A stretch of DNA of 33,357 nt, taken from positions 1 through 33,357 of the forward strand of contig DAIDIB010000010.1 in the NCBI GenBank assembly GCA_027459575.1, given 5' to 3'. Source of the stretch: Gammaproteobacteria bacterium. Lineage in GTDB: Bacteria > Pseudomonadota > Gammaproteobacteria > DSM-16500. The notes below the pieces were generated by a model. The model was not told where the DNA came from. It ran no database searches and saw nothing but the letters and a program-made list of their open reading frames with translations. Below are positions 1-33,357 of the stretch, one piece after another. Each line of letters starts with the position of its first letter. Position 1 is the stretch's first letter. A program made the translations under genes and the position numbers.

Positions 1-5
1 TTTTT

Positions 6-65
6 GCACCCGGGTGCTGAGGTTAAACAAAGCTCCAATTCCCGAGTGCAAAAAACGCACCCGGG
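6..65. repeat. GC-rich palindromes at left window edge
   Basis: Positions 6-17 form a perfect 12-bp palindrome (GCACCCGGGTGC). Positions 41-49 and 57-65 form a second inverted repeat, with 9-bp arms, one G-U pair, and an A/T-rich loop. Both lie just past the 3' end of the minus-strand beta-lactamase-like gene. Neither is followed by a T-tract in the direction of that gene, so I cannot call a rho-independent terminator. Confidence 0.5.
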
Positions 66-83
66 CTACTCTCATCAACGAGA

Positions 84-1091
84 TCATGATGATAGTCCTG
101 TCAATATTTGCTGGCCAAGCTGCGCCAGGTCTTGCTCATTAACTTGCGCGCTGAGTAGAATGGCAATACCTGATTTTTTATTTGGTAATACTGCAATGTA
201 TGCGCTTAAACCTGCTTTGTCGTATTGTCGATCAGGTTTAAACACGGGACGATCAGGAACATTTTTTATAACATTATCTGATACTGGCGCAACTTCCTCT
301 ACAGGGGTACCTTCAGGTTTTTTCTCTTCTTCCTGTCCCTTGATTTGCCAGCCAAGACCAATCATATGGTCATTCAGTTCAATAAACGCGGTTTGTGTTA
401 AGCGCATCGGATATAACACTGACTCTGGCGTGCCTGGCAAACCAATCGCTGCGGCGAGAAATTTCTGCATGTCTGGCGCTGAAATTTTTAATTCGGTTGA
501 CGTTGCCTTGGCAGAGCGCATGCCGAGTGCTGCAAAAATTTGTCGCTGATACAACTCAGCAATATTTTTATGCGCGACTGTTTCCAGCGCTTTGGTAAGT
601 AAGGTCATGCCAATGGTAGAAGGTTGCCAGGTGTCATCCACCACGTTTGACTGATGACCATTCATAGTTGCATTGGATGGCAGACCAGAAGTATTGGTCG
701 CCAGACTGCGTAAAGTGATTTTACTTAAGTCACTGGATCCCGCACCAGGAGCTGCGCGGGACGACAATATGCTTGGAAAAAATTGTTCTAGAGGTGTGGT
801 CAATTGTACTTTGGCAGCATCCACTTGTTGCGCCAATAAAAGCCCCGTCATAATTTCCGTCAGCGCACTAGCATCAAATTGTGTGGCTGGCTTGGCATCA
901 CCCAGATAAATAGTTTGTGGTTTACCATTCTGATAAATCTGCACCGCGGCGGCGGGGATATTATGCTTTGCGATAAAACTGGCAATATTTTGTTTAATTG
1001 TCTCTGTTGAATTCGTGGCCACTGTTTCAGCGATGGCCAAGCCTGAAAATAAAAAAACCAAAAATGATGAAATAATTATTTTTTTGAACAT
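84..1091 (-). CDS. Exported class C beta-lactamase-like protein lacking the catalytic residues
   Basis: 335 aa from the ATG at 1091. A TTG 15 nt upstream gives a longer frame, but the ATG directly precedes a good signal peptide (about residues 1-21, ending AIA). The fold follows AmpC-type serine hydrolases: a phenylalanine-led helix with MTGLLLAQ (about 81-88), a LATNTSGLP segment (130-138), an IGLGWQ segment, and a terminal strand AYIAVLPNKKSGIAIL. At the site of the SxxK active-site motif the sequence reads FDASALTEIMTG, so the serine aligns with Ala76 and the lysine with Glu79. The YxN motif aligns with Trp155-Gln-Pro157. Of the three motifs only KxG (KAG, about 292-294) is kept. A Pro/Glu-rich linker precedes the last strands. 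The frame is intact, so this is probably a periplasmic pseudoenzyme or binding protein rather than a beta-lactamase. The family call rests on motif alignment by eye. Confidence 0.78.
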   Translation of the reverse strand: MFKKIIISSFLVFLFSGLAIAETVATNSTETIKQNIASFIAKHNIPAAAVQIYQNGKPQTIYLGDAKPATQFDASALTEIMTGLLLAQQVDAAKVQLTTPLEQFFPSILSSRAAPGAGSSDLSKITLRSLATNTSGLPSNATMNGHQSNVVDDTWQPSTIGMTLLTKALETVAHKNIAELYQRQIFAALGMRSAKATSTELKISAPDMQKFLAAAIGLPGTPESVLYPMRLTQTAFIELNDHMIGLGWQIKGQEEEKKPEGTPVEEVAPVSDNVIKNVPDRPVFKPDRQYDKAGLSAYIAVLPNKKSGIAILLSAQVNEQDLAQLGQQILTGLSS

Positions 1092-1162
1092 AGTGTGCTC
1101 GCTCAAAACCAGAAAACGGCACCACTATATTACAAATCATGTATTCGGGCTATATTGACAAT

Positions 1163-1187
1163 GGATCCCAGCTTTCGCTGGGACGAC
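1163..1187. repeat. REP-like hairpin, single copy
   Basis: A GGATCCCAGC...GCTGGGACGAC unit, a member of the dispersed REP-like family also found near 15.66, 17.65, 21.79 and 27.0 kb. The stem is CCCAGC/GCTGGG with a short TTC-type loop. It lies in the gap between the beta-lactamase-like gene and the pilus operon. No promoter was convincingly seen in this gap. Confidence 0.7.
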
Positions 1188-1194
1188 AACCATT

Positions 1195-1300
1195 GGGATC
1201 AAATCTCGCCAACCCCCATCAAAACAAAAAAGATGAGAGTAGGCGAGACTTGACCACACAATAGACTTTTGTTTTGATGGAAATAAGCGAGATTTGACCC
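1195..1300. mobile_element. 106-bp palindromic (MITE-like) element
   Basis: Two nested inverted repeats are visible. The outer arms, 1195-1210 and 1287-1300, match apart from small differences (ATCAAATCTCGC against GCGAGATTTGAC). The inner arms, 1216-1229 and 1267-1280, are a perfect 14-bp inverted repeat. A further TAGGCGAGACTTGACC copy lies at 1240-1255. Related TAGGCGAGA cores recur near 29,741, 31,890 and 33,258. The element ends 7 nt before the ATG of the first pilin gene. It has no coding capacity; non-autonomous mobility is inferred only from dispersion and symmetry. Confidence 0.55.
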
Positions 1301-1307
1301 TTTTAAC

Positions 1308-1799
1308 ATGGAAGTATCTCATATCAAAAACACGGCAGGTTTCACCTTACTCGAACTCATTTTCGTATTGCTTATCATGAGCATTATAAGTGTGACAGTG
1401 ATGTTGCAATGGACAGCGTCAGGCATTGATCTCGGCGCGCAAGCCAAGGAGTTAGCCAGCGATATTCGCTACACGCAATCTTTGGCGATGACGAATGGAC
1501 AGCGCTATTATCTGATAAAACAATCTTCCACCACCTATCAAATTATGACGAGTGGCGGTACAGCAGTCATGCTGTTTAACGGCAGAACCACCGCCACACT
1601 TAACAGTGGCATTACTTTCGGTACCCTAACTAATTTGCCCAATAATCTAGTAGCCTTTGACGGCAAAGGCACGCCTTACACCACATCGTCCTCACCCGGC
1701 ACGGCGCTCACCTCAACCGCGACCATTCCAATAACATCAGGCGGCGCAACTAAAACCATTTCCATTCAACCCGGTACTGGGCGAGTAACCATCTCATGA
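1308..1799 (+). CDS. mshC: MSHA-type minor prepilin (MshC-like)
   Basis: 163 aa, first gene of the pilus operon. A type IV prepilin leader ends in Gly11, followed by FTLLELIFVLLIMSII: the mature protein starts with Phe and has Glu at position 5, the class III signal cleaved and methylated by prepilin peptidase. After the hydrophobic helix (about 12-32) comes a GspH/FimT-like region (AKELASDIRYTQSLAMTNGQRY), then a Ser/Thr/Gly-rich beta domain. ATG at 1308 is the only start, since the frame is closed upstream by a stop at 1284-1286. No ribosome binding site is visible because a palindromic element ends at 1300. The stop overlaps the next start (ATGA). The MshC assignment rests on the neighbouring mshD/O/P-like genes; sequence alone supports only 'GspH-type minor pilin'. 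Confidence 0.75.
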   Translation: MEVSHIKNTAGFTLLELIFVLLIMSIISVTVMLQWTASGIDLGAQAKELASDIRYTQSLAMTNGQRYYLIKQSSTTYQIMTSGGTAVMLFNGRTTATLNSGITFGTLTNLPNNLVAFDGKGTPYTTSSSPGTALTSTATIPITSGGATKTISIQPGTGRVTIS

Positions 1800-2182
1800 G
1801 GCGACAAAAAGGTTTTACTTTAATAGAAGTACTGATCCTGATTATCGTTGCCGGGATTACAGGAAGCGCTATAGTGCTCGCGTTGAGTACCGCTCTTCGA
1901 AGCACACCGCAGTTTTTGCAACATGGTATCGCGGGCCAGACAGCGAGAAATTGTATCGAATGGTTCATTGGGCAACGGCGTTTGATATTGGGTGATGGTT
2001 ACACCAGTATCACGTGCCCTAGTAGCACTGTTCCCGCATTTTGCACGGCACCTTCTGGATTTACCTTAGCGGTGAATGTAGCCTGCACTACTATTAATAG
2101 TGACGCCAATTATAAAACGATTACAGTCACGGTAAGTGGTAGTGGGGCTGCTACCTACTCAACCATGATCGCGGATTATTAA
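1796..2182 (+). CDS. mshD: MSHA-type minor prepilin (MshD-like)
   Basis: 128 aa, starting inside the stop of the preceding gene (ATGA overlap). The short leader MRRQKG is followed by FTLIEVLILIIVAGITG, a textbook prepilin cleavage site with Glu at mature position 5 and a hydrophobic helix to about residue 30. The small globular part contains three cysteines (encoded near 2018, 2042 and 2084) and a Thr/Ser-rich C-terminus. It is shorter than typical MshD. The assignment depends on its place between the mshC-like and mshO-like genes. Likely role: a minor subunit incorporated near the pilus tip. Confidence 0.7.
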   Translation: MRRQKGFTLIEVLILIIVAGITGSAIVLALSTALRSTPQFLQHGIAGQTARNCIEWFIGQRRLILGDGYTSITCPSSTVPAFCTAPSGFTLAVNVACTTINSDANYKTITVTVSGSGAATYSTMIADY

Positions 2183-2183
2183 T

Positions 2184-2663
2184 ATGCGAAGACAACAGCA
2201 AGGGTTCACATTGATTGAGTTTGTTATAGTAATTATTTTGCTGGGAGTCATCGCCATTGGCATCAATACTATCTATACACAATCACTGCTTGGCATGTTA
2301 GCCGGTCAAAACACATCGGACGCGCTCTGGCAAGGCCGGCTCGGCATGGAACGCATGATCAAGGAAATTCGCGCCACACGTTCAGCGGGTGATATCAGCA
2401 CCTTCACAAGCGGCGAATACAGCTTTACGGATATCAGCGGCAATAGCATCGACTATAAATTAAGTGGTGGTGGCTTGGTACGCAACGCTGTGCCACTAGC
2501 GGATGGTATCAGTTCTTTAGCATTCACTTACTATGACAAAAGCGGCAATACTACAGCAACGGCCGCCAATATTGAATATATAAAAATTTCTATGCACGTT
2601 ACGCAAAATAATACTAATTTTACACTCACGTCGGGTGTGTATTTGCGAGATCTGGCTTCATGA
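2184..2663 (+). CDS. mshO: MSHA-type minor prepilin (MshO-like)
   Basis: 159 aa, one nucleotide after the mshD-like stop. The leader ends in Gly, followed by FTLIEFVIVIILLGVIAIG (Glu at mature position 5). After the helix, the sequence DALWQGRLGMERMIKEIRATRS resembles the post-helix region of MshO/PilW-type minor pilins. This is followed by beta-rich sequence and a C-terminal LTSGVYLRDLAS that fits the '...VYLRN' ending common in this family. Its stop overlaps the start of the next gene by 4 nt, suggesting translational coupling. Confidence 0.75.
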   Translation: MRRQQQGFTLIEFVIVIILLGVIAIGINTIYTQSLLGMLAGQNTSDALWQGRLGMERMIKEIRATRSAGDISTFTSGEYSFTDISGNSIDYKLSGGGLVRNAVPLADGISSLAFTYYDKSGNTTATAANIEYIKISMHVTQNNTNFTLTSGVYLRDLAS

Positions 2664-4291
2664 ACAATCAACGTGGTTATTTAGTTATATTGGCGGTATT
2701 TCTGATTATGGTCACTGGTTTTATCGGTGTCACCATTGCTTCATTATTATTTGGTGGCGCAAATGAGACGCTTAATTATCAACAAGCTGAAAAAGCGCTT
2801 TATATCGCAGAAACAGGTTTTGAAACCGCCGCGCGTTTTGTATTAACACCCACACTCACGGGAACCAATACGCGAATTGGGTGTGGGTCACTTTCTGGAA
2901 ATTCCAACGTGACAAATACTACTTTTGGTTCCGGTACGTTTACCGCTACGGCTGTGGCGAGCAATCCGGTTTATGTCAACGCCACCTTAAGCAGTGCTAT
3001 CACAAGCGGCGCGACGACCATTCCATTGACCAGCACCACGGGATTCGCCTCTGCTGGTCGGGTGCGTATTGATATGGAAGACATTAATTACGGCGCGATT
3101 TCCGGCAATAGTCTGATTGCTGTAACACGAGGAGTTGAGGCGAGTTACGCGACACCACATGCCAGTGGCGCTGCTGTGACACAGTATCAATGTATGATAG
3201 ATGTCAAAGGTGGCATTCCAAATCTGACTTCAGCCACTTACAAACGTGAAATCAATCAAGCCATGCCACTGCAAGAAGCATGGGCGGTGGGCGCAGTGTC
3301 AGGCGGTAATTTTGAAATGACCCGATGGAACCGTCCAACAGAAGTAACGTGGACGAATAGCGCTATCTCTAGTACCTCGGCAGTTAACCTTAATGGTATT
3401 TCCATGCTTTCAAATGCGGATGGCTGGGCAGTAGGAGACGCTGGTTCGACAGATTTCACGTTATTGCACTGGAATGGCACGAGCTGGAACGCTTCATCCT
3501 TGGCCTTCGCCTGTTCTAACCAGAATCTCGCAGCCGTGTCGAGTGTCTATTCGAACGAAGCCTGGGCGGTTGGTAATAGTTATAAATCAAGCGGGAAGTG
3601 TACCGGCTCTGGGGGTAAGCAACGTTACACTATTTTACAATGGAACGGCACCAGCTGGTCTGAATTAACGCCTTCTACTGCGCCCAGTATTCCCGCGGAT
3701 AACATATCGAATCAAAATCTGAATGCGGTGCATGTCATCGACGCGACGCAAAGCGGTGCTGGCACACTGGGATTTGCGGTAGGTGCAGCTGGTGTAATAT
3801 TGCAATACGATGGCAGCAACTGGACGCCGGCAAGCAGTCCGACAACAGATGATTTAACCGGTATATACATCGTTTCCGCCACCGAAGCCTGGGCTGTGGG
3901 AGCAAATGGCACTATTATCAAATGGGATGGGAGCAGCTGGACAACCGTCTCTTCACCTACCAGCACACAATTGAATGCCATTACCATGGTCGACGCAACA
4001 CAGAGTGGTCATGCCACAGCTGGCTGGGCGGTCGGCAATAGCGGGGTTGCCATCAGTTATAATGGCACCAGCTGGTCTTCACAAAATACCGGCAGCGCTC
4101 AAAATCTTTTTGGCGTGGGTCTGTTTGGCATCGGCAAGGATGTCTGGGCGGGAGGCGCATCCGGGACACTCATGCATTGGGATGGCTCAGCCTGGTCAAG
4201 TATTTCTTCCGGTATAACGACACAAATAAACGCCTTATCGGTCATCGCGCCTCAGCAGTATCCTTCTGCCTGGCAGGAAATATATCCTTAA
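2660..4291 (+). CDS. PilX/MshP-like minor pilin fused to a seven-repeat beta-propeller domain; candidate tip adhesin
   Basis: 543 aa. Residues 1-60 are PilX_N/MshP-like: a short leader ending QRG, then YLVILAVFLIMVTGFIG, then a QQAEKALYIAETGFE helix. Mature position 5 is Leu, not Glu, as in GspK-type tip subunits. Residues about 105-175 form a beta module (TTIPLTSTTGFASAGRV...VTRGVEASYATPHASG) of a type seen in tail and pilus proteins. From about residue 205 to the end, the motif W/F-A-V/G-G followed 10-15 residues later by W-N/D-G-T/S-x-W recurs. I count seven AVG-type copies (EAWAVG, GWAVG, EAWAVG, GFAVG, EAWAVG, GWAVG, DVWAGG), which fits a seven-bladed propeller. The gene overlaps the mshO-like gene, so it is part of the pilus operon. 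Usual MshP is only about 150 aa, making this a large C-terminal extension. Adhesin function is inferred. Confidence 0.8.
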   Translation: MNNQRGYLVILAVFLIMVTGFIGVTIASLLFGGANETLNYQQAEKALYIAETGFETAARFVLTPTLTGTNTRIGCGSLSGNSNVTNTTFGSGTFTATAVASNPVYVNATLSSAITSGATTIPLTSTTGFASAGRVRIDMEDINYGAISGNSLIAVTRGVEASYATPHASGAAVTQYQCMIDVKGGIPNLTSATYKREINQAMPLQEAWAVGAVSGGNFEMTRWNRPTEVTWTNSAISSTSAVNLNGISMLSNADGWAVGDAGSTDFTLLHWNGTSWNASSLAFACSNQNLAAVSSVYSNEAWAVGNSYKSSGKCTGSGGKQRYTILQWNGTSWSELTPSTAPSIPADNISNQNLNAVHVIDATQSGAGTLGFAVGAAGVILQYDGSNWTPASSPTTDDLTGIYIVSATEAWAVGANGTIIKWDGSSWTTVSSPTSTQLNAITMVDATQSGHATAGWAVGNSGVAISYNGTSWSSQNTGSAQNLFGVGLFGIGKDVWAGGASGTLMHWDGSAWSSISSGITTQINALSVIAPQQYPSAWQEIYP

Positions 4292-4317
4292 CATCTGGCT
4301 AAAAACTATCCGCTGGG

Positions 4318-4323
4318 TATAAT
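4318..4323 (+). promoter_or_regulatory. Possible internal -10 box before mshI
   Basis: A TATAAT hexamer lies in the 67-nt gap between the propeller-pilin stop (4291) and the mshI start (4359), the only sizeable gap inside the first part of the operon. No good -35 box is found at 16-18 nt spacing. A second promoter splitting minor-pilin genes from assembly genes is plausible but weakly supported. Confidence 0.3.
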
Positions 4324-4358
4324 AAGGCATGGTTTTATTTTTGCCAGGGAATGCTTGA

Positions 4359-5345
4359 ATGAAAGTAGCATCGCAAGTTGAATCGTACGCAAAAAAACTG
4401 ATAAAGAAGTTTGAACCATGGCTCAGTGATTCAGCACCGCTTGATGCTACCCAGCGCATTTGTTTAAGCTTTACCGGGAATGTAATTTCATTATTACAAA
4501 TCAATAAAAGCACTGACAATGTTGATATCCTGCTGAACGAAGACATTGAATTTGATAGCACAGAAAATCTCACTACGTTGCTGACTGGCATCAATAAGCG
4601 CTATCGACTCGAAAATGTTCCAGCTTACTGGTTGCTGTCACCCGAAGATTATCAATTATTTTTTATCGACGCTTTGCCCGTCAAAAGCGATGAGTTTCAA
4701 GACGCCCTTAACTGGCGTTTGCGTACATTAGTCAACTACCCTATTCAGGAAGCAGCGTCGGATTATTTCATGTTACCGGCAAAAAAAGGCGCCTCCAATC
4801 AGCCGATGGCGGTGGCTGTCACCGCGCGCAAACAGGAACTGCAAAAAAATATTGATATCTTTGAAAAAGCCGGCATCGCACTGACCGCCATTGACATACC
4901 GGAGCTGGCCATGCGGAATTTATCCACCACATGCGAAAACGACGAAAAAAGTACGGCGTTTTTATATTTTTATAACAACATGGCGATACTGAATTTAACG
5001 CGTCAAAAAATTCTTTATTTTAACCGCCGCATTACCATCACGCAGAATGATCGAACAGCGCCAGGTTTTTATGAAAAAATGAGCCTGGAAATTTTGCGCT
5101 ACTTCGATTATTTCCAAAGCCAATGGCGTTATCCCAGCCCGAGCCGGTTTTTCATCGCCGCACATGATGGCAAAACAGATCACATCATCGCGGGTCTTGG
5201 CAAGCATTTGATGACACAGCTTGAACCCTTTCCTTTGTCCAGGATCATTGTCGATCAAAGTAAAGCGTCGCAATTAACTGGTTCGCTGTTATCACTGGGC
5301 ACGGCGCTGCGACAGGAGGAAACGAATGTTACGGCAAGACATTAA
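4359..5345 (+). CDS. mshI: MSHA biogenesis protein MshI (PilM-like cytoplasmic assembly protein)
   Basis: 328 aa, soluble, with no membrane segment. It fits the PilM/MshI actin-like family: a beta-rich N-terminal part (CLSFTGNVISLLQI), then AYWLLSPEDYQLFFIDALPV, then a WRLRTLVNYPIQEAASDYFMLP stretch, then DIPELAMRNLSTT and a C-terminal ATPase-like subdomain. In type IV pilus systems this protein couples the cytoplasmic ring to the PilN/PilO-like inner-membrane proteins, which are encoded immediately downstream. An AGGGA ribosome binding site lies 8 nt before ATG 4359. The end overlaps the pilN-like gene by 20 nt. Confidence 0.85.
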   Translation: MKVASQVESYAKKLIKKFEPWLSDSAPLDATQRICLSFTGNVISLLQINKSTDNVDILLNEDIEFDSTENLTTLLTGINKRYRLENVPAYWLLSPEDYQLFFIDALPVKSDEFQDALNWRLRTLVNYPIQEAASDYFMLPAKKGASNQPMAVAVTARKQELQKNIDIFEKAGIALTAIDIPELAMRNLSTTCENDEKSTAFLYFYNNMAILNLTRQKILYFNRRITITQNDRTAPGFYEKMSLEILRYFDYFQSQWRYPSPSRFFIAAHDGKTDHIIAGLGKHLMTQLEPFPLSRIIVDQSKASQLTGSLLSLGTALRQEETNVTARH

Positions 5346-5943
5346 CTTATATACAGCGTTCAAATCTTCCTCTCCCGTACTGGAGATTTTAACCTGGAAA
5401 CAGATGGTATTGAGCAGCGTTGGATTTTTACTATTATTAATATTTAGTTATATACTAAGTATCAGTGATTTGTTCTATAAAAAGTACGAGTTGCATAGCC
5501 TTAATAATGATATCGTTCGTCTTCAATCACAGTTCGAATATAAAAAATCGCACTATCCTTCCTTCTTTTTCTCGGACAATGTTGCCAAAGTGGTGGCCGA
5601 TCAGGAAAAAGACATGCAAATGGAAGCGCAGCTGCTCGAAAACATTGCGACACGTATTACGTTTTCAAATATTTTATTGACCTTGGCCGAAATCAAGCTG
5701 CCAAGCAACTGGATTACCAAAATAAATATTGACGAAAGCGGAAATGTCGTGGAATTAACTGGAAACTCACTTTCCATGCCTGACTTAAAATTATATTTTA
5801 CTCAAATTGAAAACAATCCTTATTTTAAAAATGCTCATGTGACCATCAACAGCGTTGAACACAAGCCCAAAGACAATTACCCCGATTTTCAAACCTACAT
5901 GATTAGCATTGCGAAGACTCAAAATGAAAAATCAAATTCTTAG
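5326..5943 (+). CDS. PilN-like inner-membrane pilus assembly protein
   Basis: 205 aa. It opens with LRQDINLY, the short N-terminal motif (variant of 'INLLP') by which PilN proteins bind PilM, then one transmembrane helix at about 26-46 (MVLSSVGFLLLLIFSYIL). A coiled-coil-prone stretch follows (YELHSLNNDIVRLQSQFEYKK), then a ferredoxin-like periplasmic domain ending near IDESGNVVELTGNSLSMPDLKLYF, the PilN C-terminal pattern. It overlaps mshI upstream and mshJ downstream. In some MSHA systems this gene is called mshI2. Confidence 0.82.
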   Translation: MLRQDINLYTAFKSSSPVLEILTWKQMVLSSVGFLLLLIFSYILSISDLFYKKYELHSLNNDIVRLQSQFEYKKSHYPSFFFSDNVAKVVADQEKDMQMEAQLLENIATRITFSNILLTLAEIKLPSNWITKINIDESGNVVELTGNSLSMPDLKLYFTQIENNPYFKNAHVTINSVEHKPKDNYPDFQTYMISIAKTQNEKSNS

Positions 5944-6550
5944 ATTAAGAACCTGGTTTGAACAGCTTTCGCTACGCGAGCGGGCGCTTTTTGCTTTGTT
6001 AGTCTGGGCAGTCATCTATGCGTTTTTCGGCCTTATATTTTTAAGACCGGTGAATAACCAGCGCGCGGTATTTCAGGATAATATAAAACAAGCGCAAGAC
6101 AAAATTAACAGTCTGAATTTACAAATCGACGCAGTTGATAAAATCGCCAGTAGTGCGTTGTACCTTGAATGGCAGAAGCAACATGCCAACTACGAAAAAA
6201 TTCAAATACGATATAAAACATTGTTGACTAACTTTTCCTCGAGTAATTGGCTTCAGATCATTAAATCTGTCATTGCCAGTCATCCCAACATCACGCTCAC
6301 TCACATTGAAAACTCGCAGGAGTCGCCTTTTACCTTAGGTAGCACACTCGTCAGTGAAGGTATCTTTCAACAAAACTTGACCGTAATGGTTTATGGTGAT
6401 TACTTTAATTTTATCAATTACTTAGAGCATATTGAAAAATTGCTGCCCAATGTTCGCTGGGACACGCTTAACTATGAAGTGATTACCTATCCGACGGCAA
6501 AAATTACCATGGAATTTACTGTATTTTATGTTAACCCAATTAAAAGCTAA
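5924..6550 (+). CDS. mshJ: MSHA biogenesis protein MshJ (PilO-like)
   Basis: 208 aa from ATG 5924. A TTG 15 nt earlier gives a longer frame but lacks a better ribosome binding site. One membrane helix (about 20-42, LRERALFALLVWAVIYAFFGLIFL) follows a short cytoplasmic head. Next come a coiled coil (QDNIKQAQDKINSLNLQID) and a PilO-like ferredoxin fold with a YFNFINYLEHIEKLLPNVRWD segment. The first 20 nt overlap the pilN-like gene, and the end overlaps mshK, so translation is probably coupled. Role: periplasmic alignment of the inner-membrane platform with the secretin. Confidence 0.83.
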   Translation: MKNQILRLRTWFEQLSLRERALFALLVWAVIYAFFGLIFLRPVNNQRAVFQDNIKQAQDKINSLNLQIDAVDKIASSALYLEWQKQHANYEKIQIRYKTLLTNFSSSNWLQIIKSVIASHPNITLTHIENSQESPFTLGSTLVSEGIFQQNLTVMVYGDYFNFINYLEHIEKLLPNVRWDTLNYEVITYPTAKITMEFTVFYVNPIKS

Positions 6551-6905
6551 AATAGTTGCCATAATAATGGTCATCATGCCATTAATGGGTGCAACGGTGA
6601 TCAACAAGAGTGCTCTGCACGATCCCACTGAGCCTCCTCCTGATTTTATGCCCGCTGTCAAAAACAATGAAATCAGTTATCGAAGCATGAATCTTAACGC
6701 TATCTTCATTAAACCTAATGCTCGCTGGGCGGTAATCAATGGCCAAGTGTACCATGAGGGCGATGCGGTGGGCGAATATATCATTACAAACATTCACGTA
6801 GATACGGTAGAATTAATCGATTCAGCTCACAACAAAGAAGTATTAGAATTGGTGACTCCCATTAAAAAAATGGTGGTCCCGGCTAAGGAAAGTAGGGATG
6901 AATGA
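6528..6905 (+). CDS. mshK: MSHA biogenesis protein MshK
   Basis: 125 aa. An N-terminal signal or anchor (about 1-22, KIVAIIMVIMPLMGATV) is followed by ALHDPTEPPPDF, the 'DPTRPP' motif typical of MshK. Then comes a GspC/PilP-like small beta domain (LNAIFIKPNARWAVINGQVYHEGDAVGEYIIT...VELI). It starts 23 nt inside mshJ and its stop overlaps the mshL start. No independent ribosome binding site was seen. Expected role: periplasmic protein contacting the secretin. Confidence 0.82.
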   Translation: MLTQLKAKIVAIIMVIMPLMGATVINKSALHDPTEPPPDFMPAVKNNEISYRSMNLNAIFIKPNARWAVINGQVYHEGDAVGEYIITNIHVDTVELIDSAHNKEVLELVTPIKKMVVPAKESRDE

Positions 6906-8673
6906 AAGAGTAAATGGATGTTTAAAATTGTTAGCCGGATTTATCATAGGCTGCTTTGCCGCGTTTCTTGCCAGCTGCCATATTCAACACCCCACGCATA
7001 AAACGTCTATTCAGCAAAGTGAAAGTATCCTGGGACAAAGTATTCGACAAAACGAAAAACTGTCGGCCAAAGGATCCCGGCCACCAGCCAATCTAAATTC
7101 TGCCATGCTGCCATCGTTGTCGCATTATGTTAATCCTGTTAATCGAACGCAGGCACGTTTTGACATATCTGCCAATAAAATTCCCGCGCGTGAATTTTTT
7201 ATGAGTCTGGTTGCCGGTACAGACTATAACATGATAGTAAGCCCAAACATTTCCGGCAGCATTTCACTGGAACTCAAAAATGTGACTATCCGTCAAACGC
7301 TTGAAGCGGTGCGAGATGTTTATGGCTATGATTTTCGTCAAACCTCATATGGTTTTGAAGTAGCGCCACCACAATTACAAACTCGGCTATTTCATATTAA
7401 TTATCTCGACGTTGAACGCAGTGGCAAGTCTTATATTCAACTAACCACTGGCCAAGTCAGTAATGTGGTCGGTTCAACTACCGCGGGTGGGACACTAAAC
7501 ACACCTTATCCTGCCACGCCCTTACCGGGAAATGGCGCGCCAAATGGAACGGATACCATTAGCAGCATTGAAACAAAAAGCGAAATGAAGTTCTGGGAAC
7601 ACATCGAAAAAACAATTAATGGCATGATGGGTAAAGAAGACGGCCACGCTGTGACAGTTAACGCGCAGACAGGCATCATTTCCGTGCGCGGTTTCCCCGC
7701 AGAGTTGAATCAGGTAGCACGATACGTCAATAGTTTGCAGTCCAGTTTAAACCGGCAAGTCATATTGGAAGCTAAAATTCTCGAAGTCCAGTTGAATGAT
7801 GAGTATCAGGCAGGTGTGGACTGGAGTATTTTAGGTAACCCAGCAAATGACGCTGTTGATGCAAATGGCAACTTGATTGATAACAGTGCCGGCCTTGGTC
7901 AGGACGCTATCAAACAATTTGCTGATAGCAATCTGAAAGATTTTACCGGAATCTTTGCCTTCCGCGTAAAAGGTAACTTTAAAGTGTTGGTGCAGTTACT
8001 GCAAAGTCAGGGGAACGTGCAAGTATTATCAAGCCCACATATTTCAACGGTTAATAACCAAAAAGCGGTTATCAAAGTTGGACAGGATCAATTTTTTGTT
8101 ACCGGTGTGTCAACTTCCAACACTATCATTGGCACTAATACACTTCCTTCACAAAACGTCACGCTCACACCGTTTTTCTCTGGCGTCACGCTCGATGTCA
8201 CGCCTGAAATCAGCAGTGACGATACAGTCGTGCTGCATATTCACCCAAGTGTCAGCCTGGTACAAGAGCAAATAAAAGAAATTGGTTTGGGAACCAGCGC
8301 AACCGGTACGCCAAATAATCTAACTCTGCCACTTGCGCAAAGTACCATCCGTGAATCGGACAATATTGTGCGGGCTAAAAACGGTCAAACCGTCGTGATC
8401 GGAGGTTTGATGCAGAATAATACCGCTGAAACAGTTGTATCCACGCCATGGCTTGGAAAGCTGCCGTTTATTGGCTCCTTGTTCCGCCGCACCGTGCAAA
8501 ATTCAACCAAGTCCGAGCTGATTATTCTACTGCGACCTACTGTCGCAACAAATCGTAACTTTACGAATGAGATGAAAGAATCAAAGAGTCGTTTCCAGAA
8601 AATACAGCGTCCCTTCCATGAAGGCAGCTTGCCCAAAATATTTGGCAATGAAGCTGAATGCGTAGATGACTAA
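6898..8673 (+). CDS. mshL: MSHA pilus secretin MshL (outer-membrane lipoprotein)
   Basis: 591 aa. A lipoprotein signal peptide ends in the lipobox LASC (Cys27). An STN/secretin N0 domain follows (about 85-160, FDISANKIPAREFFMSL...RQTLEAVRDVYGYDF), then an N1-like domain with NSLQSSLNRQVILEAKILEVQL, and a C-terminal secretin barrel. The barrel contains VQVLSSPHISTVNNQKAVIKVG and the secretin signature GQTVVIGGLMQN, then TPWLGKLPFIGSLFRR, then a terminal ILLRPT. Length and domain order are normal for the family. It forms the outer-membrane gate through which the pilus exits. AAGGA-type ribosome binding site; overlaps mshK by 8 nt. Confidence 0.93.
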   Translation: MNERVNGCLKLLAGFIIGCFAAFLASCHIQHPTHKTSIQQSESILGQSIRQNEKLSAKGSRPPANLNSAMLPSLSHYVNPVNRTQARFDISANKIPAREFFMSLVAGTDYNMIVSPNISGSISLELKNVTIRQTLEAVRDVYGYDFRQTSYGFEVAPPQLQTRLFHINYLDVERSGKSYIQLTTGQVSNVVGSTTAGGTLNTPYPATPLPGNGAPNGTDTISSIETKSEMKFWEHIEKTINGMMGKEDGHAVTVNAQTGIISVRGFPAELNQVARYVNSLQSSLNRQVILEAKILEVQLNDEYQAGVDWSILGNPANDAVDANGNLIDNSAGLGQDAIKQFADSNLKDFTGIFAFRVKGNFKVLVQLLQSQGNVQVLSSPHISTVNNQKAVIKVGQDQFFVTGVSTSNTIIGTNTLPSQNVTLTPFFSGVTLDVTPEISSDDTVVLHIHPSVSLVQEQIKEIGLGTSATGTPNNLTLPLAQSTIRESDNIVRAKNGQTVVIGGLMQNNTAETVVSTPWLGKLPFIGSLFRRTVQNSTKSELIILLRPTVATNRNFTNEMKESKSRFQKIQRPFHEGSLPKIFGNEAECVDD

Positions 8674-8685
8674 AGGATAATCCGT

Positions 8686-9588
8686 ATGTACGAAAATTTT
8701 TTTCAGCTAACATCGATGCCTTTCAATCTGACGCCGAACCCTGTTTTTTTCTGTCAGCTCAAGGGGCATCAGGAAGCGCTTAATATCTTGCAGTTCTGCA
8801 TTAAAAGTGGCGAAGGTTTTATTAAAATCATCGGCGAAGTGGGTTCTGGAAAAACATTACTATGTCGTAAATTGCTGGAAAGCCTCGACGAACAGTATGT
8901 CACCGCCTACATCCCTAATCCTGATTTGTCCCCCATTGAAATGCGTAAAGCATTTGCACGTGAACTGGGGCTTGATCCCGCCGCCTGGCAAGATCAACAT
9001 GAGCTGTTAACCGCGATTTACCAACATTTAATTACGCTGCACGCCGCCGGAAAAAAAGTTATTTTGCTGATTGATGAGGCACAAGCGCTAAGTGACGAAA
9101 GCCTTGAGACGGTGCGCCTGCTCACTAATCTTGAAACTGAAAATTCCAAACTATTACAGGTTATATTGTTTGGGCAACCAGAGTTGAATGAGCGGCTTAA
9201 CAAGGCTCATTTACGTCAATTAAAACAACGCATCACCTTTTCCTATAATTTGCCATTAATGAATCGTGAAGATCTCGATATTTATTTGTTTCATCGCTTG
9301 CGCATTGCGGGCAGCGTCCAAAGTAACCTGTTTTCCAGGAAAGCACGCAACATATTGCATCAGGCAAGCAGTGGCATCCCGCGTATCGTCAACATCCTGT
9401 CGCACAAGGCTATGCTGGTGGCCTATGGTCGTGGCAATAAGCAGATTGACCATAAAATTATGCGTCTGGCGGTCAAGGACACGGACGTGGCTATTAAATT
9501 CAGGCGTTACTCGCAGTTAAAATATGCGGCTTATATACTTATCGGCGGTTTAGGATTAACCGCTGCCATTTTACTCTTGGGAAGTTGA
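8686..9588 (+). CDS. mshM: ExeA-like AAA+ ATPase MshM
   Basis: 300 aa. The opening YENFFQLTSMPFNLTPNPVFF is the ExeA/MshM N-terminal signature. Walker A is GEVGSGKT (about 51-58), Walker B is VILLIDEAQAL (about 125-135), and GIPRIVNILSHKAML is the sensor-2-like segment. A single C-terminal membrane helix (about 280-299) ends the protein. It lacks the peptidoglycan-binding domain present in ExeA itself. It starts 12 nt after mshL with an AAGGA ribosome binding site. Likely helps place or assemble the secretin. Confidence 0.9.
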   Translation: MYENFFQLTSMPFNLTPNPVFFCQLKGHQEALNILQFCIKSGEGFIKIIGEVGSGKTLLCRKLLESLDEQYVTAYIPNPDLSPIEMRKAFARELGLDPAAWQDQHELLTAIYQHLITLHAAGKKVILLIDEAQALSDESLETVRLLTNLETENSKLLQVILFGQPELNERLNKAHLRQLKQRITFSYNLPLMNREDLDIYLFHRLRIAGSVQSNLFSRKARNILHQASSGIPRIVNILSHKAMLVAYGRGNKQIDHKIMRLAVKDTDVAIKFRRYSQLKYAAYILIGGLGLTAAILLLGS

Positions 9589-9593
9589 GTGCA

Positions 9594-10844
9594 ATGAGTC
9601 TAATCAATCAAATGCTCAAAGACTTGGAAAAGCGTAAAGACCGGGAACAAACCATAACCTCCATTCCCATCATCCAGACTTTTGATTCTGATCATATATC
9701 ATCCCGCTCGAAAATTATCACTGGGGTTATTATTGCCTCTTTATTGCTAGTCTTGATCTCTTTCGTTCAGTCGTTTTTTACTAGCAAACATCAGAGCATA
9801 CAAACCATACAAAAAGATAAACCCGCGCTTGTCACGCAAAATGTCGCGCCAATGATAGATAACTCCTTGCTTACGCCAGTTAATATTACCGGCATTACGG
9901 TGCAAACCAGAGAAAATATAACTGAAATAACCTTTATGCTGAATCATCCCGCGCTTTATGAATTAACCAGCAACAATATGCAAAATCAACTGGTTCTTAC
10001 TATTGAAAAGTCGCAATTACTGACAGAAATTCCGCCCGCGCATTTTATGAATGACGCTATTCAATCACTAAACGCCAGCGAAATGAATGGCGATATGCGC
10101 TTCAATCTGACACTTAATGCCAATGCGGCGCTAAAATATGTCAACCTGAATACTGACAATAAAAATCCCGAACTTGTCATTGCGATTGAAAATCGCGCTG
10201 CTGACACGCACAACATATCGATACAACACAACGCGGCGATTAAAACGCCCGCCGCACAAAGTTTGCTATTACAGAAATACCAAATCGCGCTTGAGGAAGC
10301 TAAACTTGGCAAGCTACAACAGGCCATTTCTAATCTTTCCGCTTTGCTTGAAGTGGATCCCGAATATCAAGATGCCCGCACAACCTTAGCCGCTTTGCTC
10401 ATAGACAAAGGCAACACGCCGCAAGCAACCAGGATTGTTAATGATGGGTTAAATATTTTTCCGGATTATGCGCCATTTGTTGAGCTAAAAGCCAGATTGC
10501 TGACGCATGATGGCAAAATCCAGCAAGCCTTGAATTTATTACAAAGCGCTGTACCACCTATCTCGGAAAATCCGGACTATCACGCACTCATCGCTGCCTT
10601 GTATGAACGCAGCAATAAAGATTTATTCGCGGTTCGCACTTATCAAAAATTGCTGGCGATTGACCCTCATAATGGCAGCTGGTGGTTTGGCCTTGCTGTC
10701 TCTTACGACAAATTAGGTAAAACGCGCGATGCCGCCACTGCTTATGAACGTGCCCAGTCGGAAGGTCATTTAAACACTGCTTCGCTTGCTTATCTGCAAA
10801 AGCGACTTGAATCGTTGCAGGAGGCACAAAATGATAAAACCTAG
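9594..10844 (+). CDS. mshN: MSHA biogenesis protein MshN (TPR protein)
   Basis: 416 aa from ATG 9594, giving MSLINQMLKDLEKRK, the conserved MshN opening. A TTG at 9585 adds three residues but is less likely. A membrane helix (about 39-60) is followed by a periplasmic beta-rich AMIN-like region (ITGITVQTRENITEITFMLNHPALYEL). Tetratricopeptide repeats cover about residues 220-410 (YQIALEEAKLGKLQQAISNLSALLEVDP and later units). It nearly abuts mshM, and its 3' end overlaps mshE by 14 nt. TPR scaffolds of this kind are thought to link inner- and outer-membrane parts of the machine. Confidence 0.87.
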   Translation: MSLINQMLKDLEKRKDREQTITSIPIIQTFDSDHISSRSKIITGVIIASLLLVLISFVQSFFTSKHQSIQTIQKDKPALVTQNVAPMIDNSLLTPVNITGITVQTRENITEITFMLNHPALYELTSNNMQNQLVLTIEKSQLLTEIPPAHFMNDAIQSLNASEMNGDMRFNLTLNANAALKYVNLNTDNKNPELVIAIENRAADTHNISIQHNAAIKTPAAQSLLLQKYQIALEEAKLGKLQQAISNLSALLEVDPEYQDARTTLAALLIDKGNTPQATRIVNDGLNIFPDYAPFVELKARLLTHDGKIQQALNLLQSAVPPISENPDYHALIAALYERSNKDLFAVRTYQKLLAIDPHNGSWWFGLAVSYDKLGKTRDAATAYERAQSEGHLNTASLAYLQKRLESLQEAQNDKT

Positions 10845-12528
10845 AAAGACGTATATCGCGGAAATGCTGCTTGGTAAAAATCTTATTACCCGGGAGCAAT
10901 TAGACAAGGCAATGGAAGAGCAAAAGAAATCTGACAAAAAAATCGGTCAGATTCTGATTGATCTCGGCTACATTGATGAAACCAAATTGTTGCATCTCGT
11001 TGCCGAACAACTGCACATTCCTTATATTGATGTAAAAAATTATCCTTTGGATCCCGCGATAGTAAAGGTTCTACCGGAATTTTACGCGCGGCACTATCGC
11101 GCAATTGTCTTAAAACACGACGAAAATAGTTATCTGGTAGGCATGGCCGATCCGCAAGATCTGTTTGCTCACGATGAAATACAACGTCAGCTTAATAGTA
11201 ATTTTTCGCTGGCTTTGATTCGCGAAGAAGATCTAGTCGACGTGCTTGACGCCATTTACCGACGCGCCGATGAAATTTCTCATTTTGCCGAGACGCTTTC
11301 GGCGCAAATGAAACCTGATGCCCAGGATATTTTTGCCAACATTCAAGACTTGAACGCCGCTGATATTCCTGTCGTCAATCTCATTCGCTCTATTTTTGAA
11401 GACGCCGTGCAAGTCGGCGCTTCCGATATTCACATTGAACCAGACAAGAGTGTCATGCATATCCGCTTGCGAGTAGACGGCGTGTTGCAGGAACAAACGC
11501 TTGAAGATAAAAACATCAGTCAACCGCTGGTGCAACGTATCAAGTTAATTTCTGGCTTAAATATCGCTGAAAAGCGACTGCCACAAGATGGTCGATTTAC
11601 CATTACTGTCAAAGGTAAAACGTTTGATATTCGTGTTTCAACTCTCCCTACGCAATATGGTGAGTCACTGGTGATGCGTTTGCTCAACCAGTCAGATGCG
11701 TTATTACAATTAGATCAAGTAGGCATGCCTGAAAAAATTCTGGATTATTATAAACATGCAATTACGAGCTCCTACGGCTTGATCTTGTTTGTGGGCCCGA
11801 CTGGTTCGGGTAAATCAACCACTTTATACTCTACTTTAAACACTATCAACTCACCCGACGATAAAATTATTACGGTTGAAGACCCAGTAGAATACCGGCT
11901 GCCTCGTATTAACCAGGTACAAGTGAATCCGACCATCGGACTCACTTTCGCTTCCATTTTGCGTTCTATTTTACGCCAGGATCCGGACATCATTATGATC
12001 GGTGAAATGCGTGACCAAGAAACCATGGAAATCGCGTTACGAGCCGCCATGACCGGTCATTTGGTGTTTGCTACCTTGCATACAAATGACACCATCAGCG
12101 CCGCGACGCGTTTACTCGATATGGGCGCGAAAGGCTATCTGGCAGCCAGTGTGTTGCGTGTCATCGTCGCGCAGCGTCTGGTGCGCGAAATTTGCGACAA
12201 ATGCATTACCGACGACCCACTCACTGAAGCTGAGCGCATCTGGCTTAAATCGTTTGGTAAACATGAATTTGCCGATGTTATGTTCAAGCATGGCAAAGGT
12301 TGCTCTCACTGCCATCATACAGGTTATCGAGGGCGTCATGGTGTGTTTGAACTGCTACCCATCAGTGAGGAATTAGCTGATGCCATGCGCGTAAACAATT
12401 CGAGTCTGTTCCATCATCTTGCCAGCAAACAACCTTTATATCGACCACTGGTACTTGCGGGTCTGGATTTGGCCGCGACAGGCATTACCACAGTACAGGA
12501 AGTCATTCGCATGACGGGTGAGATTTAA
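10831..12528 (+). CDS. mshE: MSHA pilus extension ATPase MshE (GspE family)
   Basis: 565 aa from ATG 10831, preceded by a strong GGAGG. An earlier TTG is a frame extension only. Domains: MshEN N-terminal cyclic-di-GMP module (about 1-150) and GspE/PilB ATPase (about 170-560). The ATPase has Walker A GPTGSGKST (about 323-331), a Walker B region DPDIIMIGEMRD, ATLHTND (His box), and a zinc tetracysteine (CDKC at about 454, CSHC at about 491). Of the two 24-residue MshEN motifs, the second (KIGQILIDLGYI...AEQ) is close to consensus. The first (YIAEMLLGKNLI...EEQ) lacks the leading Arg and both glycines. ATP-driven polymerisation should therefore be intact, while cyclic-di-GMP control may be altered. 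Confidence 0.92.
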   Translation: MIKPRKTYIAEMLLGKNLITREQLDKAMEEQKKSDKKIGQILIDLGYIDETKLLHLVAEQLHIPYIDVKNYPLDPAIVKVLPEFYARHYRAIVLKHDENSYLVGMADPQDLFAHDEIQRQLNSNFSLALIREEDLVDVLDAIYRRADEISHFAETLSAQMKPDAQDIFANIQDLNAADIPVVNLIRSIFEDAVQVGASDIHIEPDKSVMHIRLRVDGVLQEQTLEDKNISQPLVQRIKLISGLNIAEKRLPQDGRFTITVKGKTFDIRVSTLPTQYGESLVMRLLNQSDALLQLDQVGMPEKILDYYKHAITSSYGLILFVGPTGSGKSTTLYSTLNTINSPDDKIITVEDPVEYRLPRINQVQVNPTIGLTFASILRSILRQDPDIIMIGEMRDQETMEIALRAAMTGHLVFATLHTNDTISAATRLLDMGAKGYLAASVLRVIVAQRLVREICDKCITDDPLTEAERIWLKSFGKHEFADVMFKHGKGCSHCHHTGYRGRHGVFELLPISEELADAMRVNNSSLFHHLASKQPLYRPLVLAGLDLAATGITTVQEVIRMTGEI

Positions 12529-12530
12529 TC

Positions 12531-13751
12531 ATGCAGCATTATTCTTATCGCGGCAGGGATAAGGAAGGCCGCCTTAAAATTGGCGAGCGCATCAGCGAAT
12601 CTCCTGATAATCTCAGCGCCGCGCTGATTAAAGAAGGCATCACGCCAGTCAGCATCGAATTAATAAAAACTCGCACGGGCTTCTGGAGCAGCCTTTCTGA
12701 TCGCCTGCTTGGCGAGCAAGCCAAACTAGATGAACTTTCCATTTTTTCTCGTCAAATGCAATTACTAAATAAAGCCGGTGTGCCTATTGTTTCGGCGCTG
12801 CATCAACTGGCTGCCAATACTCGCAGTCGACAATTTGCCTTGGCACTGGATGGTGTGGCGGATAATCTGGCAAAAGGCACTAGCATGGCATCATCCATGC
12901 GTTTATATCCCAATATTTTTTCAACACTGATGGTTAACATTGTAGACATTGGTGAAACAACTGGTCATTTAAGCGAAGCGTTTGGGTATTTGTATGAATA
13001 TCTGGAATTTGAATCTTCCAGCATTAAGCAATTCAAAACCGCGTTTCGCTACCCCATGTTTGTGCTTATCTCGATTTTTGTTGCTATTGCCATTTTAAAT
13101 ATTTTTGTCATACCGACGTTTGCAAAATTTTATTCTGGACTCAATGTTGAGCTGCCGTGGCAAACACGTTTTATTATTGACGTTTCCAGTGTGGTTGTTA
13201 ATTATGGTTATTTGATACTTGCCGGATTAATAATAGGCGTCATTTGGTTATATAAATATATTCACACGCCTAATGGCAAATATAAGTGGGACAAGCTGCA
13301 ATTGCGCATCCCGATTTTTGGCAAATTACTAAAACGCATCATCATCATCCGTTTTTGTCAATCTTTGGAGATCGTGCTTAAATCCGGTATTGCGGTCAAT
13401 CAGGGACTGGCGCTAGTTTCAAACACTATTACCAATGCCTATATCAATCGTCAGATTCTGGATATGCAAGCTTCTATCGAGCGGGGTGTGTCATTTACGA
13501 ATGCTATTAGCAAAATAGAACTTTTTAGTCCTCTGGAAATTCAGATTCTGGCTGTCGGCGAGAAAAATGGTGAGTTATCTCCGGCCCTGGACTTTATCTC
13601 CAAGTTCTATAACCAGGAAATTCAATATGACTTAAAACGTCTAAGTGACATGATTGGCCCCATCATGCTCGCGGCCATAGCGGTTTTGGTATTAATTATT
13701 GCTTTGGGTGTTTATTTACCAATATGGAATATGATAAATTTAAAGCATTAG
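12531..13751 (+). CDS. mshG: MSHA inner-membrane platform protein MshG (GspF/PilC family)
   Basis: 406 aa. It contains two GspF domains, each beginning with a phenylalanine-led helical bundle: FSRQMQLLNKAGVPIVSALHQLA near 65-90 and RFCQSLEIVLKSGIAVNQGLAL near 270-295. Three membrane helices lie at about 175-195, 225-243 and 380-401. The VGEKNGELSPALDFISKFYNQEI stretch is characteristic of the family. It starts 2 nt after mshE. It is the rotor/platform through which MshE drives pilin insertion. No mshF or mshB follows; the major pilin comes next. Confidence 0.92.
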   Translation: MQHYSYRGRDKEGRLKIGERISESPDNLSAALIKEGITPVSIELIKTRTGFWSSLSDRLLGEQAKLDELSIFSRQMQLLNKAGVPIVSALHQLAANTRSRQFALALDGVADNLAKGTSMASSMRLYPNIFSTLMVNIVDIGETTGHLSEAFGYLYEYLEFESSSIKQFKTAFRYPMFVLISIFVAIAILNIFVIPTFAKFYSGLNVELPWQTRFIIDVSSVVVNYGYLILAGLIIGVIWLYKYIHTPNGKYKWDKLQLRIPIFGKLLKRIIIIRFCQSLEIVLKSGIAVNQGLALVSNTITNAYINRQILDMQASIERGVSFTNAISKIELFSPLEIQILAVGEKNGELSPALDFISKFYNQEIQYDLKRLSDMIGPIMLAAIAVLVLIIALGVYLPIWNMINLKH

Positions 13752-13773
13752 CTTTTAACAGGGAAGTAATAAC

Positions 13774-14148
13774 ATGAAGTCTAGTTACCGTTCGCAGGGT
13801 TTCACGTTAATTGAATTAGTCATCGTCATAGCCATTATTGGTATTCTGGCGGCTGTCGCTATTCCAAACTACATTAATATTTCTGGTAATGCTCAAATTG
13901 CCGCCACCAATGCTATTGCTGGCGCATTGTCTGCCGCTAATGCCAGTAACTATGCTGCTCGTAACCTAAGTAATACTTTTGGGGTGGCAGTAGCTAATTG
14001 CACGGATGTTGCCAGCACGTTACAGGGAGGCTTGCCCACTGGCTACACTATCACTGCTGCAACGATAGCAGTGGGCGCATCAGTAAGCTGCACTTTGACT
14101 GGGCCAAGCTCGTCGACGGCTGTCTTTACTGCAACCGGGATAACCTAA
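13774..14148 (+). CDS. mshA: Major type IV pilin, MshA-like, copy 1
   Basis: 124 aa. The 9-residue leader ends in Gly, then FTLIELVIVIAIIGILAAVAIP: canonical type IVa prepilin with Glu5. The helix spans about 10-38 and continues as an amphipathic segment (TNAIAGALSAANASNYAARN). The small globular domain has two cysteines (NCTD and SCTL) spaced for a disulfide loop, and a Ser/Thr-rich end. Ribosome binding site AGGGAAG. It sits 22 nt after mshG, the usual place for the pilin at the end of the assembly block. It is shorter than the Vibrio MshA pilin (about 170-180 aa). Confidence 0.9.
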   Translation: MKSSYRSQGFTLIELVIVIAIIGILAAVAIPNYINISGNAQIAATNAIAGALSAANASNYAARNLSNTFGVAVANCTDVASTLQGGLPTGYTITAATIAVGASVSCTLTGPSSSTAVFTATGIT

Positions 14149-14158
14149 AAGGTAATTT

Positions 14159-14533
14159 ATGTCATCTAAATCAAAACAAAGCGGCTTTACCTTAATAGAG
14201 TTGGTTATCACAATCGCTATTATTGGTATCTTGGCGGCTGTCGCTATTCCAAAATTTATTAACTTATCTAGCACCGCGCAGACTAATACAACCAATGCCA
14301 TCGCTGGCGCGCTTTCCGCAGCTAATGCAAGCAACTACGCTGCACGCAAACTCAGCTCCAGTCTGGGTGTGGCAGTAGCAAACTGTACCGACGTCGCGAG
14401 TACTTTACAAAGTGGGTTACCCACGGGTTATACCATTACCGCTGCAACGGTGGCGGTGGATGCGACTGTCACTTGCACCTTGACAGGGCCAAGCTCCTCG
14501 ACAGCGACATTTACCGCGACGGGGATAACTTAA
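14159..14533 (+). CDS. mshA: Major type IV pilin, MshA-like, copy 2
   Basis: 124 aa, a tandem paralogue of the preceding pilin: by hand count 99 of 124 residues are identical with no gaps. Substitutions cluster in the leader, just after the hydrophobic helix (residues about 32-44) and around the second half of the Cys loop. The helix, ALSAANASNYAAR and both cysteines are unchanged. At nucleotide level many synonymous third-position changes are visible, so the duplication is not recent and both copies have been kept under protein-level constraint. AAGGT ribosome binding site; 10-nt gap to copy 1. Last gene of the operon. Confidence 0.9.
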   Translation: MSSKSKQSGFTLIELVITIAIIGILAAVAIPKFINLSSTAQTNTTNAIAGALSAANASNYAARKLSSSLGVAVANCTDVASTLQSGLPTGYTITAATVAVDATVTCTLTGPSSSTATFTATGIT

Positions 14534-14581
14534 TAGCTAGCCGTGTAAGAGATATGAGACTCACTCAACCTAATTGTTAAC

Positions 14582-14660
14582 GGTAACCACGGACCGGTAG
14601 ATCTGTTTTTTTCTCGCTGCGCTGCGAAAAAGAAACAGAATCTCCCGGTCCGCCGTTCAA
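14582..14660. repeat. 80-bp palindromic element, copy 1
   Basis: Starts GGTAACCAC and ends CCGCCGTTCAA. The interior is a long imperfect hairpin: GGACCGG...CCGGTCC outer arms, AGATCTGTTT against AAACAGAATCT, and a TCGCTGCGCTGCGA apex. A nearly identical copy is at 17,530. It lies 49 nt after the last pilin gene and may act as its transcript end, though there is no classical T-tract after the stem. Together with the small hairpin at 14,704 it fills the gap between the pilus operon and the converging CADD-like gene. Confidence 0.7.
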
Positions 14661-14703
14661 ATCCTGTTAATTACGTAGATGTGATTGGTGTAGCGCGTAG
14701 CGC

Positions 14704-14722
14704 GGACATGTTTTGTATGTCC
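14704..14722. repeat. GGACAT/ATGTCC hairpin
   Basis: Inverted repeat GGACAT...ATGTCC with a T-rich loop, followed by CGGGG. It is a variant of the AGCCCGGACAT hairpin at 17,476, which also lies next to a copy of the 80-bp palindromic element. It may form the bidirectional end between the converging pilin and CADD-like genes. Confidence 0.5.
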
Positions 14723-14739
14723 GGGGAAATGCTGCTCAA

Positions 14740-15432
14740 TCAACAGTAAATCTCTTCGCAATTAATTCCACCCAAATGACACATCCCATCCAAAAACTTC
14801 CACTGTGCCGCCGCGGCGCGCTCAGTCGCTTTTGCAGCTGCTTCTGGCTCAACATATTTCTCGATTAACTCTGCCACTTTACGTGAATGCTCCACATCAT
14901 AAGTCTGATGCGCGGTGAAAAATGCTAGTGTCGCTTCATCGGAAATACCATAAAACTTTTTCAGCCCTTCAATTTTAGAGGCTGATACCCCTGGCACTTG
15001 TGATTCGTACGCATAAAGCGCGCATAGACCATCACGCCAGTCTTGTTCCGCTAACTGATCAAATGTATCGACCAGCGCTTTGGTTTCATCAAGCAGCACT
15101 TCTTTATGCACTGCGTCACGCGAAATGCCTAAACCTTCCGCGAATTGCATCCATAAAGCAGGGTGATCTGTGCCATGCAATTCTTCGTCCGCCAGATTTT
15201 CCAACAACACCTTACGCACATTAATGGGATATTGAAAATCATCACTTCTGCGGCATTTGGCATAAGCTGTTGCAATGAAACAGGGAAATGAACTGACTTG
15301 ATGATAATACTGCGCTGCGTAACGCTGCAGAATATCACGGCTTAACTCACCCGCCGACCAGGCCTGGTAAAAGGTATGTTTTAACAAATCATATTTGGCG
15401 ATAATGTCGTTTAAACGAGTGATGAGTTGCAT
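14740..15432 (-). CDS. CADD/NE1434-type p-aminobenzoate synthase (PqqC-like fold)
   Basis: 230 aa, a TenA/PqqC-like helical bundle. The match to Chlamydia CADD is in residue spacing: Glu83-x6-His90; Tyr142-Glu143 with Lys153 ten residues later; and His175-x3-Asp179-x2-His182. These reproduce the dinuclear-metal ligands and the lysine reported for CADD (E81/H88/E142/H174/D178/H181 and K152). Tyr22 and Tyr38 match the tyrosines proposed as the self-sacrificed substrate. Proteins of this family supply p-aminobenzoate for folate without PabABC by consuming a residue of their own chain. The C-terminal tail (Ala-rich, then CHLGGINCEEIYC) is cysteine-rich and outside the conserved core. AGGAG ribosome binding site 8 nt upstream. 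I see no folate genes nearby. Confidence 0.85.
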   Translation of the reverse strand: MQLITRLNDIIAKYDLLKHTFYQAWSAGELSRDILQRYAAQYYHQVSSFPCFIATAYAKCRRSDDFQYPINVRKVLLENLADEELHGTDHPALWMQFAEGLGISRDAVHKEVLLDETKALVDTFDQLAEQDWRDGLCALYAYESQVPGVSASKIEGLKKFYGISDEATLAFFTAHQTYDVEHSRKVAELIEKYVEPEAAAKATERAAAAQWKFLDGMCHLGGINCEEIYC

Positions 15433-15467
15433 GTAAAGCGCTCCTGTTAGCGGTAGATAATGGGTGA

Positions 15468-15495
15468 ATTATGAAGGCACGGCTAATGCAGTCAA
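15468..15495 (-). promoter_or_regulatory. Sigma-70 promoter of the CADD-like gene
   Basis: Minus-strand TTGACT (15490-15495) and CATAAT (15468-15473) separated by 16 nt, about 35 nt upstream of the ATG at 15432. AGGAG (15441-15445) is the ribosome binding site. Confidence 0.6.
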
Positions 15496-15511
15496 GCTTT
15501 AGTTCTTTCTT

Positions 15512-15645
15512 TATAATCAATGGGCTAAGATTAGTCTATATTGTATATTTTATAGGCATTTTGCGCTAAATAGCCTATACTTAAAGTATGAAGTCAGTTT
15601 AACGTTTTGCTCAGCCCATGATGACTAGTCCATGGGTTTCTTTTT
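15512..15645 (+). ncRNA. Candidate structured RNA with its own terminator
   Basis: A TATAAT box (15512-15517, weak -35) is followed by about 120 nt rich in symmetry. ATGGGCT (15520-15526) is complementary to AGCCCAT (15613-15619). TATAGGC (15551-15557) pairs with GCCTATA (15573-15579). ATACTT/AAGTAT lies at 15577-15589. CCCATG (15615-15620) pairs with CATGGG (15631-15636) followed by TTTCTTTTT, a plausible rho-independent terminator. No plus-strand gene follows, so this is not a leader. The long closing stem and the terminator stem share bases and are mutually exclusive. No known RNA family was recognised. Confidence 0.35.
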
Positions 15646-15656
15646 ATTCCCAAAAA

Positions 15657-15723
15657 GCGTCGTCCCGGCGCAGGTCGGGATCCAGTTCATGACTCTGGAT
15701 CCCGGCATTCGACGGGACGACGC
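15657..15723. repeat. REP-like inverted pair
   Basis: Two REP-like units head to head: GCGTCGTCCCG at the left is a perfect inverted match to CGGGACGACGC at the right, each with its own GGATCC-ended hairpin. Located between the hpf-like stop (15740) and the candidate RNA terminator. With 15433-15656 this fills a 307-nt gap that holds no gene. Confidence 0.75.
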
Positions 15724-15739
15724 TATTGGTTCAGGTTCT

Positions 15740-16288
15740 TTAAGCGGTTGTCTCTCTGGCGTGCTCACGCACAACGTGATGTGCTTGCAATCCACCACTG
15801 ACTGATTCAGGAACAAACTCGACCGCATCCCCCACCGTCAGCTTGTTAAACGATGGATAAGCGGCATTGGTGATACTGAAATAGTATTGATCGCCCAATA
15901 AATCTTCAATAAATCCGAATCCTTCTTCAGTAACAATTCGGGTTACATAGCCATGTTTAACATGATTGTGCGATTTCACGTGGCCATGACGTCTGCGGGA
16001 ATGGTCGTCCAGTTGCCGTCCTAACGCGTTAAATCCCTCTCTAATCGCGATATAAACATCCTCGCTGGTTTTTCGGGTTGATACCAATTCTTTGCCTGGT
16101 ACCGTCACATCAATGCGGATATTAAAAAGTTTACCTCTATGCTTATGTTTTTGTGGAATGTCGATAACGACGCGACAGCTTGTTATGCGGTTGTTGAATG
16201 TTTTCAATTTTTCTGCTTTTTTACGGATGATTGCCTGAAGGGCTTCGGAATTGGTCATATCGCGGATAGTCAACTGTAATGGTAACAT
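15740..16288 (-). CDS. Ribosome hibernation factor fused to a cold-shock domain (HPF-CSD)
   Basis: 182 aa. Residues 1-100 are HPF/RaiA-like (LTIRDMTNSEALQAIIRKKAEKLKTFNNRITSCRVVIDIP...FNIRIDVTVPGKEL...DVYIAIREGFNALGRQLDD). A basic His/Arg linker (SRRRHGHVKSHNHVKHG) leads into a cold-shock-like OB fold: GYVTRIVTEEGFGFIED, QYYFSI, then FNKLTVGDAVEFVPE. The RNP1 position reads GFGFIED, so aromatic RNA-binding residues are kept. HPF binds the 30S subunit and blocks mRNA/tRNA sites in starved cells; the CSD presumably adds RNA contact. GAGGGGG ribosome binding site directly upstream. Sometimes annotated simply as a sigma-54 modulation protein. Confidence 0.88.
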   Translation of the reverse strand: MLPLQLTIRDMTNSEALQAIIRKKAEKLKTFNNRITSCRVVIDIPQKHKHRGKLFNIRIDVTVPGKELVSTRKTSEDVYIAIREGFNALGRQLDDHSRRRHGHVKSHNHVKHGYVTRIVTEEGFGFIEDLLGDQYYFSITNAAYPSFNKLTVGDAVEFVPESVSGGLQAHHVVREHARETTA

Positions 16289-16383
16289 AACAACCCCCTC
16301 TTGTATTATTTTAGATTTTTTAACTAATTGATTTAATTGAGATTAACCTCCCTCCTTAGTAAAATGATGGGCTCTATAAATTT

Positions 16384-16411
16384 ATTATAGTCCATTTATA
16401 GGAAGTGTAGA
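16384..16411 (-). promoter_or_regulatory. Probable promoter of the HPF-CSD gene
   Basis: Minus-strand TATAAT (16384-16389) with TCTACA (16406-16411) 16 nt upstream. It lies about 95 nt before the ATG at 16288, just downstream of the hydrolase gene that ends at 16428, so the gene likely has its own promoter and a fairly long leader. Confidence 0.45.
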
Positions 16412-16427
16412 TTAAGTAAAATAACGA

Positions 16428-17453
16428 TTAAAAATAAGCATCTACCATAGCGGGTGTCACAGCTGAAAGGGTGGCGGGTTGCCATTGGGGCTTCTGGTCT
16501 TTATCAATAATCACAGCACGTATGCCTTCTTTAAAATCGTGCGCTTTCAAGAATTGACGAACGAGTTGGTATTCCATTTTCATACATTCATCGAAATCAA
16601 GTTTTTTCCCGCGCTGTAACGCGGCCAGGGTGATCTTAAGACTGGCGGGGGATTTTTTGTTTAAAGATTCAATAGCGTGATTGGCGAACGCATCATGTGC
16701 GTTTTGCAATGCTTGCAGTATTTCTTCCATGTTGTTTTTGGCGAACCAGTCATCGAGCTGTGTCAGATGTGGTTGTAATGGCGCGGTATCCGGTGTAATA
16801 GAAAATTCATTAATAATGTTGGTTACCGACACGTTTGCGTCTTTATCAAAAGCGGTGTTAACAAGCGCGTCGCGTAAATCATAAAATGATGTCTGCGGAA
16901 TTTTATACTGCGCGATGCCTAGCATGACACAATCATCGCTTTTAATGCGCGCGCCGGTGAGGCCAAGGTAATAACCTGTGTGCTTGGGTAAGCGTGGCAG
17001 GAAATAGGTGCCGCCTACATCTGGGAAAAAACCGATACCGGTTTCTGGCATGGCGAATAATACGCGATCGGATACGACGCGATGTGAACCATGAATGGAA
17101 ATGCCTACGCCGCCGCCCATGACAATGCCGTCCAAAAATGCGATGTAGGGTTTAGGGAAATGGAAAATCGTTTGATTGAGTTGGTACTCATCGCGGAAGA
17201 AAGTTTCCATCGATTTGTGAATGTGTCGCAGATCACCGCCGGCGCAGAATGCACGATCGCCGTTAGCCTGTATGATCACTGCTTTGATTTGCTTGTTGTC
17301 TTGCCACTTTGTTAGCTGCGCTTGTATGGCATTGACCATGGTGTGGTTGAGAGCGTTAAGCACGTTTGGGCGGTTGAGGGTGATGAGGCCGATGTCGCCA
17401 CCGTTGCCAGGCAACTCGTTAAATAGTATTTCTGCTTCAGTCATGCGAATCAT
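16428..17453 (-). CDS. 3-hydroxyisobutyryl-CoA hydrolase (crotonase superfamily, ECH_2)
   Basis: 341 aa, the length of the hydrolase branch and not of a simple enoyl-CoA hydratase. Typical motifs: ITLNRPNVLNALNHTMV, FCAGGDL, YIAFLDGIVMGGGVGIS (oxyanion-hole glycines) and FAMPETGIGFFPDVGG, which carries the catalytic Glu/Asp pair of HIBCH. A C-terminal helical ECH_2 part follows (SPASLKITLAALQRG...MEYQLVRQFL...DFKEGIRAVIIDKD). It releases 3-hydroxyisobutyrate from its CoA ester in valine catabolism. The start is ambiguous between ATG 17453 and ATG 17444. A second crotonase lies just upstream, separated by 269 nt of repeats. Confidence 0.87.
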   Translation of the reverse strand: MIRMTEAEILFNELPGNGGDIGLITLNRPNVLNALNHTMVNAIQAQLTKWQDNKQIKAVIIQANGDRAFCAGGDLRHIHKSMETFFRDEYQLNQTIFHFPKPYIAFLDGIVMGGGVGISIHGSHRVVSDRVLFAMPETGIGFFPDVGGTYFLPRLPKHTGYYLGLTGARIKSDDCVMLGIAQYKIPQTSFYDLRDALVNTAFDKDANVSVTNIINEFSITPDTAPLQPHLTQLDDWFAKNNMEEILQALQNAHDAFANHAIESLNKKSPASLKITLAALQRGKKLDFDECMKMEYQLVRQFLKAHDFKEGIRAVIIDKDQKPQWQPATLSAVTPAMVDAYF

Positions 17454-17475
17454 TCATCCTAATGGTTAACGATAA

Positions 17476-17505
17476 GTAGCCCGGACATGTTTTTTATGTC
17501 CGGGA
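17476..17505. repeat. AGCCCGGACAT hairpin
   Basis: CCGGACAT (17481-17488) and ATGTCCGG (17496-17503) around a T-rich loop, preceded by GTAG. It belongs to the GTAGCCCGG hairpin family (others near 17,681, 29,672, 31,808 and 33,274). It starts about 20 nt upstream of the hydrolase gene. Confidence 0.65.
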
Positions 17506-17529
17506 CTAAATCAACTCCATCGGTGATAC

Positions 17530-17609
17530 GGTAACCACGTCCCGGTAGATCTGTTTTTTTTCTCGCTGCGCTGCGAAAAAGAAACAGAGTCTCCCGGTCC
17601 GCCGTTCAA
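17530..17609. repeat. 80-bp palindromic element, copy 2
   Basis: Nearly base-for-base the same as 14,582-14,660. The few differences include the GTCCCGG versus GGACCGG at the left arm, one extra T in the T-run, and GTCT for ATCT in the right arm. The region 17454-17722 between the two crotonase genes is made almost wholly of repeats: this element, two GTAGCCCGG-type hairpins and one REP-like unit. No gene was found in it. Confidence 0.75.
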
Positions 17610-17650
17610 TACCTGCCGCTAGCGCGCTCGACGTTGTCCTTGCGAAATAA

Positions 17651-17675
17651 CGTCGTCCCGACGAAAACCGGGATC
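17651..17675. repeat. REP-like hairpin, single copy
   Basis: CGTCGTCCCGACGAAAACCGGGATC, here imperfect in the stem, a member of the dispersed REP-like family. Confidence 0.6.
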
Positions 17676-17680
17676 AAGGC

Positions 17681-17715
17681 GTAGCCCGGATGAAACGCTT
17701 TTTGTTTCATCCGGG
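17681..17715. repeat. AGCCCGGATGAAAC hairpin
   Basis: CCCGGATGAAAC...GTTTCATCCGGG, a perfect stem around a GCTTTTT loop, ending 8 nt after the enoyl-CoA hydratase stop (minus strand, 17723). It resembles a terminator stem but lacks a downstream T-tract. The same sequence, with one base change, recurs at 31,808. Confidence 0.7.
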
Positions 17716-17722
17716 AAAGTGG

Positions 17723-18502
17723 TTAATTTCCTTTAAACGTTGCTGCTCGTTTTTCCAAAAATGCTTTTACGCCTTCTTGCTTATCCGCTGTCGTGCAGCA
17801 TAAACCAAAATGCGTTGCTTCTAATTCCAGTGCTTGTTCCAGCGGCAAGTTGTAGCCCTGGTTGATCACATCAATAATACTTTGCATGGCGACGGGGCCA
17901 AGCTGGACTAATTCTTTTAGTAATGTGCGGGCGCGCTCTAATAGTGCTTCTGGTGCGACAAGTTCATTTGCGAGCCCCCAACGAAATGCTTCTTCCGCGC
18001 TGAAGCGTCTGCCAGTCAAACAGATTTCCAGGGCACGGCCTTTGCCAATCAGGCGTGAGATGCGTTGTGTGCCACCGAAACCGGGAATAACACCTAGCTT
18101 GATTTCTGGCTGGCCGAATACCGCGTTATTTGCCGCGATTCGCATGGTGGCTGCCATAGCGAGTTCACAGCCGCCGCCGAAAGCATAGCCATGCACAGCA
18201 GCGATGGATGGCTTGCCGAGGTTTTCCAGTGTATTAAAAACTGATTGTCCAAAGCGAGCAAACGCCAGGCCATTGATACCATTTAATTCCGCCAGTTGAT
18301 TAATATCAGCGCCCGCGCAAAATGCCTTACCTTCGCCGGTTAATAATATGGCTTTTACCGCGCGATCGTGTTTTGCTTGCTGGAAAATATCGGACAAACG
18401 CTGCAGCACCGCTTGATTAAGCGCGTTTAATTGTTCGGGTCGATTGAGTGTAATTTGTAAAATGCCAGATTCAACTGCTGAAATCTTGACGACATCATTC
18501 AT
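17723..18502 (-). CDS. Enoyl-CoA hydratase (crotonase family)
   Basis: 259 aa, standard length. It shows ITLNRPEQLNALN, FCAGADI (first oxyanion-hole loop), HGYAFGGGCELAMA with the first catalytic Glu, and PEIKLGVIPGFGGTQRL-type sequence with the second catalytic Glu, then a C-terminal CTTADKQEGVKAFLEKR. Both Glu residues are kept, so hydratase activity on short-chain 2-enoyl-CoA is likely. Substrate cannot be told from sequence. It is upstream of the 3-hydroxyisobutyryl-CoA hydrolase in the same orientation; hydration of methacrylyl-CoA would be the preceding step of valine breakdown, so a shared pathway is reasonable. Confidence 0.9.
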   Translation of the reverse strand: MNDVVKISAVESGILQITLNRPEQLNALNQAVLQRLSDIFQQAKHDRAVKAILLTGEGKAFCAGADINQLAELNGINGLAFARFGQSVFNTLENLGKPSIAAVHGYAFGGGCELAMAATMRIAANNAVFGQPEIKLGVIPGFGGTQRISRLIGKGRALEICLTGRRFSAEEAFRWGLANELVAPEALLERARTLLKELVQLGPVAMQSIIDVINQGYNLPLEQALELEATHFGLCCTTADKQEGVKAFLEKRAATFKGN

Positions 18503-18538
18503 GACTCATCCTTAATTTTTGTTATTCCATGTTATATG

Positions 18539-20146
18539 TTATTTGCTGTAACCACCTTCCAATGCTATTGCTTCAGAATTAAGAAATTCAGTGACACTCT
18601 TTGAACTGAGTTGTCGTCTGCTTTGTATCGCGAGATATAAAATTCCCGCGCTAAAAATTGCAATGATCAGGAAATCCCAGCCGAAAGGTATTTGGTTCAT
18701 CCCGCCAAATGAGCCTAACCAGGAAAGCCCGACAATGCCAGTCAAATAAGGCAAAATCCAGATCGCAGAACGTAATTCTGCTTTTTCCAGTTTGACAGTA
18801 CCACGCAAGCAGGCGATTACGAACAACAGCACCCCTGCAAGTAAAACATACGCTAGCTTGGAAATAGTTTCCCACCCTGTCCAGTAACTGAATAGATTGC
18901 AGGAGTAAAACGCCAGAAAGCAAAGTATATTCGCCGCTGGCAAACGGAATGGCCGTGGATTATCTGGCAAGGTGATACGTAAACAGATTAATGCAATGGG
19001 TCCCATTGCATAGGTGATAACCATCGCGGAGACTAAAAAGTTCACCATGGCTTGCCAACCCGGCAGCGGCAAAAATGACAACATGCCTAACACAAAATTC
19101 ACCATGATCGCCCATACAGGAAAGCGTTGATGATTTAAGTGAGAAAGTATTTTAGGAACGTAACCCACGCGGCTCATCGCGTAAAGAATGCGTGCGGTGC
19201 CTGTTACATAAACCAAACCCGCTCCGAGTGGTGATACAACTGAATTTATATATATTAACTTAAGCAACAACACCAATCCCAGCGCAGAGGCCAAACCTAC
19301 AAATGGCCCGATATCGCCGGAAAAACTTAAGTTTTGCCAGCCACCGGCGAGAGCTGAATTATCCAGTGCGCCAATGAAGCATACTTGCAAACCTAAATAT
19401 AACAACAAACATCCCAATACCGCTCCCGCCGTACTAAGCGGGATGGCAATAGATAATTTCTTTGCTTCGCCAGCCATCTCAACGCCGCTTTTAAAGCCGT
19501 TAAATGCCAGCACGATGCCGCCTGTCGCCACCGCGCCAAAAATAGCTTTCCACCCTTCCGCGGTGGTGGTGGATGCCATCATGCCTGAAAAGTTTGCCGG
19601 ATTAAAACGCGTGGAAAAGATGACAAATATAGTGAGTAATATGACAGAGAACTTGAAAACGAATAAAATGAAATTAGACCTGAGTAACCCACGGTAACTG
19701 TAAATATTCACAAAACATAAACCAAGCATCAAGATAGTCGCCCACACATAACCCCATCCTGTCAGCGTGGGTACGCCATTTGAAAGATGCATCAGTGATG
19801 GAAAAAATAATGCCGCATATTGCAATACAGCTTGTACTTCTATAGGCGCAAGCATCAGCGTGGTAATCCATGCCACCCAGCTCATTATAAAACTGGCGAA
19901 CGTGCCATGACTAATTTGTGGAATGTGGGTGGAACCGCCCGCCACAGGCAGCAAAGAAGACAATTCCGCGAAGGTAAGCGCGATAAGGATGGCGGAAATA
20001 CCACCAATCGTCCATGAGAATATAGCTGCAGGACCCGCTACTTTTGCCGCGTAAAGTGGTGCGAATAACCAGCCGGAACCAATGATGGCATTCATGCTAA
20101 GCATGAACAACATAACAGGAGAAATGCGACGCATTTGAGCATTCAT
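18539..20146 (-). CDS. APC-superfamily amino acid/polyamine permease
   Basis: 535 aa, 12 to 14 predicted membrane helices. TM1 has the broken-helix motif of APC carriers (SMNAIIGSGWLFAPLYAAKVAG), and TM3-5 follow with HGTFASFIMSWVAWITT. The helix-6 region reads IVLAFNGFKSGVEMAGEAKK, with the unwound GFKSGVE substrate region. It has an extended C-terminal part with SRRQLSSKSVTEF after the last helix. GAGGG ribosome binding site 9 nt before the ATG. The substrate is unknown. It is in the same direction as the crotonase genes (36-nt gap) and the ProQ-like gene (20-nt gap), so it may be cotranscribed. Confidence 0.85.
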   Translation of the reverse strand: MNAQMRRISPVMLFMLSMNAIIGSGWLFAPLYAAKVAGPAAIFSWTIGGISAILIALTFAELSSLLPVAGGSTHIPQISHGTFASFIMSWVAWITTLMLAPIEVQAVLQYAALFFPSLMHLSNGVPTLTGWGYVWATILMLGLCFVNIYSYRGLLRSNFILFVFKFSVILLTIFVIFSTRFNPANFSGMMASTTTAEGWKAIFGAVATGGIVLAFNGFKSGVEMAGEAKKLSIAIPLSTAGAVLGCLLLYLGLQVCFIGALDNSALAGGWQNLSFSGDIGPFVGLASALGLVLLLKLIYINSVVSPLGAGLVYVTGTARILYAMSRVGYVPKILSHLNHQRFPVWAIMVNFVLGMLSFLPLPGWQAMVNFLVSAMVITYAMGPIALICLRITLPDNPRPFRLPAANILCFLAFYSCNLFSYWTGWETISKLAYVLLAGVLLFVIACLRGTVKLEKAELRSAIWILPYLTGIVGLSWLGSFGGMNQIPFGWDFLIIAIFSAGILYLAIQSRRQLSSKSVTEFLNSEAIALEGGYSK

Positions 20147-20166
20147 TATAATTAGCCCTCGTTTTT

Positions 20167-20676
20167 TTATTCGGGTGACACTGCCTGTTGTTTTGCTTTA
20201 TGTTTCAGCTGAGTTCGTTCAATCGAATACTTCGCTTCTTCCGCCGTCACTACACCTTCTGGTTTACCATCTAGATCAAAACGAACCGCGCCTTCAACAA
20301 CGCATTTATGATATGACATGGTATTCACATAGTAAGAAAGGCTCTTGACCATACAAGCCTTGTCTTCGGTGACGATTGCTTCCATCGTGCTTAAACGCTT
20401 TACCAGGTCTTGCTTGATACCTTTTTTCAACGGAGCAATGCCATCCGTCGATTTAAAGCATGAAGGAAAATAAGCTCGCAGTAATTCTACGCCGTATTGC
20501 GCGTACTCCAGCCATTTTGGTTTTTCCGCACGATTAGGCCGTGGGCTGGGCGATCTTTGTTGTGCAGGTTTTGTCGTCTGTTGGCGAGCCTGCCTGGGAG
20601 GGTGACTTTTCTTTTCACTCTCAGGAAATTTATCCGCGACCGCCTGCAACTGCTCTTTTAAACTTGCATTACTCAT
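20167..20676 (-). CDS. ProQ/FinO-domain RNA chaperone
   Basis: 169 aa. An N-terminal basic, Pro/Gln/Arg-rich disordered arm (about 18-50) precedes a FinO domain (about 52-140). The domain carries AYFPSCF, then IAPLKKGIKQDLVKRL, then LSYYVNTMSYHKCVVEGAVRFDLDGKPEGVVTAEEA, all typical of ProQ/FinO proteins. A short basic tail follows. Family members bind structured sRNAs and mRNA 3' ends; in Legionella a related protein (RocC) represses competence with an sRNA. That role is only a suggestion here. Confidence 0.85.
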   Translation of the reverse strand: MSNASLKEQLQAVADKFPESEKKSHPPRQARQQTTKPAQQRSPSPRPNRAEKPKWLEYAQYGVELLRAYFPSCFKSTDGIAPLKKGIKQDLVKRLSTMEAIVTEDKACMVKSLSYYVNTMSYHKCVVEGAVRFDLDGKPEGVVTAEEAKYSIERTQLKHKAKQQAVSPE

Positions 20677-20709
20677 TTAGCATTACCAAAAGAATTAGTA
20701 CGACTGGTT

Positions 20710-20738
20710 ACTCTAAATACTTATTGATCTAAAATCAA
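20710..20738 (-). promoter_or_regulatory. Possible promoter of the ProQ/FinO gene
   Basis: Minus-strand TTGATT (20733-20738) and TAGAGT (20710-20715) spaced by 17 nt, about 33 nt upstream of the ATG. It overlaps the region of the divergent promoter for the lysine-rich protein. Confidence 0.35.
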
Positions 20739-20740
20739 CC

Positions 20741-20769
20741 TTGATAGCAAGTAAGAACAGTGATAAATT
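20741..20769 (+). promoter_or_regulatory. Possible promoter of the lysine-rich protein gene
   Basis: TTGATA (20741-20746) and TAAATT (20764-20769) spaced by 17 nt, about 50 nt upstream of the ATG at 20822. Confidence 0.35.
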
Positions 20770-20821
20770 TTAACCTCCTGAATAACACTGTCTAATCAAA
20801 ATACTAGAAGGAAAATTTAAC

Positions 20822-21412
20822 ATGCCTAAAAAGAGAATCGCGAAGCGCGAAACCAAACAAATCAATAGCGCCGCGACCATTGCCCAGCTGGATAAAGATT
20901 TCTCAACCCTGCCAGCCAAGCTCGCTTCAGAGATCAATAAAGAATTAAGCGCGCTCAAAAAGAAGCAAGGTGAGCTAAAAAAAGCCGTTGCTCAAACGTC
21001 GTCTGAACTAAAAACCACGGAATCACGCATCAAAGCCGCCTCAAAAACCAAAACCGCTACCGGCAAAAAGCAACTGGCAAAAGCAAAGAAAGCGCTGCAG
21101 GAAGCAAGCAAAATTCATCGTGCCCTGGTAAATGAATTAAGCAGCATTACTAAAAATATTGCTAATCATGACAGTAAGCTGGCAAAGATCGCTAGTTTAC
21201 GCAAAGTGATAGCACAGTTTGATAAAGACTGGGCAAAGAAAGCTAAAAACAGCGCAAAGAGTGTGAAAAAAGTCAAAACTAAACGCAGCAGCAAAAAAGC
21301 ACCTCGCTTGGCTGTGGTTAAAGATACCACACCAGAGCAATCAAATATTGAAACTTTCAATACTTCGGTAGAGAATGACATGCCTGATAAGACAGCTGAC
21401 TCAGCTTCTTAA
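20822..21412 (+). CDS. Lysine-rich coiled-coil protein of unknown function
   Basis: 196 aa, very rich in Lys, Ala and Ser. Residues about 20-140 are almost entirely helical with heptad-like spacing (INKELSALKKKQGELKKAV, ELKTTESRIKAASK, then QLAKAKKALQEASKIHRALVNELSSITKNIA). A strongly basic patch follows (SAKSVKKVKTKRSSKKAP), then an acidic Asp/Glu/Ser tail. There is no signal peptide or membrane segment. AAGGA ribosome binding site. The basic region recalls histone H1-like nucleoid proteins, and the neighbour is fis, but no family was recognised and DNA binding is a guess. Confidence 0.75.
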   Translation: MPKKRIAKRETKQINSAATIAQLDKDFSTLPAKLASEINKELSALKKKQGELKKAVAQTSSELKTTESRIKAASKTKTATGKKQLAKAKKALQEASKIHRALVNELSSITKNIANHDSKLAKIASLRKVIAQFDKDWAKKAKNSAKSVKKVKTKRSSKKAPRLAVVKDTTPEQSNIETFNTSVENDMPDKTADSAS

Positions 21413-21419
21413 AACAAAC

Positions 21420-21469
21420 ATTGAAGTGGATTAGGGCAAACAATGACTAATCCACTCTACCACTTCAAT
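21420..21469 (+). promoter_or_regulatory. Two mutually exclusive stem-loops upstream of fis
   Basis: Positions 21425-21434 and 21447-21456 form a perfect 10-bp stem. Positions 21420-21429 and 21460-21469 form another perfect 10-bp stem. The two share AGTGG and cannot coexist. Neither is followed by a T-tract. It lies 8 nt after the lysine-rich gene and 47 nt before fis, so it could be a processing, stability or attenuation element. Confidence 0.4.
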
Positions 21470-21516
21470 ATAACAAGGAAAGATATAAAATATTAAGGAC
21501 AGCAGGGAGTTAACAT

Positions 21517-21783
21517 ATGAATAAAAAAGCAGAAATGACAGCAGATTTAGAAACCATTACCTTGAAGCAGGTCGTAAAAGATACCCTTCGTAATTATTTT
21601 TCAAATATAGGCGGTGAACAGCCTGTCGATTTTTATTCGATCTTGCTGGAAGAAATCGAACGACCATTACTGGAAGTTTTGATTAATCATACGCACTATA
21701 ATCAAGTTAAAATGGCACAAATTCTCGGCATTTCACGTGGTACGCTGAGAAAGAAGTTGAAGCAGTATGGGATGCTGGATTAG
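21517..21783 (+). CDS. fis: Fis-family nucleoid/DNA-binding protein
   Basis: 88 aa, normal length for Fis-type regulators in this group. The N-terminal part contains LKQVVKDTLRNYFSNIGGEQPVDFYSILLEEIERPLLEVLINHT, and the C-terminal helix-turn-helix is NQVKMAQILGISRGTLRKKL. AGGGAG ribosome binding site 8 nt upstream. Fis bends DNA and controls growth-phase promoters. In enterobacteria it follows dusB; here it follows an unknown lysine-rich gene instead. Legionella-type genomes carry several fis paralogues, so which copy this is cannot be said. Confidence 0.9.
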   Translation: MNKKAEMTADLETITLKQVVKDTLRNYFSNIGGEQPVDFYSILLEEIERPLLEVLINHTHYNQVKMAQILGISRGTLRKKLKQYGMLD

Positions 21784-21785
21784 GT

Positions 21786-21844
21786 GTCATCCCCGCGAAA
21801 GCGGGGATCTATTTGGAATGGGTCCCGGCCTTCGCCGGGATGAC
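21786..21844. repeat. REP-like inverted pair between fis and queC
   Basis: Left unit GTCATCCCCGCGAAAGCGGGGATC and right unit GGTCCCGGCCTTCGCCGGGATGAC, head to head with a 13-nt spacer. It fills the gap between the converging fis and queC genes, and either hairpin could stop transcription from both sides. Confidence 0.75.
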
Positions 21845-21846
21845 AG

Positions 21847-22518
21847 TCAATAATACCTGGTGGGATCTGCGATATTTGCCTCCGCAAATCCCTTCTTGCG
21901 AAGCACACAACTATCACAAGTACCACACGCACGCGCATCGCTATCTGGTCTATAACATGATAGCGTTTGACTATAATCAACGCCTAATCGGGCTCCTTCA
22001 CGAACAATCTCCGCTTTGCTTAACATGAGCAGCGGCGCATGGATTGTGAATTTGCTCTCTTCCACGCCCACTTTCGTGCCAAGCGCCGCCATTTGTTCAA
22101 AAGAACGTAAAAAATCCGGACGACAATCAGGGTAACCTGAATAGTCAATAAAATTCGCGCCTATAAAAATATTATGCGCGCCGATGACTTCACCCCAGCT
22201 TAAAGCAAATGACAAGAAAATAATATTACGCGCCGGCACATACGTAGCAGGAATGTTACCATCACCCGCATAGTCTTGTACGGCAATAGCAGTATCCGTC
22301 AAGGCAGACCCACCAATAGCATTTAGCGGCAAGTCTAAAATTTTATGCTCAACCACACCCGCCGCACGCGCAATTTTTTTGCCTTGTTCAAGCTCAATTT
22401 CGTGCTTCTGGCCATAACGAAAACTCAGTGCATAAGGAATAAAGCCTTGCTCTTTTGCAATGGCGACGCAAGTTGTTGAATCTAAACCACCTGAGAATAA
22501 AATAATGGCTTTTTTCAT
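21847..22518 (-). CDS. queC: 7-cyano-7-deazaguanine synthase QueC
   Basis: 223 aa. PP-loop ATPase motif SGGLDSTT (about 9-16), SFRYGQKH, the VPARNIIFLS segment and GANFIDYSGYPDCRPDF are all QueC signatures. The zinc site is formed by Cys in LSCYRP and in CGTCDSC near the C-terminus. It converts 7-carboxy-7-deazaguanine to preQ0, a queuosine precursor. GGGGAG ribosome binding site 5 nt before the ATG. No other queuosine genes lie in the window. Confidence 0.96.
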   Translation of the reverse strand: MKKAIILFSGGLDSTTCVAIAKEQGFIPYALSFRYGQKHEIELEQGKKIARAAGVVEHKILDLPLNAIGGSALTDTAIAVQDYAGDGNIPATYVPARNIIFLSFALSWGEVIGAHNIFIGANFIDYSGYPDCRPDFLRSFEQMAALGTKVGVEESKFTIHAPLLMLSKAEIVREGARLGVDYSQTLSCYRPDSDARACGTCDSCVLRKKGFAEANIADPTRYY

Positions 22519-22557
22519 AGTACTCCCCTTTTATTGGGCGGTAGTATAACATGCGAA

Positions 22558-22598
22558 GGGGTCAGGTCTATTGTTACTGGCTCCATTCAATTGACCCC
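22558..22598. repeat. GGGGTCA/TGACCCC inverted repeat
   Basis: A 7-bp inverted repeat (22558-22564 and 22592-22598) between the divergent queC and synthetase genes, with GGGGTCAGGTC at its left end. It resembles ends often seen around REP-associated transposase remnants; that link is from memory. It could equally be an operator. Confidence 0.35.
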
Positions 22599-22617
22599 AT
22601 TCAAAAGGACTTATTAC

Positions 22618-24402
22618 ATGCAACCAAAACCAGGCTGGGTTTGTGATAAAGAAATTGCGGCGGAAGCCAATATCACTCAAATAATGCAAATACAAGGCTT
22701 CAAGAATCTTAAGTCCTTTCATCACTGGACGATGGAACATTACACCGACTTCTGGTCGTTAATGTGCGAACAGCTTGGCGTTCAATTTAAAAAGAAAGCA
22801 GATAAAATTTGTGATTTATCGCAAGGGGTGACATCCCCGCGCTGGTTTCCCGACGCCAGCATGAATATCGTGGATAGTTGTTTTAACGCGCCAGCCGAAG
22901 CCACCGCGATCATCTATCAAGATACAGCTCAACAACTACATCGCGTAACTTACGGCGAATTACAAAAACTTGTTAATCGTGTAGCGAACAGTTTAATGCG
23001 AGCAGGATTTAAAGCAGGAGACGCCATTGGCATCGCTATGCCCATGGATCAACGCGCTGTCGCCATTTATCTTGGCATTATCAAAATGGGCGGTGTTGTT
23101 GTGTCGATTGCTGACAGTTTCTCTTCTCAAGAAATGTCGGTGCGTTTAAAAATCGCCAATGCCAAAGCAGTCTTCACGCAAGACGTGATACAGCGCGGTG
23201 ACAAAACACTGCCATTAGCGGAAAAAGTCGCGCAAACCAACATCGGAAAAATTTTTGTGCTGCCTGCAAATGGCGAATGGCCGGATTTTCTTGTCAGCGA
23301 GGATACCTTCACTTCCGTTGCGCGCGATCCCATGGACGCCTGCAATATTTTATTTTCCTCCGGCACCACCGGTGAGCCCAAAGCGATTCCCTGGAACCAC
23401 ACCACACCTCTTAAAGCGGCGAGCGACGCTTTTTTCCATCAAAACATAAAAGCTAACGATGTGCTGGCGTGGCCAACTAATTTAGGTTGGATGATGGGTC
23501 CTTGGCTGGTTTACGCCGCACTCATCAATCGTGCCACCCTCGCGCTCTACACAGATTTGCCCAAAGACCGCGCCTTCGGTGAATTTATCGCGCGCGCCAA
23601 GGTCACCATGCTAGGCGTGGTGCCAACTTTAGTCGCTACCTGGCGTCAAGCACATTGCATGGAAAATCTAGACTGGCAGGCAATAAAAGTTTTTAGCTCG
23701 ACGGGTGAATGTTCCAACCCTGATGACATGCTTTATCTGATGTCTCTCGCAGGCGGTAAACCCGTCATTGAATATTGCGGGGGCACTGAAATCGGCGGAG
23801 CATATATTTCCAGCACAGTCATTGAAGATAATTATCCTTCTGTGTTTACTACACCTACCATGGGTAATGATTTTGTTATTCTGGATGAGCATGGTAAACC
23901 TGCCAACACCGGTGAAGTTGCGCTGATCCCACCCAGCTTAGGTTTATCCACCACACTACTTAACAGTGATCACCTAAAAGTGTATTTCGACGGGATGCCA
24001 ACGATTGAAGGCGTAACATTGCGACGCCATGGCGATCAACTACATCGCTTAGACAATGGTTATTACACCATTCAGGGTCGCGTGGATGACACTATGAATC
24101 TCGGTGGTATCAAAGTGAGTTCGGCGGAAATTGAACGTGCCTTGGCAGGTCTGCCGCAAATTGCTGAAACTGCCGCCATCGCTGTGTCACCGCCAAATAA
24201 TGGGCCAAGTCTGTTAGTCATTTATGCTTCCACCACCGCGCACTTAAATAAACTGGACACTCAAAAAGCCATGCAACAGCGCATCAGTCAGAAAATTAAT
24301 CCCTTATTTAAAATTCACGATATTGTATTTGTGCCAGACTTGCCTAAAACAGCGTCCAACAAGATTATGCGGCGGGTGTTAAGAAATCAATATCAGGCAT
24401 GA
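22618..24402 (+). CDS. AMP-dependent acyl-CoA synthetase/ligase
   Basis: 594 aa from ATG 22618 (AAGGA ribosome binding site 8 nt upstream); an upstream in-frame extension to 22534 is unlikely. ANL-superfamily motifs: P-loop LFSSGTTGEPKAIPW (about 244-258), GWMMGPWLVYAAL, adenylation motif EYCGGTEIGG, hinge region RVDDTMNLGGIKVSSAEIE and a C-terminal catalytic lysine in LPKTASNKIMRR. An N-terminal segment before the core (FHHWTMEHYTDFWSLMCEQLGVQF) is like acetyl-/acetoacetyl-CoA synthetases and plant AAE17/18-type enzymes. The natural acid is unknown. It may serve the same acyl-CoA metabolism as the crotonases at 16-18 kb. Confidence 0.87.
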   Translation: MQPKPGWVCDKEIAAEANITQIMQIQGFKNLKSFHHWTMEHYTDFWSLMCEQLGVQFKKKADKICDLSQGVTSPRWFPDASMNIVDSCFNAPAEATAIIYQDTAQQLHRVTYGELQKLVNRVANSLMRAGFKAGDAIGIAMPMDQRAVAIYLGIIKMGGVVVSIADSFSSQEMSVRLKIANAKAVFTQDVIQRGDKTLPLAEKVAQTNIGKIFVLPANGEWPDFLVSEDTFTSVARDPMDACNILFSSGTTGEPKAIPWNHTTPLKAASDAFFHQNIKANDVLAWPTNLGWMMGPWLVYAALINRATLALYTDLPKDRAFGEFIARAKVTMLGVVPTLVATWRQAHCMENLDWQAIKVFSSTGECSNPDDMLYLMSLAGGKPVIEYCGGTEIGGAYISSTVIEDNYPSVFTTPTMGNDFVILDEHGKPANTGEVALIPPSLGLSTTLLNSDHLKVYFDGMPTIEGVTLRRHGDQLHRLDNGYYTIQGRVDDTMNLGGIKVSSAEIERALAGLPQIAETAAIAVSPPNNGPSLLVIYASTTAHLNKLDTQKAMQQRISQKINPLFKIHDIVFVPDLPKTASNKIMRRVLRNQYQA

Positions 24403-24414
24403 CGTACCACTACT

Positions 24415-26268
24415 TTACTGCGTTTCAAGTTCACTTTTGCCATTAATCATTTCCGCGACCGGAACAGGATGGCTGATAAACTGTGTCATATCTGCAGCGG
24501 CTAATGGCTGCGCCACATAATAGCCCTGGATTTCCATACAGCCCTCATGGACAAGAAACTCATATTGTTCGCGCGTTTCCACACCTTCAGCCACCGAGAC
24601 GATACCAAGTTTGTTTACCATGGCGATGATGGCGCTTACAATAGAAGCGGAAGTTTCATCTACTGTGACTTGTTTGACAAAAGACTTGTCGATTTTAATT
24701 TTATCCACCGACAAGCGACGTAAATTATTTAGCGACCAATAACCCGTACCGAAGTCATCAATCACTATTTTGACACCCAGGTCTTTTAACGCATAAAGCA
24801 CACGCAAGGTATTTTCCGGATCTTCCATGATTAACTTTTCAGTCACCTCAATTTCAAGCGAGGCAGCCGGCAAACCAACACGAGAAATGGTGCTTAACAC
24901 ATCATCTGTAAAAGTCGATTGTTTGAATTGTCGTGGCGAGCAATTTACCGCGATGGTTAACGAGGTATAGCCCATTTCATGCCAGTCTTTTAATTGGCGG
25001 CATGCCGTGTCCAGCACCCATTCACTTACCGGAACAATTAATCCAGTTTCTTCCGCAAGAGCGACGATTTCATCCGGGGTAATCATGCCATATTCTTTAT
25101 TTTGCCAGCGCAACAACGCTTCCACGCCGGTGATGGCGCGTGAATCAATAGACATTTTTGGTTGATAATGTAAAAAGAATTCGTTTTTGGCGAGTGCGTG
25201 CGCCAATGCGTTTTGCATCGCCATGCGTTCGTGCGCTCTGCCGGTCATCTCAATCGTGTAAAACTGATAATTATTGCGGCCATGGTCTTTGGCGCGATAA
25301 AGCGCGAGATCGGCGTTTTTCATCAGTGCTTGCATATTCTGGCCATCATAAGGATAAAGACTAATGCCGATACTGGTGGTAATATATAACTCCTGCCCTT
25401 TTATCACTATCGCCTGCAACACTGTATCCAGAATTTTTTGCGCGATCAACGCCACAGCTTCTGTGCGTTTAACGTCTGTGATCACCAAAACAAATTCATC
25501 GCCGCCCAGCCGCGCCACCAGATCTGTCGTGCGCACCGTGCTGCGCAAGCGTTCCGCGATTATCTGCAATAATGCGTCGCCAGCCTCATGGCCGATCGTG
25601 TCGTTAATATTTTTGAATCTGTCCAGATCAAGGAATAGCAGCGCGAAATTTTGTTGATGACGACGTGAAGAAGCAAGAATATGATTTACAAATTGTTCGA
25701 GCTTATTACGATTGGCAAGACCCGTCAGAGGATCGTGATAAGCCATGTGACGCAGTTTTTCTTCGGCTTTTTTCTGCGATGAAATATTCTGCACTTGCAC
25801 GACAAAATAAGATGGTCTGGACTGATTATCGCGTATTAAAGCTATTGTTATAATCACCCAGACATTTTCACCACCTTTTTGTGAACATTGCAGTTCAAAT
25901 TGCTGCGATTGCGCTTTGTTTTCAATTAAGTGCTGCATGAAAGTTTGAAAATTCGCCAGATCAGCTGCGTGCATTAATTGAAATATATTTATTGTTAATA
26001 ATTCATCTTCATTATAGTTAAACAGCTCATAAAATGTTTTGTTGGTTTTGATGAAGCTGCCATCCAGATTAGTCAGCGCGATACCAATATTAGCCAGACC
26101 AAACACCGTGTCAAAACGAGTTTGATAATCATACAGTCTGGTTTCAGTGATGGTTTGTTGATTAAGCAGTTCATTAACACGACGGCGCATAACAAGCACC
26201 CGGTATGCCAAAGCACCCAGCAAGATAACCAGTACACTACCGATGATGTAATACACCACTAGCGCCAT
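24415..26268 (-). CDS. PAS-GGDEF-EAL cyclic-di-GMP enzyme, membrane-anchored
   Basis: 617 aa. One N-terminal membrane helix (about 4-24) precedes a short coiled coil, then a PAS domain (about 50-165, FDTVFGLANIGIALTNLDGSFIKTN). The GGDEF domain has an intact RLGGDEF (about 252-258). The EAL domain has intact EALLRW (about 382), NCSPRQF, EVTE and DDFGTGY (about 503). Both catalytic sites look complete, so it could make or degrade cyclic-di-GMP, with the PAS domain as sensor. Since MshE-type ATPases respond to this messenger, the enzyme could in principle affect the pilus, but nothing in the DNA links them directly. AAGGAG ribosome binding site. Confidence 0.93.
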   Translation of the reverse strand: MALVVYYIIGSVLVILLGALAYRVLVMRRRVNELLNQQTITETRLYDYQTRFDTVFGLANIGIALTNLDGSFIKTNKTFYELFNYNEDELLTINIFQLMHAADLANFQTFMQHLIENKAQSQQFELQCSQKGGENVWVIITIALIRDNQSRPSYFVVQVQNISSQKKAEEKLRHMAYHDPLTGLANRNKLEQFVNHILASSRRHQQNFALLFLDLDRFKNINDTIGHEAGDALLQIIAERLRSTVRTTDLVARLGGDEFVLVITDVKRTEAVALIAQKILDTVLQAIVIKGQELYITTSIGISLYPYDGQNMQALMKNADLALYRAKDHGRNNYQFYTIEMTGRAHERMAMQNALAHALAKNEFFLHYQPKMSIDSRAITGVEALLRWQNKEYGMITPDEIVALAEETGLIVPVSEWVLDTACRQLKDWHEMGYTSLTIAVNCSPRQFKQSTFTDDVLSTISRVGLPAASLEIEVTEKLIMEDPENTLRVLYALKDLGVKIVIDDFGTGYWSLNNLRRLSVDKIKIDKSFVKQVTVDETSASIVSAIIAMVNKLGIVSVAEGVETREQYEFLVHEGCMEIQGYYVAQPLAAADMTQFISHPVPVAEMINGKSELETQ

Positions 26269-26295
26269 GGTAAGAACTCCTTTCCTTATTAACTT

Positions 26296-26304
26296 ATTAT
26301 ACCA
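26296..26304 (-). promoter_or_regulatory. Extended -10 promoter of the GGDEF-EAL gene
   Basis: Minus-strand TGGTATAAT is a perfect extended -10 (TGnTATAAT), about 28 nt before the start codon. No good -35 is needed or seen. Confidence 0.5.
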
Positions 26305-26324
26305 TGACGGTGATGGATATAGAC

Positions 26325-26353
26325 TTGAAATAAGTTAGTTTTGGTACTATATC
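26325..26353 (+). promoter_or_regulatory. Sigma-70 promoter of the SH3-like protein gene
   Basis: TTGAAA (26325-26330) and TATATC (26348-26353) with 17-nt spacing, 40 nt before the ATG. It is divergent from and about 20 nt away from the GGDEF-EAL promoter. Confidence 0.5.
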
Positions 26354-26393
26354 TTTTATAGGGTCTAGATTATTTATTTGGAGGTAAAGAATA

Positions 26394-26927
26394 ATGAAAT
26401 CCAATAGTTATAAAAATATAGTGGCTGCGGTGTTTTTAAGCACGATAGTGGGCCTACCCACACTCGCCCTGGCTAAGGAAATACCCTTATTACAGGATCC
26501 CAAATCTGGCTCGCCAACAACCGGCACTGCTGATCTTTCCTATGGTGTCATCCCTATTTTCACCAGCAAGGATGGCAATTGGGTAAAGATTGGTGATCCC
26601 CGCAATGGTAACGTAGGGTGGGTGAAATCGAGCGAATTAAGTGGCAACGACAGCACAAGCGTTATTTTCTCGCATAGCATTTCGACGGGTGGTAAAAATA
26701 CCAATTATCAGGTTTTCCAATTTGGCACGCCAAGCAAGCTGACACCAGATCAAACTAAAGCCTTACAAAAACTGGAAGAACAACAAGCTGCGGCACGCAA
26801 TGCTTTACAAAAAGCATGGCAAGACATGATGAATAGCTGGAGCATGCCAGGTCCGATCTTGATGCCGATCATTGTTGTGCCACAACAAAGCCCGACACAA
26901 GCGCCTGCTAAAGCACCTAATGAGTAA
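26394..26927 (+). CDS. Exported SH3-like domain protein
   Basis: 177 aa. Signal peptide about 1-27, ending LALA. Residues about 30-90 fit a bacterial SH3-like (SH3b) fold: GTADLSYGVIPIFTSKDGNWVKIGDPRNGNVGWVKSSEL, with the 'W-V-K-I' and 'GWVKSSEL' signature. A helix with LTPDQTKALQKLEEQQAAARNALQKAWQDMM follows, then a Pro/Met/Gln-rich tail. GGAGG ribosome binding site. Similar proteins bind the cell wall or act as periplasmic structural factors. It precedes a polysaccharide deacetylase in the same direction but is separated from it by repeats. Confidence 0.8.
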   Translation: MKSNSYKNIVAAVFLSTIVGLPTLALAKEIPLLQDPKSGSPTTGTADLSYGVIPIFTSKDGNWVKIGDPRNGNVGWVKSSELSGNDSTSVIFSHSISTGGKNTNYQVFQFGTPSKLTPDQTKALQKLEEQQAAARNALQKAWQDMMNSWSMPGPILMPIIVVPQQSPTQAPAKAPNE

Positions 26928-26935
26928 GTGTAGCC

Positions 26936-27072
26936 AAACGTCGTCTGAAACGTCGTTCTTATGCAAGTATAAAACGCTGTCCTTACGAAAGTATGAAACG
27001 TCGTCCCGGCGAAAGCCGGGATCCAGTCATATTTAAACTAGATCCCGGCTTTCGCCGGGACGACGTTTCATA
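26936..27072. repeat. 24-nt periodic repeats ending in a perfect 32-bp REP inverted repeat
   Basis: AAACG(T/C)(C/T)GT units start at 26948, 26972 and 26996, exactly 24 nt apart, with a half unit at 26936. The third unit is the left arm of an inverted repeat: 26992-27023 and 27041-27072 are perfectly complementary over 32 bp around a 17-nt spacer. The core is the same REP-like sequence seen at 15,657 and 21,786. The element ends 39 nt before the deacetylase ATG. Confidence 0.75.
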
Positions 27073-27111
27073 TATGATAAATATATACCTGAACCATGGA
27101 AGGATTCTGAA

Positions 27112-27927
27112 ATGCGTGGTCTAATCAACTTTTTCTTAAAATCATTTGTTTTGATCTTTATCAGTTGTGGCAGCGCGTTTGCAGACAACACTGTCACTGT
27201 TCCAATATTAACGTACCACGTGTTAAATCCCACTATTCCCAGCAGCATGACTATCACGCCTGCGAAATTTGAATCGCAAGTGAAATGGTTAAAAGACAAT
27301 GGTTATACGGTGATACCGCTTAAACAATTGGTTAGTTACCTACAAGGAAAAGACGTTACTCTCCCCGCCAAACCTGTCGTCATAACAGCCGATGATGGCT
27401 GGAAATCTGATTATACTTACATGTACCCAATAGCACGCAAATATAATATTCCAATTACTTTATTCATCTACCCGGGAACCATCTCAGAAGGAAAAAATGC
27501 GCTGACCTGGGATCAATTAAAAGAACTGATGAATTCTGGTTTGTTTGATATTCAGGACCATACTTTTACACATCCTAACTTCAAACAAATGAAAAAGCAC
27601 ATGTCACAAGCAGCTTATGAAAAGTTTGTTCACAAAGAATTATTCGATTCAAAAAAAGTGTTGGAAGAAAAATTAGGAATTAAAGTGGATTATATTGCGT
27701 GGCCTTTTGGTATTTACGATGACTACCTGGAACAACAAGCGGCCAAAGCGGGATACGTCATGGCCTTTACCATTGATTTTCGCCACGCCTCTCACATATA
27801 TCGTCCAACGGCACAGCCACGATATATGATCGTGGAGTCAGAAAGTATGCCAATGTTTGAGTCTATAGTGAAAGGCAAAGCACAAGGTTCAATCGACAAC
27901 AGGGCATTAGCGAACACGACTAATTAG
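27112..27927 (+). CDS. Exported polysaccharide deacetylase (NodB family)
   Basis: 271 aa. Signal peptide about 1-24, ending SAFA. VPILTYHVL is typical of PgaB/NodB-type proteins. The metal/catalytic motifs are TADDG (about 92-96, Asp pair) and HTFTH (about 149-153, the two His ligands), with AWPFGIYDD as motif 3. A later DFRHASH segment may supply the remaining His. All residues needed for a metal-dependent deacetylase are present. The substrate (N-acetylglucosamine polymer, chitin or peptidoglycan) is unknown. AAGGA ribosome binding site 9 nt before the ATG. Confidence 0.9.
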   Translation: MRGLINFFLKSFVLIFISCGSAFADNTVTVPILTYHVLNPTIPSSMTITPAKFESQVKWLKDNGYTVIPLKQLVSYLQGKDVTLPAKPVVITADDGWKSDYTYMYPIARKYNIPITLFIYPGTISEGKNALTWDQLKELMNSGLFDIQDHTFTHPNFKQMKKHMSQAAYEKFVHKELFDSKKVLEEKLGIKVDYIAWPFGIYDDYLEQQAAKAGYVMAFTIDFRHASHIYRPTAQPRYMIVESESMPMFESIVKGKAQGSIDNRALANTTN

Positions 27928-27932
27928 ATTTT

Positions 27933-28679
27933 TCAGCCAAAGTAGCCTTCGTCGATGACTTTCTGAATCAGTTGCGATTTGGACTCAACTTGTAACTTGA
28001 GTTTGATAGTTTCAATGTAATGTTCGACTGTACGTTTTGATAAACCTAACTTATCAGCGACCTGACAGGCGCTTAATCCTCTAACAAGCAAACCAATAAC
28101 TTCTGCCTGGCGGTTGGTAAAATTAACACCGCTAATTTCGTTAAATTTATCCCGTAAAAAAATTTTCTTTGTCAAGCCAGCAAGATTAACAAGTGACATC
28201 CGTGACAGTATGCTAAGTGACTCAGCAAGCGGCTGACTACCAAGTGTTATAGAAAAACCAAACACACCGCAAAGATTCAGTTCGTTGTCGTATGCCGGCA
28301 TTTTTATAGTAAGGAATTCCGTATGAACTAAACCGTTTTCGTATCTTGTTTCATCTGCTAACAACGGCATCTCTGAACTTAATACTTTTATATCATTCTC
28401 TATAATTCGCTTACAACGCTCATCGTAGAGATACTCCATTACGGTTTTGCCTAACACAACATTTAGCGAACTCAAACCTAAGGATTCGATCATCTGCTCA
28501 TTTGCAACCACACACTCACTTTTTTTATCGAGTAAATAAGTATTACATGGCAATGTATTTACTTCTGCCACAAGCAAATGTTCTGAGGTCGATGGTGGGC
28601 AGTTAGATGGATGAACCAGTTTAACGCCATTTCTGTAGGGCGCGATTTCAAATTCTGGGCTGATATTAAATTTAGACAC
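27933..28679 (-). CDS. LuxR-family transcriptional regulator with PAS-like sensor
   Basis: 248 aa from a GTG start; the frame is closed upstream at 28,707-28,709 and no ATG lies before it, with only a weak ribosome binding site. Residues about 35-160 look PAS-like (NTYLLDKKSECVVANEQMIESLGL...). The C-terminal LuxR helix-turn-helix is clear: FTNRQAEVIGLLVRGLSACQVADKLGLSKRTVEHYIETIKLKL. The type without an acyl-homoserine lactone domain is common in Legionella and Coxiella. It lies 5 nt from the converging deacetylase stop and 81 nt downstream of a broken MFS gene, which may once have been its regulated partner. Confidence 0.88.
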   Translation of the reverse strand: MSKFNISPEFEIAPYRNGVKLVHPSNCPPSTSEHLLVAEVNTLPCNTYLLDKKSECVVANEQMIESLGLSSLNVVLGKTVMEYLYDERCKRIIENDIKVLSSEMPLLADETRYENGLVHTEFLTIKMPAYDNELNLCGVFGFSITLGSQPLAESLSILSRMSLVNLAGLTKKIFLRDKFNEISGVNFTNRQAEVIGLLVRGLSACQVADKLGLSKRTVEHYIETIKLKLQVESKSQLIQKVIDEGYFG

Positions 28680-28760
28680 GACGGCAAACCACGTAATCGT
28701 TTGTTTTTAATTGTCTTACGACTATATAAGATATCGTTATAAAAAACCACTGTATTTCTA

Positions 28761-29498
28761 CTAGACTTGGCTGGGTGATTTTGAGACAAACTGCAAGCCG
28801 GTGATAGTCAACAATATCACAGTCGAAATAATCAACAAAAACCACATGATGCCTGAGAATCCATTGATAAATAGACCATTATCGCCGCCTGTTAACCAAT
28901 CAAAAATAACCACCGCGATCGTAATACCTATCGAGCCACCAATATTAAACATGGTAACAATGGTGCCCGTCGCCGCACCCGCTCGTTCACTCTCCACCGC
29001 TGCCTGAGCTGCGATAATCGATACTGAATTCCCAAATGCCCAAATGCCGCCCAGGCACACAAAGGAAAATAGAATATAAGCCAGGGACGTTTCAGCCGAA
29101 AAGAATAATTGCATTAGCGCGGCCAAACAAGCAAAGGCTAATCCAATTAAAACGCAATTAATGATACCGAAACAGTCAGTCAATTTATTGATTAAGAAAG
29201 AAGCTAAAAAGACCGACATTGGAATAGCGAATAAAACAATACCAGACATTTTTGCTGACATTTCTTTCAGTGTATGCAAATAAAGCGTGTCAAAAAATAA
29301 TGCCACAGAACTCAACACGCCCGCCAGAAAGCACAACATGGCGCCAGCAAAAAATAATAATTTAGTAAAATCTTGCAAGTTAAAACAGGGATTTGTCTGT
29401 TTACGCTCTACCATTATAAAAATGGGTGTGCTCACTATAAAGGTAATAATACAAGCCCACATGATTTGGGGGTCCGCCTTGTAAATCATGCTAAGCAT
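28761..29498 (-). pseudogene. C-terminal half of an MFS drug-exporter-like gene (5' truncated)
   Basis: 245 aa of a major facilitator protein with about seven membrane helices and the second-half motifs (SERAGAATGTIVTMFNIGGSIGI, as in the 14-TM EmrB/QacA group). The usual N-terminal half, including the motif-A loop, is missing. The open frame extends upstream of the first ATG for 11 hydrophobic codons (TVTFALTICSF), which read as the middle of a transmembrane helix, then hits a stop at 29,532-29,534. The homology therefore begins inside a helix, right where a plus-strand terminator-like hairpin starts. I read this as a deletion junction. Low residual expression of a half protein cannot be excluded. 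Confidence 0.75.
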
Positions 29499-29525
29499 AA
29501 AGCTGCAAATAGTTAGAGCAAACGT

Positions 29526-29565
29526 AACTGTTTAGCGGTTAACGCTGAACAGTTACTATTTTTTT
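29526..29565 (+). terminator. Orphan rho-independent terminator, plus strand
   Basis: A 12-bp stem with one G-U pair (29526-29537 and 29543-29554), a 5-nt loop, then ACTA and a run of seven T. It points rightward, but no plus-strand gene lies upstream. It abuts the truncated MFS gene, so it probably belonged to DNA now lost. Confidence 0.6.
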
Positions 29566-29570
29566 ATATA

Positions 29571-29597
29571 TAATGTTTCACGTTTTAGGAAACATTA
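29571..29597. repeat. 9-bp inverted repeat, operator-like
   Basis: TAATGTTTC and GAAACATTA separated by 9 nt, directly after the orphan terminator. It could be a remnant operator of the lost upstream region or a regulator site. Between here and 29,671 I see only small hairpins (CAGG...CCTG; ATACC...GGTAT) and no gene. Confidence 0.45.
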
Positions 29598-29671
29598 AAA
29601 CTATACAAGAAAATTCAGGATAAAAAACCTGTAAGAAATACTGAGATATTTAATACCCTAGGGGAGGTATG

Positions 29672-29752
29672 GTAGCCCGGATGAGTGCTTTTCTCATCCG
29701 GGGAGCGATTCGTCGTTAAACACTGCCGCTGGGATCGCATCTCGCCTATCCC
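29672..29752. repeat. Left boundary palindromic element of the accessory segment
   Basis: GTAGCCCGGATGAGTGC hairpin (29672-29703), then AGCGATTCGTCGTTAAACACTGC, then GGGATCGCATCTCGCCTATCCC (29731-29752, itself carrying the TCTCGCC core). From 29674, about 54 nt match 33,274 onward with only a few changes, giving a direct repeat around the 3.6-kb segment. Confidence 0.7.
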
Positions 29753-29760
29753 TTCCGGCA

Positions 29761-30186
29761 TTAAATTAATAATTTCAATCCCAGCACATTAGCTGCTTTA
29801 TTTAACCGCTGATCAAAACAGGCAAACGTGACAGGCTGGCTCGATTGCCTGAATAACAGAACAGCGGCAGCTAAATGAACGCTGTCATAAGCTCGTAGTG
29901 CAAATACGTCAACAAGGTCAACCGCAAGTTGCATTAGATTTTTACTATTTTCAACTTGCAAATAATTTTCCCAATCATGAGTAAAAGATGTTTTAGTCGC
30001 ATTATATTCGTGCTCATTGATTTTCTTTTCTCGTTTTAAACGGGAAAATGCAGCGTGCGCTTCTACAAATGCAATAAGATGCGTTGCCACAATATCCGTG
30101 CTTTTCATTTTCGCAATAACTTCAGCACTATGAATTTCCGAGATATAAGCTTTTACTAAAGCGGATGTATCCAAATAAAGAATCAT
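29761..30186 (-). CDS. PIN-domain ribonuclease toxin (VapC-like)
   Basis: 141 aa, normal PIN length. The four acidic active-site positions are present: Asp6 (YLDTS), Glu42 (FVEAHAAF), Asp101 (YDSVHLA) and Asp125 (CFDQRL). VapC toxins cleave RNA, often initiator tRNA, and are held inactive by the antitoxin. The start overlaps the antitoxin stop by 4 nt, as usual for these pairs. The gene ends 9 nt from the boundary palindromic element. Confidence 0.88.
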   Translation of the reverse strand: MILYLDTSALVKAYISEIHSAEVIAKMKSTDIVATHLIAFVEAHAAFSRLKREKKINEHEYNATKTSFTHDWENYLQVENSKNLMQLAVDLVDVFALRAYDSVHLAAAVLLFRQSSQPVTFACFDQRLNKAANVLGLKLLI

Positions 30187-30446
30187 CCTCTATCCTCGAT
30201 GACGTAATCAGAGGTAGTATTTCCTGATACTTTAGGTGCGTTTTTCGCGCCTTTGGGTTTTTTACCATTCCAATGTATGCCTTCCATTTGCAAGATCGCC
30301 TGTACGTCCTTGTCTTTAGATTTAGGAATAGATACCAACCTGGCCATTGGAACATGATGGCAAGTGATAATAATAGACTCGCCCGTTTCAATATAATGAA
30401 GATATTTAGAAAGATGATTTTTAAGTTCTCGTACAGAGACCTGCAT
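30183..30446 (-). CDS. Phd/YefM-type antitoxin (VapB-like)
   Basis: 87 aa. The opening MQVSVRELKNHLSKYLHYIETGESIIIT...RLVSI is the Phd/YefM dimer and DNA-binding fold. The basic, flexible C-terminus (GKKPKGAKNAPKVSG) is the likely toxin-wrapping part. A strong AGAGGAGG ribosome binding site lies upstream. It probably represses its own promoter through the operator at 30,462-30,499. Confidence 0.87.
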   Translation of the reverse strand: MQVSVRELKNHLSKYLHYIETGESIIITCHHVPMARLVSIPKSKDKDVQAILQMEGIHWNGKKPKGAKNAPKVSGNTTSDYVIEDRG

Positions 30447-30461
30447 ATTCCTGCCTCCTCT

Positions 30462-30513
30462 AAATGTGGCTACATTTCAATTAAATTATAGCCACATTTT
30501 AGGATGATTGCAA
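30462..30513 (-). promoter_or_regulatory. Promoter and operator of the VapBC-like pair
   Basis: Minus-strand TTGCAA (30508-30513) and TATAAT (30485-30490) with 17-nt spacing. A perfect 11-bp inverted repeat AAATGTGGCTA/TAGCCACATTT (30462-30472, 30489-30499) spans the -10 box, so a bound antitoxin complex would block RNA polymerase. Confidence 0.75.
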
Positions 30514-30560
30514 GTTTTTAGCTGAATTTAATATTTCCTTAACAATATCTCGTTGTTATG

Positions 30561-30579
30561 CTGTAAACAATTTTTACAG
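30561..30579. promoter_or_regulatory. Operator-like palindrome before the unknown gene pair
   Basis: CTGTAAA (30561-30567) and TTTACAG (30573-30579) form a perfect 7-bp inverted repeat. TTAACA occurs about 20 nt upstream of TGTAAA at a promoter-like 17-nt spacing, so the palindrome may overlap a -10 region. It lies 34 nt before the first start codon. Confidence 0.4.
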
Positions 30580-30612
30580 ATCGAATCAATTTGTACGAAC
30601 GAGGTGATGAAA

Positions 30613-30831
30613 ATGAAGCATATTGTTATATCTAGAAAACCTGATAGTCAAAATCGAGAAGCTCAGGCAAGAAAGTTATTTGCTGAAATTCAACATAAAA
30701 CACCTGCCCAGCTTATGGAAGATGACGATCAGGCTATTATCCTTGATGACAGTAAATTTGAAACCGCTCTGCCTGAAGATGCACTTCTTATTATCACGCT
30801 TAGCGAAGATGAAAAATGGACTAAAATTTGA
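30613..30831 (+). CDS. Small protein of unknown function, first gene of an overlapping pair
   Basis: 72 aa from ATG 30613 (GAGG 8 nt upstream); an in-frame ATG at 30607 is an alternative. Not recognised. It starts MKHIVISRKPDSQNREAQARKL, followed by FAEIQHKTPAQLMEDDDQAIIL and ALLIITLSEDEKW: charged, with an acidic middle, no signal peptide and no membrane segment. It overlaps the next gene by 23 nt in another frame, so the two are almost certainly cotranslated. The size and layout (small first gene, larger second gene) resemble antitoxin/toxin, immunity or chaperone/effector pairs, but no family evidence supports a choice. Confidence 0.65.
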   Translation: MKHIVISRKPDSQNREAQARKLFAEIQHKTPAQLMEDDDQAIILDDSKFETALPEDALLIITLSEDEKWTKI

Positions 30832-31789
30832 AAAAGCTGAGTTACATAATCCTGATAATCAGCTATTACTTTTCGCCAAAATAAATCCAGGCATAACAAT
30901 CTGGCAGGCGCCATTGGTTCCAAAATTTGTGGAAGATACGATTGATATCGGATTGATCGATTGCCCTAAAGAGCTGCAACAAAAGTTTGATGAACTAACT
31001 GAAAAACCATCAGTAACTACACCAAAAAATGATGGTGTTGAACATGTAATTAGAACTGCTAAATTAGATGTAAAGACAGTTGGTATTGATAGCGAAGAAC
31101 ATTGTTACTTTTATTTTTATGCGGTTGATTGCACAGATTCACGTGCCCTTGATAAAATTGAAAAATTCTGTAATAGCCATTTACTCAATGTGCAAAGGCA
31201 ACAAGTCTTTTTGTTCCCTATTAATCATGACAAAGAATTTACTTTAAAACGTGTCATTAGTAAAAAACAAATAGAAGATTTTGCCGATAAACATAATAAT
31301 GTTTGCTCTTATCAACCTATAATTATGGAAATGAATTGGGACGAAATTTTCGCTGTATTGACTGACCCTAAAAAGCAAGCTCCTCAAAAAGAAGCGGCTG
31401 CAACAGAAACAAACCTTCGCTCTGTAGTAGAAAAAACTGATGGCAAAGATGAAAAGGTTGTTGTTGCAAGAGACCGAATCAAAAGCTTAATTGATGAATT
31501 AGAGAAAGAAGTGACTCGTTGCGCTTTTATTCGCTTCTTTACCGATTTTAATAACACCAAGATCGTCAAGTTGAGTGCGCTAAAATATCTTTATGAATCG
31601 ACAGCTGACATTAATGATTTTGACACTTTTAGTGAAACGGTAAGCAATTATGTCAATAGTCACGCTCAAAAGGATCTGATTCTTTTCACAACTCGACCTT
31701 TGACATCTCTTACCGCAACATTAATCAGCGATCTTACTAAAGATAATGGCAAAGAATTGTTAAAAGATAAACCTGCTCTACAAATATAA
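30809..31789 (+). CDS. Unrecognised 326-aa protein, second gene of the overlapping pair
   Basis: 326 aa from ATG 30809. The frame is open farther upstream, but that part overlaps the small gene and reads poorly as protein. No family was recognised. N-terminal half: LLLFAKINPGITIWQAPLVPKFVEDTIDIGLIDCP, then YFYFYAVDCTD and VQRQQVFLFPINHDKEF, beta-rich. A charged Ala/Glu/Lys linker lies near residues 195-225, then an alpha-helical C-terminal part (DRIKSLIDELEKEVTRCAFIRFFTDF, then TFSETVSNYVNSHAQKDLILFTTRPLT). No signal peptide or membrane helix. Base composition is A/T-rich relative to the housekeeping genes, consistent with acquired DNA. It could be a toxin or effector, but that is speculation. 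Confidence 0.7.
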   Translation: MKNGLKFEKAELHNPDNQLLLFAKINPGITIWQAPLVPKFVEDTIDIGLIDCPKELQQKFDELTEKPSVTTPKNDGVEHVIRTAKLDVKTVGIDSEEHCYFYFYAVDCTDSRALDKIEKFCNSHLLNVQRQQVFLFPINHDKEFTLKRVISKKQIEDFADKHNNVCSYQPIIMEMNWDEIFAVLTDPKKQAPQKEAAATETNLRSVVEKTDGKDEKVVVARDRIKSLIDELEKEVTRCAFIRFFTDFNNTKIVKLSALKYLYESTADINDFDTFSETVSNYVNSHAQKDLILFTTRPLTSLTATLISDLTKDNGKELLKDKPALQI

Positions 31790-31807
31790 ACTATTGACAT
31801 TGCATGT

Positions 31808-31842
31808 GTAGCCCCGGATGAAACGCTTTTTGTTTCATCCGG
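31808..31842. repeat. AGCCCCGGATGAAAC hairpin
   Basis: CCGGATGAAAC and GTTTCATCCGG around a T-rich loop, the same element as 17,681-17,715 with one extra C. It sits 18 nt after the stop of the unknown gene and may end its transcript. The rest of the gap (31,843-31,914) carries a TAGGCGAGACTTGACC core and a GACCTC/GAGGTC palindrome. Confidence 0.7.
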
Positions 31843-31883
31843 TAACATAAGTAAACAAATCATCGATCTCTGGATGAGGCAAT

Positions 31884-31913
31884 GGGAATAGGCGAGACTT
31901 GACCTCAGAGGTC
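31884..31913. repeat. TAGGCGAGACTTGACC core with GACCTC palindrome
   Basis: The core closely matches the internal copy at 1,240-1,255, more than 30 kb away. GACCTCAGAGGTC at its right end is a short perfect palindrome. It directly precedes the ATPase stop codon (minus-strand gene ending at 31,915). Confidence 0.5.
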
Positions 31914-31914
31914 A

Positions 31915-33057
31915 TTAAAACAAATCCCCGTAATACAGTCGTAATGCTGTTGCTACTAGTGGATCAATAATGTGATAGGTGTCATTTTCCAGCTTTTCAA
32001 TATAATCCCGTTTTTCAAGCACGCTTACTGCTTCAACCACGGAAGAACTCGTCATATTTACTTGCTTCAAAAAGGCTTTTCCAGTTAATTCCCTAATATG
32101 CCCCTCTGAAATGGCGATAAGTATTTTTCTTTGCCCCATACTCAAGGCAGATAATTCTCTCATGATTTCTTGTCGTTCTTCTTTGACCATTTGCGTCCAG
32201 TACATATGAATATCTTTTATTGTTGGAGGACGTTCATAATTAGCATCCCAAAGATGGAGACATAGTCCGTTAATATAAAAAGGATGTCGCTCAGTGAGCG
32301 AAAATATTGTTTCCAAAGCATCGTTATCAATATCACAACCCCACCTTTTTCTTGCAAGTTTATTCATATGCTTTATGTATGCTGATTCATGTATTCTTTC
32401 TAGAATAATTCGGTCACACAATTTATACAATGGTCTAGCTTTGTCAAAAAACATGTTTGCCAATAATCGTCTGTTGCTACCTGAAAAAATAAAAGAAAGA
32501 AACCGCGTTTGCTGCGCGACATGTCTCAATGCGCCTTCAATTCCTTTGCCCTCAGCAATTTCACCTATTTCCTGAACTTCATCAATAAAAAACACAGCTT
32601 GCATATTCTTCTTGCTTAGCAAGTCTTCCAAAGCATTTAGTGCTTCCATAATAGTGATGGCTGGATCCTGGTTGTTTTCAGGAATTAAGGCGATGTTGAT
32701 GCCTTGTGTTCCCACTGTCCATCTTGTACTTGTTTTTTTAAAATATTGCCGAATAGTTTCCAGTACTTGTTCGACAGAGGTGCTAACTTCGCTAATAATT
32801 TTTTTAACAGCTGTTAATATTTGCTGCTCAATTCTCTCCGCGTCTACTGCAATAAACAGATCAGCCTCACCATATAAAATTCCCATTTCTTTAACCGCAT
32901 ATTTTACCAAGCTTGTTTTTCCGTATCGTCTTGGAGACATAATTAAGGTATGTTGACGAGACCTAATATTTGATATCAGTCTTTTTCTCTCATTCTCTCT
33001 ATTACAAAAAGCGCTACCTTTTGCCACTCCGCGCGGAAAATAGATTTCATAGTTCAT
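31915..33057 (-). CDS. AAA/STAND-type ATPase with C-terminal winged helix (archaeal-ATPase-like)
   Basis: 380 aa. N-terminal FCNRENERKRL (the 'F-x-x-R-x-x-E' motif of this family), Walker A SPRRYGKTS (41-49), Walker B AVFFIDEVQEI, and a sensor region FSGSNRRLLANMF. The helical part includes HPFYINGLCLHLW. The C-terminal 80 residues (SMGQRKILIAISEGHIRELTGKAFLKQVNMTSSSVVEAVSVLEKRDYIEKL) read as a winged helix-turn-helix. Such orphan ATPases are common on mobile and defence-rich segments, but their function is largely unknown. Its upstream region holds tandem 15-nt repeats that fit an autoregulatory binding site. Confidence 0.87.
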   Translation of the reverse strand: MNYEIYFPRGVAKGSAFCNRENERKRLISNIRSRQHTLIMSPRRYGKTSLVKYAVKEMGILYGEADLFIAVDAERIEQQILTAVKKIISEVSTSVEQVLETIRQYFKKTSTRWTVGTQGINIALIPENNQDPAITIMEALNALEDLLSKKNMQAVFFIDEVQEIGEIAEGKGIEGALRHVAQQTRFLSFIFSGSNRRLLANMFFDKARPLYKLCDRIILERIHESAYIKHMNKLARKRWGCDIDNDALETIFSLTERHPFYINGLCLHLWDANYERPPTIKDIHMYWTQMVKEERQEIMRELSALSMGQRKILIAISEGHIRELTGKAFLKQVNMTSSSVVEAVSVLEKRDYIEKLENDTYHIIDPLVATALRLYYGDLF

Positions 33058-33094
33058 GGCGAGATCCCTTTGAAATTGTAAGTATTATTCTACT

Positions 33095-33198
33095 CGGCAT
33101 TTACCGACTCGGCAAGTACCGAGTCGGCAAGTACCGAGTTAAAGAATAATTGCAAGTTAACTCGTAATTTTACGTGTCGCAAGTTTACGTGTCGGCTG
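33095..33198. promoter_or_regulatory. 15-nt tandem repeats upstream of the ATPase gene
   Basis: Three tandem 15-nt units CGGCAAGTACCGAGT at 33095-33109 (three mismatches), 33110-33124 and 33125-33139. Overlapping ACTCGG...CCGAGT inverted repeats occur inside the array. A second set at the same period, TTTACGTGTCG at 33169 and 33184, lies farther out, enclosed by AACTCG (33159-33164) and CGAGTT (33203-33208). The region 33058-33254 holds no gene and is the promoter side of the ATPase gene. An operator for the ATPase's own winged helix is the simplest reading. Confidence 0.6.
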
Positions 33199-33255
33199 AA
33201 AGCGAGTTATATTTGTGGCGGCATAAGGAATTGATTATATTTGCATATTTGTGGT

Positions 33256-33357
33256 GCATCTCGCCTAACTCGTAGCCCGGATGAGTGCTTTTCTCATCCG
33301 GGCAGCGATCCTTCGTTAAACACTGCTCCCCGAATGAGAAAAGCACTCATCCGGGCT
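33256..33357. repeat. Right boundary palindromic element (cut by window end)
   Basis: GCATCTCGCCTA (33256-33267), then from 33274 the AGCCCGGATGAGTGC hairpin. The sequence from 33274 and its reverse complement ending at 33357 form a large inverted repeat: at least 24 perfect outer base pairs, then mismatches, around an AGCGATCCTTCGTTAAACACTGC centre. The left part is a direct copy of 29,674 onward. The right part may continue beyond the window. Confidence 0.75.

Follow-up and report, generated by a model that had tools for sequence, protein, structure and literature searches.

A K-type minor pilin joined to a predicted YCF48-like propeller in MSHA pilus loci of Gammaproteobacteria

Background

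Type IV filaments are capped by four minor pilins (PMC10191384), and in S. sanguinis minor pilins of modular build serve as tip adhesins (PMC8179133, PMC9934059). Modular pilins as a kind are already known: a 2021 survey reports 264 architectures, found by starting from the motif IPR012902, and warns that many will have been missed (PMC8179133). For the MSHA pilus, MshQ has been described as a putative adhesin (PMC7096442), MshM, MshQ and MshF figure among the pilus components whose function is unknown (PMC9815625), and a review from 2023 omits the system from its table of machineries as too poorly characterised (PMC10191384). Extension of the MSHA pilus by MshE is known to depend on c-di-GMP (PMC9815625).

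The window, that is, the whole stretch of DNA analysed here, comprises 33,357 nucleotides of a gammaproteobacterial assembly and contains a gene in which a minor pilin and a predicted propeller form a single product, here termed a propeller-pilin. In the part of the literature searched, which included the main text of the 2021 survey, neither a fusion of a pilin to YCF48 or another propeller nor a pilin replacing MshQ was found; an earlier mention is possible.

The pilin part and the middle domain

The propeller-pilin gene (2660-4291) shares 4 bases with the pilin ORF in front of it (2184-2663) and is the fourth of an H-I-J-K minor pilin operon, an order that recurs in relatives (Table 1). Its 543 aa product starts with MNNQRG, a prepilin-type leader, followed by YLVILAVFLI at the beginning of a helix without Glu5. 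The first-pass annotation had taken the product for a minor pilin lacking this residue, and the relatives bear this out: the leader ends in Gly, position +5 is Leu, Val, Ile or Ala in 18/18 and Glu in 0/18, and position +1 is Tyr or Phe. All three upstream pilins carry Glu5 (GFTLLE, GFTLIE and GFTLIE). The PilX_N profile PF14341 scored E 0.33 on the window protein and E <= 0.01 on 3 of 18 members, the best at 1.5e-4. PF07963, the Pfam motif matching IPR012902, was not reported for the 543 aa protein or for its 17 relatives, and an NCBIfam profile search of the protein returned no match. Surveys that start from a motif would overlook this class of modular pilins. Judged by sequence, from the short Gly-ended leader, the predicted hydrophobic helix, the absence of Glu5 and the position as fourth gene of the operon, the product is a type IV minor pilin of the K type.

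Between the pilin helix and the propeller lies a middle domain of approximately 140 residues, absent from the first-pass annotation, which holds two invariant cysteines (Cys75 and Cys178). Its residues 106-193 matched a phage virion structural protein family (PHROG, phrog_4406) marginally, at E 5e-4. A profile of the pilin and middle parts yielded only sub-threshold pilin matches in the PDB (MshA, 9lab, E 0.058) and, at E 0.59, a minor tail protein of a phage.

Table 1. Features of the pilus locus in the window and parts of the propeller-pilin
Feature	Position	Strand	Basis
Minor pilin H (GspH/FimT type), Glu5 present	1308..1799	+	PF12019, PF07963
Minor pilin I (PilV type), Glu5 present	1796..2182	+	PF07963, weak TIGR02523
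Minor pilin J (PilW/MshO type), Glu5 present	2184..2663	+	PF07963; type by position
Fusion of minor pilin (K/PilX/MshP position) and predicted seven-bladed propeller	2660..4291	+	543 aa, ATG start, unbroken ORF
Prepilin leader MNNQRG (residues 1-6)	2660..2677	+	Gly6 invariant in 18 relatives; putative cleavage after Gly6
Long N-terminal pilin helix, no Glu5 (residues 7-53)	2678..2818	+	AlphaFold2 helix 3-53
Middle domain (about residues 60-201)	2837..3262	+	conservation; GRVxID-E-xNY...VTRG motif; low pLDDT
Predicted seven-bladed propeller, YCF48-like (residues 205-531)	3272..4252	+	predicted strands, fold match, profile match
MshI (PilM-like)	4359..5345	+	PF11104/TIGR01175, weak
PilN-like	5326..5943	+	PF05137
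MshJ (GspM/PilO-like)	5909..6550	+	PF04612
MshK (PilP/GspB-like)	6528..6905	+	PF16537 sub-threshold; position
MshL secretin	6898..8673	+	TIGR02519 262 bits, cut-off 250
MshM-type AAA ATPase	8686..9588	+	PF13401; TIGR03015-like below cut-off; name by position
MshN-type TPR protein	9585..10844	+	PF14559; name by position
MshE extension ATPase with c-di-GMP-binding N-terminal domain	10786..12528	+	TIGR02538; NF053729 57.7 bits, cut-off 38
MshG platform protein	12531..13751	+	PF00482
MshA-like major pilin 1, 124 aa, tandem copy	13774..14148	+	PF07963
MshA-like major pilin 2	14159..14533	+	PF07963

The predicted propeller

The C-terminal part of approximately 340 aa was found to contain seven [WF]A[VG]G anchors (shuffled sequences, n=5000: mean 0.06, maximum 2) and six [WYF][ND]G[ST][SAN]W turns (shuffles: mean 0.002, maximum 1), and a blade HMM recognised exactly seven units in it. 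The seven repeats of AVG / W-(N/D)-G-x-x-W type reported in the first-pass annotation were recovered, far above shuffled expectation. Among the members the blade HMM counted seven units in almost all, the copies with fewer being L023 and L059 (six each) and that of Legionella (five).

AlphaFold2 placed 28 strands at residues 206-528, arranged as 3 + 6x4 + 1 closing strand, which corresponds to seven four-stranded blades; seven blades had been proposed from repeat counting. As the input alignment consisted of 14 sequences with close relatives left out, confidence was low at residues 40-204. Residues 205-531 of the model aligned over 274 residues with the whole of 7bid, a designed and solved seven-bladed propeller (VIA-align Z 31.2, 2.3 A). 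Foldseek ranked YCF48 first, and the best fold matches were YCF48 together with designed or WD40 propellers. With no structure used, the family profile matched the Ycf48 chain 8am5_S at E 1.1e-7; a family profile was needed because a PDB search with the window protein as a single sequence gave no match even at E 10. PF14870 was matched in only 1/18 members. Taken together, the model and the profile match predict a closed seven-bladed propeller that is YCF48-like in both sequence and fold. A second model, that of the Thiogranum fusion (L023), had two weak blades, and about residues 104-447 aligned to propellers with Z up to 22.5; this model supports a propeller but not a blade count, as its top matches vary.

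Free, unfused relatives of the propeller occur in many phyla, and the gene product is a modular pilin, a pilin part joined to a domain that is not specific to type IV pili. Most of the invariant residues in the family are structural Trp and Gly positions. Blade 1 carries the nearly invariant residues N224, P226 and E228 (WN-x-P-T-E) where the other blades have the W-D-G-x-x-W turn, and these three are a candidate ligand site.

Operon context and association with MshL

The secretin exceeded the TIGR02519 cut-off for MshL and the extension ATPase exceeded the NF053729 cut-off for its c-di-GMP-binding domain, and by these profiles the locus can be assigned to the MSHA pilus system. The major pilin genes at 13774-14533 are two very similar MshA-like genes in tandem. 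Adjoining the pilus cluster, a TENA/haem-oxygenase-like protein, perhaps of the CADD kind, is encoded at 14740-15432. Elsewhere in the window, a small toxin-antitoxin pair with a Phd/YefM antitoxin and a PIN-domain partner lies at 29761-30446.

Conservation of the fusion within MSHA loci, named in the first-pass annotation as the expected support, was evident across many genomes. Within the window's family the pilin gene and a strong MshL occurred together in 18 genomes (G025 included), neither was present in 15, and 2 genomes had just one of them (Fisher p 8e-8); 12 of the pilin-MshL pairs share a contig, at distances of 3.3-5.0 kb. Outside the family, MshL was present in 11/12 verified fusion genomes, ten of which have it no more than about 10 kb away on one contig. 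Exceptions were a fusion with no strong MshL in G050, another in G017, a genome 76% complete, and MshL with no fusion match in G013. In G017 and G018 a gene for a PilT-like ATPase, recognised by its N-terminal sequence, directly adjoins the fusion gene (L008:3068-4198, L016:495-1550).

Distribution and history of the fusion

Among 36 genomes searched from the window's family, 18 have the fusion gene without interruption, mostly in fourth place behind three pilin genes; a nineteenth, G025, has the pilin part with a different C terminus. A class-wide profile scan recovered full-length fusions with the middle domain in four further families (f17, f93, f38, f136) and fusions lacking the middle domain but retaining the propeller in six (f153, f82, f103, f81, f123, f146). 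The spread thus extends to eleven gammaproteobacterial families, in addition to a Thiogranum MAG (L023) and Legionella adelaidensis. A candidate fusion in G353 was rejected, its ORF ending at the contig edge before any pilin part.

In L. adelaidensis (NZ_LR134433.1) the fourth of four pilin genes encodes 563 aa with 29% identity over its length (WP_058462971.1, whose sole annotation is 'type II secretion system protein'). It is followed, in the window's order, by genes for PilM-like and PilN-like proteins, MshL, an AAA ATPase and a GspE-type ATPase. The record, named 'plasmid 24', holds this msh-type operon with its propeller-pilin at L081:10681-22105; uvrB and genes for cytochrome oxidase lie on it as well.

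Codon comparison gave a pN/pS of about 0.24, with synonymous sites near saturation, and purifying selection in the propeller was no weaker than in the pilin. In the propeller tree all 30 fused sequences fell on one side of a branch with 100/99 support and the 14 others opposite; the tree rests on a repeat alignment with free propellers recruited by similarity, and as such it fits a single origin of the fused propellers. The fusion is real, old, widespread and unannotated.

A different C-terminal part follows the same pilin and middle parts in a pilin of L020 (1501-2778) that occupies the same place in the operon, and L054, L055 and L056 are similar; to the eye this module reads like beta-helix repeats. 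Such module exchange corresponds to what has been described as 'graft' behaviour in modular pilins (PMC8179133).

MshQ and PilY1

MshQ, sought through DUF6701 (PF20419), was found in 0/36 genomes of the family, the window's genome included, and in 0/13 further genomes in which the fusion or its propeller occurs (G353 is counted among these despite its cut ORF). The same search detected MshQ in 20/104 genomes of the class, all 20 of them MshL-positive. Set against a comparison set of at most 45 other MSHA genomes, MshQ occurred in 0/12 fusion genomes versus 20/45 (Fisher p 0.005; by family p 0.009), an exclusion that rests on modest numbers of related genomes since many fusion-free MSHA genomes also lack MshQ. 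The MshP-like frame of an MshQ genome can be short: in G069 it spans 154 aa, and MshQ follows downstream, on the same strand, after approximately 1.5 kb. In G096 an MshQ-like chain (L077:1492-4818) contains repeats of the same propeller type ahead of DUF6701.

The first-pass annotation had compared the fusion with PilY1, a comparison that calls for correction. PilY1 (PF05567) was found in 0/36 family genomes, the control being positive in 61/114 genomes of the class. Seven of the 13 distant genomes with the fusion nevertheless possess PilY1 independently, while none possesses MshQ, which rules out PilY1 as the replaced counterpart; the propeller, moreover, is YCF48-like and not a PilY1 domain. 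MshQ seems to be the counterpart that the propeller-pilin replaces.

Proposed role of the propeller-pilin

K pilins without Glu5 cap the minor-pilin complex, as is established for GspK. The explanation preferred here, with a probability of roughly 0.6, is that the protein is a one-piece tip module of the MSHA pilus, in which a capping K-position pilin bears the propeller as an adhesive head in place of MshQ; the tip adhesin or sensor in one piece suggested in the first-pass annotation is thus still the likeliest interpretation. Prepilin peptidase would cleave after Gly6, and the four minor pilins H-I-J-K would form a priming complex. Because it lacks Glu5, the propeller-pilin would sit outermost in this complex, and its propeller would be the first part extruded through MshL. 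Located at the tip, the propeller would act as a ligand-binding head and mediate adhesion, the role ascribed to MshQ in other MSHA pili, and would be deployed when MshE, with its c-di-GMP-binding domain, drives extension.

Instead of a head for outside ligands, the propeller might be a structural part of the priming or tip complex and serve as a platform by which the minor pilins are stabilised. The conserved C-terminal propeller of PilY1 interacts with minor pilins (PMC8833165), deletion of mshQ reduces surface MSHA, so that a tip protein can matter for assembly (PMC7096442), and, as noted above, most of the invariant residues are structural. That the same pilin part ends in a seemingly unrelated module at the corresponding locus of L020 and L054-L056, however, fits an exchangeable effector better than a fixed assembly part, and distant fusions keep the propeller although they lack the middle domain; the platform role is considered unlikely.

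A pseudopilus-like filament that secretes protein or handles DNA, with a propeller that recognises secreted cargo or DNA, would be in keeping with the kinship of the MSHA and T2SS machineries, the HIJK complexes of the latter being thought to recognise effectors (PMC10191384), and with the annotation of the Legionella copy. MshL, MshE with its c-di-GMP domain and the MshA-like major pilins nevertheless mark an MSHA pilus, in a genome that holds several other secretin genes, and make a role in secretion or DNA handling improbable.

Many propellers are enzymes. A glycosidase or lyase-like enzyme displayed in this way would be carried by the pilus to a polymer surface, but neither the protein nor its members matched any enzyme family profile and the top fold matches were YCF48, designed or WD40 propellers, which leaves very little room for this possibility. 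That an assembly join or frameshift united two genes, the fault envisaged in the first-pass annotation, can be dismissed, as none was found and the uninterrupted fusion recurs under purifying selection in many independent genomes, spread over 18 genomes of the family, ten further families, Legionella and the Thiogranum MAG.

A broader scheme may be put forward tentatively, at somewhat below even odds. MSHA pili would have two tip types, one with a separate MshQ and a small MshP and one in which a single propeller-pilin combines the two; this latter type would have arisen once and spread over more than ten gammaproteobacterial families, Legionellaceae included, and its propeller would bind a defined surface ligand. 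Were this true, the propeller-pilin would be a one-piece MSHA tip adhesin. The composition of the MSHA tip is poorly known, and a conserved propeller-pilin where MshQ is missing offers an answer that can be tested in cultured L. adelaidensis.

Comparison with known systems

The best natural match of the propeller by fold and profile, YCF48/HCF136, shares the seven-bladed propeller but is a photosystem II assembly factor with no pilin part. PilY1/PilC resembles the window protein as a T4aP tip protein with a C-terminal propeller that acts with four minor pilins; it is, however, not joined to a pilin, starts with a type I signal peptide and carries PF05567, whereas the window protein has a prepilin-like N terminus and a fold match to YCF48. 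MshQ of Vibrio cholerae (PMC7096442) shares the MSHA context, being a large MSHA-associated protein with its gene near mshP, and the MshQ of G096 holds the same propeller type; MshQ is nevertheless a separate protein with DUF6701, whereas in the window the propeller lies within the pilin itself. PilB and PilC, modular type IV pilins of S. sanguinis, likewise join a pilin N terminus to a grafted C-terminal functional domain and have been assigned to the tip and to adhesion (PMC8179133, PMC9934059). Their modules are a vWA domain and a ConA-like lectin, Glu5 is retained in each, and they belong to a monoderm T4P; unlike them, the window protein carries a predicted YCF48-like propeller, by way of a middle domain, on a K-type pilin that lacks Glu5 and is part of an MSHA system.
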